In this document: piece by piece, positions 1 to 64,000 of the stretch
Position numbering within the stretch: the stretch's first letter is position 1
How the letters are laid out: each line of letters opens with the position of its first letter
DNA from: Geminicoccus sp.
Lineage (GTDB): Bacteria; Pseudomonadota; Alphaproteobacteria; UBA7985
DNA length: 64,000 nt
NCBI GenBank assembly: GCA_002708995.1
Contig: PAPT01000037.1
Coordinates: forward strand, 1-64,000
Direction: 5' to 3'
Made by a program: the position numbers and the translations under genes
Notes under the pieces: model-generated
Databases searched by the model: none
The model's input: only the letters and a program-made list of their open reading frames with translations
What the model was told of the DNA's origin: nothing

Positions 1-438
1 CAAATGCCCAGTCTGCGCGCCAGACCTCATAGTCAGGATCCCGAGTGGCTTCGATATGGCGCTCCCATCACTCCACCATGTCGGCCACTTCGGCTTGTGT
101 TTGCGCTTCGGTGTACCCCGGCTCACGCCATTGCTCAGCTGCCTGCAGAATAGCAGCCGTATCAGCCCGCCGGGGAACTGCTGAAGTATCAGCTCCGTCA
201 TCCGCTGGGCTTCGGCTGCGTCTTCAATGTCGATGTCGACCATCAGTGCCTGGTCACAGCGCAGGCCGATGTTGGCCTTGGGTTTCTCAGCCATCCACTG
301 TGCGACCTGTTGCCTTTTGATGGGGACTTCAGACCACTTCGGGACCTTGGGCGCCTTACCATCGAGCGGCAGCACCGGGTAGCCAGCGGCATGAAGGCGG
401 GGTGCCAGAGCGGCGTAGGTGTTGGGAAGGTCAAGCAT
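1..438 (-). pseudogene. Broken or chimeric primase-polymerase (prim-pol) gene, cut by window edge
   Basis: The first 90 or so residues look like the N-terminal part of the bifunctional DNA primase/polymerase family found in phages, plasmids and integrative elements: GYPVLPLDGKAPKVPKW, then NIGLRC, then the acidic LMVDIDIED stretch that would hold catalytic aspartates. After FPGG the open frame (still open to base 1) stops looking like a protein of this family. A neighbouring frame instead gives a plausible helical coding stretch (AAILQAAEQWRE, later EATRDPDYEVWRADWA) but is broken by TGA at 68-70. I read this as a frameshift or deletion junction near position 170 plus a nonsense codon. The start ATG overlaps the end of the alpA-like gene by 8 bp, so the two were one transcript. 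A shifted but live gene cannot be excluded because the left part is outside the window. Confidence 0.5.
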
Positions 439-619
439 CGCTGGATACCTCCCCGATGCGGTCAGCAATCCAAGCTCTGATTTGTGCTTCCGGCCAACCA
501 ACGGCCCGAGGGCCGAGTTTAGCGGGTTTGGGGAAGCTTCCATTGCTGGACCAACGGTAGATCGTAGACCGAGACAAGCCGGTCAGTTCCTGTACGTCTG
601 TACGGCGTAGAATACGCAT
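431..619 (-). CDS. AlpA-family regulator / excisionase-like small HTH protein
   Basis: A 62-residue protein made almost wholly of one winged helix-turn-helix: RILRRTDVQELTGLSRSTIY followed by RW, FPKPAKLG and GWPEAQIRAWI, the classic AlpA/MerR-like excisionase pattern (contact helix LSRSTIY, wing FPKP). AlpA proteins are small DNA-binding regulators of phage and island genes, often driving integrase or excision. The ATG at 619 has AAGGAG eight bases upstream; an in-frame GTG lies just before it but is not needed. It overlaps the following primase-polymerase remnant. Position next to a tRNA gene supports an integrated element. Function in this host is inferred; the gene itself looks intact. 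Confidence 0.8.
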   Translation of the reverse strand: MRILRRTDVQELTGLSRSTIYRWSSNGSFPKPAKLGPRAVGWPEAQIRAWIADRIGEVSSDA

Positions 620-1254
620 CACTCTAACTCCTTAAGCACCACGCGGATGCAAGGTGAAAAACAAATTCGGAGGAGATCGCAGGACCAGCGGTTCAGCAGT
701 TTGGTATTAACTGCGGTCTTCGGCTGTGCTCTTGGAGAGGGTCGACCGGTTTGATGCATCCGCCCCGATGCAATCGGGGTAGGCGTGCAAGGTTGGTGAG
801 CCAAGCTAAGCTGCGGGCCAAGTCAGTGAACCGAAGCTCCATCCCCAACTGAATGGGGGTAGGCAGACATCGGGCTGAACCCAGCCTTATGTTTAGCAAA
901 CGGAACTTCCGCGCCAGCTAGCGTCCATGGTGGTGGAGCAGCGTCGGGGTCGGTTACGTTCTGGCGCCCACACTCTGCACAGACGCTTGGTACGCAGCCT
1001 GCTCGAGTGATGCACTATGGAGATTGCCTCGCCCGCTTCACCAGATCGTTGGTGTTCCGAAAGGGCTTGTGGAAACGAGGACGCGCGTCGCGCTTAACCT
1101 GAACGCATAATATCAAAAGGGCCTATGGCGTTGCAAGAGGCAGTCGCAGGCACCAGCACAGGCGCGTCAGGCCCATTATGTGGTGTGAAATGTGGGATGT
1201 CGTGCACAGCTGAAAGGATAAATGATTTGTTGTCAGCGACTTAATACAAGATAA
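620..1254. other. Gene-free stretch between alpA-like gene and tRNA-Ser
   Basis: About 635 bases with no convincing coding frame. It contains two similar hairpins (listed separately). In tRNA-integrated elements the integrase is commonly the first gene beside the tRNA; no integrase motif could be read here on either strand, so it is either lost or lies at the other end of the element outside the window. I found no second copy of the tRNA 3' end within the window that could be the paired attachment site. Confidence 0.5.
763..864 (-). repeat. Two similar short hairpins 80 bp apart
   Basis: On the + strand CCCCGAT-GCA-ATCGGGG (763-779) is a perfect 7-bp inverted repeat followed by TAGGC. A second unit, CCCCA...TGGGG (843-858), is again followed by TAGGC. 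The units start exactly 80 bases apart. They sit upstream of the alpA-like gene on its strand. They could be iteron-like or regulator sites of the decayed element, or RNA hairpins in a leader; nothing in the sequence decides. Confidence 0.4.
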
Positions 1255-1344
1255 TGGCGGAGAGGAAGGGATTCGAACCCTCGGTACGCTTGCGCGCACA
1301 ACGGTTTTCGAGACCGCCCCGTTCGACCGCTCCGGCACCTCTCC
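1255..1344 (-). tRNA. tRNA-Ser(CGA)
   Basis: Reading the minus strand, the acceptor stem GGAGAGG/CCTCTCC closes a class II tRNA with long variable arm, T-loop GGTTCGAATCC, anticodon stem GCGGT/ACCGT and seven-base loop CTCGAAA. The anticodon is therefore CGA, reading UCG codons. Discriminator base is G and the CCA end is genome-encoded (TGG at 1255-1257 on the + strand). The 3' end faces the mobile-element remnant to its left, which is the orientation expected if that element had integrated into the tRNA 3' end. Confidence 0.95.
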
Positions 1345-1603
1345 GCCGCCGTGTCTAGGCCAAAGCAGCCCCGCCGGCAACCACCGCGTTCCGCGCCTTA
1401 CGCGCCCCGTCCATCGCCAAAGCGCGACCCTCGGCCCCGCCATGCGTTGTTTCCGGTCAGCAATGCACTGATAACAAGTGGTTTTCGTTGACCCCGACCC
1501 CGGCTTTGGCCTAGGAACTGCTCCGATAACAAGCCAAGGCGCCCCGCGGTTGATTCGACTGCACAGCAAGAGCGTCAGCTGCAACTGACAGGACAGCACA
1601 CAA

Positions 1604-1918
1604 ATGTACGCAGTCATCAAGACCGGCGGTAAGCAGTATCGCGTTCAGCAGGACGACGTTCTGCCCATCGAAAAGCTCGAAGCCGAAGTCGGCGACACCA
1701 TCACCTTTGACCAGGTGATGATGGTCGGCGAAGGCGACAAGATCACCCTTGGCGCCCCGACCGTGAAGGGCGCGACGGTCACAGTAGAAGTCATGGATCA
1801 GAAGCGCACGCGCAAAATCCTCGTCTTCCGTCGCCGTCGCCGGAAGAATTTTCGCCGCACCAACGGTCACCGCCAGCACCAGACCGTGGTCAAGGTCATC
1901 GGCATCACGGCCAAGTAA
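1604..1918 (+). CDS. rplU: 50S ribosomal protein L21
   Basis: A 104-residue protein starting MYAVIKTGGKQYRV, the universal L21 N-terminus, with the basic RNA-binding stretch KILVFRRRRRKNFRRTNGHRQ in the middle and the usual length for bacteria. L21 binds 23S rRNA in the large subunit. A hairpin GTCAG/CTGAC lies in the leader just before the weak ribosome-binding site (AGGACA), a place where ribosomal protein genes are often controlled, but that is inference. The partner gene rpmA (L27), which nearly always follows rplU in bacteria, is absent here; instead a terminator and then obgE follow. Confidence 0.97.
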   Translation: MYAVIKTGGKQYRVQQDDVLPIEKLEAEVGDTITFDQVMMVGEGDKITLGAPTVKGATVTVEVMDQKRTRKILVFRRRRRKNFRRTNGHRQHQTVVKVIGITAK

Positions 1919-4194
<2,276 letters not shown>

Positions 4195-4228
4195 TCTTCA
4201 GGACCCGGGCAACGGCAGGGAAAGCGCT

Positions 4229-5497
4229 ATGGCGACGGCAAATCTACAGGACACGATGAACAGCGTCGGACAGGCGGCCAAGGCGGCAGCGCACAGCCTG
4301 TCGCTGGCCCCGGCTGCGCAGAAGGTCGACGCGCTGCAGGCGGCCGCTGCCGCGATCCGAAGCCGCAGCGAAGACATCGCCGCCGCCAACACCATCGACA
4401 TGGCGGCCGGCGCCGACAAAGGCCTGAGCAAGGCTATGCTCGACCGCCTGCTGCTCACCTCCGACCGGATCGAAGCCACGGCCGCCGGCGTAGCGTCCGT
4501 GGCCGAGCTGGACGATCCCGTGGGGCGCGAGCTGTCCGTCACCGACCGCCCCAACGGCCTGCGCATCCGGCAGGTTGCCGTGCCGCTAGGGGTCATCGGG
4601 ATCATCTACGAAAGCCGCCCAAACGTGACCGCCGATGCCGCTGCCCTGTGCCTGAAGGCCGGGAATGCCGCAATCCTGCGCGGCGGATCGGACAGCTTCA
4701 ACAGCTCTGGCATCATCCTCGAATGCATGCAGGCAGGGCTGGCGGCCGCGGGCTTGCCGGTCAACGCCTTGCAGCGCGTGCCTACGGTCGACCGTGAAGC
4801 CGTCGGCATGCTGCTGCGCATGGCCGAATACGTGGACGTGATCGTCCCCCGGGGCGGCAAGGGCCTGATCGAACACGTCCAGCAGGAAGCGCGGGTGCCG
4901 GTTTTCTCTCACCTCGACGGCATCAACCACACCTTTGTCGACGCCGCCGCCGACCTGACCATGGCCGAGAGCATCGTCGTCAACGCCAAGATGCGCCGGA
5001 CTGGGATCTGCGGCGCCATGGAAACCATGCTGGTGCACCGCGACGTGGCGGCCGAGTTCCTGCCCCGCGCGGTCGCAGCGCTGCAGGCCGCCGGCTGCGA
5101 GGATATTCGTGGCGACGAAGCCGCGCGCTGCCTTAGCACCGGGCTGAGCCCGGCCAGCGCCGAGGACTGGGACACGGAATATCTGGACTCGATCCTGTCG
5201 GTGCGGATCGTCGATGACCTCGACGCAGCGATCAGCCACGTCAACCGCCACGGCTCCCACCACACCGAAGCGATCATCACCGGCGACGCCGAAGCGGCAG
5301 CCCGCTTCCAGCGCGAGGTCGACGCCGCCATCGTCATGCACAACGCCTCGACCCAGTTCGCGGACGGCGGCGAGTTCGGCATGGGTGCGGAAATCGGGAT
5401 AGCCACGGGGCGCATGCACGCGCGGGGTCCGGTCGGTGCCGCGCAGCTGACGTCCTACAAATACGTGGTCGAAGGGTCGGGCCAGACCCGGCCCTGA
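4229..5497 (+). CDS. proA: Gamma-glutamyl phosphate reductase
   Basis: Second enzyme of proline synthesis: NADPH-dependent reduction of glutamyl-5-phosphate to the semialdehyde. 422 residues of the aldehyde dehydrogenase superfamily, with GVIGIIYESRPNVT, LRGGSDSFNS, VPRGGKGLIEHV and the catalytic cysteine in TGICGAMET (Cys261). The typical C-terminal EFGMGAEIGIATGRMHARGPVG motif region is present. The ATG at 4229 has AGGGAAAG upstream. It directly follows proB, giving the complete proB-proA pair; proC is not in the window. Confidence 0.97.
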   Translation: MATANLQDTMNSVGQAAKAAAHSLSLAPAAQKVDALQAAAAAIRSRSEDIAAANTIDMAAGADKGLSKAMLDRLLLTSDRIEATAAGVASVAELDDPVGRELSVTDRPNGLRIRQVAVPLGVIGIIYESRPNVTADAAALCLKAGNAAILRGGSDSFNSSGIILECMQAGLAAAGLPVNALQRVPTVDREAVGMLLRMAEYVDVIVPRGGKGLIEHVQQEARVPVFSHLDGINHTFVDAAADLTMAESIVVNAKMRRTGICGAMETMLVHRDVAAEFLPRAVAALQAAGCEDIRGDEAARCLSTGLSPASAEDWDTEYLDSILSVRIVDDLDAAISHVNRHGSHHTEAIITGDAEAAARFQREVDAAIVMHNASTQFADGGEFGMGAEIGIATGRMHARGPVGAAQLTSYKYVVEGSGQTRP

Positions 5498-5528
5498 GCC
5501 GCTCCGGTCCGGTCCATCGCAAACGCCC

Positions 5529-6071
5529 ATGCCCGTCACCAGCGATCGGCTGTTCCCCGGTCAGGACACCACCTGGTCCCCCGACCGCGCGTACCGCTAT
5601 TTCCTGCGCCGCCCGGCGGGGATGCTCGACCGTGACAAGCCGGTGATCGCCTTTGTGCTGCTTAACCCCAGCACCGCCGATGAGCTCAAAGACGACCCGA
5701 CAGTCGCCAAGTGCCGCCGCTATGCGGCCGGTTGGGGCTTCGGTGAAGTCATCGTGCTCAACGCCTTCGCCTATCGGGCCACCGACCCAAAAAACATGCG
5801 CACCCACCCCGACCCGATCGGCCCCGACAACGATGCCACCATCCTGCGGACGGCCGAAGTCGTGCACGGTCTGGGCGGCACCATCCTCTGCGGCTGGGGC
5901 ACGCACGGCACCCATCTCGAGCGGTCAGCGGCGCTGCGGACGCTGCTGGCGCCGTTCCCGCTCCGGGCCTTCACCCTGACCAAGCACGGCGAGCCGGGCC
6001 ACCCGCTCTATCTGCGCGGGGATCTGCAGCCGATCGACTGGAACCCCTCAAGCCTCAACGAGGCGGGGTGA
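5529..6071 (+). CDS. DUF1643 domain protein
   Basis: 180 residues matching the DUF1643 pattern: RYFLRR early, then FVLLNPSTAD, DDPTVAKCRRYAAGWGFGEV, VLNAFAYRATDP, DPIGPDND and a C-terminal LTKHGEPGHPLYL. The biochemical role of this family is unknown to me. It follows proA by 31 bases on the same strand and may be the last gene of that unit. Its stop codon (6069-6071) is directly adjacent to the stop codon of hslU on the opposite strand, leaving no room for a terminator. Confidence 0.85.
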   Translation: MPVTSDRLFPGQDTTWSPDRAYRYFLRRPAGMLDRDKPVIAFVLLNPSTADELKDDPTVAKCRRYAAGWGFGEVIVLNAFAYRATDPKNMRTHPDPIGPDNDATILRTAEVVHGLGGTILCGWGTHGTHLERSAALRTLLAPFPLRAFTLTKHGEPGHPLYLRGDLQPIDWNPSSLNEAG

Positions 6072-7385
6072 TCACAGGATAAACCGGCTCAGGTCGGCGT
6101 CCTTGGCCAGCTCTCCTACGTCATCGCGCACCTTGGCTTCGGTGATCTGGATCGTCTCACCGTTGCGGTCGGGCGCGGTAAAGGAAATCTCCTCCAGCAG
6201 CCGTTCCATCACCGTGGCCAGCCGCCGCGCCCCGATGTTCTCGACCGTCTGGTTGATCTCAGCCGACAGATCGGCGAGCGCGTCGATCGACCCCTGATCG
6301 AAATCGAGGGTCACGCCCTCGGTCTGCAGCAGCGCCTTGTACTGCTTGATCAGCGAGTTCTCTGGCTCGGTCAGGATGCGCACGAAGTCGTCGCGGGTCA
6401 GCGGATTAAGCTCAACCCGGATCGGCATCCGCCCCTGCAATTCCGGCAGCAGATCGCTGGGCTTGGACAGGTGAAAGGCACCCGAGCAGATGAACAGCAT
6501 GTGGTCGGTCTTCACCGGCCCGTACTTGGTGGTGACGGTCGTGCCTTCGATCAGTGGCAGCAGGTCGCGCTGCACGCCTTCGCGGCTGACTGACCCGCCA
6601 CGAACTTCAGAGTTGACCGCGATCTTGTCGATCTCGTCGAGGAAGACGATGCCGTCGTTCTCGACCCGCTCGATGGCGGTCCGGGTCAGGTCTTCCTGGT
6701 CGATCAGGTTGTCAGCCTCTTCCTCGACCAGCTGCTCGTAGGCGTCCTTGACCTTAAGCTTGCGCTTGACCTTGCGCTGTCCCAGCCCGCCGAGCATTTC
6801 GCTGAGGTTGATCATCCCCATCTGCGAGCCGGGCATGCCCGGGATATCGAGCGACGGCATACCGCCGCCAGATTTGTCGTTGAGGTCGACCTCAACTTCG
6901 CGGTCGTCGAGCTTGCCCTCGCGTAGCATCTTGCGAAACTTCTGCTTGGTGTCGTTGTTGGCCTCAGCCCCGGTGAGCACGTCGATCAGACGGTCTTCAG
7001 CGACAATCTCGGCCTTGGCCTTTACCGCGTCGCGCTGCTGGCTGCGGGTGCTGGTGATGGCCAGCTCGACCAGGTCGCGGACGATGGATTCGACATCGCG
7101 GCCGACGTAGCCGACTTCGGTGAACTTGGTGGCCTCGACCTTGATGAAGGGGGCGTTGGCGAGCTTGGCCAGCCGCCGGGCGATCTCGGTCTTGCCGCAG
7201 CCCGTCGGACCGATCATCAGAATGTTCTTGGGCAGTACTTCCTCGCGCAGGCTGTCGGGCAGTTGCTGCCGCCGCCAGCGGTTGCGCAGCGCGACCGCAA
7301 CGGCGCGCTTGGCGTCGCCCTGGCCCACGATGAAGCGATCGAGTTCGGAAACGATTTCCCGCGGTGAAAAGTTGCTGTGGCCCAT
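6072..7385 (-). CDS. hslU: HslU, ATPase subunit of the HslVU protease
   Basis: 437-residue AAA+ unfoldase with Walker A GPTGCGKT (59-66), [14 protein letters not shown] pore-loop region, Walker [12 protein letters not shown], an intermediate domain and the C-terminal LSRFIL tail that docks into HslV and switches on proteolysis. It forms hexameric rings that feed unfolded substrates into HslV. It lies 2 bases after hslV, so the two are co-transcribed. It ends tail to tail against the DUF1643 gene with no spacing. Confidence 0.98.
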
Positions 7386-7387
7386 TG

Positions 7388-7966
7388 CTATTTCGCGGCT
7401 CCTGCTTTGTTTTCCAGCTTTTCAAGGCGGATCGAATGGTTGGTGTAGACGCAGATATCCCCGGCGACCTTCATGGCCCGGCGGGCGATTTCCTCTGCCG
7501 TCAGGCTGTCGTCCTCGACCGTGATCAGCGCGCGAGCGGCCGACAGAGCGTAGTTCCCGCCCGAACCGATGGCGAGCACGCCGTCGGCCTCGGCCTCGAC
7601 GACGTCACCGTTGCCCGTGACGATCAGCGAGTGTTCGGCATCGACCACGATCAGCATGGCTTCCAGCCGGCGCAGGTAGCGGTCCTGCCGCCAGTCCTTG
7701 GCCAGTTCCACAGCGGCCCGGACCAACTGCCCGGGGTAGGTTTCAAGCTTGGCTTCCAGCCGCTCGAACAGGGTGAAGGCATCGGCGGTGGCGCCGGCGA
7801 AACCGCCGACCACGTCGCTGCGCTTGCCCAGACGGCGGACTTTGACCGCGCTGCCCTTCATCACCGTCGGGCCGAGGCTGACCTGCCCGTCACCGGCGAC
7901 CACCACTTCGTCGCCCTTGCGAACAGACAGAATGGTGGTGCCGTGCATGGTATTTTCACTACTCAT
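7388..7966 (-). CDS. hslV: HslV, peptidase subunit of the HslVU protease
   Basis: 192 residues, Ntn-hydrolase fold. The catalytic threonine follows the short propeptide in MHGTTILSV (Thr10 with the start at 7966; an internal ATG at 7948 would give the shortest propeptide). The family motifs [30 protein letters not shown] and [16 protein letters not shown] are all there. HslV forms the proteolytic double ring. The gene faces hisB across 145 bases; I looked for a clear heat-shock promoter on the minus strand there and found only weak matches. Confidence 0.97.
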
Positions 7967-8111
7967 CGGATCGAAATTTCCTCATTTCGGGTAGACGACT
8001 GCACAGAGACGTAAGGCGCGCGGGCCAGAGCCGCAAGGCACGGCGGTTGGACCCCTGCCCAAGAGCCTGCTAAAGAAGCGCGGCAAAACCGACTTCGATA
8101 GGCCCAAGTCC

Positions 8112-8717
8112 ATGACGTCCCCCGCCCGTAACGCGGCCGTAACGCGCAAAACAAACGAAACCGACGTGACCCTGTCCCTGAACCTCGATGGGACCGGCAC
8201 CAACAGCATTTCTACCGGGATCGGCTTTCTCGACCATATGCTCGACCTGTTCGGCAAGCATAGTCTGATCGACCTCCGTGTTCAGGCCGAGGGCGACCTG
8301 CACATCGACGCGCACCATACAGTGGAGGACGTGGGTCTGGTTCTGGGACAGGCGCTGCGCGAGGCGCTGGGCGACAAACGCGGGATCAGCCGCTATGGCC
8401 ACGCCTATGTCCCCATGGACGAGGCGCTGGCGCGCGCCGTGGTCGACTTCTCCGGCCGGCCGCACCTGGTCTGGAACGCGCACTTCGAGATGCCGCGGCT
8501 GGGCACCATGGAAACCGAGCTGTTGCGCGAGTTTTTCCAGGCCGTGACCAACGCGGCGCAGGCCAACGTGCACATCCACGTGCTCTATGGCGACAACAGC
8601 CACCACCAGGCCGAGGCCTGCTTCAAGGCCTTCGCGCGCGCGGTGCGCATGGCCGTGAGCGTCGATCCCCGGACGGCGGATCAGATCCCGTCGACCAAGG
8701 GTGCACTGGACGGTTGA
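8112..8717 (+). CDS. hisB: Imidazoleglycerol-phosphate dehydratase
   Basis: 201 residues; sixth step of histidine synthesis, Mn-dependent dehydration of imidazoleglycerol phosphate. The two metal-binding motifs are clear: [13 protein letters not shown] with [10 protein letters not shown] in the first half, and [15 protein letters not shown] in the second. Monofunctional form, without the N-terminal phosphatase found in enterobacterial HisB. First gene of the histidine run; hisH follows after 3 bases. Confidence 0.97.
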
Positions 8718-8720
8718 ACC

Positions 8721-9353
8721 ATGAAAACCGTGGTTGTCGACTATGGCTCGGGGAACCTTCGCTCGGCCGCTAAGGCGCTGGAACGCGTCAGCCCCGGCCC
8801 GGTCGAGGTGACCGACCGGCCCGAGGTGGTCTCCGGCGCCGATTATCTGGTTGTGCCCGGTCAGGGGGCCTTTGCCGACTGTCGGCAGGGGCTGCGCTCG
8901 ATCGACGGGCTGTATGAAGCAATCGCCGACTTTGGCGTGACCCGGGGACGGCCGTTTCTGGGCATCTGCATCGGCATGCAGCTGATGGCGACCCAGGGGC
9001 TCGAACACGGGGTTCATCCCGGCTTCGACTGGATCCCCGGCGATATCGCCCCGCTCTGTCCGGCTGACCCCAACCTGAAGATCCCGCAGATGGGTTGGAA
9101 CAGCCTGCGCGCCACCAACAGCGGTGCGGCCCATCCGGTGCTCGAAGGCATGGACGGCGAAGACGTGTACTTCGTGCACTCCTTTGCCTTTGAAACCGCG
9201 CAGGCTGATCACCAACTGATGATCACCGACTACGCTGCAGACGTGACCGCCGTGGTGGGTCGGGACAACATGATTGGTACGCAGTTTCACCCGGAAAAGA
9301 GCCAGACCGTCGGGCTAAAGCTGCTCTCCCAGTTTCTGAGGTGGAAACCGTGA
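8721..9353 (+). CDS. hisH: Imidazole glycerol phosphate synthase, glutaminase subunit
   Basis: 210-residue class I glutamine amidotransferase with nucleophile Cys83 in FLGICIGMQLM and the His/Glu of the triad in GTQFHPEKSQ. It supplies ammonia to HisF, encoded three genes downstream. Its stop codon overlaps a GTG start of the acetyltransferase gene. Confidence 0.97.
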   Translation: MKTVVVDYGSGNLRSAAKALERVSPGPVEVTDRPEVVSGADYLVVPGQGAFADCRQGLRSIDGLYEAIADFGVTRGRPFLGICIGMQLMATQGLEHGVHPGFDWIPGDIAPLCPADPNLKIPQMGWNSLRATNSGAAHPVLEGMDGEDVYFVHSFAFETAQADHQLMITDYAADVTAVVGRDNMIGTQFHPEKSQTVGLKLLSQFLRWKP

Positions 9354-9925
9354 GCCAGACCACAAAGAACAACGGGACGCAGACGGGCAGCGGCACGCCA
9401 GCAACCGACGCCGAAATGAAGGTTGCGCTTGCCGAAAGCCTGAGCGAAGGCGACCTGCAGGACCTCTGTGACGCCACCGTGGACGCCATCAACGCCGGCG
9501 GTGGGTTCGGCTGGGTATCGCCCCCGCCGCGCGACACGCTCGAGCGCTACTGGCAGGGGCTGCTGCTGATCCCCGACCGCCGGGTGTTCATCGCCCGTCT
9601 CGACGGCCTGATCGCCGGTTCGGTGCAGCTGCACCTGCACCCCCGCAACAACGAGGCCCAGGCCATGATCGGCCGGATTACCACGGCCTTCGTCGCCACG
9701 TGGGCCCGGGGTAAGGGGCTGGGGCACTTGCTGATTGACGCGGTCGAGGCCGACGCTGAGCTAATCGGCCTCCGCGCCCTCACCCTCGACCTGCGCGAAA
9801 CCCAGAGCAACGCCATCCGCACCTACGAAAGCCGCGGCTACACCCGATGGGGCACGCAGCCGCAATACGCCCTGATCGACGGCCAGTGGATCGCCGGGTA
9901 CCACTACACCAAGGAATTGCGCTGA
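9350..9925 (+). CDS. GNAT-family N-acetyltransferase inside the his operon
   Basis: About 191 residues. The acetyl-CoA binding pattern is seen as [27 protein letters not shown] (motif A, R/Q-x-x-G-x-G/A), followed by a helix-strand with [21 protein letters not shown], the usual GNAT end. A leading stretch of ~25 polar residues is variable. The GTG at 9350 overlaps the hisH stop (GTGA), favouring it over an in-frame ATG at 9341. Substrate unknown. The conserved tight packing between hisH and hisA suggests co-expression with histidine genes, not that it acts in the pathway. Confidence 0.85.
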
Positions 9926-9926
9926 T

Positions 9927-10658
9927 ATGATCCTGTTTCCCGCCATCGACCTCAAAGACGGGCAGGTCGTACGCCTGCTTTACGGCGATCTGGACGCCGT
10001 CACGGTCTACGGCGACAACCCCGGCGCGCAGGCCGCTGCCTTCGCCGATACCGGCTTTGACTGGCTGCACGTGGTCGACCTCAACGGCGCAATTGAAGGG
10101 CGTCCGATCAATCGCGAGGCGGTCGAGACCATCCGCGCCACCTTCCCCGGCAAGATGCAGCTCGGCGGCGGCATCCGGAGCCTCGAGAACATCGAAGCCT
10201 GGCTGAAAATCGGCGTCGACCGCGTTATCCTCGGCACCATCGCCGCCCGCGACCCTGAGCTGGTGCGTGAAGCCTGCCGCCGTTTCCCCGGACAGATCGT
10301 CGTCGGGATCGACGCTAAGGGCGGGAAGGTCGCCGTTGAAGGCTGGGTCGAGACCGGTGAAATGACTGCGCTGGACCTCGCACAGGCCTTCGAGACCGCC
10401 GGCGTGGCCGCCATCGTCTTCACCGACATCGACCGCGACGGCGCCCTGACCGGGGTCAACCTGGAGGCGACGGTTGCGCTCGCCAACGCGGTCTCGATCC
10501 CGGTGATCGCCAGCGGCGGGGTCGCCGATATCGAAGACATCCGCGCGGTGAAAGCGGCCCGCGACGCCGGCGCCAACCTCGAGGGCGCTATCTCCGGCCG
10601 CGCGCTATACGATGGCCGCCTCGATGCCCGCGACGCGCTGGCGCTGATCCATGCTTAA
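9927..10658 (+). CDS. hisA: ProFAR isomerase (HisA)
   Basis: 243 residues, (beta/alpha)8 barrel sugar isomerase: [14 protein letters not shown] at the start with the catalytic Asp, then [14 protein letters not shown], and the second phosphate-binding half [12 protein letters not shown] plus [12 protein letters not shown]. Carries out the Amadori-type isomerisation of ProFAR to PRFAR. One base after the acetyltransferase stop; it overlaps hisF by 8 bases. Confidence 0.97.
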
Positions 10659-11424
10659 GGCGCGGGTGATCCCCTGCCTCGACGTGCATGCCGGGCGCGT
10701 GGTCAAGGGTGTCAACTTTGTCGATCTGGTCGACGCCGGTGACCCGGTGGAGCAGGCCAAGGTCTACGACGCAGCCGGGGCGGATGAGCTTTGTTTCCTC
10801 GACATCACCGCGAGCCACGAGGACCGCGATACTATCTATGACGTCGTGGCCCGCACGGCTGAACAGGTGTTTGTGCCGCTGACCGTCGGCGGTGGCGTGC
10901 GAGCGGTCGAAGACGTGCGCAAGCTGCTTCTCGCCGGGGCCGACAAGGCCTCGATGAACTCGGCGGCGGTGACCGACCCAGACCTGATCAACCGCGCATC
11001 GGACAAGTACGGCAGCCAGTGCATCGTCGTTGCCATCGACGCCAAGGCGCGCGAGCACGGCAGCGGCTGGGACGTCTACACCCACGGCGGCCGTCATAAC
11101 ACCGGGATCGACGCCGTCGCCTGGGCCGAGGACGCGGCGCGCCGAGGGGCGGGCGAGATCCTGCTGACCTCCATGGACCGCGACGGCACCAAAATCGGCT
11201 TTAACCTCGATCTCACCCGCGCCGTGGCAGCAGCCGTGCCAGTGCCGGTAATCGCCAGCGGCGGGGTCGGCGAGCTTGACCACTTCGTCGATGGCATTCA
11301 GGAAGGAAAGGCCAACGCCGTGCTCGCGGCGTCTGTCTTCCACTTCGGAACTTTCAGTATTGGCCAGGTCAAGGCCCACATGGCCCAAGCTGGCATCCCT
11401 ATGCGCGAGTTGAAAAACCCATGA
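10651..11424 (+). CDS. hisF: Imidazole glycerol phosphate synthase, cyclase subunit
   Basis: 257 residues, barrel homologous to His[17 protein letters not shown] (catalytic Asp11 region), [41 protein letters not shown] (second catalytic Asp) and [12 protein letters not shown]. Partner of HisH; joins PRFAR with ammonia to give IGP and AICAR. Start overlaps the hisA end by 8 bases and its stop overlaps the hisE start by 4. Confidence 0.98.
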
Positions 11425-11762
11425 CGGCACCGACTGGAGAAACGCTGGATCAGGTCTTCGAAACCATCGCCAAGCGCTACCGCGAATTCAAAGACGGCAA
11501 GGTCGGCAACAGCCGCACCGCCAAGCTGTTCAAGCGGGGCTCAGCCAAGATCGCGCAGAAACTCGGCGAAGAGGCTGTGGAGACAGTGATCGAGGCGATC
11601 AAGGGCCGCAAGGGGCACCTCATCGAGGAGTCCGCCGACCTGCTGTATTTCCTGCTCGTGACCTGGAAGGATCAGGGCATCGAGCCCGAGGATGTCTGGA
11701 AAGAACTGAAGAAGCGCCACAAGCTGCCCGAAGCCGAAGAGCGCGCCGGACGGCTGGATTAG
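11421..11762 (+). CDS. hisE: Phosphoribosyl-ATP pyrophosphohydrolase
   Basis: 113 residues, all-alpha MazG-like pyrophosphatase: [20 protein letters not shown] followed by [21 protein letters not shown], the E-x-x-E...E-x-x-D metal site. Second step of histidine synthesis. Separate from hisI, which is not in the window. ATGA overlap with hisF. Confidence 0.96.
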
Positions 11763-11829
11763 CCCGCCGGGTTGAACGGCAGGGCGACCACCGTCCATCC
11801 CCCGACCAAGGACAGAGGAACATCGAGCC

Positions 11830-12192
11830 ATGGCCTACGACAACGACAACATCTTCGCCAAGATCCTGCGTGGGGAGATCCCCTGTAACAAGGTCTACGA
11901 GGACGAATTTGCCCTGGCCTTCCGCGACATTGCCCCACAGGCGAAGGTCCACACGCTGGTGATCCCCAAGGGCGCTTACGTCAGTTTCGACGACTTCTCG
12001 ACCCAGGCCTCGGACGCCGAAATCATTGGTTTCGTGCGCGCTGTACAGAAGACCGCTGCGCTCGAAGGCGTGGTTGAGTCGGGCTACCGCCTGCTCGCCA
12101 ACCACGGCGTCGATGGTGGTCAGGAAGTGCCGCATTTCCACGTTCACATCGCCGGTGGTGAGCGCTTGGGCGCCCTCTTCTCGCGCCGTTGA
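11830..12192 (+). CDS. HIT-family nucleotide hydrolase
   Basis: 120 residues of the HINT branch of the histidine triad superfamily: DNIFAKILRGEIPCNKVYED at the N-terminus, ANHGVDGGQEVPHFHVHIAGG with the triad H-x-H-x-H at 102-106. Such proteins hydrolyse nucleoside phosphoramidates or adenylated conjugates. It follows hisE by 67 bases with an own RBS (AGAGGAA), a neighbourhood commonly kept in related alphaproteobacteria. The cellular substrate is unknown. Confidence 0.9.
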   Translation: MAYDNDNIFAKILRGEIPCNKVYEDEFALAFRDIAPQAKVHTLVIPKGAYVSFDDFSTQASDAEIIGFVRAVQKTAALEGVVESGYRLLANHGVDGGQEVPHFHVHIAGGERLGALFSRR

Positions 12193-12333
12193 ACCTACAT
12201 TACCAATCCTAAGTCGAAAAGATGTTAATAAACTCTCGTATATTACGGAGTCGTCTTGTTTTTGCCCAGAGTCGCAGGTATTTTGCTCCGATAAATTAAT
12301 GGGTCGGCGCGCTGGTGGCCGACCGCAAATTTC

Positions 12334-13443
12334 ATGGGGCAGTCCTTGGACTTCTGGGATCGGCAGGAACCTTCAGCGGGACAGGAAGCCTCCGCGCTGA
12401 GCGAGGCGACGAAAACACCCGTCCGCTTCGGTTTCGACACCTATGAGTGGCAGGACTATCCCCTCGCAGCGATCCTCCGCGCCTACCGGAAGGCCTACGG
12501 GCTCGAAATAGCGGAAATCGCCGACCATCTGCGTATCCGCGCGCACTACCTCGGCATGCTCGAAGACGGCCGCTACGACGAACTGCCCGCGCGCCCCTAC
12601 GCCATTGGCTTCGTCCGCTCCTACGCCAAGTATCTCGGCCTGCCGGTGGAAGACATGGTGCAGCGCTTCCGCGAAGAGATCGACGACCTGCAGGCACCGG
12701 TAATCCCGACGCAGCAGGCATCGGCCGCCCGGGTCCGGCCCCACAGCGACAGCAACCTCAGCCGCTTCGTACTGGTGTTGATGGGTCTCGTCGGCCTGAT
12801 GTCGAGCTGGACCCTGTGGACCGTGGTCAGCAGCAACGAGCGCAACATCGCTACCGCCATTCTGGGCAGCAGCGACGCGGCGCTGGAAGACACATTCCTA
12901 TACGGCGTATCACCCACCGACCCCGAGGCGCGGCGGGTGCTTGAGACCGAAGGCCGCGAGCTGCCCGTTCAGCCCGAAGCGCCAGCGGCGACCGAGGGTC
13001 AGGAAGTCGTGGTGGCCAGCAACGACGCCCTCGACGAAGTTGAATCGCGCCTCCACGCGCCGGTCAGTGACAGTGTGCTGGGCGTCCCAATTCCCAAGCG
13101 TCGCGACCTCGCCATGGCGCCCGCCACCGAGGAAACGGCCCCGATCGACCGCAGCCTGCGGTATCGGCTGGTCGCCGTTGATCTCGTGTGGGTGCAGGTC
13201 CGTGATTTCCGGGAGAACATCATCGTTTCACAGATGCTGCAGCGGGGCGAAGAGCTGTCGGTCGACCATCAGGACGGGCTGCGGCTGTTCACCGTCAGCC
13301 CCCGCAACCTGCAGATCTTCGTGGGCGATGAAATCGCTGAACCCAAGGTGCCGTCCCGGAATGAGCCGGTGATCTGGCCGCTGAACCGCGAGTATCTGCT
13401 GCCCTTCTCCGAGCCGATGCAGGACGTCGGCACAGTGCTGTAG
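12334..13443 (+). CDS. RodZ-like protein: cytoplasmic HTH, one membrane helix, periplasmic DUF4115-type domain
   Basis: 369 residues. A Cro/C1-like helix-turn-helix of the RodZ type occupies about 43-115 (LAAILRAYRKAYGLEIAEIA, then HYLGMLEDGRYDELPARPYAIGFVRSYAKYLGL). A single transmembrane segment lies at about 144-165, and after a low-complexity linker there is a C-terminal beta domain of roughly 280-350 (VWVQVRDFRENIIVSQMLQRGE). This is the architecture of RodZ, which ties MreB to the cell-wall elongation machinery. The N-terminus has ~30 extra residues and no strong RBS, so the start is uncertain. In many alphaproteobacteria ispG follows; here hisS does. Confidence 0.8.
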   Translation: MGQSLDFWDRQEPSAGQEASALSEATKTPVRFGFDTYEWQDYPLAAILRAYRKAYGLEIAEIADHLRIRAHYLGMLEDGRYDELPARPYAIGFVRSYAKYLGLPVEDMVQRFREEIDDLQAPVIPTQQASAARVRPHSDSNLSRFVLVLMGLVGLMSSWTLWTVVSSNERNIATAILGSSDAALEDTFLYGVSPTDPEARRVLETEGRELPVQPEAPAATEGQEVVVASNDALDEVESRLHAPVSDSVLGVPIPKRRDLAMAPATEETAPIDRSLRYRLVAVDLVWVQVRDFRENIIVSQMLQRGEELSVDHQDGLRLFTVSPRNLQIFVGDEIAEPKVPSRNEPVIWPLNREYLLPFSEPMQDVGTVL

Positions 13444-13618
13444 CCGAGCCGCTCAAACCCGCTTCAGTACCTTGGTCGTGCCTTGACAGCCTACCTTCAC
13501 AGCCCTGCGGGCACCCGCTTCCCCTCCCTGAAGGCAAGGCTGGCGTCGCAGCAATGGTCTTGCCAGCAGCAAGCCCCGTCCCCTACTTGTTGGCGACGCA
13601 TCAACTGAGGTTTGATCC

Positions 13619-14857
13619 ATGGCAAAGCTGCAACCGGTCAAAGGCACCCGCGATCTCTTCGGCAAAGAGGGTCGAGCCCAGCACCACGTGATAAACATGG
13701 CCGCCCGGGTCTCGCGCAGCTATGGCTACGACCGCATCGATACGCCGATGTTTGAGCAGGTCGAGGTCTTCAACCGGCCGCTCGGCGAAACCTCCGACGT
13801 GGTCACCAAGGAAATGTTCGATTTTCAAACCAAGGGCGGCGATCACGTCGTCCTTCGGCCGGAGAACACAGCCGGTGTCGTCCGGGCCATCATTTCCAAC
13901 GGCCTGACCCACGACCTGCCCGGGCGGTATTTCTACGCCGGCCCGCAATTTCGCTATGAGCGTCCACAGGCCGGACGCTACCGCCAATTCACCCAGATCG
14001 GGGTGGAGCTGGTCGGCCCGGAACAGCCCGCTGCCGACGTGGATGTGATCGCCTGCGGCTGGCAGATCCTCGCCGATCTTGGACTGACCGAGCACATCAC
14101 GGTTCACCTGAACACCCTCGGCGATACCGACAGCCGCAACGCCTACCGCAGCGAACTGGTGGCCTACTTCCAAGACCACCGCGACAGGTTGAGCGAAGAC
14201 TCGCTGACGCGGCTGGAGAAGAACCCGCTGCGCATCCTCGATAGCAAGGACGAGGGCGATCGTGCGCTGCTGCCCGCCGCACCGAAGTTCGTCGACCACC
14301 TGAATGCGCTTTCGCAGGACCACTACGCCGCGGTTAAGGCGGGGCTGGATAACCTTGGCCTGCCCTATCAGCACGACGACAACCTCGTGCGCGGCTTCGA
14401 CTACTACTGCCACACGGCCTTTGAGTTCATCACCACCCAACTGGGGGCACAGGGTACGGTGCTCGGCGGGGGTCGCTACGACGGCCTCGCCAAGCTGCTG
14501 GGTGGCCCGGATATGGCCGGTGTCGGCTGGGCCGCCGGGGTCGACCGCCTCGCCATGCTGCTGGGCAGCGCGCCAGTGGATCAGGCGCCCATCGCCGTGG
14601 TTCCGCTCGGGGCTGAGGCGGAGACGCGGGCCCAGCGGCTGGTTTTCGAGATGCGGGCTGCCGGCCTGCTGGTCGATATGAACTACAGCGGCAACATGAA
14701 AAAGCGCCTTACCCGGGCGAACAAGGTGCAGGCCGCGACAGCCATCATCATTGGCGAGGATGAGATCGCCGCCGGGGTCGCGCTGGTCCGCGACATGGAA
14801 GACGGCGCCCAGCGCGAAGTTGCCCTCGACCAGCTGGTGGCGGAGCTGTCTGCGTGA
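13619..14857 (+). CDS. hisS: Histidyl-tRNA synthetase
   Basis: 412 residues, class II synthetase. Motif 2 is seen as [29 protein letters not shown], the histidine loop as GRGF-equivalent [15 protein letters not shown], and motif 3 as [14 protein letters not shown] and [17 protein letters not shown]-terminal anticodon-binding domain follows from about residue 320. ATG with GAGGTTTGATCC upstream. Its stop overlaps the GTG start of prfA. Confidence 0.96.
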
Positions 14858-15930
14858 GTTCACTGGTCGCCAAGCTGAAGGTCGTGGTCCGCCGCCACGA
14901 CGAGATTCAGGCCCTGCTCGCCGACCACCCGGAGCCGGGCAGCGCCGACTACACGCGCCTGACCCGCGAGTACGCCGAGATGAACCCTATCGTCGAGCAG
15001 ATGCGCGGGTTCCAGAAGCTGGTTTCCGACCTCGACGACTCCGTCGCACTGGCCGAGGCAGAAGACGATGCCGAAATGCGCGCCATGGCTGAAGACGAAG
15101 CGCGGGAGCTGCGCGCCGAAATCGAGGCCAAAGAGCAGGAGATGAAGATTCTGCTCCTGCCCCGGGACGAGGCCGACAGCCGCAACGCCATCCTCGAAAT
15201 CCGGCCTGGGACCGGCGGTGACGAAGCCGGCCTATTCGCCGGCGACCTGCTCGGCATGTACCGGCGCTTTGCCGAAATGCAGGGCTGGAAGTTCGAAACC
15301 ATCGAGATGACCGAGAACGACGTTGGCGGGCTGAAGGAAGTCTCAGTCCGCATTTCCGGCACCAACGTCTTCGCCGCGCTCAAGTTCGAGTCCGGCGTGC
15401 ACCGGGTGCAACGGGTCCCGGTGACCGAGTCCAGCGGGCGGATCCACACGTCGGCTGCGACGGTTGCAGTCCTGCCCGAAGCCGAAGAAGTCGATATCGA
15501 GATCCGCACCGAAGACATCCGCATCGACACCATGCGCGCCTCAGGCGCGGGCGGGCAGCACGTCAACACCACCGACTCAGCCGTGCGCATCACCCACCTG
15601 CCGACCGGCATCATCGTCACACAAAGCCAGAAGTCCCAGCACCGCAACCGCGAAGAAGCAATGCGGGTGCTGCGCGCCCGGCTGTACGAGAAGGCCCGCG
15701 ACGAGGCCAACGCCGAACGGGCGGCGGACCGCAAGGGCCAGGTCGGCAGCGGCGACCGCTCCGAACGCATCCGCACCTACAACTTTCCGCAGGGGCGAGT
15801 CTCCGATCACCGCATCAATCTGACCCTGCACAAGCTCGACCGCATCATTGCCGGGGACGGCCTGGGCGAGGTCATCGACGCGCTGACCGCCGAAGATCAG
15901 GCAGCGCGGCTGGCCGAACTGGGCGAGTAA
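14854..15930 (+). CDS. prfA: Peptide chain release factor 1
   Basis: 358 residues. Carries the GGQ peptidyl-hydrolysis motif in [22 protein letters not shown] and the RF1-typical [18 protein letters not shown], with the codon-reading region including [15 protein letters not shown] upstream. RF1 terminates at UAA and UAG. It starts with GTG in a GTGA overlap with hisS, and is followed after 6 bases by prmC, whose product methylates the glutamine of GGQ. Confidence 0.97.
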
Positions 15931-15936
15931 ACACAG

Positions 15937-16794
15937 ATGGCGATCCGGCTAAAGGACTGGCTGAGCCGGGCGACCCAGGCGCTTTCCCCCGTGGCCGAAC
16001 AGCCGCGTTCCGAGGCCCGGCGGCTGGTCGAAGCCGCCTTGAACTGGCCGGTCGCCAGCCAGCTTGCCGACCCTGATCAGACCATCGATGCCGCTTCACT
16101 CGAAGCCCTCGACGCGCTGCTCCACCGCCGGGCAGAGCGGCACGAACCCCTGTCGCGCATCCTCGGGCGGCGGGAGTTCTGGGGCCTGTCGCTGGAGATT
16201 GACGGAGCGACGCTGGACCCGCGCCCGGATACGGAAACGCTGGTCGAACTAGCGCTGGACCTGTTCAACGGGCCAGAGCGGTCGCCGCCGGGTCAGGTCC
16301 TCGATCTGGGCACGGGGTCGGGCGCACTGCTGCTCGCCCTGCTCAGCGAATACCCCGCAGCGCGCGGACTGGGCGTGGATCAGGACAGCGACACCCTCGC
16401 CACGGCGGCCCGTAACGCGGCGCGGCTGGGGCTGGTTGAGCGTGCGCGGTTTGAGGGTGGTGACTGGCTTTCGGGCGTGTCCGGGCGTTTCGACCTGATC
16501 GTTAGCAATCCACCCTATATCCCGACGGGGGATCTGGCCGGGCTCGACCGCGCCGTGCGCGACTTCGACGATCCGCTCGCGCTGGACGGCGGCGCGGATG
16601 GACTGGCGTTCTCTGCGCGGACACTGCGCGAAGCGGGGCGGTGTCTGGCACCGGGCGGGGTCTTGATCCTCGAACTGGGGATCGGGCAGGTGGACAGCGT
16701 GCAGGCACTGGGCCGCGATTCCGGCTGGCGCCTGCTGTCGCTGCGGGATGATCTGGCGGGAATTCCGCGGGCGATGGCCCTGACGCAGCCCTGA
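15937..16794 (+). CDS. prmC: Release-factor glutamine N5-methyltransferase
   Basis: 285 residues. An N-terminal helical substrate-binding part (about 1-75) is followed by a SAM-dependent methyltransferase fold with motif I LDLGTGSGALLLALL, an acidic GVDQDSDTL strand and the catalytic SNPPYIPTGDL that contacts the Gln side chain. It modifies the GGQ glutamine of RF1/RF2. Immediately downstream of prfA in the same unit. The start ATG lies 7 bases after the prfA stop. Confidence 0.96.
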   Translation: MAIRLKDWLSRATQALSPVAEQPRSEARRLVEAALNWPVASQLADPDQTIDAASLEALDALLHRRAERHEPLSRILGRREFWGLSLEIDGATLDPRPDTETLVELALDLFNGPERSPPGQVLDLGTGSGALLLALLSEYPAARGLGVDQDSDTLATAARNAARLGLVERARFEGGDWLSGVSGRFDLIVSNPPYIPTGDLAGLDRAVRDFDDPLALDGGADGLAFSARTLREAGRCLAPGGVLILELGIGQVDSVQALGRDSGWRLLSLRDDLAGIPRAMALTQP

Positions 16795-16980
16795 CGAGTG
16801 GCTTTTTTTCCTTGGAAAACCAGCGCCCAGCGACTAGGTTTCGAGCCATATCGAGACCCGATTGTTTTCGGGGCGGTGTCGCCCCCTCACTGGTCTCCCT
16901 ACGCCTGACGCGGCTCGACGCACTGCGCTTCGCCTTGTCATACGTTGAATTCACATCCGCCCACGGGCAAAGGACAGAAG

Positions 16981-17682
16981 ATGAGGCAGGGTAACAACCG
17001 CCGCGGCCGCCACCCCAAGCAGCAGAAGCAGGGCGCGATTCCGACCCGCAACCAGGTGTTTGACTCCAACGGGCCAGAGGTCCGGGTGCGCGGTAACGCC
17101 CACCAGGTTTACGACAAGTATTCGGCGCTGGCCCGCGAGGCCTCGGCTGCCGGTAACCACATCCAGGCTGAAGCCTACTACCAGTTTGCCGAGCACTATC
17201 TGCGCCTGCATCTGGCAGCGACCGTCATGGGCGGCGGCAACCGCCGCAGCGGCCCAGCCAAGGACCAGTTCCCGCCAGAGGCGCTGGAAGACCCGTTGAT
17301 CTTCCGCCCCGATATGCCCGAGCAGCAGGATCGCAATGACCAGCAGGGCCGCGATGACGGCGATGGTGAAGGCGGCGGCGGCAACGACCGCAAGGAACGC
17401 CGGGGCCGCGACCGGGGCGACAGGGGAGAACGCGGGGAGCGCGGCGATCGCGATGACCGCCGGCAGCGCCGCGACCGCAAGCAGCGCGGGCCACGCGACA
17501 ACGCCGGTAATGGTGATGGCGGAGGCGTCGATCCTTCCGAGCAGGATCAGCCCGAAGTGCCGCTGTTCCACGCGGGCATGGAAGCCCCCGAAGGCGAGGC
17601 CATCGTCGAAAGCCGAGTGCCACCGCCGGTGCCCGCTACCCCGCCAATGAACGAGGTGGAACCCGGCGACAGCGACAGCTGA
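16981..17682 (+). CDS. DUF4167 protein with charged low-complexity tail
   Basis: 233 residues. The N-terminal ~90 residues match the alphaproteobacterial DUF4167 pattern: RRGRHPKQQKQ, VRGNAHQVYDKYSALAREA, GNHIQAEAYYQFAEHYLRL. The rest is a highly charged disordered tail (repeated RDRGDRGERGERGDRDDRR) with a proline-rich end. Likely an RNA-associated or ribosome-related protein by composition, but no function is established from the sequence. The ATG at 16981 has AGGAC upstream; an ATG at 16945 is less likely. Conserved position between prmC and clpB in alphaproteobacteria. Confidence 0.85.
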   Translation: MRQGNNRRGRHPKQQKQGAIPTRNQVFDSNGPEVRVRGNAHQVYDKYSALAREASAAGNHIQAEAYYQFAEHYLRLHLAATVMGGGNRRSGPAKDQFPPEALEDPLIFRPDMPEQQDRNDQQGRDDGDGEGGGGNDRKERRGRDRGDRGERGERGDRDDRRQRRDRKQRGPRDNAGNGDGGGVDPSEQDQPEVPLFHAGMEAPEGEAIVESRVPPPVPATPPMNEVEPGDSDS

Positions 17683-17695
17683 TCGCCTCCCGCCC

Positions 17696-17723
17696 CTTGT
17701 GAGCGGCTGAATTTTCCCCATAT
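17696..17723 (+). promoter_or_regulatory. Heat-shock (RpoH, sigma-32) type promoter upstream of clpB
   Basis: CTTGTGA at 17696-17702, a 13-base spacer, then CCCCATAT at 17716-17723. This closely fits the known sigma-32 consensus (CTTGAAA, 13-17 bases, CCCCATNT). It lies about 95 bases before the clpB start and just after the DUF4167 stop. ClpB is a classic heat-shock gene, so the match is meaningful. Not tested. Confidence 0.7.
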
Positions 17724-17817
17724 CCAAGTTATACCGCGCGCCGGAATTCGGGCGCGGCCTCATACCCACGCCGTTCCATGCTGCTGACAGGTGGAGCGGA
17801 AGGACTAGGAGATCGCT

Positions 17818-20418
17818 ATGGATATTTCACGCTTCACCGAGCGTGCGCGCAGCATTCTGCAGGCTGCGCAGGGCCTCGCCGCCGAACACAATCACCAGTT
17901 TATCACCGGCTCGCACCTGGGCCTGAGCCTGCTCGACGACGAGTCCGGGCTGGTCGCCCGCCTGCTCAAAATCGCGCAGGTCGATCCTGACCCTGTGCGG
18001 CAGGCGCTGCTCGCCGACCTTGAGGCCATGCCGCAGGTGTCCGGCGAGGGCGCGGAGCAGCTGTTCCTGAACAAGGATATGGGCGCCATCGTCGCCCGCG
18101 CGCAGACGCTGGCTGAGGCCGCCAGTGACCAGTTTGCCACGACGGACCGGCTGCTGCAGGCCCTTATCGAGAACAAGAATGCAGCGGCGGGCAAGGCCTT
18201 CCGCGACGCCGGGGCTGATGCCACCAAGATGGCCACCGCCATCGACTCCGTGCGCAAGGGCAAGACCGCCGACAGCGCCGCTGCCGAAGACGGTTTCGAG
18301 GCGCTGGAGAAATTCACCCGCGACCTGACCGAGGAAGCCGGGGCCGGTCGCCTCGACCCCGTCATCGGCCGCGAGGAAGAAATCCGCCGCGCGGTGCAGG
18401 TCCTTTCGCGCCGGACCAAGAACAACCCGGTGATGATCGGCGAACCGGGCGTGGGCAAGACCGCCATCGCCGAGGGCCTCGCCCTGCGCATCGTCAACGA
18501 CGACGTGCCTGAGAGCCTGTCCGGCAAGCGCCTGCTGGTGCTGGATCTGGGCGCGCTGATCGCCGGATCGAAGTACCGGGGTGAGTTCGAAGAACGGCTC
18601 AAGGCCGTGCTCAAGGACATCGAAGCCGCAGGCGGCAGTATCATTCTGTTCATCGATGAGCTGCACACGCTGGTCGGCGCGGGAAAGACCGACGGCGCCA
18701 TGGACGCCTCCAACATGCTCAAGCCCGCGCTGGCCCGGGGTGAGTTGCACTGTGTCGGCGCGACGACGCTCGACGAGTACCGCGAGTACATCGAGAAAGA
18801 CGCCGCCCTCGCCCGCCGGTTTCAGCCGGTCTACGTCGACGAACCGGGGACGGAGGAAAGCCTGTCGATCCTGCGCGGGATCAAGGAGAAGTACGAGGCC
18901 CACCACGGGGTTCGCATCTCTGATGCTTCGCTGGTTGCGGCCGTGCAGCTGTCCGATCGCTATATCACCGACCGCTTTCTGCCCGATAAGGCCATCGACC
19001 TGATGGACGAGGCTGCCGCTCAGCTGCGGATGGAGGTCGACACCAAGCCCGCTGCGCTGGATGAAATTGATCGCCGCATCGACATGCTCAAAATGGAGAA
19101 GTTTGCGCTGGAAAAGGAAGGCGACGACGGCTCCCGCGAGCGGCTGAAGATCCTGCGGGAAGAGCTCGAAGGCCTCGAACGCCAGTCCGGCGACATGACC
19201 TCCGAGTGGAACGCCGACAAGGCCAAGCTGGCCGAAGCCCAGGCGGTGAAGCGCGAGCTGGACGAAGCCCGGTCCGCGCTCGATATCGCCAAGCGCAGCG
19301 GTGACCTCGGCTCGGCCGGGGAGCTGCAGTACGGCGCCATTCCGACCCTCGAAGAGCGCCTCAAGGCCTTCGAAGACCACGACACGGCGCAGGTGCGCGA
19401 AGTCGTCGGCTCGGATCATGTCGCCCGCGTGGTCGCGCAGTGGACCGGGATTCCGGTTGAAAAGATGATGGAAGGCGAGCGCGAGAAACTGCTGAGCATG
19501 GAGGCCGCGCTGACCGACCGCGTGGTGGGGCAGGAAGCCGCCGTCTCCGCAATCTCCAAGGCTGTGCGCCGGGCGCGGGCCGGGCTGTCCGACCCCAACC
19601 GGCCGCAGGGGAGCTTCCTGTTCCTCGGCCCGACCGGGGTGGGTAAGACCGAGCTGGTGAAGGCCCTCGCCGCCTTCCTGTTCGACGACGACAGCGCCCT
19701 GCTGCGGCTGGACATGTCCGAGTACATGGAAAAGCACGCGGTCAGCCGCCTGATCGGCGCACCGCCGGGCTACGTCGGCTATAGCGAGGGCGGCATCCTG
19801 ACCGAAGCAATCCGGCGGCGACCCTATCAGGTCGTGCTGTTCGACGAGGTCGAGAAGGCGCACCCGGATATCTTCAACCTGCTGCTGCAGGTGCTGGACG
19901 ACGGCCGCCTGACCGACAGTCAGGGGCGGACCGTGGACTTCCGCAATACCATCATCGTGCTGACCTCCAATCTCGGTGCCCAGCTGCTCACCGCCCCCGG
20001 TGCCAGCGCCGATGACGAGCTGGTTAAGGCCGAAGTGATGAAGGTGGTGCGGCAGAGTTTCCGGCCTGAGTTCCTGAACCGGCTGGATGAAACCCTGTTC
20101 TTCGACCGGCTGGCACCGGACGTCATGGACCGGATCGTCGACATTCAGATGCAGCTGCTGGCCGACCGGCTGGCCCAGCGCGATATCGAGGTGACGTGGA
20201 CCGAAGCGGCGAGGCAGTGGCTGGCGGCGGAGGGCTACGACCCACTCTATGGTGCCCGCCCCCTTAAGCGCGTGATCCAACGCGTGGTGCAGGATCAGCT
20301 GGCCGGACAGCTGCTGGATGGATCGGTCAAGGCGGGGGATCAGATCATCGTCGACCAGGTCGGTGCCGCCATTCTGGTCACGAAAGCCGGGGCAGGCACC
20401 GAAGACTTGGTGGCCTGA
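17818..20418 (+). CDS. clpB: ClpB disaggregase
   Basis: 866 residues, full length. An N-terminal Clp-N double repeat (about 1-145), AAA+ module 1 with Walker A GEPGVGKT near 207 and [15 protein letters not shown], the long coiled-coil middle domain (about 400-530, [17 protein letters not shown] and following) that marks ClpB rather than ClpA, and AAA+ module 2 with GPTGVGKT near 604 and the C-terminal small domain. With DnaK it pulls proteins out of aggregates. Preceded by a sigma-32-like promoter. Confidence 0.98.
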
Positions 20419-20439
20419 ACAGCCACCTGCGGGACTGGC

Positions 20440-21909
20440 TTACCCGCCGCCGCCAGCGGTGGGTGACGCCAGTGCTTCGGCCTGATCGAGGCGGGCGATA
20501 ATGGCCCGCTGCTCGTCTTCAAACGCGCTCTTCTTGGCACCGGTCAGCTTCTGCCCCCTCGGCAGGGTCGACTTAAGCGGGTCGATGTGGCGCCCGTTCT
20601 TCTTGATTTCATAGTGCAGGTGGTTGCCGGTCGACGAACCGGTGGTGCCGACGTAGCCGATGACATCGCTCTGCTTGACCCGGGAGCCGACGCGCAGGCC
20701 CTTGGGGAAGCGCGACATGTGGGCGTAGAGCGTCTCATATGTACTGTCGTGACGGATGATGACGTGCTTGCCGTAGCCGCCCGAGTGGATGCGCTTGGCG
20801 ATCACCACCCCGTCGCCCGCCGCCAGAATCCGGGTGCCGCGCGGCGCGGCGAAATCGACGCCCCGGTGCGGGCGGATCTTGCCGGTGATGGGGTGCTTGC
20901 GCTTGGGGTTGAAAGGAGAGCTCATGCGGAAGGGTCGCACCAGCGGCTCGCGCAGCAATGACAGCGAGGAGCTGCAGCTGCGCCTCGCCTGACGGTCATA
21001 AAAACTCGCCCGCCCCTCACTCACGAAGCGGAAGACCTCGCGGCGTCCCTTGCGGGTATCGAAGGACACGTAGTGAATTTTATCGGCATCGACGACCTTA
21101 CCATTGCTGTCGATCAGACCGTCGAACAGGATGCGGAAGCTGTCACCGGGTGAGATATCGCGCTTGAAATCGACCACGCACTGCTGCGCTTGCTCAGCCT
21201 TCTTGATCACTTGATAGGGCAGGCCCAGCGCCTGCGCATCGACCCAGAAGGTGCTCTCGATCTTTCCCTCGGCGACCAGCAGCTTGGAGGTGAATACCGT
21301 CTCATCACGGTGCGCCGTGTAGCCCACGGACGTGCGCTCGACCCAGACCGTGCTGTTGTCGCTGTCCTCGAAATGCAGCGAGATCAGGCGCCCGGGCGCG
21401 CCGGGTTCCACGGTGGCGTCGAGGCGGAAGGAAATCGGCCAGCCGGCCTGTAGCTTGGTCAGCCGGAACACCTCGTTGACGTCGGCGTTGATCTCATTGA
21501 TGTCCGCCCACGCCAGCCCCTGCGCCGTCAGAATACCGGCGAAAGTGTCCCCCCGCTCAACCGTGGTGAAGCGCGCCAGCTCCAGCAGCACCGGCGACTC
21601 AATGGCTAGCGAGAAATCGCGGGCCGCGAGTTCGGACTGGTGCAGGTCGGGGAGCAGGCTGTCGTCAGCAACGGGCTGGCGCAGCTGGGCCATGGACTTC
21701 TTCCCGCGCAGCATCCGGGTCAGAAAGCCGAAATCGATACCACCCTGCCCACGGAATTGGTCGTCCGGCGCGCTGCCGCCGATGGCTGGGGTTCGCGCCG
21801 CTTCGAAATTGCGCTCGAACCGGACCAGCTGGCTGATCCAGTCCGCCTTTGCCGCCCCGGCGAAGGTCAGCATCAGTACAGCAGCAAAAGCGAGGCTCAG
21901 AGACTTCAA
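20440..21909 (-). CDS. Secreted M23 metallopeptidase (MepM-like cell-wall endopeptidase)
   Basis: 489 residues. N-terminal signal peptide (MKSLSLAFAAVLMLTFAGAAKA, cleavage likely after AKA). A middle region resembling the LysM/OapA-like parts of MepM (VERGDTFAGILTAQGLAWADINEI). The C-terminal M23 domain carries both zinc motifs: HRGVDFAAPRGT (H-x3-D) and HLHYE. It should cut peptidoglycan cross-links in the periplasm. It converges with clpB across 21 bases. Substrate bond is inferred from family. Confidence 0.9.
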   Translation of the reverse strand: MKSLSLAFAAVLMLTFAGAAKADWISQLVRFERNFEAARTPAIGGSAPDDQFRGQGGIDFGFLTRMLRGKKSMAQLRQPVADDSLLPDLHQSELAARDFSLAIESPVLLELARFTTVERGDTFAGILTAQGLAWADINEINADVNEVFRLTKLQAGWPISFRLDATVEPGAPGRLISLHFEDSDNSTVWVERTSVGYTAHRDETVFTSKLLVAEGKIESTFWVDAQALGLPYQVIKKAEQAQQCVVDFKRDISPGDSFRILFDGLIDSNGKVVDADKIHYVSFDTRKGRREVFRFVSEGRASFYDRQARRSCSSSLSLLREPLVRPFRMSSPFNPKRKHPITGKIRPHRGVDFAAPRGTRILAAGDGVVIAKRIHSGGYGKHVIIRHDSTYETLYAHMSRFPKGLRVGSRVKQSDVIGYVGTTGSSTGNHLHYEIKKNGRHIDPLKSTLPRGQKLTGAKKSAFEDEQRAIIARLDQAEALASPTAGGGG

Positions 21910-22101
21910 AAGAGCATTCCCTGGAAGGATCAGTCGGGGCTCAACGACGAATAGCCGACGTTACGCACCAACGCTTTGGTTCCGCTTAGCGTTTATCCCC
22001 AAGTCTGTGGCTTGAATAGGGCCATGAGCGCGATTTCTCCTAAAATGCAGCGCATAATGTAGCGAAAGCACCGGCCGACCCCAAGCCCAGCGCGGGCGCT
22101 C

Positions 22102-22135
22102 AAAAAAGCCCCGGTCTGCGGCGCAGACAGGGGCT
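22102..22135 (-). terminator. Rho-independent terminator of the orphan gene at 22244-22747
   Basis: On the minus strand a two-tier hairpin (outer AGCCCC/GGGGCT, inner GTCTGC/GCAGAC) is followed by TTTTTT. It lies about 110 bases past the stop codon of the upstream minus-strand gene. The rest of 21910-22243 shows no gene. Confidence 0.75.
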
Positions 22136-22243
22136 ATTGATACCAGCAGCAAGGCACCGTGCTTCGGTCCCTGCGGTGCGCTGACGCGACGTCCAGACAC
22201 TGCGCCCAGATAATGCGTGTAGACGCTGCGCCCCAACCGTGGG

Positions 22244-22747
22244 TCAGGCGGCGTAGCTCATGTTCGACGACCCGGAACGATCGTCGGTGGCCTGGTCGAA
22301 CAACCGGACCTCCAGATCTGCGCTGGCGCCATCCGACAACTCGAAAATGTCATCATCCACCAGCACCAGCCGACCGCTGTCGCGCAGGCTGCGGATGTGG
22401 GCGGAGGCATTGTTGCCGTGCGTGCTGCGCTTGTAGATCTCGCGCGCGGACTTGGCTTCGTGATGAAGCTGGTTGCGCGAGAACCGGGTCACCCCGTCGA
22501 TCAGGGAGAGTTTGGCCACCGCCGAGAGGAACAGATCCGCACTGGACATGTGGCCAATCCGCATACAGGTCGCATGGGTCGTGCGGATGGCGAGGTTGCG
22601 CTCGGAAGACGAACCGATATCGCTGACGCGCTCTTTCCAGTCGATCTTGGCCAAAACCGGGATCAAATGTTCGACGGCGAAAGCTTCAGAACCCTGAAAC
22701 TCCACCCAAACCTGATCGTGTTCCATCTTCAGTGAGCACTGATCCAT
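22244..22747 (-). CDS. Orphan protein of unknown function, possible C-terminal winged helix
   Basis: 167 residues; I do not recognise the family. The N-terminal half is mixed alpha/beta with KMEHDQVWVEFQGSEAFAVE and HLIPVLAKIDW. The C-terminal part (about 95-150: TRFSRNQLHHEAKSAREIY, NNASAHIRSLRDSGRLVLV, DDDIFELSDG) reads as helix-helix-wing and could be a winged-helix DNA-binding fold, which is inference only. The ATG at 22747 is directly preceded by a 27-base palindrome containing GGAGAG as ribosome-binding site. The upstream region is strikingly AT-rich compared with the rest of the window, a possible sign of transfer. It has its own terminator, so it is a single-gene unit. Confidence 0.7.
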   Translation of the reverse strand: MDQCSLKMEHDQVWVEFQGSEAFAVEHLIPVLAKIDWKERVSDIGSSSERNLAIRTTHATCMRIGHMSSADLFLSAVAKLSLIDGVTRFSRNQLHHEAKSAREIYKRSTHGNNASAHIRSLRDSGRLVLVDDDIFELSDGASADLEVRLFDQATDDRSGSSNMSYAA

Positions 22748-22748
22748 A

Positions 22749-22775
22749 GTGAACTCTCCAAAAAAGAGAGTTCAC
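22749..22775 (-). promoter_or_regulatory. Perfect 10-bp inverted repeat abutting the start codon, covering the RBS
   Basis: GTGAACTCTC and GAGAGTTCAC flank a seven-base A/T-rich spacer; one base separates the palindrome from the ATG of the minus-strand orphan gene. In the mRNA the right arm holds the GGAGAG ribosome-binding sequence, so the hairpin would hide it. It could equally be an operator for an autoregulator. The perfect symmetry is directly visible; the mechanism is inferred. Confidence 0.7.
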
Positions 22776-23128
22776 ATATAGAAATACCTTTAATAAATTT
22801 AGACTGCCAACCAATCACGAATAATTTTGTATTTTTTCTCGTAAAAAGATCGTGCTGCAGAAATAGAAGCGGCATTACGCGAAAAATAGTGTTTTTCGGA
22901 TTTCTAAGGGCCAATTTCCGGCGATTTTCCTTATTTATCGATTCTGTATAAGATTTTTACTAAATTATCCTAGTTAGAATCTAATGTTTGCCTTAGGCAT
23001 TGGGGCGAAAGATGGCCGCAGAGACGGTCCAATCCGGGGGGGTCTTCCACAGGTTGCAGCCCCTGCCGGACCCGGGTGACGCCATTCATGCGGATTGCGA
23101 TCGTTTTTGCCTTGATCCCTAGGGCGTT
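22776..23128. other. AT-rich gene-free region between orphan gene and pseudouridine synthase
   Basis: About 350 bases, the first 210 markedly AT-rich with runs of T and A (TTTGTATTTTTTCTCG and similar). It must contain the promoter of the minus-strand orphan gene; many -10-like sequences occur, so none can be picked. No coding frame looks real. Confidence 0.5.
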
Positions 23129-23818
23129 ATGCCGAATGCAGGCGCCATGCAGCCCTTCATCTACCAACCACCTGCGACCGAGCCGCTGCCGGTGCTCTTC
23201 GCCGACGATAGCCTGATCGTGCTGGACAAGCCCGCCGGGCTGCTGAGCGTGCCCGGACGGCTGGAGGACCACCGCGACAGCCTGCTGACCCGCTGCCTCA
23301 TCGACTTCCCCGATGCGCAAGTGGTGCACCGGCTCGACCTCGCGACATCCGGGGTTCTGGTCATGGCGCGCGGGCTTGAGGCCAACCGCGCCCTGTCCCG
23401 CCAGTTTCAGCAGCGCTCGGTCGCAAAGGCCTATACGGCTGTTGTCGAGGGACGGCCGGAGATGGCGCAGGGCGAAGTAGACCTGCCGCTGATCTGCGAC
23501 TGGCCCAACCGGCCCCGGCAGATCATGGATTTCGAGGTGGGCAAGCCCTCTCAGACCCGTTGGTTTCGAATGGATGACGGAGAGGACTGGCCCGGGATCG
23601 AGAGCACGCGGCTGCGGCTGGAGCCGATCACGGGGCGCTCGCACCAGTTGCGGGTGCACATGGCCGAAATCGGACATGCGATTCTTGGAGACAGTTTCTA
23701 TGCCACCCCGGCAGGGCAAGCAGTGGCCTCGCGCCTGCTGCTGCACGCCTCACGGCTGAGCCTGCGTCATCCGCTCAGCGGCGACCCGCTGACCTTTGAA
23801 GCGCCTTGCCCGTTCTAG
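23129..23818 (+). CDS. RluA-family pseudouridine synthase
   Basis: 229 residues (an ATG at 23147 is an alternative start). Motif II with catalytic Asp is VVHRLDLATSGVLVMAR, and the C-terminal signature is ITGRSHQLRVHMAEIGHAILGD. No S4 domain is present, so it is the short RluA type that modifies U746 of 23S rRNA and U32 of tRNA in E. coli, rather than RluC/RluD. The exact target here is inferred from length and motif. Confidence 0.9.
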   Translation: MPNAGAMQPFIYQPPATEPLPVLFADDSLIVLDKPAGLLSVPGRLEDHRDSLLTRCLIDFPDAQVVHRLDLATSGVLVMARGLEANRALSRQFQQRSVAKAYTAVVEGRPEMAQGEVDLPLICDWPNRPRQIMDFEVGKPSQTRWFRMDDGEDWPGIESTRLRLEPITGRSHQLRVHMAEIGHAILGDSFYATPAGQAVASRLLLHASRLSLRHPLSGDPLTFEAPCPF

Positions 23819-23849
23819 CCTCGGCACACCCTGCCGACCCGTGGCATCG

Positions 23850-24875
23850 TCAGAGGATGGCGAAGCGCTGCCCGACCTGCTCGCCCCTGCTGTTGCGTTC
23901 CGGCGGCAGGGCCACGGGCCGCAGGGCGTCGGCTTCGGCCTCCGAAAGCAGCTTCAATCGCTGGAGCAAGGTGAACAGCCCCCCGGCGGCGACATCCATA
24001 GACCCGTCGAGCGTCTTCAGCGCCAGGCCCCAGCCCCGGTCGCGGATCACGGCCATGAAGTAACCCGCAGCCCCGACCTTGGCGACGATCCGGCCACCCG
24101 TCTCCCGGGCCAGTGCCACCGAAAAATCATCGGTCCCGGCGATGAACCAGGTTTCTTCGGCAACGGCCTCGACCAGTCGTGCCTGTGCCTGCCCGCGCAG
24201 GGTGCCGGTATCCGGCGCGGCGTAGCCCGACATGGCGCGCGCCATCGCTTCGACCGGCAGCGACGGGGTGGGCAGGCCGCAGCCATCGACACCCCAGATC
24301 AGATCGTTGGGGCTGCACCCGCTCAGGGACAGAAGCGCCGCCTCGAAGCGCTGCTGTGCCGGGTGATCGCGGTGGTGGTAGGTGGCTCTGGACCACGACT
24401 GGTGCTGGCACAGGGTGAGAAAGCCGGTGTGCTTGCCGCTGCAGTTGTGGATCTCACGCGCCGGCGGCTGCCCTTCTGCCGCCAGCCGGTCGCAGTCGAC
24501 GGCAAGCTTGGGGCGCGCAGGGCCACAAACCAGCTCGTCGGGCGCGCAGCCGATCCGATCGAGCCACGCGAGCACGGTTTCCACGTGCAGCGCCTCGCCG
24601 TGATGCGACGCACAGCTCAGCGCGAGGTGGCGCTTGCCGAGATCGAAGTGATCCGCGGCGCCGGTCTCCACCAGACCCAGCGCCTGAATGAACTTGAGCG
24701 ACGAGCGGGGAAAGGCGGCGTGGGTCGGGTCGCCAACGCGCAGGATGACCGCGCCGGTGGCCGCGTCAACGACAGCGCCGTGACCGGCGTGGACGGTCTC
24801 GAGGCCTTCGTCGCGCAGCCCGTAGGTCAGGGGCTCGGCCGAAGTATACCAATGGGACGCAGTATCGGGGGTCAT
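23850..24875 (-). CDS. L-asparaginase II family protein
   Basis: 341 residues of the bacterial asparaginase II family (Rhizobium etli AnsA type, unrelated to E. coli AnsB). Motifs seen: FPRSSLKFIQALGLVETGA near the start, SCASHHGE, then HNCSGKHTGFLTLC and GVDGCGLPTPSLP; the Ser-x-x-Lys and Cys-Ser-Gly-Lys stretches are the expected active-site elements. Predicted to hydrolyse asparagine to aspartate and ammonia. Start at MTPDTASHW (24875); an in-frame ATG at 24974 would add an unconserved leader. Converges with the pseudouridine synthase gene. Confidence 0.88.
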   Translation of the reverse strand: MTPDTASHWYTSAEPLTYGLRDEGLETVHAGHGAVVDAATGAVILRVGDPTHAAFPRSSLKFIQALGLVETGAADHFDLGKRHLALSCASHHGEALHVETVLAWLDRIGCAPDELVCGPARPKLAVDCDRLAAEGQPPAREIHNCSGKHTGFLTLCQHQSWSRATYHHRDHPAQQRFEAALLSLSGCSPNDLIWGVDGCGLPTPSLPVEAMARAMSGYAAPDTGTLRGQAQARLVEAVAEETWFIAGTDDFSVALARETGGRIVAKVGAAGYFMAVIRDRGWGLALKTLDGSMDVAAGGLFTLLQRLKLLSEAEADALRPVALPPERNSRGEQVGQRFAIL

Positions 24876-25097
24876 CTTGGAGCCCTTTTGACGTGACTGA
24901 GAGGGGGCGGCACAGCACCAGCCCTGCCGAACAGAGGCCTTTCTATCACCGCTCGCCACGACTGTAGCGCCCAAAACGACGGCCCGAAAGGACGGCCGCT
25001 GCCGGAGCAGAGGCGGCGCCGGGCTTCAGCATGACGGTTGGCGAACCGGGCCGAGGGATGCATTATGCTGTTTCAACTATGCAAATCGGAGACTGCC

Positions 25098-25427
25098 ATG
25101 AGCCTGTTCGACAAGATCAATCAGACCAACGACGACCGCGACGTGGACGCCTACCTAGAGCTGCTGCACGATGATTATGTTTTCGTCCGCCACCAGACCG
25201 GCATGGAGATGACCAAGGCAGACTGGGAACCGGCGATGCGGACCATGATGGCGAGCGATGCCCTCAAGGTCGAAACCAATCGTTGCATCTATGAGAACGA
25301 CGACATTCTGGTGGCGCACCAGGTCATGTCCTTCCCCGACGGCACCCGCGAGGCGGTGATGATCGTCCACACCGTCGTTGATGGCAAAATCACGCGCACG
25401 GAAACAGGGGCGACACCGCTGTCCTAA
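25098..25427 (+). CDS. NTF2-like / SnoaL-like small protein
   Basis: 109 residues from MSLFDKINQTND; GGAGACTGCC before the ATG decides this start over in-frame ATGs at 25038 and 25065. The cone-shaped NTF2-like fold is suggested by DVDAYLELLHDDYVFVRHQTG, the mid helix and paired strands NDDILVAHQVMSFPDGTREAVMIVHTVVDGKITRTETGATPL. Members range from ketosteroid isomerase-like enzymes to ligand-binding proteins; no catalytic residues can be assigned here. Single gene with its own hairpin terminator downstream. Confidence 0.75.
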   Translation: MSLFDKINQTNDDRDVDAYLELLHDDYVFVRHQTGMEMTKADWEPAMRTMMASDALKVETNRCIYENDDILVAHQVMSFPDGTREAVMIVHTVVDGKITRTETGATPLS

Positions 25428-25452
25428 GGACGCATTTAAGGTCGAGATCGAC

Positions 25453-25487
25453 GGTGGCACGGGTCGGACTGGTGCCACCTCTTCTTT
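25453..25487 (+). terminator. Hairpin terminator after the NTF2-like gene
   Basis: GGTGGCAC (25453-25460) and GTGCCACC (25472-25479) form a perfect 8-bp stem, followed by an imperfect T-rich run TCTTCTTT. Confidence 0.6.
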
Positions 25488-25567
25488 GCCATATCACCCC
25501 GGAGTCCGCGGCCTGCAGACCGATCGGGCGGCCTGTGCGATGGGTGCGCCGGTCTGAGCGAGGGTGG

Positions 25568-25643
25568 TGGTAGGCCCGGCAGGATTCGAACCTGCGACAG
25601 CTCGGTTATGAGCCGAGAGTTCTAACCGCTGAACTACGGGCCC
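25568..25643 (-). tRNA. tRNA with CAU anticodon (Met, or Ile2 after lysidine modification)
   Basis: 76 nucleotides on the minus strand. Acceptor stem GGGCCCG pairs with CGGGCCT (one G-T at the end), D-loop TTCAGCGGTTAGAA, anticodon stem CTCGG/CCGAG with loop CTCATAA giving anticodon CAT, T-arm GCAGGTTCGAATCCTGC, discriminator A and encoded CCA. CAT can be elongator Met or the AUA-reading Ile2. The GGTTAGA D-loop and GGTTCGAATCC arm look more like Ile2-type tRNAs, but the identity should be treated as open. The G1-U72 acceptor end is not the unpaired 1-72 of initiator tRNA. Confidence 0.9.
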
Positions 25644-25742
25644 CCAGGGGTGAGGTCTGAGGCTGATAGCATCCGGTCGTCGGGCGCGCTATGGGCCACG
25701 GCAAGGATCAACAACAAAACCCCAGTGGCAGGCTGAGCTGGC

Positions 25743-26591
25743 TTACTCCAACCGTCTGATCTCGACATGGTGCGGAAACGGAATTTCGATGCCGGCCGCG
25801 TCGAGGGCCTTCTTGGCATCCAGTTTGAAGTTGGCCTGCGCGTCGAAATAGACCGAGCCGTCGGCCCAGGCCCAGACAGAGATGTCGACCGAGAAATCAC
25901 CGAGGTTGGAAACGTAGAGATAGGGCGCTGGGTCGCTGTCCCAGGCTGGATTGTCGGCGAGCACCTTGCGCAGAATATCGCAGACCCGATCGACGTCGCT
26001 GTCGTAGGCGACGCCGACGACGGCCGTCATCCGTCGGCGGCCGAGGCGTGTGTAGTTGTGGATCGGTGCCTGAAACACCGCCGTGTTGGGAATGGACACC
26101 AGCACGTTGTTGATGGTGATGATGTCGGTGCGGAACAAGCCAACGCGGCTGACCGAACCGCCCTCACCCGCGGCCTCGACCCACTCACCGATCTTGATCG
26201 GCCGCAGCACGAGCAGCATGACCCCCGCTGCGACGTTGCTGAGCGTCCCCTGCACCGCCAGACCGATGGCCAGCGCCACGCCACTGAGCAAAGCCAGGAT
26301 GGTTGCGGCCTGCACGCCGAACAGCTGCAGCACCAGCACAACAGCAACAGTTAGGACACCAAAGCGGATCAGCTGCACCAGAACCTTTTCGATCGTCTCC
26401 TCGATCAGGTCGCTGGTCTCGAAGAATGCATTGGCCCAAGCGGAGAGCCGGATCGAAATCACCCAGCCGACGAGCAGCAGCAGCAGCCCCCCTAGCACCT
26501 TGAGCCCGATGGGCAGGACGATATTCAGGATCTGATTGTCGCTCTGCCCGACGATGCCGTCGATGAGAAGGGAAAGATTAAAGCTATCCAT
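25743..26591 (-). CDS. MscS-family small mechanosensitive channel
   Basis: 282 residues. Three N-terminal membrane helices (about 20-45, 65-85, 90-120); the third, pore-lining helix has the Ala/Gly pattern LALLSGVALAIGLAVQGTLSNVAAGVML and is followed by the beta domain signature RPIKIGEWVEAAGEGGSV and NNVLVSIPNTAVF. Such channels release solutes during hypo-osmotic shock. The start at 26591 has GGAGAT upstream; an upstream in-frame ATG is rejected. Located between the tRNA and a repeat-rich intergenic zone. Confidence 0.93.
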   Translation of the reverse strand: MDSFNLSLLIDGIVGQSDNQILNIVLPIGLKVLGGLLLLLVGWVISIRLSAWANAFFETSDLIEETIEKVLVQLIRFGVLTVAVVLVLQLFGVQAATILALLSGVALAIGLAVQGTLSNVAAGVMLLVLRPIKIGEWVEAAGEGGSVSRVGLFRTDIITINNVLVSIPNTAVFQAPIHNYTRLGRRRMTAVVGVAYDSDVDRVCDILRKVLADNPAWDSDPAPYLYVSNLGDFSVDISVWAWADGSVYFDAQANFKLDAKKALDAAGIEIPFPHHVEIRRLE

Positions 26592-26743
26592 GAAGGTATC
26601 TCCGCGTCGATCAGCGATCAAAGAAAGCCGGCGCAGGCTTCATAAAGGTTGAGAGCACCTGACTTTTTGCACGGATATCAACTTAACGATCCGGACCTGC
26701 CAGCGCCAGAGGAAAGGCAGGGCGGCTCTGTTATGCTCAGCAT

Positions 26744-26798
26744 GGTTGCGCCAACTTGTCCCCGACCGCGCTTCGCGCGCCGGGGGCAAGCGTCGCGC
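26744..26798 (+). repeat. Intergenic repeat family 2, copy 1 (~55 bp)
   Basis: Begins GGTTGCGCC, contains TCCCCGAC and the palindromic core GCGCTTCGCGC, and ends CAAGCGTCGCGC. A clearly related copy lies in the opposite orientation at 50275-50328. Both occur next to a copy of family 1 in the same relative order and orientation. Confidence 0.7.
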
Positions 26799-26900
26799 GG
26801 TTCTTTAACTTTGCGCGCAAAACGCTCCGATGTGATCGCGCTGGAGCTCATCACGCCAAATGACACTCAAAGTCCTTCGGCAGGATCAGGGCCAACTAAA

Positions 26901-26939
26901 GCGACACTCAAAGCGAAGCGTGTTGAGTGTCAACGGATA
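26901..26939 (+). repeat. Intergenic repeat family 3, copy 1 (hairpin)
   Basis: ACACTCAA (26904-26911) and TTGAGTGT (26923-26930) form a perfect 8-bp inverted repeat; the surrounding AAAGCGAAGCG and CAACGGATA match a second copy at 37469-37507. A further partial ACACTCAAAG occurs at 26863. Confidence 0.6.
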
Positions 26940-26940
26940 G

Positions 26941-27104
26941 GTGGCGCGCTCGGGCCTTAGCCGCGTCGCGGCCTTCGGCCTTCCCACGCGCATTTTCAGT
27001 GAAAAATGCGAAAGGACGTCGGGTCGCGCACAGCGCAGCCTGTCCGTTTGATTGCGCGGGGGAGATTTGTAAGCCGCGAAGCGGCGTCAAATCGAGCACG
27101 CAGC
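26941..27104 (+). repeat. Intergenic inverted-end element, family 1, copy A (164 bp)
   Basis: Left end 26941-26992 and right end 27053-27104 are 52-base imperfect inverted repeats of each other around a 60-base core containing CCTGTCCGTTTGA. Each end has the central palindrome (here GCCGCGTCGCGGC-like on the left and GCCGCGAAGCGGC on the right) and an inner ACGCGCA/TGCGCG border. The right end lies 8 bases past the stop codon of the minus-strand phosphatase gene. Same family at 37247, 38948 and 50108. Confidence 0.85.
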
Positions 27105-27112
27105 CTCCTGCC

Positions 27113-27973
27113 TCAGCCCTTGTCTTCAGGATCAGAGCCCGGATCGAGCAATTGATCCCGCGCCGTCTGCAGGACATGCGCCGATGAAGCGATCCACAGC
27201 GGTCCGTCGCTGTGGCGCGGCCCATAAGCCTCCCCGCCGATCACGGCGAGCCCACCCGCCTCCTCCACGATCAGGCTACCCGGGCAGTGATCCCAGGGGT
27301 TGATGCGGCCGAAAACAGCAAAATGGTCGCGGCCTTCGGCAATGCGTAGGTACTCTTCACCAGCGCAGCCGATCGACTGGATCCGGCGCATGCGACGGGC
27401 GTTGCGCCGTGCGAGGCTGCGCTGCTCCTCGGTCAGGTACTTGAATGAGACAAAGCCGTTCATCTCCGCGGCTGCCAGCGGCCGGGCCACCTGCAAGCGG
27501 CGGTTATTCCCCGAGGTAGTCTCGAACAGCTGTGCGCCCTCGTCGCGGAAGGCCACGATCATCTCGGCGTCGATGGGCCGCCAGATCCAGGCACCCACCT
27601 GAACCCCCGCCACGGCCAACCCGACCATGACGCAGAACGGCGTCTGCCCGGCTGCAAAGTTGCGGGTGCCGTCCACCGGGTCGACGATCCACACAGGCGC
27701 GTCGCCGGCGATGGCGTCGAGCACCTTGGGGTCAGCGGATACCGCTTCCTCACCGACGACCACGGAGCCCGGCAGAATGGCCGTCAGTGCCGCCGTCAGC
27801 CGGACCTCGGCTTCACGATCGGCGATGGTCACCAGGTCTGTCGGGCCGGTCTTTGCGTCAATCTCACCGTCGCTAAGGTTCTGGAACCGAGGCAGCACAA
27901 CCGCATTTGCAGTGTTGACGATCGCGGTGAAGACGGCGTCCCGTTGGGGGTCGGTGAGGAGCAGGGACGCCAT
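27113..27973 (-). CDS. Inositol-monophosphatase-family phosphatase
   Basis: 286 residues. The Mg-dependent, lithium-sensitive phosphatase motifs are present: GEEAVS, WIVDPVDGTRNFAAG (metal site A) and INPWDHCPGSLIVEEAGG. Could be an inositol-1-phosphatase, a CysQ-like 3'(2'),5'-bisphosphate nucleotidase or a histidinol-phosphatase (a hisN-like enzyme); the his operon in this window lacks the phosphatase step, so the last is possible but unproven. Ends next to repeat element copy A. Confidence 0.88.
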   Translation of the reverse strand: MASLLLTDPQRDAVFTAIVNTANAVVLPRFQNLSDGEIDAKTGPTDLVTIADREAEVRLTAALTAILPGSVVVGEEAVSADPKVLDAIAGDAPVWIVDPVDGTRNFAAGQTPFCVMVGLAVAGVQVGAWIWRPIDAEMIVAFRDEGAQLFETTSGNNRRLQVARPLAAAEMNGFVSFKYLTEEQRSLARRNARRMRRIQSIGCAGEEYLRIAEGRDHFAVFGRINPWDHCPGSLIVEEAGGLAVIGGEAYGPRHSDGPLWIASSAHVLQTARDQLLDPGSDPEDKG

Positions 27974-28022
27974 GGTTTTCCGATCTGCCTGTGCGTTTGT
28001 GTATCGGCGTGGCCTAAGCCGC

Positions 28023-30686
28023 TTAAACCGCGTCCTGGATCAAGGCGCGCATCGCGTCGATGCCGGCCTCAGTCTTTGCGATGTCGGGTCCGCCGGACTG
28101 CGCCATATCGGGCCGTCCGCCGCCGCCCTTACCGCCCACAGCCGCTGAGGCTGCACGGACCAGCTCGACCGCGTTGTGACGGTCCTGGTGATCCGGACCC
28201 ACGGCAGCTACGATCGAAGCCTTGCCGCCCTCGGTGCCGATGAGCGCAACCACACCCGAGCCGATCTGGCCCATAAACTCGTCGGCCAGACCCTTGAGGT
28301 CCTTGGCCGGCACGTCTTCGATGATGCGGGCAATGACCGGCGTACCACTGATGTCCTCGGGGCCGATCTGACCGCCCCCGCCAGACCCCGCCGCAGCGAG
28401 TTTCTTGCGCACGTCGGCCAGCTCCTTTTCCAGCTGGCGGCGTTCGGTGCTCAGCGCCTCGACCCGCCCGGCCAGTGCAGCCGGGGACGTTTTCAACACG
28501 GCAGCAGCCTGCTCGAGCTGCGCGTCACGCCGACGCACGTGTTCGAGCGCTACGAGGCCGGTCACAGCTTCGATCCGGCGCACACCGGAGGCAGGCCCTT
28601 CCTCGCGGACGATCCGCAGCAGGCCGATGTCGCCGGTCTGGCGCACGTGGGTGCCCCCGCAGAGCTCCATGGAATAGATCTGGTTCGACGCCGGATCGGT
28701 TGTGCCCATGGTCACCACCCGCACCTCGTCACCGTACTTTTCGCCAAACAGCGCGGTGGCGCCGGCTTCGATAGCCTCGTCGGGCGACATGATCCGGGTT
28801 TCAACGACGGTGTTGGCAAGGATCTCCTCGTTCACCGCAATCTCGATGTCGGTCAGCTCGGCTTCGCTGACCTGCGCGGGGTGCGAGAAGTCGAAGCGGA
28901 GCCGGTCGGCGGCAACCAGTGAGCCCTTCTGCGCCACGTGGGCGCCGAGCCGCTGACGCAGCGCCTCGTGCAGCAGGTGGGTGGCCGAATGATGACCGGC
29001 GAGCGCCGCGCGATGGTCGGGGTCAACCGCGAAAGCCACGGCATCCCCGACGCTGATTTCGCCCTTGACAACCTCGACCTGGTGCACCCAGAGGTCGCCC
29101 AGCTGCTTCTGCGTATCCAGCACCCGCAGACGGGCGTCAGCTTCGGTGGTGATTTCGCCCTGGTCACCCTTCTGGCCGCCGCTTTCGGCGTAGAATGGCG
29201 TCTGGTTGGCGATAAGGAAACCACTGTCGCCGGCCTTGAGCTGCTGGATCTGTGCAGCGTCCTTGGTCAGGGCCAGCACCGCGCCCTCGGCGTGCAAGGT
29301 GGAGTATCCGAGGAACTCGCTCGCCTCGACCTGCTCTCGAATCTCGAACCAGAGCGTGTCGGTGGCGGCTTCACCCGAGCCCTTCCACGACGCCCGCGCG
29401 GCGGCGCGCTGGGCCTCGAGGGCCTCGTCATAGCCGGCCTGATCAACGCTCCGACCCTGACCGCGCAGAATGTCTGCGGTCAGGTCTAACGGGAAACCAA
29501 AAGTATCATAGAGGCGGAAGGCAACGGCACCGGGCAGCGCCTCGCCCTCGCCCAGGCGGTCGGTTTCCTCGCCCAGCAAGCGCAGGCCACGGTCAAGGGT
29601 TTCTTTAAAGCGGGTTTCCTCAAGGCGCAGGATCTCGGTAATCGACGCCTCGGCACGGCCCAGCTCGGTGAAGTGCTCGCCCATGGCCTCGACCAGCGTC
29701 GGCACCAGCCGGTGCATCAGCGGATCCTTGTTGCCGATCTTGTGGACATGACGCATGCCGCGTCGCATGATCCGGCGCAGCACGTAACCGCGGCCTTCGT
29801 TGGAAGGCTGGACGCCATCGGCGACGAGGAAGGCGGCCGAACGCAGGTGGTCGGCGATCACCCGGTGGGAGACATTGTTGTCCCCATCCGGGTCGTCATT
29901 AGAGGCGCTGGCGGAGGCCTCGATCAGCTTGCGCAGCAGGTCGACGTCGTAATTGTCGTGCTTGCCCTGCAGGATGGCAGAGATCCGCTCCAGCCCCATG
30001 CCGGTATCGATAGAGGGCCGCGGCAGCGGCACCATGTTGGCGCCCGGCTCGGGCTTATCGAACTGCATGAAGACCAGGTTCCAGATTTCGATGAACCGGT
30101 CGCCGTCCTCGTCGGGAGAACCCGGAGGGCCGCCCCAGATGTGGTCGCCGTGGTCGTAGAAAATCTCGGAGCAGGGGCCGCAGGGGCCGGTATCACCCAT
30201 GGACCAGAAGTTGTCAGAGGTATCGATGCGAATGATGCGGTCATCGCTCAGGCCTGCGACTTTCTTCCAAAGCTGAACGGCTTCGTCGTCGGTGTGGTAG
30301 ACAGTGACCAGCAGTTTATCGGCAGGCAGGCCGTATTCCCGGGTGATGAGGTTCCAGGCGTTCTCGATTGCGACATCCTTGAAGTAGTCACCGAAGGAGA
30401 AGTTGCCGAGCATTTCGAAAAAGGTGTGGTGACGCGCGGTGTAACCGACGTTCTCGAGATCGTTGTGCTTGCCCCCGGCGCGCACGCACTTTTGCGAGGT
30501 CACTGCGCGGTTATAAGCGCGTTGCTCCTGACCGAGGAACAGGTTCTTGAACTGCACCATCCCGGCATTGGTAAACATCAGCGTCGGGTCGTTGCGCGGC
30601 ACCAGCGACGAGCTCGAAACGATCTCGTGCTCCCGGTCGCCGAAATAGTTCAGGAAGGTCGAGCGGATTTCGTTTGCCGTGGCCAT
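28023..30686 (-). CDS. alaS: Alanyl-tRNA synthetase
   Basis: 887 residues, full length. Class IIc catalytic core at the N-terminus ([33 protein letters not shown]), tRNA-recognition helices, the editing domain with [16 protein letters not shown] and CGGTHV (zinc/hydrolysis site), and a C-terminal coiled coil plus DHHA1-like glycine-rich part ending [12 protein letters not shown]. Its neighbour recA lies on the same strand upstream, 149 bases away, a common pairing in alphaproteobacteria. Confidence 0.98.
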
Positions 30687-30786
30687 CTAAGGCTCCCTGC
30701 GTCGTCGGTTCCCCGGGGTGGAAGAGTTCCACCGGTAGCGGGAAGCATTACGCAGGGGTTTGAAGCCTGTCCACGGCATCTGAGTC

Positions 30787-30811
30787 GGTGCGCTCATGCG
30801 CTGAGCGCACC
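30787..30811 (-). terminator. Strong hairpin between recA and alaS
   Basis: GGTGCGCTCA and TGAGCGCACC form a perfect 10-bp stem with a five-base loop, 25 bases past the recA stop codon on the minus strand. No T-run follows, so it may act as a Rho-dependent or partial terminator, or an mRNA 3'-end stabiliser. Confidence 0.5.
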
Positions 30812-30835
30812 GTTGCTCAGTTCAGACGCGGTCGA

Positions 30836-31915
<1,080 letters not shown>

Positions 31916-31998
31916 GCGCTGCACTCCCTATGCGGAAAGGGTCTGAGAAAAGCAATAATTATGCGTTTGATCTCTGTTTGTTCCCCCTCATGACACAA

Positions 31999-32013
31999 GA
32001 ACATGAAAAGAAC
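31999..32013 (-). promoter_or_regulatory. SOS (LexA) box of recA
   Basis: GAAC, seven bases, GAAC: the direct-repeat LexA operator known from alphaproteobacteria. A third GAAC follows after six bases at 32020. Its place upstream of recA makes the assignment secure in context. Confidence 0.85.
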
Positions 32014-32048
32014 AAGTGCGAACAAAACATTGACGAACCCTAAAATGG

Positions 32049-32073
32049 AAAAAGGGCGCCTCCAGCGCCCTTT
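32049..32073 (-). terminator. Rho-independent terminator of dksA
   Basis: On the minus strand AAAGGGCGC, a five-base loop and GCGCCCTTT form a perfect 9-bp stem running into TTTTTCC, 35 bases after the dksA stop. Confidence 0.9.
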
Positions 32074-32107
32074 GATTGAACCCGTATCGGGGGAGTCTGG
32101 ACCCGGT

Positions 32108-32539
32108 TCAGGACATCCGCCGCTCGTCGCGGTGTAGCTTCTCCGCTTTTTCATGCCGCTCCTGGGCTTCGAGGGACATGGTCGCGATCGGCCGTGCTTC
32201 CAGTCGCCGCAGGCCGATGGGCTCCCCGGTCTCTTCGCAGTAACCGTATTCGTCGGCTTCGATCCGGGTGATGGCCTTGTCGATTTTGTTGATCAGCTTG
32301 CGCGCCCGGTCCCGTGCGCGCAATTCCAGCGCGTGATCGGTCTCCATCGATGCACGTTCGACGGCTTCGGGGGTCGACAGCGATTGTTCCTGCAGTGCGG
32401 CGAGGGTGTCCTCGCTCTCCGTCAGCAATTCGGCTTTCCACAGGTCGAGCTTGTTGCGGAAATAGGCCAGCTGCAGCGGGCTCATGTACGGCTCTTTTTC
32501 GGTCGGCCGGTAGTCAGGCGGCAAAATCGGCAAGTCCAT
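32108..32539 (-). CDS. dksA: DksA-family RNA polymerase-binding regulator, degenerate zinc finger
   Basis: 143 residues. A coiled coil (about 20-98) leads to the C-terminal finger YCEETGEPIGLRRLEARPIATMSLEAQ. Of the four zinc cysteines of E. coli DksA only the first is kept (Cys101; the others are Thr104, Ser122, Ala125), a condition known in other zinc-independent DksA paralogs and in alphaproteobacteria. At the coiled-coil tip, the E. coli Asp74-x-Ala76 position reads Glu61-Arg-Ala63. DksA enters the secondary channel of RNA polymerase and works with ppGpp. Own terminator downstream. Confidence 0.9.
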   Translation of the reverse strand: MDLPILPPDYRPTEKEPYMSPLQLAYFRNKLDLWKAELLTESEDTLAALQEQSLSTPEAVERASMETDHALELRARDRARKLINKIDKAITRIEADEYGYCEETGEPIGLRRLEARPIATMSLEAQERHEKAEKLHRDERRMS

Positions 32540-32930
32540 AAAGACAGATCCCCCTGCGTCTTAAGTGTGACGGCGCATATACATCACGTCTGTTGTGCGC
32601 ATGTACGGCCCATCCATGACAAGTTCAAGAACCTTGTTCTGCCGCTGGGGGGTTTAGTCTTGGGATTCGGGAGAAAATCCGGTCGCGAAACCCTGAGTGC
32701 AAACACAATATGCGACTTTCTGATGCTGGACATTTAACAAAAAGTATTATTATGGATCAACAATTTATAGGAATTGGTTAATTTAGTACTTGCGAAAAAT
32801 TGGGCGTCTCGGCATTATTCACTTCCATCCTGCGGGAGGTCATCGAATTTCAAGACCGCTCCGCTGAATTTGAGAGTCTCCGGCGGCGCTCCTGGCGCTG
32901 CTCAGGGAACCGGCAATCGGATTTTGAGCC
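32540..32930. other. Gene-free, partly AT-rich region between dksA and lipoprotein gene
   Basis: About 390 bases between two divergent genes. The middle (32690-32800) is AT-rich, with an AATTTATAGGAATTGG stretch; the right half is GC-rich leader for the lipoprotein gene. It must hold both promoters. I see no coding frame and no clear RNA gene. Confidence 0.5.
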
Positions 32931-33815
32931 ATGAACGTTGTGAAACGTATCATCGTCCTAGCGTCCTCGAGCGCGATGCTTGTCGGCCTCACCAGCTGCA
33001 GCGTTATTGATTCGCTCAATCTGGGTCAGCTCCTGCGTCCGGGTGGCGGAGCCGCCGGCGCTGCGGCGGCATCGACCGCCGCGCCCGCGCCCGCCCCTGC
33101 GAGCCCCGGTGGCGCTCCTGCGCCCTTCGATCTGGGCGCTGCGACGCCGGCTTCGGCCTTCACCATGCCAGCGCCGGTCCAGACCGCGCCCATTTCTGCG
33201 CCAATCGGCGCGGCCCCCACCCCCGGGTTCAGTATGCCTTCCGGCTTCGGCTCCCCGCTGCAGCAGCAGCCCGTCGCACCGACGCCTCTGGTACCACCAC
33301 CGCTGACGATGACCCCGGTTACGCGCACCCCGACGCCCATGGTTGGCGGCGTGACCTATGGCGCCCAGCCCAATCCTTACGCACCACGGGTGCCCGCAGC
33401 CGCTGCCGTGCCGCAGCCGGGCCTGTACCAGCAGCCAGCCGTGCCGAGCGCAACCCGCGTCACCTACCAGCCTGCCGTGAGCCCTGCCCTGCCGCAAGCC
33501 GGTCTGGCGGCTCCCAACCCTTACCAGCCCGCCACGACCGCGACCAGCACGGTGACCCAGACCGTGCCACTGCAGTCGACCTCGGCCGCGTCCACCCCTT
33601 CCTCATCGATGAACCCGTCCATCAACCCTGAGAATCTCAGTAAATCGACGATTTCCGCCATTCAGGCCGCGCTTAAGACGCGGGGTCTGTACTCCGACAC
33701 CGTTGACGGTGTCTGGGGTTCGAAATCCAAGGCTGCGATGGCGAGATTTCTCGCATCGCGCGGTGAAACCAGCGTGACGCTGGATACACTGTTCGGCCTC
33801 GGGGTTTCACTCTGA
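32931..33815 (+). CDS. Lipoprotein with Pro/Ala-rich linker and peptidoglycan-binding-like domain
   Basis: 294 residues. A lipoprotein signal with lipobox LTSC (lipidated Cys23), then about 190 residues of low complexity rich in Pro, Ala, Thr and Gln, then a C-terminal ~55-residue domain (ISAIQAALKTRGLYSDTVDG, WGSKSKAAMARFLASRG) that fits the PG_binding_1 three-helix repeat. The arrangement suggests an outer-membrane-anchored protein with a flexible arm reaching the murein. No catalytic domain is present. Followed by a strong terminator, so monocistronic. Confidence 0.8.
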   Translation: MNVVKRIIVLASSSAMLVGLTSCSVIDSLNLGQLLRPGGGAAGAAAASTAAPAPAPASPGGAPAPFDLGAATPASAFTMPAPVQTAPISAPIGAAPTPGFSMPSGFGSPLQQQPVAPTPLVPPPLTMTPVTRTPTPMVGGVTYGAQPNPYAPRVPAAAAVPQPGLYQQPAVPSATRVTYQPAVSPALPQAGLAAPNPYQPATTATSTVTQTVPLQSTSAASTPSSSMNPSINPENLSKSTISAIQAALKTRGLYSDTVDGVWGSKSKAAMARFLASRGETSVTLDTLFGLGVSL

Positions 33816-33869
33816 CGTTCCGCACAGCGTCAGGCTTTCATTTTCCATGAAAGTGTCTCCAAATAGACT

Positions 33870-33907
33870 TGCCCGTCAGGCCCCCGGGTCTGACGGGCAC
33901 TTTTTTT
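33870..33907 (+). terminator. Rho-independent terminator of the lipoprotein gene
   Basis: GCCCGTCAG (33871-33879) and CTGACGGGC (33890-33898) form a perfect 9-bp stem followed by seven Ts. Confidence 0.92.
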
Positions 33908-33956
33908 GAACTGTTTACCGAGCTGTCGCCCGCCGGCTGCCGTCACGGCAGAATCC

Positions 33957-34535
33957 TCAGGATGCGGAGGGCGTAAGGGCCGTGAATTCCTCGGGCGTGT
34001 TGACGTTGTAGAACGGGTCCTTGGGGTCCGTGGCCCAGTCGACCGCGGTCCAGCCGATCTGCTCGGCCAGGCGGTCGATCTTCCGCTCGCCGCGGTGAAA
34101 GGCGTCGAGCAGGACTTCCAGCGCGCTCGCCGGCCAGCTGCCGACAACCGGATGATGGCGCCCGGCGCTCCTGGCGAAGACCACTTCGTTGGTCTGCAGG
34201 GTCAGCTTGCGCACCAGGTCGAAGGGGATGTGCGGGCAGTCGATGGGCACGGTCACCAGCCGCGCGCCCAAGCCCCCGGAGGCCCGCGCCCAGGCGAGCC
34301 CGGCGAGAATACCGCAGACTGGCCCTTCGGAGGGTTCGAGGTCAAAGACCCGCGGCAGATCGATTTCCGACAGTCGCTCGCGGTTCGGGCCCGTGCTCAG
34401 TCCCAGCACGTTGACCTGCGGCTCCATCCGCGCGATGGCCCGGTGGATTAGGGTTTCCCCCTCAAACTCGAGGTAGGCCTTGTCGCGGCCCATCCGACGG
34501 GACTGACCGCCCGCCAACACCAATCCGAAAATCAC
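33957..34535 (-). CDS. mobA: Molybdenum cofactor guanylyltransferase
   Basis: 192 residues. The nucleotidyltransferase signature LAGGQSRRMGRDK is at 7-19; further motifs VPIDCPHIPFD and GRHHPVVGSW fit MobA. It joins GMP to molybdopterin to make the bis-MGD cofactor of enzymes such as formate dehydrogenase. Start overlaps the end of fdhD by 4 bases, so the two are translated together, fitting a role in formate dehydrogenase maturation. Confidence 0.93.
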   Translation of the reverse strand: MIFGLVLAGGQSRRMGRDKAYLEFEGETLIHRAIARMEPQVNVLGLSTGPNRERLSEIDLPRVFDLEPSEGPVCGILAGLAWARASGGLGARLVTVPIDCPHIPFDLVRKLTLQTNEVVFARSAGRHHPVVGSWPASALEVLLDAFHRGERKIDRLAEQIGWTAVDWATDPKDPFYNVNTPEEFTALTPSAS

Positions 34536-35530
34536 CCGCCTGTTTCCTCTGCTGTGTCGAAGACCAGTCGCTGTTCACCGGCGAGCACGGTCATGCGGCG
34601 GCCCTTGGCCCGCCCGATCAGGGTCAGGTTGGTCTGGCGCGCCAATTCCACCCCCCAGGCCGAAAAACCGCTGCGGGAAATCAGGACCGGCAGCCCCATG
34701 GTCACGGTCTTGATCACCATTTCCGAGGTCAGGCGACCGGTGGTGTAAAAAATCTTGCCGGACGGCTCGATGCCGCGCTCGGCCATGACGCCGGCAATCT
34801 TGTCTACAGCGTTGTGGCGGCCGACGTCTTCCATGTAGATCAGCGGCCGGTCGGCTTCGGCCAGCGCGCAGCCGTGAATCCCGCCAGCTTCGAGGTAGAG
34901 GCTCGGCACCGAGGCCAACCGCCGCAGCAATCGCGCCAGCGTGGACAGGGGCAGTTGCACGCCGTCATCGGGCAGGCGCACGCCGTCGAGCTGGTCCATC
35001 AGGTCGCCGAATACCGTGCCTTGAGCACAGCCGCTGGTGAGGGTTTTCTTTTTCAGCCGGTCTTCGAAGTCGGTCTCTTCGGGTGTGCGGACCACAACGA
35101 CGCCCAGATCGGCGTCGTAGTCGATCCGGTCGATGGCCGGTTTGCGCGGCAGCATGCCCTGATTGATCAGGTAGCCCAGCGCCAGCATCTTCGGATAATC
35201 GCCGACAGTCATGGCGGTGACGATTTCCTGACTGTTGAGGAAGATGGTCAGCGGACGCTCGTGGATGGCACGAACGCGCTCGGTTTCTCCGCGCTCGTTG
35301 GTGACGCTGAGGGTGCTGGCGAGTTCAGGCTTCTCGGTGTCCGGGGCGAGGATCAAACTGTCGAGGGCGCCTGGCTCGATCGGTGGTGGGGTGGCGCGCT
35401 TGCGCAGCGGCGCGCTGGCGCTGCCGGCATCGGCCGGCGTGTCCGCGTCGGCTTGGGCGCTCGGACCAGCCCCCTGGGGGCTGCCCTCGTTGGCCCCCTT
35501 ATCCTCGTTGGCCTCTGTGCCCTCGGTCAT
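34532..35530 (-). CDS. fdhD: FdhD, formate dehydrogenase sulfurtransferase/accessory protein
   Basis: 332 residues; the first ~55 are a low-complexity Gly/Ala/Ser/Asp extension not shared by the family, so a later start is possible. The core includes EIVTAMTVGDYPKMLALGYLINQG, SGCAQGT with the sulfur-carrying cysteine (Cys168), the conserved GGIHGCALA, EDVGRHNAVDKI and FYTTGRLTSEMVIKT. FdhD passes sulfur from IscS to the Mo cofactor of formate dehydrogenase. The structural formate dehydrogenase genes are not in the window. E. coli has two cysteines in this loop; here only one. Confidence 0.93.
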   Translation of the reverse strand: MTEGTEANEDKGANEGSPQGAGPSAQADADTPADAGSASAPLRKRATPPPIEPGALDSLILAPDTEKPELASTLSVTNERGETERVRAIHERPLTIFLNSQEIVTAMTVGDYPKMLALGYLINQGMLPRKPAIDRIDYDADLGVVVVRTPEETDFEDRLKKKTLTSGCAQGTVFGDLMDQLDGVRLPDDGVQLPLSTLARLLRRLASVPSLYLEAGGIHGCALAEADRPLIYMEDVGRHNAVDKIAGVMAERGIEPSGKIFYTTGRLTSEMVIKTVTMGLPVLISRSGFSAWGVELARQTNLTLIGRAKGRRMTVLAGEQRLVFDTAEETGG

Positions 35531-35549
35531 CGCCCCGTGCCTCCGCTCA

Positions 35550-36530
35550 TCAGGCGGCGATTTTCCAGTCGGGGGTTTCGCCGACGTCGAGCGCGGCGAG
35601 GTACTTCTCGACCTCCAGCGCGGCCATGCAGCCCATGCCGGCGGCGGTCACCGCCTGGCGGTAAATGTGGTCGGTAACGTCGCCGGCGGCGAACACGCCC
35701 GGGATGTTGGTCTTGGTGCTGTCCGGCGCGGTCACCAGATAGCCGCCGTCCATCTCCAGCCCCGTGCCGTTGAAAATACCGGTCGCCGGTGCGTGGCCGA
35801 TGGCGACAAACAGGCCGTCGATTTTCAGCTCGCTGACCGCGTCGGTTTTGCGGTTGCGCAGGGTCAGGCCCGTGACTTCCTTGGGGAAGCCGCTCGTGCC
35901 GTTGATGGTCTGCACCTCGCTGTCCCAGATGGTCTCGATCTTGGGGTTCCGCAGCAGGCGGTCTTCGAGGATCTTCTCGCAGCGCAGGCTGTCCCGGCGG
36001 TGGATCAGCGTGACCTTGGAGGCGTGGTTGGTCAGGTACAGCGCTTCCTCGACCGCCGTGTTGCCACCGCCGACAACGGCGACATCGCGGTCGCGGAAGA
36101 AGAAGCCGTCACAGGTCGCACAGGCGGAAACGCCGAAGCCGCGGAACTCGTCTTCGCCGTCCAGCCCCAGCCACTTGGCCTGCGCCCCGGTGCAGATCAC
36201 CAGCGTGTCGCAGGTCCAGACCGCACCGGAATCGCAGGTCAGGGTGAAGGGCCGGTTTTCCAGATCCACCGCTGCGACCGTGTCGAACACCATCTCGGTG
36301 CCGACGTTCTCGGCCTGGGCCTTCATCTGCTCCATCAGCCACGGCCCCTGGATGGCTTCGGCGAAGCCGGGGAAGTTCTCCACGTCGGTGGTGATCGACA
36401 GCTGTCCGCCCGGCTGCAACCCCTGAAGCAGCATCGGCTTGAGCGCCGCGCGGGCCGCGTAGACCGCGGCCGTGTAGCCCGCGGGGCCCGAGCCCAGAAT
36501 GATCATGCGGCGGTGGTTCGACTGTGACAT
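35550..36530 (-). CDS. trxB: Thioredoxin reductase
   Basis: 326 residues from MSQSNHRRMI at 36530; an in-frame upstream ATG gives an unlikely leader. FAD-binding GSGPAGYTAAVYAARA, redox-active CATC at 137-140 (SACATCDGFFF), NADPH-binding GGGNTAVEEALYLT and the C-terminal GVFAAGDVTDHIYRQAVTAAGMGCMAALE. Transfers electrons from NADPH to thioredoxin. Divergent from an Lrp-type regulator, an arrangement frequent in alphaproteobacteria. Confidence 0.97.
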   Translation of the reverse strand: MSQSNHRRMIILGSGPAGYTAAVYAARAALKPMLLQGLQPGGQLSITTDVENFPGFAEAIQGPWLMEQMKAQAENVGTEMVFDTVAAVDLENRPFTLTCDSGAVWTCDTLVICTGAQAKWLGLDGEDEFRGFGVSACATCDGFFFRDRDVAVVGGGNTAVEEALYLTNHASKVTLIHRRDSLRCEKILEDRLLRNPKIETIWDSEVQTINGTSGFPKEVTGLTLRNRKTDAVSELKIDGLFVAIGHAPATGIFNGTGLEMDGGYLVTAPDSTKTNIPGVFAAGDVTDHIYRQAVTAAGMGCMAALEVEKYLAALDVGETPDWKIAA

Positions 36531-36675
36531 GGGGCAGGGGTCCTTCTCAGGTAGCACGGGGCCCGGGCGGCCGCTGGAAAGTGCAGCTGACCGACTGGCG
36601 GAGCACGACAAAACATCGGTGGCGAGGCTATCGCAAGGGGGTCGAGAACACAAAATCCACATTATGGGCATTTTG

Positions 36676-36706
36676 AAGGAAAATTACATTCGACAGAAAT
36701 TTCCTT
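36676..36706. promoter_or_regulatory. Candidate operator between trxB and lrp-type gene
   Basis: AAGGAAA (36676-36682) and TTTCCTT (36700-36706) are a perfect 7-bp inverted repeat with 17 bases between arms, in an AT-rich patch between two divergent genes. Lrp/AsnC regulators usually bind such AT-rich dyads and often control the divergent neighbour. Inference from position and symmetry only. Confidence 0.35.
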
Positions 36707-36750
36707 TCTGATATTTGGGTTTGAATTGGTTAATATTGCTGAGAACTGCC

Positions 36751-37227
36751 ATGCCCCGCGCTACCCTCGACGTCGTTGATCTCAAGATCCTGCGCATTCT
36801 CCGTGATGAGGGCCGGATCACCAACGTGGCGCTCGCCGAACGGGTCGGTATTTCGCCGCCGCCGTGCCTGCGGCGGGTGCGGGCCCTAGAGGAGTCGGGT
36901 TACATCCACGGCTATCATGCAGAGCTAGACCCGGACCTGATCGGCTACGAGGTGACGGCCTTCTGCCACGTGGGTCTGATCAGCCAGGCCGAGAGCGACC
37001 TGCGCGCCTTCGAGGCGCTGGTTCGGTCGTGGGCGAATGTCCGAGAGTGTCACATGCTGATGGGGGAAGACGACTTCATTCTGAAGGTGATGGCGCCGTC
37101 GGTGGATGAGCTCAACGCCTTCATTATCAGTCACCTGACCTCCGCTCCCAACGTGAAGAACGTCAAGACCGCGATCTGCATCCGGCGGTCGGACCGCAAG
37201 CCTTCGGTGCCTGTGCCGATGGCCTGA
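36751..37227 (+). CDS. Lrp/AsnC-family transcriptional regulator
   Basis: 158 residues from MPRATLDVVD (GAGAACTGCC upstream). N-terminal helix-turn-helix LKILRILRDEGRITNVALAERVGISPPPCLRRVRALEESGYIHGY region, then the RAM ligand-binding domain with VRECHMLMGEDDFILKV. These proteins sense amino acids or related metabolites. Position opposite trxB suggests redox-linked control; the effector is unknown. Its stop is followed after 19 bases by repeat element copy B. Confidence 0.93.
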   Translation: MPRATLDVVDLKILRILRDEGRITNVALAERVGISPPPCLRRVRALEESGYIHGYHAELDPDLIGYEVTAFCHVGLISQAESDLRAFEALVRSWANVRECHMLMGEDDFILKVMAPSVDELNAFIISHLTSAPNVKNVKTAICIRRSDRKPSVPVPMA

Positions 37228-37246
37228 CCTCAGGGTCTGGCCTGTG

Positions 37247-37410
37247 GTGGCGCGCTCGGGCCTTGGCCGCTTCGCAGCCTTCGGCCCTCCGAGGCGCATT
37301 ATCAGTGAAAATACAAAAAGACGTCAGATTGTGCGCATCGCGGCCTGTCCGTTTGACTGCGCGGGGAAGATTTGTAAGCCGCAAAGCGGCGTCAAATCGA
37401 GCCCGCAACC
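37247..37410 (+). repeat. Intergenic inverted-end element, family 1, copy B (164 bp)
   Basis: Same orientation and exactly the same length as copy A: left end GTGGCGCGCTCGGGCC, core with CCTGTCCGTTTGA, right end with GCCGCAAAGCGGCG and AAATCGAGCCCGCAACC. Begins 19 bases after the stop codon of the Lrp-type gene on the same strand. Confidence 0.85.
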
Positions 37411-37468
37411 TCTCGCGTTCGGCTCACAACGGCTTTGCCTTTGAGCGTGTGAGAGATCCACGCTGGAG

Positions 37469-37507
37469 CCAAACTCAAAGCCCAGCGTCTTGAGTGTGAC
37501 CGAATAA
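37469..37507 (+). repeat. Intergenic repeat family 3, copy 2 (hairpin)
   Basis: ACTCAAAGC...TTGAGT with the flanks AGCGTCTTGAGTGTGACC and GAATA, matching the copy at 26901-26939 at most positions. The stem is ACTCAA/TTGAGT. Confidence 0.55.
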
Positions 37508-37521
37508 ATATTGAGCCGACC

Positions 37522-37562
37522 TTGCCTCGGCTGCTTCGCGGTCTTCGTCAAGGCGTCGCGCA
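37522..37562 (+). repeat. Degenerate solo end of family 1
   Basis: CTGCTTCGCGGTCTTCG and the following GGCGTCGCGCA line up with the left end of family 1 (central palindrome, then the GCGCA inner border) with several mismatches. It stops one base short of the stop codon of the small membrane protein gene. Confidence 0.5.
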
Positions 37563-37563
37563 A

Positions 37564-37764
37564 TCAGCGCATCTTGTTTACGTCGCCTGAGCCCCAGGCA
37601 GCGATGAAGGCTGAAATGACGGCGCCCAGACCAAAGACGGCGATCGGGAGTAGCGTCCACTTCATCACAAACAGCATGAACAGGACGACAGCCAGGATCA
37701 CGACCCACAGCAGGGCAGTGATGGTGTCTTTCATCGAAATCTCGAGCGGGTTTTTCGAAGCCAT
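37564..37764 (-). CDS. Small membrane protein, unknown function
   Basis: 66 residues from MASKNPLEIS, chosen because GAGGAATG precedes the ATG at 37764; ATGs further upstream (37818) and inside (37734) are alternatives. Two hydrophobic helices (about 12-33 and 36-55: LLWVVILAVVLFMLFV, LLPIAVFGLGAVISAFIAAW) with a polar C-terminus. No family recognised. It follows the glutathione transferase gene by 50 bases on the same strand and may share its transcript. Confidence 0.6.
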   Translation of the reverse strand: MASKNPLEISMKDTITALLWVVILAVVLFMLFVMKWTLLPIAVFGLGAVISAFIAAWGSGDVNKMR

Positions 37765-37814
37765 GGGGCATTCCTCGTCAACGGGCCTAAGCGGATTGAG
37801 CGAGGTGTAACCTG

Positions 37815-38786
37815 TCAAGCCGCGCGGGGCAATCGGTCCCTGTCATGCGGTGCTGTCAGGTCGATAACGGGTCCTTCGGGCACCACCTGGGTTGGGTTGA
37901 TGCTGGTGTGCGAGACATAGTAATGACGCTTTACGTGGTCGAGGTTGAAGGTGTCGATCAGGCGGTATTGCTGCACCAGGTCGAACATGTAGTTTTGTAT
38001 ATTGGGGCAGTCGACAATGCGACGCAGGTTGCACTTGAAGTGTCCGACGTACACCGGGTCAAAGCGCAGCAAGGTTGGCAGGAAGCGCCAGTCGGCTTCG
38101 GTCACGCGGTCACCGGTCAGATAGCGGCGGGTCGCCAGCCGCTCCTCCATTTCATCCAGAACCTCGAACACGCGCGTCACCTCTTCCATATAGACGACCT
38201 GCGAGGTTGCGAAGCCGGCTTTGTAAACACCGTTATTGAAGCCGGTGTAAATACGGTCGTTGAGAGCGTCGATCTCGTCCACAAGGTCAGCAGGCCGGTA
38301 AGCCGCTGGCCGGCCGGTGAGACCGCCGAACTCCTGGTCGAACATGCGAATGATCTCAGCGCTTTCGTTGCTGACGATGGTGGCATGCTGGCGGTCCCAG
38401 AGCACTGGCACCGTCACCCGTCCGCTGTAGTCCGCTTTGGCGGCCGTGTAGACCTGATGCAGAAATGCGGCTCCGTGGATCGGGTCTGGGACGACGCCGT
38501 CACCGCGTTCGAAGGTCCAGCCGTGCTCAAGCATGATCGGGTTCACCACCGAGACTGAGATATGGTTTTCGAGACCTATGAGACGACGGTAGATCAGGGT
38601 CCGATGCGCCCAGGGACAGGCGTAAGAGACGTAGAGGTGATAGCGGCCACTTTCCGGCGCAAAGGCGGTGCTGCCGTCAGCTCGGACCCAGTTGCGGAAG
38701 GCAGAGGCCTTGCGCTTGAACCGACCCCCGGTTGATTTGGTGTCGTACCACTGGTCGACCCATTTGCCGTCTACAAGAAGGCCCAT
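37815..38786 (-). CDS. Xi-class glutathionyl-hydroquinone reductase (YqjG/ECM4 type)
   Basis: 323 residues. The N-terminal thioredoxin-like domain has the catalytic cysteine in YACPWAHRTLIYRRL (Cys-Pro-Trp), with the family-specific FRNWV and VPVLWD, NESAEIIRMFD; the C-terminal helical domain holds YKAGFATSQ and the DPVYVGHFKCN stretch. These enzymes remove glutathione from glutathionyl-hydroquinones. Neighbour of trxB and an Lrp-type gene, so this is a thiol-redox neighbourhood. Confidence 0.93.
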   Translation of the reverse strand: MGLLVDGKWVDQWYDTKSTGGRFKRKASAFRNWVRADGSTAFAPESGRYHLYVSYACPWAHRTLIYRRLIGLENHISVSVVNPIMLEHGWTFERGDGVVPDPIHGAAFLHQVYTAAKADYSGRVTVPVLWDRQHATIVSNESAEIIRMFDQEFGGLTGRPAAYRPADLVDEIDALNDRIYTGFNNGVYKAGFATSQVVYMEEVTRVFEVLDEMEERLATRRYLTGDRVTEADWRFLPTLLRFDPVYVGHFKCNLRRIVDCPNIQNYMFDLVQQYRLIDTFNLDHVKRHYYVSHTSINPTQVVPEGPVIDLTAPHDRDRLPRAA

Positions 38787-38947
38787 GCTTTTGTTCTCCT
38801 GTGGTGGTGGTGCGGCGGCTGCGAGCTTGTGCCGTAACTTCCGCCTGGGCTGTGGCCTGAGCTTCTAACTGGGCCTGCGACTGAGATATAGGATGACGCG
38901 GCGGCTTTGGTTAGGTGCATGGGCGCACAGGTCGCCGTCAGAAATGT

Positions 38948-39108
38948 GGTTGCGGGCTCGATTTGACGCCGCTTCGCGGCTTACAAATCTCCCCCGCGCA
39001 ACGACCCAAGACAAAAGAAGCCACGCCGGGCTGCCAAGCCCGGCGTGTCCGCTCAGTTGCACGTGGGAGGGCCGAAGGCCGCGAAGCGGCTAAGGCCCGA
39101 GCGCGCCA
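38948..39108 (-). repeat. Intergenic inverted-end element, family 1, copy C (161 bp), variant core
   Basis: Opposite orientation to A and B. Both ends are intact (GGTTGCGGGCTCGATTTGACG at one side is cut here to 20: GGTTGCGGGCTCGATTTGAC; GGCCGAAGGCCGCGAAGCGG at the other). The core differs from A, B and D: it carries CACGCCGGGCT-GCCA-AGCCCGGCGTG, a perfect 11-bp hairpin. The element ends 12 bases past the greA stop codon. Confidence 0.85.
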
Positions 39109-39120
39109 TCACGCTGTCAC

Positions 39121-39594
39121 CTAGACGAAAGAAATCTTCTCGATCTCGTAGTAGCGGGTACCCTTGGGAGTATGCACCTCTGCCGACGCCCCAACTTCCT
39201 TGCCGATCAACGCCCGCGCCAGCGGCGAGGACACAGAGATCTTACCCGCCTTCAGGTCAGCCTCGAGGTCACCAACAATCTGGTAGGTCACCTCTTCCTC
39301 GGTTTCCTCATCGACCAGACCAACCGTCGCCCCGAAGACCACCGACGAGCCGGAGAGCGTGGCCACGTCAAACACCTCTGCCCGCGAAATCGTACCCTCG
39401 AGGTTGGCAATCTCGCCTTCGATGAAACCCTGCTTCTCCCGGGCCGAGTGGTACTCAGCGTTCTCCGACAGGTCACCGTGTTCACGGGCCTCGGCGATCT
39501 GCTGAATGATCGCGGGTCGCTCGACCGACTTGAGGTGCTTCAGCCGCACTTCGAGCTGCTCGAAACCTTCTTTGGTCAGGGGAAACTTTTCCAT
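39121..39594 (-). CDS. greA: Transcription elongation factor GreA
   Basis: 157 residues from [10 protein letters not shown] at 39594, the canonical start. N-terminal coiled coil with the acidic tip [21 protein letters not shown]-terminal FKBP-like domain with [20 protein letters not shown]. Rescues backtracked RNA polymerase by stimulating transcript cleavage. It lies just downstream of carB on the same strand (64 bases), a conserved neighbour in alphaproteobacteria. Confidence 0.97.
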
Positions 39595-39658
39595 GTTTGC
39601 AGTTCTCCGAAGTTCAGAGACCGCCACCGCGGGGGTCAGGATTGAACATTGTCGGCAT

Positions 39659-42770
<3,112 letters not shown>

Positions 42771-42778
<8 letters not shown>

Positions 42779-43970
42779 CCATCAGCTCCATGAACCGGTC
42801 GAAGAGGTAGTGAGAATCGTGCGGGCCGGGGCTAGCTTCGGGGTGGTATTGCACGGAGAACGCCCGGTAGCGGATCGAACGAATGCCCTCGTTGGTCCCG
42901 TCGAACAGCGACACGTGGGTCGCCTCAACGTTGTCGGGCAGGCTCTCCAGATCGACAGCAAAGCCGTGGTTCTGAGAGGTGATCTCCACCTTGCCCGTGC
43001 TCAGGTCCTTGACCGGGTGATTGCCGCCACGATGGCCCTGGTGCAGCTTCGAGGTCCGGGCGCCGAGCGCCTGCGCGAGAATCTGGTGCCCCAGGCAGAT
43101 GCCGAAAATCGGGGTGCCGGCGTCGAGCACACCGCGCACGGCCTCGGCGGCATAAACGCCAGTGGCAGCCGGGTCACCCGGGCCATTGGAAAGGAAGACA
43201 CCGTCGGGCTGGTGGGACAGGATTTCTTCGGCCGTGGCGCTGGCCGGGACCACCGTCACTTCGCAGCCTCGGGCCGCAAGGTTCCGCAGGATGTTGAGCT
43301 TGGCACCGAAGTCGACTGTGACCACACGCCGGGTCGGCGCGGTCATCTCGCCAAAGCCGTCCTTGAGGCTCCAGGTCGTCTGCGACCACTGATAAGTCTG
43401 GCCGGTGGTGACGTCCTTGGACAGATCGAGGCCCGTGAGCCCGCTCCACGACGATGCCTGCTCGAAGGCGACGGTCAAGGCCGCCTTGCTCAGGTCGCCG
43501 TTGACCACGACGCCGTTGGGGGCGCCGTCGTCGCGGATGAGCCGGGTTAGCGCGCGGGTGTCGACCCCGGCGATCCCGGTCATGCCCTTGGCGCGCAGCC
43601 AGTCGGAAAGGTGCTGGGCGGCGCGGAAGTTCGAAGGCCGGGTAATGTCGCAGCGCAGCACGCAGCCCCGGGCGAATACCTGGTGCGCCTCAATATCCTC
43701 GTCGTTGGTGCCGACGTTGCCGATATGGGGAAAAGTAAAGGTAATGATCTGGCCTGCGTAGGACGGATCCATCAGAATTTCCTGATAGCCGCTTATCGAG
43801 GTGTTGAAACAGACCTCTCCCAGCGACTGACCTTCAGCCCCGAGACCTACGCCCCAAAGCACGGCGCCACTGCCCAGAACCAACGCGCCGGTCGCCGGTG
43901 CGGGTCGCGCGGCTAAGGCATTGGCAAAACGTGTTTTTTGGCTGGCCGAAGCTGGGCTCGTGGCGGTCAT
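42771..43970 (-). CDS. carA: Carbamoyl-phosphate synthase small subunit
   Basis: 399 residues from [10 protein letters not shown] at 43970; an in-frame ATG at 44102 would add an unconserved leader. N-terminal small-subunit domain ([20 protein letters not shown]) and class I amidotransferase domain with nucleophile in [15 protein letters not shown] and [14 protein letters not shown]. Supplies ammonia to CarB. Directly upstream of carB and divergent from the yqeY-like gene. Confidence 0.97.
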
Positions 43971-44201
43971 GGGGGACGGGCTCCAATCGGTGCTGGTCTG
44001 CTTGGGCTGAGCGCACGCTCTGGAAGAAAGTCGAGTACTGTTATGCTTCCCGATCGTCAAGGAATGCCAGCAGTGCGGCAATGGCTCACCGTGAGGTTTC
44101 ATGCGTCAGGCGCAAGTCAGTGGATGGCTTGGAGGGTGATTGCCAAAGTTCGGCCACATCATTAGCTTCCGCGCAATCTTGAAACAGCACGCAGGCAGTC
44201 C

Positions 44202-44675
44202 ATGCTACGCGACACACTGACCGGGTCCATGAAGGACGCGATGAAAGCCAAAGACCAGATCACGCTGTCCACGCTGCGTCTGGTCAACGCTGCGATCAAG
44301 CAGCAGGACATCGACGTTCGCGCCTCCGGCAACGAGGACGGCATCGCCGACTCCGAAATTCTCTCGCTGCTGCAGAAGATGATCAAGCAGCGCCGGGAAA
44401 GCATCCGTATGTACGAAGAAGGCGGCCGTGCTGACGCTGCCGCGCAGGAAGCAGCCGAAATCGAGGTCATCGAGCGATTTCTGCCGCAGATGATGTCCGA
44501 AGCCGAGGTCGAAGCCGCACTCGACGAGGTGATTTCCGAAACCGGCGCCGGTTCGATCAAGGACATGGGTCCGGTGATGGCGGCCCTAAAGCAGAAGTAC
44601 GCGGGCCAGATCGACTTCGGGTCGGTCTCCCCGATCGTCAAGCAGCGCCTGTGCGCGCGCTCCAAGGCTGCCTGA
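44202..44675 (+). CDS. GatB/YqeY domain protein
   Basis: 157 residues matching YqeY: MLRDTLTGSMKDAMKAKDQI, LSTLRLVNAAIKQQDI, ILSLLQKMIKQRRESIRMYEEGGR, EIEVIERFLPQMMS, GPVMAALKQKYAGQIDF. Related to the tRNA-binding tail domain of GatB; probably tRNA-associated, exact role unknown. In most alphaproteobacteria it is directly followed by dnaG and rpoD; here a terminator and an opposite-strand transporter gene intervene. Confidence 0.92.
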   Translation: MLRDTLTGSMKDAMKAKDQITLSTLRLVNAAIKQQDIDVRASGNEDGIADSEILSLLQKMIKQRRESIRMYEEGGRADAAAQEAAEIEVIERFLPQMMSEAEVEAALDEVISETGAGSIKDMGPVMAALKQKYAGQIDFGSVSPIVKQRLCARSKAA

Positions 44676-44733
44676 GGGACGGGCGGTCACTGCTCGACGC
44701 TCGTTGCGGGGCACCGGGCAGAGCGAATGCAGG

Positions 44734-44758
44734 AAGCCGGGTCTGACCCGGCTTTTTT
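44734..44758 (+). terminator. Rho-independent terminator of the yqeY-like gene
   Basis: AAGCCGGGT, CTG loop, ACCCGGCTT: a perfect 9-bp stem whose right side runs into six Ts. Confidence 0.92.
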
Positions 44759-44802
44759 GTTGCCTCCAGCCACAGCAGCAAACTCAATATCAGGTCCGAA
44801 CC

Positions 44803-45855
44803 TTACTGGTAGAGCAGCAGAGCCGTTCCCAGCCCCGCGAGACCAGCACCCACCCAGGCCAGCAGCGCCGGGCGCTGGCGGGTGACGATCCAGATCAGCG
44901 GCAGCAGGACCACGGGCGTCATCGACGACAGCGTGGCGACCACCGCCGCGTCGGTCAGGGTCAGGGCGATAAGGAACAGGGTCATGCCCAAACCGATCCC
45001 CAGCACACCGTTGAGGGTGATGATGCCCAGCAGCCGTGGGGTGATCCGGACCGCTGCTGCCGGATCTCCGGGCGCGGGCGACCACGGGCCAGGCACCAGA
45101 AACGCCACCCACAGGGCGACGGCGGAGACGGCGACGCGGATCGCCGAGGCGACGATCGAGTCAGGGCGTTCAGCAGGGCTGAGCTCGGCCGTGCCGGCGC
45201 CCGGGAATGCCCGGCTCAGGCCTTCGATCGCGGTTCCCTGCAGACTGCCGGGATCGAGCACCGGCGCTGCGATGATGGTGCCCACGGCCTGCGAGAGCGC
45301 AGCGCCCAGCCCGAGCAGAACCCCCAGCGCCAGCGGACCGCGCACAGCCTCCCAGACGTGCAGTTGGTCGCGGCGCTTGCCGTAGACGATGGCGATCACG
45401 ACCCCCACGAACACCAGCACGATGCCCGCCCAGTCTTCGAGCAGCATGGCGTCGCCGATCAGCAGCCCGAGCAAGGCGGTCATGGGCGCGTGGGTGGAGA
45501 ACAGGATGGTGGTGCGGCGCGGGCCAACCCGCGCCAGAGTGCTGTAGAGCAGCGTATCACCGAGGAAGATACCGATCAGGCCGGACAGGCTTAGCACCCC
45601 GAAGCCGAACACGTCGATCCGCAGGCCGCCGTTCTGCACCGCGGCCCAAGCGGCAAAGGCGATCAGGCCCAGTGCCACCATCGACAGCCGCAGACGGTTG
45701 AATCGGATACCGCCCAGCGCGCGCGCCGGACCCGCCGCCAGCAGCGAGGTCAGCGCCCACAGAACCGAGATTGAGAGGGCCAGCAAAGCGCCCTCGTTGA
45801 TGGTACTCACCAGACTTATCCCATCCTTACCCAGAGGCTTACTCAAAGAAATCAC
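44803..45855 (-). CDS. EamA/DMT-family membrane transporter
   Basis: 350 residues (a GTG at 45810 could be the real start). About ten hydrophobic helices in two EamA repeats (for example ALLALSISVLWALTSLLAAG, GFGVLSLSGLIGIFLGDTLL, VVATLSSMTPVVLLPLIWI). A long polar insert of about 50 residues sits between repeats (PGSLQGTAIEGLSRAFPGAG and following). The substrate of such drug/metabolite exporters cannot be read from sequence. Inserted between two genes that are normally neighbours. Confidence 0.85.
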   Translation of the reverse strand: MISLSKPLGKDGISLVSTINEGALLALSISVLWALTSLLAAGPARALGGIRFNRLRLSMVALGLIAFAAWAAVQNGGLRIDVFGFGVLSLSGLIGIFLGDTLLYSTLARVGPRRTTILFSTHAPMTALLGLLIGDAMLLEDWAGIVLVFVGVVIAIVYGKRRDQLHVWEAVRGPLALGVLLGLGAALSQAVGTIIAAPVLDPGSLQGTAIEGLSRAFPGAGTAELSPAERPDSIVASAIRVAVSAVALWVAFLVPGPWSPAPGDPAAAVRITPRLLGIITLNGVLGIGLGMTLFLIALTLTDAAVVATLSSMTPVVLLPLIWIVTRQRPALLAWVGAGLAGLGTALLLYQ

Positions 45856-45876
45856 GTCCGAGGCCGCGAAAAGGCG

Positions 45877-45882
45877 TATAAT
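45877..45882 (+). promoter_or_regulatory. Candidate -10 element for dnaG
   Basis: A perfect TATAAT lies in the divergent gap between the transporter and dnaG, about 180 bases before the dnaG start. No convincing -35 box is seen at the right distance, so only the -10 is claimed. Confidence 0.35.
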
Positions 45883-46062
45883 GCCTGCCCACTTGGGCTA
45901 AAACCCTTGGGTCGGGTGAGGTACCAACGCGCCCGTGAACACTAAGGTCTGGCCACGTCTGCGGGCCAACGGCGAGTCTGCAGGGCAGCACCGCAAGGCG
46001 GCTGGGCGGCATCCCGAAAATGCTGCTTGGCCGGGAAACGACGAAGGACAGAGAGCAGGACC

Positions 46063-47955
46063 GTGGCGACGATCCCCCCCGCTTTTCTTGATGAGATCCG
46101 CAACAGGCTCGACCTGTCGGACGTGGTTGGCACGCGAGTCAAGCTGCAGCGCAAAGGGCGCGAATGGACCGCCTGCTGCCCCTTCCACAACGAAAAGACA
46201 CCCTCATTCTACGTTAACAACGAGAAGGGCTTTTACCACTGCTTTGGCTGCGGTGAGCACGGCGACCACATCGGCTTCGTCATGAACCACGACGGCCAGT
46301 CTTTCCTCGATGCGGTCGAGACGTTGGCTTCGCAGGCCGGGCTGGACATGCCCAAGGCCGACCCGGATGCCGCGCGCAAGGCCGAGCGCGCCAAGGGCCT
46401 GAAAGAGGCCATGGAGGCGGCGGTCCGTGCCTATCAGGAGGCGCTGTTTGCGCCCGAGGGTGCCGAGGCCCGCACCTACATCGAGAAGCGGGGGCTGACG
46501 CCGGAAACCATGCAGCGGTTCCAGGTGGGCTACGCGCCGGACTCGCGCGACTGGCTGTTCCGCAAGCTCATGGCGCAGGGCTTTGACGCCCGGGTGCTGA
46601 TCGAAGCAGCACTGGCCAAGGTGCCGGACGACGGCCGCGACCCTTACGACATGTTCCGGGGTCGGTTGATGTTCCCGATCTGGGACCGGCAGGGGAACCC
46701 CGTCGCCTTCGGTGGCCGTATTTTGGGGGAGGGCGAGCCCAAGTACCTCAACTCCCCCGATACCCCGATCTTCCAAAAGGGACAGCTGCTCTACGCCCAC
46801 CACCTTGCGCGGAAGGTCGCCCACGACCGGGGGGAAATCCTCGTGGTCGAAGGCTACATGGACGCCATCGCGCTGGCGCAGGCCGGGGTGCCGAATGCGG
46901 TCGCCCCGCTGGGCACGGCCCTGACCGAGGATCATCTGCGCCTGCTTTGGAAGATGGTGCCGGCGCCGATCGTCTGTCTGGACGGCGATAACGCTGGGCA
47001 GCGGGCGGCGCGGCGTACGGCCGAGCGGGCCCTGCCCCTGCTGACGGCGGGGAAAACGGTGCGCTTTGCCACCCTGCCCGAGGGCCAAGACCCCGATGAC
47101 CTGCTCCGCCACGGCGGCTTGCGGGGGCTGCAGACGGTCCTGTCGCAGGCCGAGGGCCTGTCTGCGTCACTTTGGCGCTGGGAGCGGCTGGTTATGGCTG
47201 GAAACGGCGCCGAGCAGCGCGCGGCGCTGTGGGCGCGGATCAGCGCGCAGCTGAAGACGGTCTCCGACCCGAGCCTGAGCGCGGCGATCGAGGCGGAGAT
47301 GGTGCAGCGCTTCGAGGCGTCCTTCGGCCACCACCCCTACCGCAAGTCGGGCGGGCAGCAGTGGGAGCGCGCGCGCCAGTATCAGGGCCAGCAGCATGGA
47401 CAGAGCCGCGGCCCCATGACGTGGGGCGGTTCGAGGCCCTTCGCCAAGACCGGTGTCGGCCTGGGTGGCAACGACCGAGTTTCCGCGCTCGATACCCGGT
47501 CTCTGGCCCGACGACCCTATGAGGTTTTGTTCGCCGCGCTGCTCAATCATCCCGGCCTGCTCGAGCTCTACGGTGAGAGCCTCGCCACCCTGACCATGCA
47601 CGACGTCGAGTTGGCGCAATTCCGCGATGCGCTGATCCAGGCGCTGTTTGGCGAGGTAACCCTTGACACTGCCCATCTGCGGGATCATCTGTCGGAGCGA
47701 GGGCTAGACAGCGTGGTCGAGCGTTTAACGGGTTCTGAAATCCAGCTCCACGCAGGCTTTGCAAAGCCAGGTGCCCTGAAAGATGAGGTGATCGAAGGTC
47801 TGGAGACCTTGTTCGCAGGCTTCACGCACCGGGACATGCAGCACGAGCTGGAGGTCTCGAAGACAGCGTTACCTGCTTATGCCGTTACGGATGAGGAGCT
47901 GCACGCCCTTCACCTGCGCGCCAAGGCCTACACCGACACCAAGCCCTCTTCCTGA
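46063..47955 (+). CDS. dnaG: DNA primase
   Basis: 630 residues from the GTG at 46063 (VATIPPAFLDEIRNR), favoured because AGGA precedes it and family members start here; an ATG at 46027 is in frame. Zinc-binding domain CCPFH...FHCFGCG-type (ACCPFHNEKTPSFYVN, YHCFGCGEHGD), TOPRIM core with VVEGYMDAIALAQAG and CLDGDNAGQRAARRTA, RNA polymerase domain with FGGRILGEGEPKYLNSP, and a C-terminal helicase-binding domain. Makes primers at the replication fork. Followed by rpoD, part of the classic macromolecular synthesis unit. Confidence 0.97.
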   Translation: MATIPPAFLDEIRNRLDLSDVVGTRVKLQRKGREWTACCPFHNEKTPSFYVNNEKGFYHCFGCGEHGDHIGFVMNHDGQSFLDAVETLASQAGLDMPKADPDAARKAERAKGLKEAMEAAVRAYQEALFAPEGAEARTYIEKRGLTPETMQRFQVGYAPDSRDWLFRKLMAQGFDARVLIEAALAKVPDDGRDPYDMFRGRLMFPIWDRQGNPVAFGGRILGEGEPKYLNSPDTPIFQKGQLLYAHHLARKVAHDRGEILVVEGYMDAIALAQAGVPNAVAPLGTALTEDHLRLLWKMVPAPIVCLDGDNAGQRAARRTAERALPLLTAGKTVRFATLPEGQDPDDLLRHGGLRGLQTVLSQAEGLSASLWRWERLVMAGNGAEQRAALWARISAQLKTVSDPSLSAAIEAEMVQRFEASFGHHPYRKSGGQQWERARQYQGQQHGQSRGPMTWGGSRPFAKTGVGLGGNDRVSALDTRSLARRPYEVLFAALLNHPGLLELYGESLATLTMHDVELAQFRDALIQALFGEVTLDTAHLRDHLSERGLDSVVERLTGSEIQLHAGFAKPGALKDEVIEGLETLFAGFTHRDMQHELEVSKTALPAYAVTDEELHALHLRAKAYTDTKPSS

Positions 47956-48078
47956 CAAGTGCCCGCACCGCGGGGTCAGCACTTAAACTAAAAAAACGCG
48001 ACGGACTGCCCGCCGGCCCTGTGCCGGTTTTCTCCTTTCGGAGGGATGTGCAGGTTCGTTCTGAACACCGAGGTCTGA

Positions 48079-50106
<2,028 letters not shown>

Positions 50107-50107
50107 G

Positions 50108-50262
50108 GGTTGCGTGCTCGATTTGACGCCGCTTCGCGGCTTACAAAGCTCCCCCGCGCAGTCAAACGGACAGGCCGTGCTTCGCCCTGCCTGACGTTAT
50201 TTATCTGAAAGTGCGCGTGGGAGGGCCGAAGGCCGCGAAGCGGCCAAGGCCCGAACGCGCCA
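50108..50262 (-). repeat. Intergenic inverted-end element, family 1, copy D (155 bp)
   Basis: Reverse orientation. Its two 52-base ends align without gaps at 34 of 52 positions by hand, sharing the central CCGCTTCGCGGC and the inner CTCCC-CGCGCA border. The core has CCTGTCCGTTTGACTGCGC as in A and B. Begins one base after the rpoD stop codon. Confidence 0.88.
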
Positions 50263-50274
50263 TAAAAGGAAAAT

Positions 50275-50328
50275 GCGCGACGCTTGGCCTCGCTGCGCGA
50301 AGCGCAGTCGGGGAAAAGTCGGCGCAAC
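50275..50328 (-). repeat. Intergenic repeat family 2, copy 2 (~54 bp)
   Basis: Reverse complement reads GGTTGCGCCGACTTTTCCCC, then GACTGCGCTTCGCGCAG and CAAGCGTCGCGC; nearly the same as 26744-26798. It begins right at the stop codon of the EamA gene and ends 12 bases from family 1 copy D. Confidence 0.75.
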
Positions 50329-50329
50329 C

Positions 50330-51361
50330 CTAGTCTTCAACAGTGGCTTCACCATCCGCGCGGCTCAATTTCCACCTCGCGTGCACCGACTCCCGCCACG
50401 CTGTCACAACCCCACCCGTCATGATCAGCGCCACGCCGAACCAGATCGCCACCGGCGGGATCAGTGATTGGGTGAACCAGGCCAGACCGGTCGCGAAGAT
50501 GATCGCCACGTATTCCAAAGATCCCACAACCGCCGCTGGCGCTGAGCGATAGGCAATATTGAGCGCCTGCGCCGCCCCGATCGCCACCACGCCCATCAGC
50601 CCGAACTGCCACCAGTGGGCCGCCCAGTCCAGGGCGATCCGCTCGCCGAACAACACCCAGACCGGGAAGATTGTTAGCAGCGACGCGATTCCGCCGACGT
50701 ACGTGATGGAAATCGCCGGGACGCTTTTGGGCATGAACCGCAGTGAGATCATGTTCACCGAGAACATCACCGCCGCAGCCACAGGCAGCAGGGCATAGGT
50801 CGCGGTCAACCATAGCGGCCGGCCACTGTCTTCGAGCGCCCATTCACCGCCCTTTGCAAGCCACAGCGCCACCTGCACCGCCACCACCCCGGCGAAGCCG
50901 ATCAGCAGCGCGCCCCATCGCCAGACCCCGGCACGTTCACCCAGAAACACCGTCGCCAGCACCGTCAGCATCAGCGGATAGGTGAAAATCAACGCCGTCG
51001 CCGAGCCCTGATCGAGCAGCTTGAACGACGAGAAGAAGAGAAACCCGATGGGGACGATCGTGATGCCACGAAAAACCGCGATGCCGGCCCCACCAAACCA
51101 TGGCACGAACCGCTCCCGCCGCAGAAGCATCAGTGAGACCAGAAACACCATGGCTGAAACGTTCCGGATCAGCTGCATCTCGATCACGCCGTAGGTCAGC
51201 CGCAGATTGAAGGCGATGGCATCCATGGTGGTCAGCATGAAGGCAGCGATGATCGAAGCCGCAATGCCCAACAGCAGTCGACCGTCGGTCTGGAACCGAC
51301 GCACGGTCCCGTCGGTTGTATCCGGTATCTCAGGCTTGTCAGTGTTTCCAGAACCCGCCAC
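50330..51361 (-). CDS. EamA/DMT-family transporter (RhaT/RarD-like group)
   Basis: 343 residues with a polar N-terminal tail of ~28 and about ten transmembrane helices in two EamA repeats (GIAASIIAAFMLTTMDAIAF, ATALIFTYPLMLTVLATVFLGER, SLEYVAIIFATGLAWFTQ). The motif LGERAGVWRWGALLIGFAGV is typical of the family. Exporter of unknown metabolite. Distinct from the EamA protein near dnaG; not a tandem duplicate. Converges with rpoD across a repeat-filled gap of 223 bases. Confidence 0.87.
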   Translation of the reverse strand: MAGSGNTDKPEIPDTTDGTVRRFQTDGRLLLGIAASIIAAFMLTTMDAIAFNLRLTYGVIEMQLIRNVSAMVFLVSLMLLRRERFVPWFGGAGIAVFRGITIVPIGFLFFSSFKLLDQGSATALIFTYPLMLTVLATVFLGERAGVWRWGALLIGFAGVVAVQVALWLAKGGEWALEDSGRPLWLTATYALLPVAAAVMFSVNMISLRFMPKSVPAISITYVGGIASLLTIFPVWVLFGERIALDWAAHWWQFGLMGVVAIGAAQALNIAYRSAPAAVVGSLEYVAIIFATGLAWFTQSLIPPVAIWFGVALIMTGGVVTAWRESVHARWKLSRADGEATVED

Positions 51362-51457
51362 AGGGACCTCAAAAGTACAGAAGAGCCGGCCCCTCAGGGA
51401 TGCGGCACCAATGGCGCCGACGGCATGGTCGGAAAGCTCAGCACAGACCGCAGCGGT

Positions 51458-51961
51458 TCAGGCTGCGACGCTGGCTCTCACGCGAAGGAGGATATCAGCG
51501 CAGCAGCGCTCGATCTGGTCAAGGGCCAAGTCGTAGGCCTCCTGCCCCTGCGAAAAAGGATCTGCGATTTCCCGGAACCCCGGATTGGCTGAAAAGGCCG
51601 TAATTAGCAGGATCTGCGCCTGATCATGGCTCTGCCGCCGCTCGCGCAGGAACTGCTGATGCTCCCGGGTCATGCCGATGATCCAGTCAAAGCGGTCAAA
51701 GTCGCTGGCCTCGACCGGACGGGACCGCAGCTCGTTGATGAAGTACCCCCGCTCCCGGGTTGCAACCTGAGCCTCAGGCGTCGGCGGCTGGCTTTCGTGC
51801 CAGCGGGTGGTGCCGGCAGACTCGATCAGCACCCGATCGCCAACCCCCCACAGCGCTGCCTGCGCCCGCAGAACGCCCTCAGCCATGGGGGAGCGGCAGG
51901 TGTTCCCCGTGCAAACGAACAAAATATTTAGTCCTGAAACCCTCTCCAGCACGTCACACAA
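51458..51961 (-). CDS. Low-molecular-weight protein tyrosine phosphatase family
   Basis: 167 residues. The P-loop VCTGNTCRSPMAEGV (Cys17, Arg23) starts the fold and the general acid Asp lies in DPFSQGQEAYDLALDQI (DPF rather than DPY). LRSRPVEASDFDRFDWIIGM is also typical. Family members act on phosphotyrosine or on arginine phosphate, or serve as arsenate reductases; there is no ars context. A GTG at 51940 could be the real start. It lies 96 bases upstream of the EamA transporter on the same strand. Confidence 0.88.
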   Translation of the reverse strand: MCDVLERVSGLNILFVCTGNTCRSPMAEGVLRAQAALWGVGDRVLIESAGTTRWHESQPPTPEAQVATRERGYFINELRSRPVEASDFDRFDWIIGMTREHQQFLRERRQSHDQAQILLITAFSANPGFREIADPFSQGQEAYDLALDQIERCCADILLRVRASVAA

Positions 51962-52137
51962 AACCCTCAGCCTGTAAGAATATTATGCGCCACATTGGGG
52001 CGCAGCAGCCGGCAGGTCCAGAGGACCTGTGGAGCGAATGCAGAACAATCTGTGGAAAATAAGCGCCCCTGCATAACTTATGCGCTGAGCCATAATCTCT
52101 GCCGAATAAGTAATCAACGAGGCGCGGGAACGCTCGG

Positions 52138-52725
52138 TCAGAAGCGCTCTCGGCGACCGTCGGGGTGCATCGCGATGACCGATCCAGGCTCATCGCCGTT
52201 GGTGTCCATTATCACCCGGTAATTGAGGATGTAGCTGTCGTCGATGGTGCTCGCCCGGGTCGAAGCCAGCTCTCCATCCTCGTTGAGATCGTAGCGCGCG
52301 GTCAGACCTTCGCATTCGACATAGACCTTCCGCTCGCCCGTGTTCCAGTCCATTTCCTTGGTGATCTGGCCCACCGACGCGGTCTTGCACAGCTCCCGGC
52401 CCAGCAGCGGTGCCGCCTTGGACAAATCGCGGGTGTGTGATATCGAACCCCCGGGTAAAGCATTGAAAATAATCATGTAAGTCGGATGCACGAAGTCGAG
52501 TTTAGCAGCACCATAGTTGACATCAGGGTCGACATAGTTGCGCTCGAAGGCGTCCGCATCGCGCAGGAAGTAGGCGCGCACGGGGGTCTGCTTGCCCTCA
52601 GAATCGGTCATCACCCGGGCGTAGATCAGGTCGGCACCGAAGTAGGGTGACGAGGCCCCGCAGGCCAGCACACCCAGCGCCGCAACCACAGCCAGAACAG
52701 ACGAAAAAAGCGCACGCGGTGACAT
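52138..52725 (-). CDS. Putative lipoprotein of unknown function
   Basis: 195 residues from the ATG at 52725 with GGGGAT upstream. Signal MSPRALFSSVLAVVAALGVL then lipobox LAC-G (lipidated Cys22). The mature part has YARVMTDSEGKQTPVRAYFL, MDWNTGERKVYVECEGLTARY, and a C-terminal NYRVIMDTNGDEPG; mixed beta-rich, no domain recognised. Tyr- and Asp-rich. Appears to be a single gene. Its neighbours (phosphatase and cob genes) give no clue. Confidence 0.7.
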   Translation of the reverse strand: MSPRALFSSVLAVVAALGVLACGASSPYFGADLIYARVMTDSEGKQTPVRAYFLRDADAFERNYVDPDVNYGAAKLDFVHPTYMIIFNALPGGSISHTRDLSKAAPLLGRELCKTASVGQITKEMDWNTGERKVYVECEGLTARYDLNEDGELASTRASTIDDSYILNYRVIMDTNGDEPGSVIAMHPDGRRERF

Positions 52726-52889
52726 CGCGGATCCCCATTCCAAAGTCAGATAACCTGAGCAAAAACCGGGCGGCACGGGGTCGTTCCGAGCTCTCTTTCA
52801 GGTACCAGAAATCGATGCCACTGAGGCGTCACGGTCCGGCGAGGGCAGCGTGATCAGCCGCGAAACACCCGGGCAGGGGCCATAGCTCC

Positions 52890-53669
52890 TCAGTCTTTCG
52901 ACAGATTTCGGTGCCTGAGTATATGCTCATAATCGGCGTCATATAGCGCGGAATCTGGAAATTCTGCTTCGCCGAGAACCGGACCTACAAAAATGATCGC
53001 AGTGCGGGTGATTTTCGCAGCGCGAACGTGCTCCCGGATGGTGGTAAGGGTGCCGTGGATGAACTGTTCCTCCGGCCAGCCGACCCGGTAGGCGACGATG
53101 CAGGGGCAGTCCTCGCCATAGTAGGGAATCAGCCGCCGCTGGATATCGCGCATGTACCGGATGCTCAGATGCAGAGCCAGTGTCGAGCGGGTCTGCGCGA
53201 AGTTCTCCAACGTCTCGTGCTCGGGCATGTCGGTCGCCTGCCCGGCCACGCGGGTCAGAATAATCGACTGCGAGACCGTGGGCAGGGTCAGCTCGACACC
53301 GAGGGTTGCCGCCGCCGCCGTGTAGGCCGAAACACCGGGCGTGATGTCGTAGGGAATATTCGCAGCGCGCAACCGCCGCGCCTGCTCCGCCACCGCGCCA
53401 TAGAGCGAAGGGTCGCCCGAGTGCACCCGCGCCACCCGCTGCCCGGCGCGAAAGGCGGTTTCCATGATCTCCATGATCTCGTCCAGCGCCATGGGGGCTG
53501 AATCACGGATATCGGCACCCTCCCGCGCGTGAACCAGCACGCCTTCAGGCACCAGTGACCCGGCGTAGAGCACCAGATCAGCGACGGCGATGAGGTCGCG
53601 CCCGCGCAGGGTCAGTAGGTCCGGCGACCCCGGCCCGGCGCCGATGAAGTGGATGGGTTCAGTGCTCAT
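52890..53669 (-). CDS. cobM: Precorrin-4 C11-methyltransferase
   Basis: 259 residues of the SAM uroporphyrinogen/precorrin methyltransferase fold: HFIGAGPGSPDLLTLRGRDLI, LVLYAGSLVP, RVHSGDPSLYGAVAEQ, DITPGVSAYTAAAATLGVELTLPTVSQS with the CobM/CbiF-type IILTRVAG following. Methylates C11 of the corrin ring. Last gene of the run cbiX-cobH-cobL-cobI-cbiG/cobJ-cobM; starts in a 4-base overlap with the fusion gene. Confidence 0.95.
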   Translation of the reverse strand: MSTEPIHFIGAGPGSPDLLTLRGRDLIAVADLVLYAGSLVPEGVLVHAREGADIRDSAPMALDEIMEIMETAFRAGQRVARVHSGDPSLYGAVAEQARRLRAANIPYDITPGVSAYTAAAATLGVELTLPTVSQSIILTRVAGQATDMPEHETLENFAQTRSTLALHLSIRYMRDIQRRLIPYYGEDCPCIVAYRVGWPEEQFIHGTLTTIREHVRAAKITRTAIIFVGPVLGEAEFPDSALYDADYEHILRHRNLSKD

Positions 53670-55447
53670 TCCTTGGGGTCCTCTCCGCGGTTGAGGTAAC
53701 CGCGCGGTGTGAACAGGTGCGTGGGGCCGTTTTTAACCGGCTGGAAGCGCCGGGTCTGGGACGAACCGACGATGACCATGCAGAACATGTCGACGTCAGC
53801 AGGGTCGAGGCTGCCCAGGTCGCGGTGGGTGTAGCTCTCTTCCGCGCGGCCGATCTGGCGACAGATCACCACGGGGGTCTCCGCAGGCCGGTGGGCGAGC
53901 AGGATGTCGCGCGCCGCGGCCAGCTGCCAGTCCCGCTTGAGGCTGACGGGGTTGTAGAAGCAGACCACAAAGTCTGCGCTGGCGGCCCCTTGCAACCGGC
54001 GCTCGATCACGCTCCAAGGCGTCATCAGGTCGGAGAGCGACACGGCGCAGAAATCGTGGCCTAGCGGCGCCCCCAGCCGGGCGGCTGCGCCGAACATGGC
54101 GCTGACCCCGGGGTGGGCCTGAATATCCACCGCCTGCACCCGCCGGTCTTCAGCGCGGGCGGCGAGCTCGAAGGTCAGCGCCCCCATGGCGTAGACCCCG
54201 GCGTCACCCGAGCAGATCAGGGCGACCGAAACGCCGGTCGTGGCCAGATCGAGGGCAAACTGACAGCGCTGCTCTTCTTCACCCAGCGCGAAGGTATGCA
54301 CTTGCTGATGGGGCAATGGCTGCACCTGATCGGTGTAGTAGCCGTAGCCCACAAGGTGGTCGGCGCTGCGCAGAGCGGCAGCGGTGCCGCTCAGGCGCCA
54401 GTCTGCACGGCCCGGACCAAGCCCGATCAGCTGCAGCCGACCGCGCGGCGTGCCAACGGCCTCAAAGTCAGTGATTGCCTCGCGCGCGCGCGCTAGCGCC
54501 AGCGTACCGATGCCGAACTTCTGCTTTTCCAGCACCAATGCGGCGGCGGACTCGCCACGGTCACCGGCGCCCAGAAGTGCAGCCGCCTCAGCCACCGACG
54601 GGGTGCCGATCTCGGCTTCCACAACCGACGAAGGGTTGGGAACGCTGACCCCGGCGAGGGCTTCGGCGCTGAAAAACCGCAGCGGCAGGCCCAGCCGCTC
54701 CGACAGACGGGCCAGCGCCGGTTCATCCTGCTTGAGGTCCACGCTGGCGATCCCGGCGAGGGCCAGCGGGTCGACACCGGCCTGCTCCAGTGCCTCGATC
54801 ACGGCCATGGTCATAGCCTCAGGGTCGGCGCCACGCTCGCAGCCCAGCCCCAGCACGAGGTCGCGGCGGCAGTAGCGCAGATGGGTCTCACCGCCCTCGC
54901 CTTCGGTACCCAGCGACAGGATCGCAGCAGGGTTTTCACGGGCGGGGCCATCGCTGCGCAGCGGCCAGTCGCCCTCCACCCGTACGCCATTCGCCGCCTC
55001 GCCCCCGGCAAGCCGCTGCTGGAACGTCGCGGCGTGTTCCGGGTTGGTCAGGGCGTAGCCGGGCGCAGGGTCTTCGACCACCGCACCGAGGGCTGCATCC
55101 GAGGCGGTGCTGATCAGGGCGAAACCAGCCCCCGCCTCCGCCAGATCCTGCGCAAGCCGGTTAGCGCCGTGGTGCCCGCCCAGCAGAGGGACGAAATTCC
55201 CCGCCTCGGTCACCATGACCACCGGAGGCTCGCTGTGCTTATCGTGGAGCTGATCAGCCAGCAGCCGGATCAGAATCCCCGCCGCGCACAGGCCCACGGT
55301 GGGGCGTCCTTCCGCGAAGGCCGTACGCAATGCCTCGGAGAACCCGGTTCCGGCCAGCACCTCACCGCCGCCAAAAGCATCGCGCAAACCGGTCAGCGCC
55401 GGAGCGTGGCGTTCCAGCGGTGAAAGAAACAGCACGTCAGAGGACAT
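53666..55447 (-). CDS. CbiG-CobJ fusion: cobalt-precorrin-5A hydrolase-type domains plus precorrin-3B C17-methyltransferase
   Basis: 593 residues from MSSDVLFLSP at 55447. The N-terminal part resembles CbiG: GLCAAGILIRLLAD and VTEAGNFVPLLGGHHGANRLA (CbiG N), then LVLGLGCERGADPEAM, ASVDLKQDEPALARL and LEKQKFGIGTLALARA (CbiG C / CobE). From about residue 345 the CobJ methyltransferase follows: LIGLGPGRADWRLS, YYTDQVQPL, ALICSGDAGVYAMG, ICRQIGRAEESY and CMVIVGSSQTRRF. Such fusions are known in alphaproteobacteria. CbiG opens the ring-A lactone in the early-cobalt route; in CobN-type clusters its CobE part is thought to assist ring contraction. Overlaps cobI by 11 bases. Confidence 0.92.
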   Translation of the reverse strand: MSSDVLFLSPLERHAPALTGLRDAFGGGEVLAGTGFSEALRTAFAEGRPTVGLCAAGILIRLLADQLHDKHSEPPVVMVTEAGNFVPLLGGHHGANRLAQDLAEAGAGFALISTASDAALGAVVEDPAPGYALTNPEHAATFQQRLAGGEAANGVRVEGDWPLRSDGPARENPAAILSLGTEGEGGETHLRYCRRDLVLGLGCERGADPEAMTMAVIEALEQAGVDPLALAGIASVDLKQDEPALARLSERLGLPLRFFSAEALAGVSVPNPSSVVEAEIGTPSVAEAAALLGAGDRGESAAALVLEKQKFGIGTLALARAREAITDFEAVGTPRGRLQLIGLGPGRADWRLSGTAAALRSADHLVGYGYYTDQVQPLPHQQVHTFALGEEEQRCQFALDLATTGVSVALICSGDAGVYAMGALTFELAARAEDRRVQAVDIQAHPGVSAMFGAAARLGAPLGHDFCAVSLSDLMTPWSVIERRLQGAASADFVVCFYNPVSLKRDWQLAAARDILLAHRPAETPVVICRQIGRAEESYTHRDLGSLDPADVDMFCMVIVGSSQTRRFQPVKNGPTHLFTPRGYLNRGEDPKE

Positions 55448-56174
55448 GGGCACCCCCGCGACGGTGCACCAGAACCATGGAGAAATAGGGCGCGCGATCC
55501 TCGTCGAGGGCCGCGAGCGGCACCACCCGCTGGTTGGGCAAGCTGGCGCGCTCGACGTAGACCGCATGGTCGATCAGCCCGGCGTCGGCGAGCAGCGCCT
55601 TGAGCCGCCCGAGGTGGCGGCCGACCTTCATGAACGCCAGTCCTTCGGCGTCGTCGATCTGCTGGCGCAGGGCCTCGTCTTCGAGGGTTGCAGGCAAGAC
55701 GCGGAAGGCGTCATTGCGCGCCACCAGCGGCCATCCCGCCGCCGCGGCGCAGGCCATGACCGAAGACACCCCCGGCACCACCGTGATCGGAAAGGCGCCG
55801 TGGAGGCGGCCGAACAGGTACATGAACGAGCCGTAGAACAGCGGGTCACCCTCGCACAGCACCACCACGTCGCGCCCGGCCTGCAGGTGGTCGCGGATTT
55901 CGGCCGCGCCCTTGTCATAGACCTCCTGCGCGGGAAAGCGCTCGGCGACCATGGGCATGACCATGGGGATTTCAACCCTGGCCTGCAGGCCTTCGAGGTG
56001 GGACTCGACGATCGAGCGGGCGAAGCTCGGGACACCTGCGGCCGCCGCATAGGCGAGCACCGGCGCTTCGCGGATCAGGCGCAGGGCCTTGAGGGTCAGC
56101 AGTTCCGGGTCACCCGGGCCGACACCGACGCCGTAAACTGTGCCGGTGGCGCCTGTCATTTCCGTGCGGCTCAT
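55437..56174 (-). CDS. cobI: Precorrin-2 C20-methyltransferase
   Basis: 245 residues from MSRTEMTGAT at 56174 (upstream ATG at 56369 lies inside cobL and is rejected). YGVGVGPGDPELLTLKALRLI, PMVMPMVAERF, VVLCEGDPLFYGSFMYLFGRL (typical of C20 enzymes), VVPGVSSVMACAAAAGWPL. First dedicated methylation after precorrin-2. Overlaps cobL by 4 bases. Confidence 0.95.
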   Translation of the reverse strand: MSRTEMTGATGTVYGVGVGPGDPELLTLKALRLIREAPVLAYAAAAGVPSFARSIVESHLEGLQARVEIPMVMPMVAERFPAQEVYDKGAAEIRDHLQAGRDVVVLCEGDPLFYGSFMYLFGRLHGAFPITVVPGVSSVMACAAAAGWPLVARNDAFRVLPATLEDEALRQQIDDAEGLAFMKVGRHLGRLKALLADAGLIDHAVYVERASLPNQRVVPLAALDEDRAPYFSMVLVHRRGGAHVL

Positions 56175-57412
56175 GGCTTTCGGCCCACCCACTGCAGCAC
56201 CGGCATCAGCGGCCGCAGGCCGGTGAAGCGGCCCACGGCCTCGCCCCGGCTGACCGACAACGTGGTGAAGTCTCCGTGGACGCGTTCGCGCCAGGTCGAC
56301 AGCACCGCCTGCCCCTCCAGCGTGACCGCATTGGCGACCAGCACGCCGCCGCTGTTCAAGGCCTGCCACGCACCCTCGAGCAGTCCCTCGCGGCTCAGCC
56401 CGCCGCCGACGAAGACCGCGTCGGGGCTGAACCCCGCGGCGTCGAAAGCATCGGGCGCGTGGGCACCACTGACGGTAAATCGATCGTGCTCATCGTAGCC
56501 CAGCCCGAAGCGGCGGGCATTCTTGTCCATGAAGCCGCGGCGCTCACCGTGGGGTTCGATGGCGAAAACCTGTCCTTCGGGCCGCGCGCGCAGCCATTCC
56601 AGCCCAATCGCGCCGCTGCCCGCGCCTATGTCCCACAGCCCGCCGCCGGGCGCAGCCAGCAGCGCCGAGAGGCTGACAGCGCGCAACTCGCGTTTGGTCA
56701 GCTTGCCGTCGTGGCGGAAGGCGCCGTCGGGCAGGCCGAAGGGCTCGTGCCGCAGCGCCGGCCAGTCGGAGTTGGCGTCTTCATCGGACTCGGGCGTGAT
56801 CGCCCAGGTGGTGATCGGGTCGACGCTCTGGTCCCAGTCGCGGGCGCGGGCGTCGATGCGGCTCTCACCGGCACCATCCATCTGGGACAGCGCCGTCAGG
56901 CTGCTCGCCCCCAGCCCCATGGCGGTCAGCGTCGGGCCAAGGCGCAGGCCCAGCTCTCCGTCGCCCAGCACCAGCATGGTCCGGCCGGGCCGCACCTGCA
57001 GCAGCACCGCGCCCAGCGACCGGCCGTAGGCGGAAAGACAGGGCGTCGTCTGCTGGCTCAGCCCCAGCCGCGCGCAGGCCCGGTCAAAGGCCGACGAGGC
57101 CGGAAACACCCGCAGCGCACCGATCCCGAACCAGCGCACCAGCGATGTACCAACGCCGAAATGAAAGGGCTCGCCCGTCCCCAGCACTGCGACCGACTGG
57201 CCCTCCAGCGGGCGCAGGACGGCTTCCGCCCGATGCCAGGCGGGCCAGTGATGGATGGATTTACCAGCGAGAAGCGCTTCGGGCAGCAAACCAGCGTGGC
57301 GCTCAGCACAGACGACATGCGTCGCCTTGCCCAGCGCGGCCAGCGCCCCGGCGGTCAGGCCTGCCTCACCCTCCGGGCCCAGACCGATGATGGACAGCCA
57401 CGGCCGGGTCAC
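56171..57412 (-). CDS. cobL: Precorrin-6Y C5,15-methyltransferase (decarboxylating), CbiE-CbiT fusion
   Basis: 413 residues. N-terminal CbiE-type methyltransferase (WLSIIGLGPEGEAGLTAGAL, GTGEPFHFGVG, FPASSAFDRACARLGL) and C-terminal CbiT-type domain from about 235 (LTKRELRAVSLSALLAAPGG, WDIGAGSGAIGLEWLRA, FVGGGLSREGLLEGAW). Adds methyls at C5 and C15 and decarboxylates the ring-C acetate. Overlaps both neighbours by 4 bases. Confidence 0.95.
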   Translation of the reverse strand: MTRPWLSIIGLGPEGEAGLTAGALAALGKATHVVCAERHAGLLPEALLAGKSIHHWPAWHRAEAVLRPLEGQSVAVLGTGEPFHFGVGTSLVRWFGIGALRVFPASSAFDRACARLGLSQQTTPCLSAYGRSLGAVLLQVRPGRTMLVLGDGELGLRLGPTLTAMGLGASSLTALSQMDGAGESRIDARARDWDQSVDPITTWAITPESDEDANSDWPALRHEPFGLPDGAFRHDGKLTKRELRAVSLSALLAAPGGGLWDIGAGSGAIGLEWLRARPEGQVFAIEPHGERRGFMDKNARRFGLGYDEHDRFTVSGAHAPDAFDAAGFSPDAVFVGGGLSREGLLEGAWQALNSGGVLVANAVTLEGQAVLSTWRERVHGDFTTLSVSRGEAVGRFTGLRPLMPVLQWVGRKP

Positions 57413-58074
57413 GCTGCGTCCTCCGCTTTGGCAGCCATCATCCGCGCCAGTGCGTTGAGCACGGCGGCGGCCATGGCGCTCCCGCCCAGCCGCCCGGTCA
57501 GGGTCAGAAACGGCATGCCCATCGCCCCGGCGTGCTCGGCCAGCGCGGCCTTGCTCTCCGCTGCGCCGACAAAACCGACCGGCAGGCCGACGACGACGGC
57601 GGGCTTGGGCAGGGCGCCGGCGGCGACTTGCTCAAGGAAGTAGAACAGCGCGGTCGGCGCGTTGCCGAAGACGGCCAGACCGCCCTCGATATCGTCCTCC
57701 CACAGCCCGACACCGGCAGCCGAGCGGGTGTTGCCGATCTCGGCAGCCAACGGCGCTGAGCGTGGATCGTGGGTGCTGCACAGCAGCGGCACCTTCGGTG
57801 GAAAGGCCGCCCGGATCACCCCCATGCGCACCATCTCGGCGTCGAGATAGACCGGCCGCTCGGCCGCCAGCGCACTCAGCGCTGCGTCGACGAAATCCTC
57901 GGACACGATGATATTGCCGGCAATGGCAGGCTCGCCGCAGGCATGAATCATCCGCACCGCGATGGCCCGAGCCGCAGCAGGCAGGCGGTCGAGCGCGGCC
58001 CCGGCCTCGCTTTCCACGATGTCGAACGACTGCGCGTAGATCGCGTCCGGCTGCTTATCGTAGTCAAACTTCAC
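57409..58074 (-). CDS. cobH: Precorrin-8X methylmutase
   Basis: 221 residues. Catalytic histidine His44 in AVRMIHACGEPA; NIIVSEDFVDAAL, STHDPRSAPLAAEIGNTRSAAG and GLPVGFVGAAESKAAL are the family motifs. Moves the methyl from C11 to C12 to give hydrogenobyrinate (or its cobalt form). Six bases after the cbiX stop. Confidence 0.96.
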   Translation of the reverse strand: MKFDYDKQPDAIYAQSFDIVESEAGAALDRLPAAARAIAVRMIHACGEPAIAGNIIVSEDFVDAALSALAAERPVYLDAEMVRMGVIRAAFPPKVPLLCSTHDPRSAPLAAEIGNTRSAAGVGLWEDDIEGGLAVFGNAPTALFYFLEQVAAGALPKPAVVVGLPVGFVGAAESKAALAEHAGAMGMPFLTLTGRLGGSAMAAAVLNALARMMAAKAEDAA

Positions 58075-58080
58075 GGCGAC

Positions 58081-59214
58081 TCAGGCCTCGAAGCGTTCGT
58101 CGTTCTTGGTCACGGCCCAGCGACCACAGGGGCAGACGAGGTGCTCACCCTGCTTGTTGCCGGGCAGCGACCACGGCCCCATGGGGTGATCAGCGTGGGG
58201 GTAGGGATGGTGGGTGTGCGGGTGGTCGTGGCTTTGCCCGTGGGCATGATCGTGGTCGTGGCCATGGCTGTGCCCGTGATCGTGATCGTGATCGTGATCG
58301 TGATCGTGATCGTGGCCATGGCTGTGCCCGCCACCGGTTTTGTCGCCGCCCTCGACGTGGTGATGGTGCGATTCCTGCGGCAGGCCGACTTCGGCCTCGA
58401 AGCCCAGAACCTGCTCCCGGTACTTACAGTTCAGGCAGTTCATGACGTTCTGCCCGGTGATGCACTCTTCGACCCGGTCCTTGAAGGTATCGAGCACCAG
58501 ATCGTGGTCGTTCAGATAACCGGCCTTGATGAACTGCAGGCCGGGGAAGGCCGCCGCGACTTCGTCGGTCTGGTCGTAGATGCGGTTGACCAGCACGCCG
58601 GTGAACAGAAAGTAGGGGAAGACCACGATCCGCTTGAAGCCGAGCATGGCGCATTTTTCCAGCGCCGGGATGACCAGCGGGAAGGTCACGCCGGAGTAAG
58701 CGGTTTCGGCCCAGCCGAAGCCCAGCCCTTCCCACAGCATACGGGTGATCTTGGTCACGTTAGAGTTGGCATCGGGGTCGGACGCACCGCGACCGACGAC
58801 GACCAGCAGAGTTTCGTGCGGGGCTACCTCGCCCTGTTCTAGGTCGGCACGCTCGACCGCGTCGCGCACGCGCTCGCCGGCGGCTCGGATCATCTTGTTA
58901 TCGACCCCCAGCTCGCGGCCGTAGTGCATTTCGATGTCGTGCTGGGCGCCGTAGGTGTTGAGCACCGAAGGAATGTCGTTCTTGGCGTGGCCCGCCGCAA
59001 ACAGCATGCCGGGCACCGCGAGGATCCGCTTACAGCCCTTTTCCCGCAGGCGGTCGAGACCGTCGCGGATGATCGGGGTCGCGAACTCCAGATAACCATA
59101 ATCAACGTCGAACTTCGGCATGCGGGTGCGCAGGCCCTCGGCCACTTGCGCGAACTCGCGTACGGCCCCTTCGTCGCGGCTACCGTGGCCGCATACCATT
59201 ACGCCTGTCTTCAT
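58081..59214 (-). CDS. cbiX: CbiX-long cobaltochelatase with Fe-S motif and His-rich tail
   Basis: 377 residues from MKTGVMVCGHGS at 59214. Two chelatase half-domains: the first keeps the metal-binding histidines (His10 in CGHGSRDE, His76 in AAGHAKNDIP), the second has lost them (GRGASDP instead of GHGS). Then MNCLNC (258-263), the M-x-C-x-x-C motif of the [4Fe-4S] centre known in Bacillus megaterium CbiX, a His/Asp-rich stretch at 283-343, and an extra C-P-C near the end. Known CbiX-L enzymes put cobalt into sirohydrochlorin early in B12 synthesis. The His-rich part probably stores or delivers metal (inference). First gene of the minus-strand cob run. Confidence 0.92.
   Translation of the reverse strand: MKTGVMVCGHGSRDEGAVREFAQVAEGLRTRMPKFDVDYGYLEFATPIIRDGLDRLREKGCKRILAVPGMLFAAGHAKNDIPSVLNTYGAQHDIEMHYGRELGVDNKMIRAAGERVRDAVERADLEQGEVAPHETLLVVVGRGASDPDANSNVTKITRMLWEGLGFGWAETAYSGVTFPLVIPALEKCAMLGFKRIVVFPYFLFTGVLVNRIYDQTDEVAAAFPGLQFIKAGYLNDHDLVLDTFKDRVEECITGQNVMNCLNCKYREQVLGFEAEVGLPQESHHHHVEGGDKTGGGHSHGHDHDHDHDHDHDHGHSHGHDHDHAHGQSHDHPHTHHPYPHADHPMGPWSLPGNKQGEHLVCPCGRWAVTKNDERFEA
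58275..58314 (-). repeat. Hexanucleotide tandem repeat inside cbiX
   Basis: Six perfect units of CGTGAT (+ strand) and a partial seventh, encoding alternating Asp-His. Being a multiple of three, changes in copy number would lengthen or shorten the His-rich tail without breaking the frame. Confidence 0.9.
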
Positions 59215-59331
59215 GACCCTTGATCCCCGGTACAATGATTCCTGAGTTACAGCTGATTTAGCGCGGAAGAGCAGCATGGAGCAGCCCACTTTGACGCGAC
59301 ACAGTGCGGCGCGTGCTGTATTTCTGGCGTC

Positions 59332-60300
59332 ATGATGACCCTGATCCTTCATTTTGTCGCCCTGAACGCCGGCGTTCTAACGGCCGTCCTGCTGGTCGAG
59401 CTGGTGCTGTACCGACTGGCGCGCAGTTTCGAACCACGCTGGCACCCCGTCGTTGCCTTTGGCGGGCTGATTTCGTGGGTTGAAAAGCGGCTGAACAGCG
59501 ACGGACTGAGCGCCGCCGTCCGCCGTCGTCGGGGCCTGTGGGCATGGCTGGCGCTGGTGGGGCTGGCCGACGGTCTCGGGGTGCTGGCCTTCGTGCTGTT
59601 GCCGGGCTGGGCCTACGCGCTCATGTTCTCCGCGCTCGGGCTGATCCTGCTGGCGTTCTCCACGCTGGCGCAGTTCGTCGGTCGCGTCGCCGATCGCCTT
59701 GATCAGGGCCTGCCCGAAGGGCGCGAGGCCGTCTCCCACATCGTCGGTCGCGACCCGGAAGCGCTGGACGAAGCCGGGGTCTCCCGCGCTGCCATCGAAT
59801 CACTGGCCGAAAACTTCTCTGACGGGGTCACCGCGCCGCTGTTCTGGGGGCTGGTGTTCGGCCTGCCGGGACTGCTCGCCTACAAGGCGGTGAACACCCT
59901 CGACAGCATGTGGGGCTACCGCAACGACCGTTTCGAGGACTTTGGCAAGGCCGCCGCACGGCTGGACGACGCCATCAACTGGATCCCGGCGCGGCTGACC
60001 GGGGCGCTGGTCTGTCTGATCGCCGGTGGCGGTTGGTACACCATGGCCGCCGCAGCCCCCCGGCACCGTTCCCCGAACGCAGGCTGGCCCGAAGCCGCCT
60101 TCGCCGCCGGGCTGGATATCTCGCTCGCCGGGCCGCGCAAGTACGACACGGGATGGAGCGACGATCCGCCGATGGGCACAGGACGGCGCGCGCTGACCAG
60201 CGGCGATATCCGCCGCGCACTGGCGCTGTATTTTCGCTGTGGCGTGGTGATGACGGCGGCAGTTGCCGCCCTGCTGCTGATCACGCTGTGGCTGGCCTGA
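59332..60300 (+). CDS. cobD: Adenosylcobinamide-phosphate synthase
   Basis: 322 residues, integral membrane protein with about five hydrophobic segments. Signature WHPVVAFGGLISWVEKRLN, then SRAAIESLAENFSDGVTAPLFW and NTLDSMWGYRNDRFEDFGKAAARLDD, as in CbiB/CobD. Joins the aminopropanol (phosphate) arm to adenosylcobyric acid. Divergent from cbiX across 117 bases and convergent with cobQ. No cobalamin riboswitch could be recognised in the gap. Confidence 0.95.
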   Translation: MMTLILHFVALNAGVLTAVLLVELVLYRLARSFEPRWHPVVAFGGLISWVEKRLNSDGLSAAVRRRRGLWAWLALVGLADGLGVLAFVLLPGWAYALMFSALGLILLAFSTLAQFVGRVADRLDQGLPEGREAVSHIVGRDPEALDEAGVSRAAIESLAENFSDGVTAPLFWGLVFGLPGLLAYKAVNTLDSMWGYRNDRFEDFGKAAARLDDAINWIPARLTGALVCLIAGGGWYTMAAAAPRHRSPNAGWPEAAFAAGLDISLAGPRKYDTGWSDDPPMGTGRRALTSGDIRRALALYFRCGVVMTAAVAALLLITLWLA

Positions 60301-60319
60301 AAAACCTGCCCGGCTAGGC

Positions 60320-61813
60320 TCAGCCGGCGCGGGCCAGATCCCAGACCTGATCGAGATCCAGACTGTCTTCGAAGTGCACCGCGAGCGCGTCGAGCGTGGC
60401 TTCGACCCGCGCTTCGAAGGCCAGATCACTCTGCAAGGCCGGATTGAGGCTGGCCAGAAACGCCGCCCGGAAGCCGTCGCTGTTGAACAGCCCGTGCAGG
60501 TAACAGCCCTGAACCGCCCCCTGCACCGCGCCGTCGGGCTGGCCGTTGCCGCTGGACGCACCGAGGCTGAGCATGGGCTCAGGCGGACGGTCCGACTCAG
60601 TCGGTGTGGTCACGCCCATATGCATTTCGTAGCCGGCGACGGCCGCGCCGCTGGCGGGGTGAAGGCCGCTGATCTCGACCAGTGTTTTCGGCCCTTTCAT
60701 CACGGTTTCGATCGGCAGCAGCCCCAGCCCCGGTGCCGACGATGGCGGGCCTTCGATCCCCTCAGGATCAGCGATATGGGCTCCCAGCATCTGATAACCG
60801 CCGCAGATGCCCAGCACCGGCCGCCCGCGGCGCACGTGTGCCTGCAAATCCACGTCCCAGCCCTGTTCCCGCACAAACGCCAGGTCGGCGAGGGTCGCCT
60901 TGGATCCGGGCAGGATCACCAGATCGGCGTCGGCCGGTACAACCTCGCCCGGCTGGACGAAGACCAGCTCGACCCCCGGCTCGGCCGCCAGCGGGTCAAA
61001 ATCGTCAAAGTTGGAAATCCGGGCCAGCCGCAGCACCGCGATTTTCACACGCGCGTCGGGCTTGGCGGCCGCGCTCTGGTCGAGCGCGAGCACGTCTTCG
61101 GCGGGCAGGTCACGGGCAGCAGGGAAGAACGGAATGATGCCCAGATCCCGCAGCCCGGTTTCGCGCCGGATCAGCGCGCTGCCGCTGGCGAACAGGCTGG
61201 TGTCGCCCCGGAATTTGTTGATCAGGAAGCCGCGCAACAGGGCGCGGTCTTCGCGGGAAACCAGCCGGTGGGTGCCGATAATGTTGGCAATCGCCCCACC
61301 CCGGTCAATGTCACCGACCAGCACCGTGGGAACCGACGCCGCACGGGCAAAACCCCAGTTGGCGATATCTCCCTCGCGCAGGTTGAGTTCCGAAGCACTG
61401 CCCGCGCCCTCGACCACCACCAGCTGCGCGCTATTGCTCAGGCGGTGAAAGCTGTCCAGCACGTCGGGCATGAGGCTGCCCTTGATCGCCTGATATTCCG
61501 CGCCACGGGCCGAGCCGCGCACCTGCCCCTGCACCACGATCTGCGCGCCGGTCTCGCTTTGCGGCTTGAGCAGCACCGGGTTCATGTCGGTGTGGGGCTG
61601 GAGGCCGCAGGCCCGGGCCTGCAACGCCTGCGCCCGCCCGATTTCCCCGCCGTCGCGGGTTACGGCAGCGTTGTTGGACATGTTCTGCGGCTTGAAGGGC
61701 GCAACCTGCAGCCCGCGCCGGGTGAAAGCCCGGCACAGCCCGGCCGCCACCAGTGATTTGCCGACGTCCGACCCCGTGCCCAGCAGCATGAGTGCGGGCG
61801 TCCGCGCTGGCAC
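60320..61813 (-). CDS. cobQ: Cobyric acid synthase (amidating)
   Basis: 497 residues from GTG at 61813, chosen because GGAG lies eight bases upstream and it follows the cobO stop by 2 bases; the ATG at 61789 is an alternative. ATP-binding GTGSDVGKS at 12-20, [21 protein letters not shown], and C-terminal amidotransferase-type domain with nucleophile in [11 protein letters not shown]. Amidates four side chains of adenosylcobyrinate diamide. Upstream open frame inside cobO is rejected. Confidence 0.94.
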
Positions 61814-61815
61814 GA

Positions 61816-62451
61816 TCAGAACTCCACGCCCACTTGCGCCTTGACGTTCTGCTCGCGGAAAGGGTGCTTGATCTGCCCCATTTCCGTGACCAGATCGGCC
61901 GCCTCGATCAGGGGATCCTTGGCGTTGCGGCCGGTCACGATGACGTGCAGCATCTCCCGCCGTGCCTGCAGCGCCGCGACCACCTCGGCGATGTCGAGAT
62001 ATTCGTAGCGCAGGCAGATGTTGAGCTCGTCGAGCAGGACCATGTCGAAGCTCGGATCGTTGATCATCTCCTGCGCCATGGCCCAGGCCCCCTTGGCCGC
62101 TGCAATGTCGCGCTCCCGGTCTTGGGTTTCCCAGGTAAAGCCCTCGCCCATCGAGCGGATCACGCACTGGTCGGGGAACTTCTCGAGCACCGCGCGTTCG
62201 CCGGTTTCCCACTTGCCTTTGACGAACTGAACCACGCCGACCTTCATGCCGTTGCCCAGAGCTCGGAACGCCATGCCGAAGGCGGCGGTCGACTTGCCCT
62301 TTCCCGGCCCGGTGTGGACGATGAGCAGGCCCTTTTCGATGGTCTTGGTGGCGAGAATCTTGTCGCGGGCGGCCTTCTTCTTCCGCGCCTTCTCATTGGC
62401 GCGGGCGATAAACTCCTCGTCGGTCATGCCCTCGGGGCGCTTCAGTGCCAT
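61816..62451 (-). CDS. cobO: Corrinoid adenosyltransferase
   Basis: 211 residues, P-loop enzyme: [14 protein letters not shown] (P-loop 48-55), [27 protein letters not shown], and ending [11 protein letters not shown]. Transfers the 5'-deoxyadenosyl group to cob(I)yrinic acid diamide. The lysine-rich N-terminal ~40 residues are typical of CobO. Starts in a 10-base overlap with the cobN end. Confidence 0.96.
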
Positions 62452-64000
62452 GCCTGTTCTTCTCCGCTGGACCAGCCCGCCAGCGCGGCGCCGGCCGTAT
62501 TCGAACGCGGCGTCCAGTAACCGCGCCGAATGGCCTCCAGATACCGAGCCGCCATATCCTTGAGTGCCTCGGGGTTATGCTGCGCTATGAAATCACGCAC
62601 CTGATCCTGTGCCAAGGTCGCATCGTAGAGCGCCTGAAAATGATCGGGTGAGACCGCATCCGTGGTCGCGGCGAAGGCGAACAGGTAGTCCAGCGTCGCA
62701 GCCATCTCAAAGGCCCCCTTGTAGCCGTGGCGCATGACGCCCTCGATCCACTTCGGGTTGGTGGCGCGACCGCGCACGATCCGGCCCATCTCCTCGGACA
62801 GCGACCGGATGCGCAGCCGCTCGGGCTCGGAATGGTCGTTGTGGTAGGCCGCGGGCGACTGCCCCGACAGGTGCCGGATCGCGGCGAAAGCCCCGCCCTC
62901 GAACTGGTAGTAGTCGTCGCTGTCGAGAATGTCGTGTTCACGGTTGTCCTGATTGTGAATCACCGCTTCGACCTCGCGCATTTGCCCGCGCAGCGCCTCC
63001 CCCGCCGCCTCGCCCTGCACCCGCTGGCCGTAGGCGTAGGAAGACCAGCTGAGGAAGGCCTCGGCCAGCGTGGCCGGTTCTTCCCAGGCACCGCTGTCGA
63101 TCAGCGCCTGCAGCCCCGCGCCATAGGCGCCGGGTTTGGAGCCGAAGACCCGGAAACTCGCCTGCCGCTGCGCCGCTGCCGGGTCTAGCCCACTGGCCTG
63201 CAGCCGGGTTGCTTCGGCCCGTACCCGCGCGGCGAGCGGGTTCTGCCCTTCGGTTTCACCGGCGGTTTCATCGAGCGCAGCGACGGCCTTCACCGCAGCA
63301 TCGAACAGGTCCATCAAGCCCGGAAAAGCGTCGCGGAAGAAGCCCGAAACCCGCAGAGTCACGTCGACACGCGGCCGGTTGAGCACGTCCAGCGGCAGCA
63401 CCTCGAACCCCGTGACCCGGCCGCTGGTCGTATCCCACTGAGGCTTGACCCCGAGCAGGGCAAGCGCCTGCGCGATGTCTTCCCCGCCGGTGCGCATGTT
63501 CGCCGTACCCCAGCACGACAGCAGCATGCGGCGCGGCCAGTCGCCCTGATCCTGTGCGTAGCGCTCGACCAGCAGCGAAGCCGACTTCCAGCCCAGCCGC
63601 CACGCGGCCTGCGTCGGCACCGCGCGGGTGTCGACAGAGAAGAAGTTGCGCCCGGTCGGCAGCACGTCCAGCCGCGCCCGCGTCGGCGCACCCGAGGGGC
63701 CGGGCGGGACGAAGCGGCCGTCGAGCCCCTGCAGGCTCGCCGACAGCTCCCGCGTGGCCGAGGCGTCTATCAGCGGCGCAATGACTGTCTCAATGGCGGA
63801 AAACAGCGTTGCGGCTGCTTCGGTGGGCGCGGAGGCATCACCGTCGAGGATGGCCTGCGCCCGCTGCTCCAGCGCTTCGATGTGGTCGGCGACAGTCCGG
63901 CGCCCGTCGATGCCGTCGATGGACAGCGCCTGCCCCGGATCGAGACTCAGCAGCGGCGCGCTGATGCCCTCGGCCTGCGCCAGCGCATCGATGTAGGAGG
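62442..64000 (-). CDS. cobN: Cobaltochelatase subunit CobN, C-terminal part (runs off window)
   Basis: About 519 C-terminal residues in one open frame to the window edge. Motifs typical of the CobN/BchH large subunit C-terminus: LPTGRNFFSVDTRAVPT, LLSCWGTANMRTGGEDIAQALALLG, PRVDVTLRVSGFFRDAFPGLMDLFDAAV, FRVFGSKPGAYGAGLQALID, and IRHLSGQSPAAYHNDHS. CobN with CobS and CobT inserts cobalt into hydrogenobyrinate diamide in the late-insertion (aerobic) route; cobS and cobT are not in the window. Its 5' part and promoter lie beyond base 64000. Confidence 0.96.
   Translation of the reverse strand, partial: SYIDALAQAEGISAPLLSLDPGQALSIDGIDGRRTVADHIEALEQRAQAILDGDASAPTEAAATLFSAIETVIAPLIDASATRELSASLQGLDGRFVPPGPSGAPTRARLDVLPTGRNFFSVDTRAVPTQAAWRLGWKSASLLVERYAQDQGDWPRRMLLSCWGTANMRTGGEDIAQALALLGVKPQWDTTSGRVTGFEVLPLDVLNRPRVDVTLRVSGFFRDAFPGLMDLFDAAVKAVAALDETAGETEGQNPLAARVRAEATRLQASGLDPAAAQRQASFRVFGSKPGAYGAGLQALIDSGAWEEPATLAEAFLSWSSYAYGQRVQGEAAGEALRGQMREVEAVIHNQDNREHDILDSDDYYQFEGGAFAAIRHLSGQSPAAYHNDHSEPERLRIRSLSEEMGRIVRGRATNPKWIEGVMRHGYKGAFEMAATLDYLFAFAATTDAVSPDHFQALYDATLAQDQVRDFIAQHNPEALKDMAARYLEAIRRGYWTPRSNTAGAALAGWSSGEEQAWH

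Follow-up and report, generated by a model that had tools for sequence, protein, structure and literature searches.

A perfect inverted repeat over the Shine-Dalgarno sequence of a Geminicoccus gene: a candidate one-step templated mutation that may throttle translation

A perfect inverted repeat covering the Shine-Dalgarno (SD) sequence of a small gene was found in the 64,000-nt stretch of Geminicoccus sp. DNA analysed here (contig PAPT01000037.1; hereafter the window), and it is missing in the related genomes that carry the same gene. On balance, the probable explanation is a lineage-specific hairpin acting in cis, which arose from one template switch and throttles the translation of a gene under relaxing constraint. 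According to this explanation, a single template switch during replication would have copied the SD-side sequence, as its reverse complement, over about ten bases upstream of a T6 tract. Once transcribed, the arms would fold into an 11-pair hairpin ending one base before the start codon, and the gene would be translated very poorly at all ordinary temperatures because this hairpin buries its SD. The gene may thus be in the course of being silenced, or may be drifting, with the hairpin as either the cause or the consequence.

The repeat, GTGAACTCTC-CAAAAAA-GAGAGTTCAC on the plus strand, occupies positions 22749-22775 and consists of two 10-bp arms and a 7-nt spacer. The gene is encoded on the minus strand (22244-22747) as an intact reading frame of 167 codons and a stop codon, giving a protein of 167 aa. 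On this strand the final arm base falls one nucleotide short of the ATG (22747), and the SD, GGAGAG at 22754-22759, lies 6 nt upstream of it; the first G of the SD is the last spacer base, and the remaining GAGAG is inside the arm. The upstream arm (22766-22775) reads GTGAACTCTC in the sense strand. This arrangement had been described in an earlier note made from the sequence alone, and was seen again here. The same holds for the two flanks of the gene. An intrinsic-terminator-like hairpin with a T6 tail follows the gene at 22102-22135 on the minus strand (-21.7 kcal/mol), in keeping with the view that the gene has its own terminator, and the sister genome G004 retains its stem; a simple consensus scanner reported no terminators at all, probably missing this one because of a single internal mismatch. 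On the other side, an AT-rich intergenic region (22776-23000) separates the gene from a divergent rluA-like gene, and the adjoining bin 22751-23000 is the lowest in GC (32.8%) of all 250-bp bins, so the gene does lie beside the most AT-rich part of the window.

Five perfect inverted repeats with arms of at least 10 bp and spacers of 3-12 nt were counted in the window, whereas 12 dinucleotide-preserving shuffles of it averaged 1.0, so that finding one such repeat in 64 kb is unremarkable. The unusual part is its exact placement over an SD, which by a rough estimate would be expected in a few per cent of such windows. No second copy with spacers of 3-12 nt was found in this draft genome, where the palindrome occupies one place only, and none was present in the five congeneric genomes, two of which also lack the gene in incomplete drafts; one of the six genomes searched therefore has it. 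Within the window, a search allowing up to three mismatches returned the palindrome's own place and no near copy, while single arms with one mismatch occurred at chance level (4 found, 3.1 expected). The exact palindrome with its 7-nt spacer had no match in viral contigs.

The gene itself was found in three of the five other congeneric genomes, at 77% (G003), 92% (G004) and 76% (G005) identity. It was found neither in G001 (63% complete) and G002 (72% complete) nor in five further genomes of the order covered by the search. Its order and orientation relative to the rluA-like, asparaginase-like and mscS-like genes are kept in the relatives, these names being a reading of the sequences without a family-library match. 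In all three relatives the sense strand before the start runs ...TTCGC, then five or six T, then GGAG or GGGAG, and contains no inverted repeat; what is kept in place of the palindrome is the T-run, the GGAG of the SD, which is common to all three, and the TTGACAGTC element considered below. Conservation in orthologues, the lack of which the earlier note had itself named as grounds for abandoning its regulatory readings, was accordingly not observed.

The sister contig of G004 is 93.6% identical and aligns without gaps across the palindrome and its near flanks, so the two versions can be compared base by base. Five of the 10 positions in the upstream arm differ from G004, against two of 10 in the SD-side arm; in G004 itself, 4 of the 10 arm positions pair. 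At four of the five changed upstream-arm positions one state is common to the three relatives, with this genome the sole exception; neither the fifth position nor the two SD-side differences can be polarised. Identity to G004 is 82% for 22776-23128 and 93% for the gene.

Quasipalindromes are described as turning into perfect or more perfect repeats (PMC7202029) and template switching as able to make perfect stems in one event (PMC8794818), and changes concentrated in one arm and ending in exact complementarity are the expected trace of a quasipalindrome-templated mutation. The present case shows this pattern, in that an imperfect repeat has become a perfect one with changes mostly in one arm, and also this polarity, the changed upstream arm being derived on this branch at four of five positions. 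Judged from the sequences compared, changes on one arm that make it the exact complement of the other fit one template-switch (quasipalindrome) mutation, and a single templated event is the most likely origin of the palindrome. When the 25.5-kb syntenic block was searched for new inverted repeats (arms of at least 9, spacer under 60, at least three changes in an arm), this palindrome was the single hit in this genome, and G004 had none. A control scan, with arms reversed but not complementary, gave 1 and 2 hits in the same block, although in each of these 7 or 8 of the 10 or 11 positions were already matched in the other genome. The scan count does not prove template switching, and the argument consequently rests with the extent to which the arm was rewritten. 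In the open-access papers searched, nothing was found that joins template switching, a palindrome, the SD and translation, and nothing relevant on SD hairpins with pseudogenes.

A dispersed repeat of about 160-210 bp was also observed in the window, at 26894-27105 and 37246-37410 on the plus strand and at 38948-39108 and 50108-50262 on the minus strand; it carries conserved inverted-repeat blocks (alignment A6). At least 52 matches were found in this genome (40 of 78 candidates scored) and at least 57 in G004 (40 of 68 scored), while G005 had none and G003 a single short one. It is apparently a recently spread element.

The 27-mer is predicted to fold at -16.1 kcal/mol at 37 °C with 11 pairs (z -5.8 against shuffles). 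For transcripts started at -32, the predicted cost of freeing GGAG at 37 °C is 10.8 kcal/mol here, compared with 1.3 in G004, 2.4 in G005 and 1.5 in G003, and it is still 9.8 kcal/mol at 45 °C. Of 53 non-overlapping open reading frames (ORFs) picked from the window, 28 have an SD of at least four bases, and at 25 °C the gene ranks first of these 28 in occlusion (12.2 kcal/mol, followed by 11.1 and 9.6, with a median of 3.6), on ORF starts that were set by rule rather than curated, so that some of the 28 may be wrong. According to work quoted in PMC3669281, 1.4 kcal/mol costs about 10-fold in translation; the same paper reports that perfectly paired SD variants abolished reporter expression at both low and high temperature.

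These values depend on where the transcript begins. A promoter-like element, TTGRCAGTCWAAANNNATTA, lies at 22791-22810 on the minus strand, and its -35-like sequence is TTGACA in all three relatives and TTGGCA in this genome, which has lost a shared base. From a -10-like TA located 18 bp from the -35-like element, we infer a transcript start near -30, which would place the whole stem in the transcript. The TTGRCAGTCWAAANNNATTA element may be promoter-like or operator-like, and its version in G005, TTGACAGTCAA, is an 11-bp dyad in itself. In its conserved form, TTGACAGTC(T/A)AAA-N3-ATTA, this element lies about 45-65 bases upstream of the ATG, and a search allowing one mismatch at most found a single copy in each of the four genomes, always at this gene.

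The strongest rival explanation, which is unlikely though it deserves some weight, is that the palindrome is neutral, having arisen by chance or by templating without any effect on expression, and that the excess of amino acid replacements described below is independent of it. About one perfect repeat of such size is expected per 64 kb, and, according to the folding model, transcripts begun within the upstream arm (-20 or later) would have a largely free SD, the cost at 37 °C falling to 3.6 kcal/mol for a transcript from -20 and to 3.6 or less for later starts. Against this, a start near -30 keeps the whole stem, and even a transcript from -24 would pay 8.9 kcal/mol at 37 °C.

It is quite unlikely that the hairpin is a working RNA switch which opens under some condition, be it temperature, a ligand, a small RNA or a protein. 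Such switches are ordinarily built around a sequestered SD; the reading frame here is intact, and the perfect stem is predicted to bury the SD. However, the hairpin is missing in all three orthologues, and the SD opening cost at 45 °C remains far from the range of the thermosensing ibpA hairpins of Pseudomonas, for which -4.1 to -7.6 kcal/mol is given in PMC3669281, where RNA thermometers are said to depend on destabilising mismatches and loops. Thermometers are marked by marginal stability and by conservation, and here the opening cost is high at both 37 and 45 °C and the hairpin is not shared by the orthologues. An Rfam search over 20000-25000 returned four matches (E <= 1), all below the gathering score, the best (E 0.19) being unrelated and none overlapping the palindrome. 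Since the palindrome is absent in orthologues, has no second copy in this draft genome and, for a thermometer, forms too stable and too perfect a stem, a regulatory switch is unsupported. The suggestion that an RNA hairpin controls translation therefore survives in part: an 11-pair stem burying the SD is predicted, while its sensing of temperature or ligand is not borne out.

The protein has also changed unusually on this branch. Ten replacements (R10H, R14W, F48S, I60T, K67M, G69S, A77V, Y117H, M134I and R142S, numbered from Met) mark sites at which this genome departs from a residue common to the other three, compared with one in G004 (Q18R; two-sided binomial p 0.012). A77V affects an alanine found in 12 of 13 other aligned family members. 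The same count in the neighbours, given as this genome to its sister, is 3:1 for the rluA-like, 0:0 for the asparaginase-like and 2:2 for the mscS-like gene. Polarised changes of all kinds number 14:2 in the gene and 30:40 in the three neighbours (Fisher p 0.0017), with 19 ambiguous sites in the gene. On this branch the gene has polarised replacement to synonymous changes of 11:3, and the pooled neighbours of 9:21 (Fisher p 0.0037), as against 1:1 and 8:32 on the G004 branch (p 0.39), although the polarisation favours replacements because the synonymous sites of the outgroups have diverged.

A home-made codon branch model, in which the internal branches are saturated, gave an omega of 0.22 for this branch and 0.040 elsewhere (likelihood ratio test p 3.4e-4), with omega = 1 not rejected; with G004 as foreground the estimate was unstable (omega 12, p 0.096). 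The branch tests were also significant for the asparaginase-like neighbour, but towards stronger constraint. Pairwise omega against G004 is 0.209, which is elevated but not neutral and is the third highest among 26 ORFs chosen to have an omega below 0.7. The frame is intact, without a stop. It would appear that the protein is under relaxed constraint on this branch and that the gene is no pseudogene yet, although adaptive change is also possible. It is distinctly unlikely that the template switch made a new translational control element in one step and that the protein has since changed adaptively.

Synonymous divergence from G004 was observed to be uneven over 20443-23815 and 25746-26621, with dS values of 0.54 for an M23-peptidase-like, 0.35 for the rluA-like and 0.31 for the mscS-like gene, compared with 0.05-0.23 for the other ORFs of the block. 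It is as if parts of the block had recombined with a more distant donor.

The gene is a member of an uncharacterised protein family that is thinly spread through the Alphaproteobacteria. It had been called an unrecognised orphan, and it is indeed unrecognised, the protein having no match above the curated cut-offs in Pfam and NCBIfam and none at E <= 1 in PADLOC and PHROGs. The term orphan is apt in part only, given the presence of the gene in three of five congeners and its remote relatives in other Alphaproteobacteria. Profile searches recovered four short relatives, which are 23-27% identical to the window protein and have open frames of 165-197 codons, three among 385 genomes of the class (G132, G334 and G054) and one among 397 of the phylum (G563). 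Weak profile matches were also obtained in 20 longer open frames of one alphaproteobacterial family (f25), in six of which (L014, L016, L017, L024, L031 and L032) the C-terminal domain, DLxxAAAxL...G...F.R, was confirmed by a motif scan of one strand. Read singly were L013 and, in addition to it, four of the 20 loci (L014, L016, L019 and L024), of which L019, taken in the wrong orientation, showed nothing. These six are long, acidic proteins with open frames of 568-868 codons. An N-terminal 'EGxxxF' motif is present in the short proteins and in L016, the one long protein read to its start, for which Pfam gave no match above cut-off and NCBIfam none at all. Like the members of this family, the window protein has the C-terminal domain and the 'EGxxxF' motif; unlike the long f25 proteins, with their long acidic middle, it is short and has no such middle. 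No match to the window protein was found in phages or plasmids, and none was confirmed in viral contigs (alignment A1). The same was true of L009 in plasmids, of L010 and L016 in phages and plasmids, and, as regards confirmed matches in viral contigs, of L013 and alignment A2.

A further, very unlikely reading is that the palindrome is a DNA operator, with its dyad bound by the gene's own product or by some other regulator that represses the gene. A perfect dyad beside the start of a gene with weak C-terminal helix-turn-helix-like signals would suit this reading. The signals are a match of the window protein to HTH_20 (E 0.19) and one of a distant relative to AbiEi (E 0.0013), weak hints of a nucleic-acid-binding domain as far as profile comparison goes. 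Across all searches with the protein and its relatives, PHROGs and PDB gave weak matches only, and PADLOC weak AbiEi-like and related ones for one relative; no relative was found among solved structures at E <= 0.1. The two AlphaFold models are of low confidence (mean pLDDT 41.5 and 48.2), and while the first (41.5) follows a helix-strand-helix-helix-strand-strand order, the model of the C-terminal part (48.2) disagrees, so that a winged helix in the protein would be a guess. Moreover, the palindrome has no second genomic copy with spacers of 3-12 nt, no near copy in the window and no counterpart at the three orthologues, and the conserved cis element of the gene, TTGACAGTC(T/A)AA, lies further upstream. 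The earlier proposals of an autorepressor and of further copies marking a regulon thus found no regulon, no conservation and no confident nucleic-acid-binding fold to build on.

An assembly or sequencing artefact is highly improbable: the palindrome is known from one draft genome only (42 contigs, 94% complete), but it aligns gap-free with its near flanks to the sister genome, and the neighbouring genes show normal constraint, which argues against general sequence errors.

If a template-switch hairpin throttling translation is the right explanation, this locus would offer a clean case from nature in which one mutational step places an RNA hairpin over a ribosome-binding site and coincides with loss of constraint on the gene, and the 93.6% identical sister would serve as the unmutated control. 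It would also caution against taking every perfect palindrome over an SD for an operator or a sensor.

The case can be compared with two kinds of known system. As in the quasipalindrome template switching described for lacZ in Escherichia coli (PMC7202029) and for RNA stems (PMC8794818), weakly paired arms have here become a perfect repeat, and, as in quasipalindrome mutation, the changes lie mainly in one arm and can be explained by one reverse-complement copy. Unlike the lacZ reporter work, the present case is a difference between natural genomes that falls over an SD, with the event deduced from the sequences. With SD-sequestering hairpins (de Smit and van Duin, in PMC3669281) and ROSE-like thermometers it shares a predicted stem that takes in the SD beside the start codon. 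In contrast to ROSE-like thermometers, however, this stem is perfect, without destabilising mismatches in its -16.1 kcal/mol fold, and is not conserved. The hairpin therefore resembles permanently repressed thermometer mutants more than it does the thermometers themselves.
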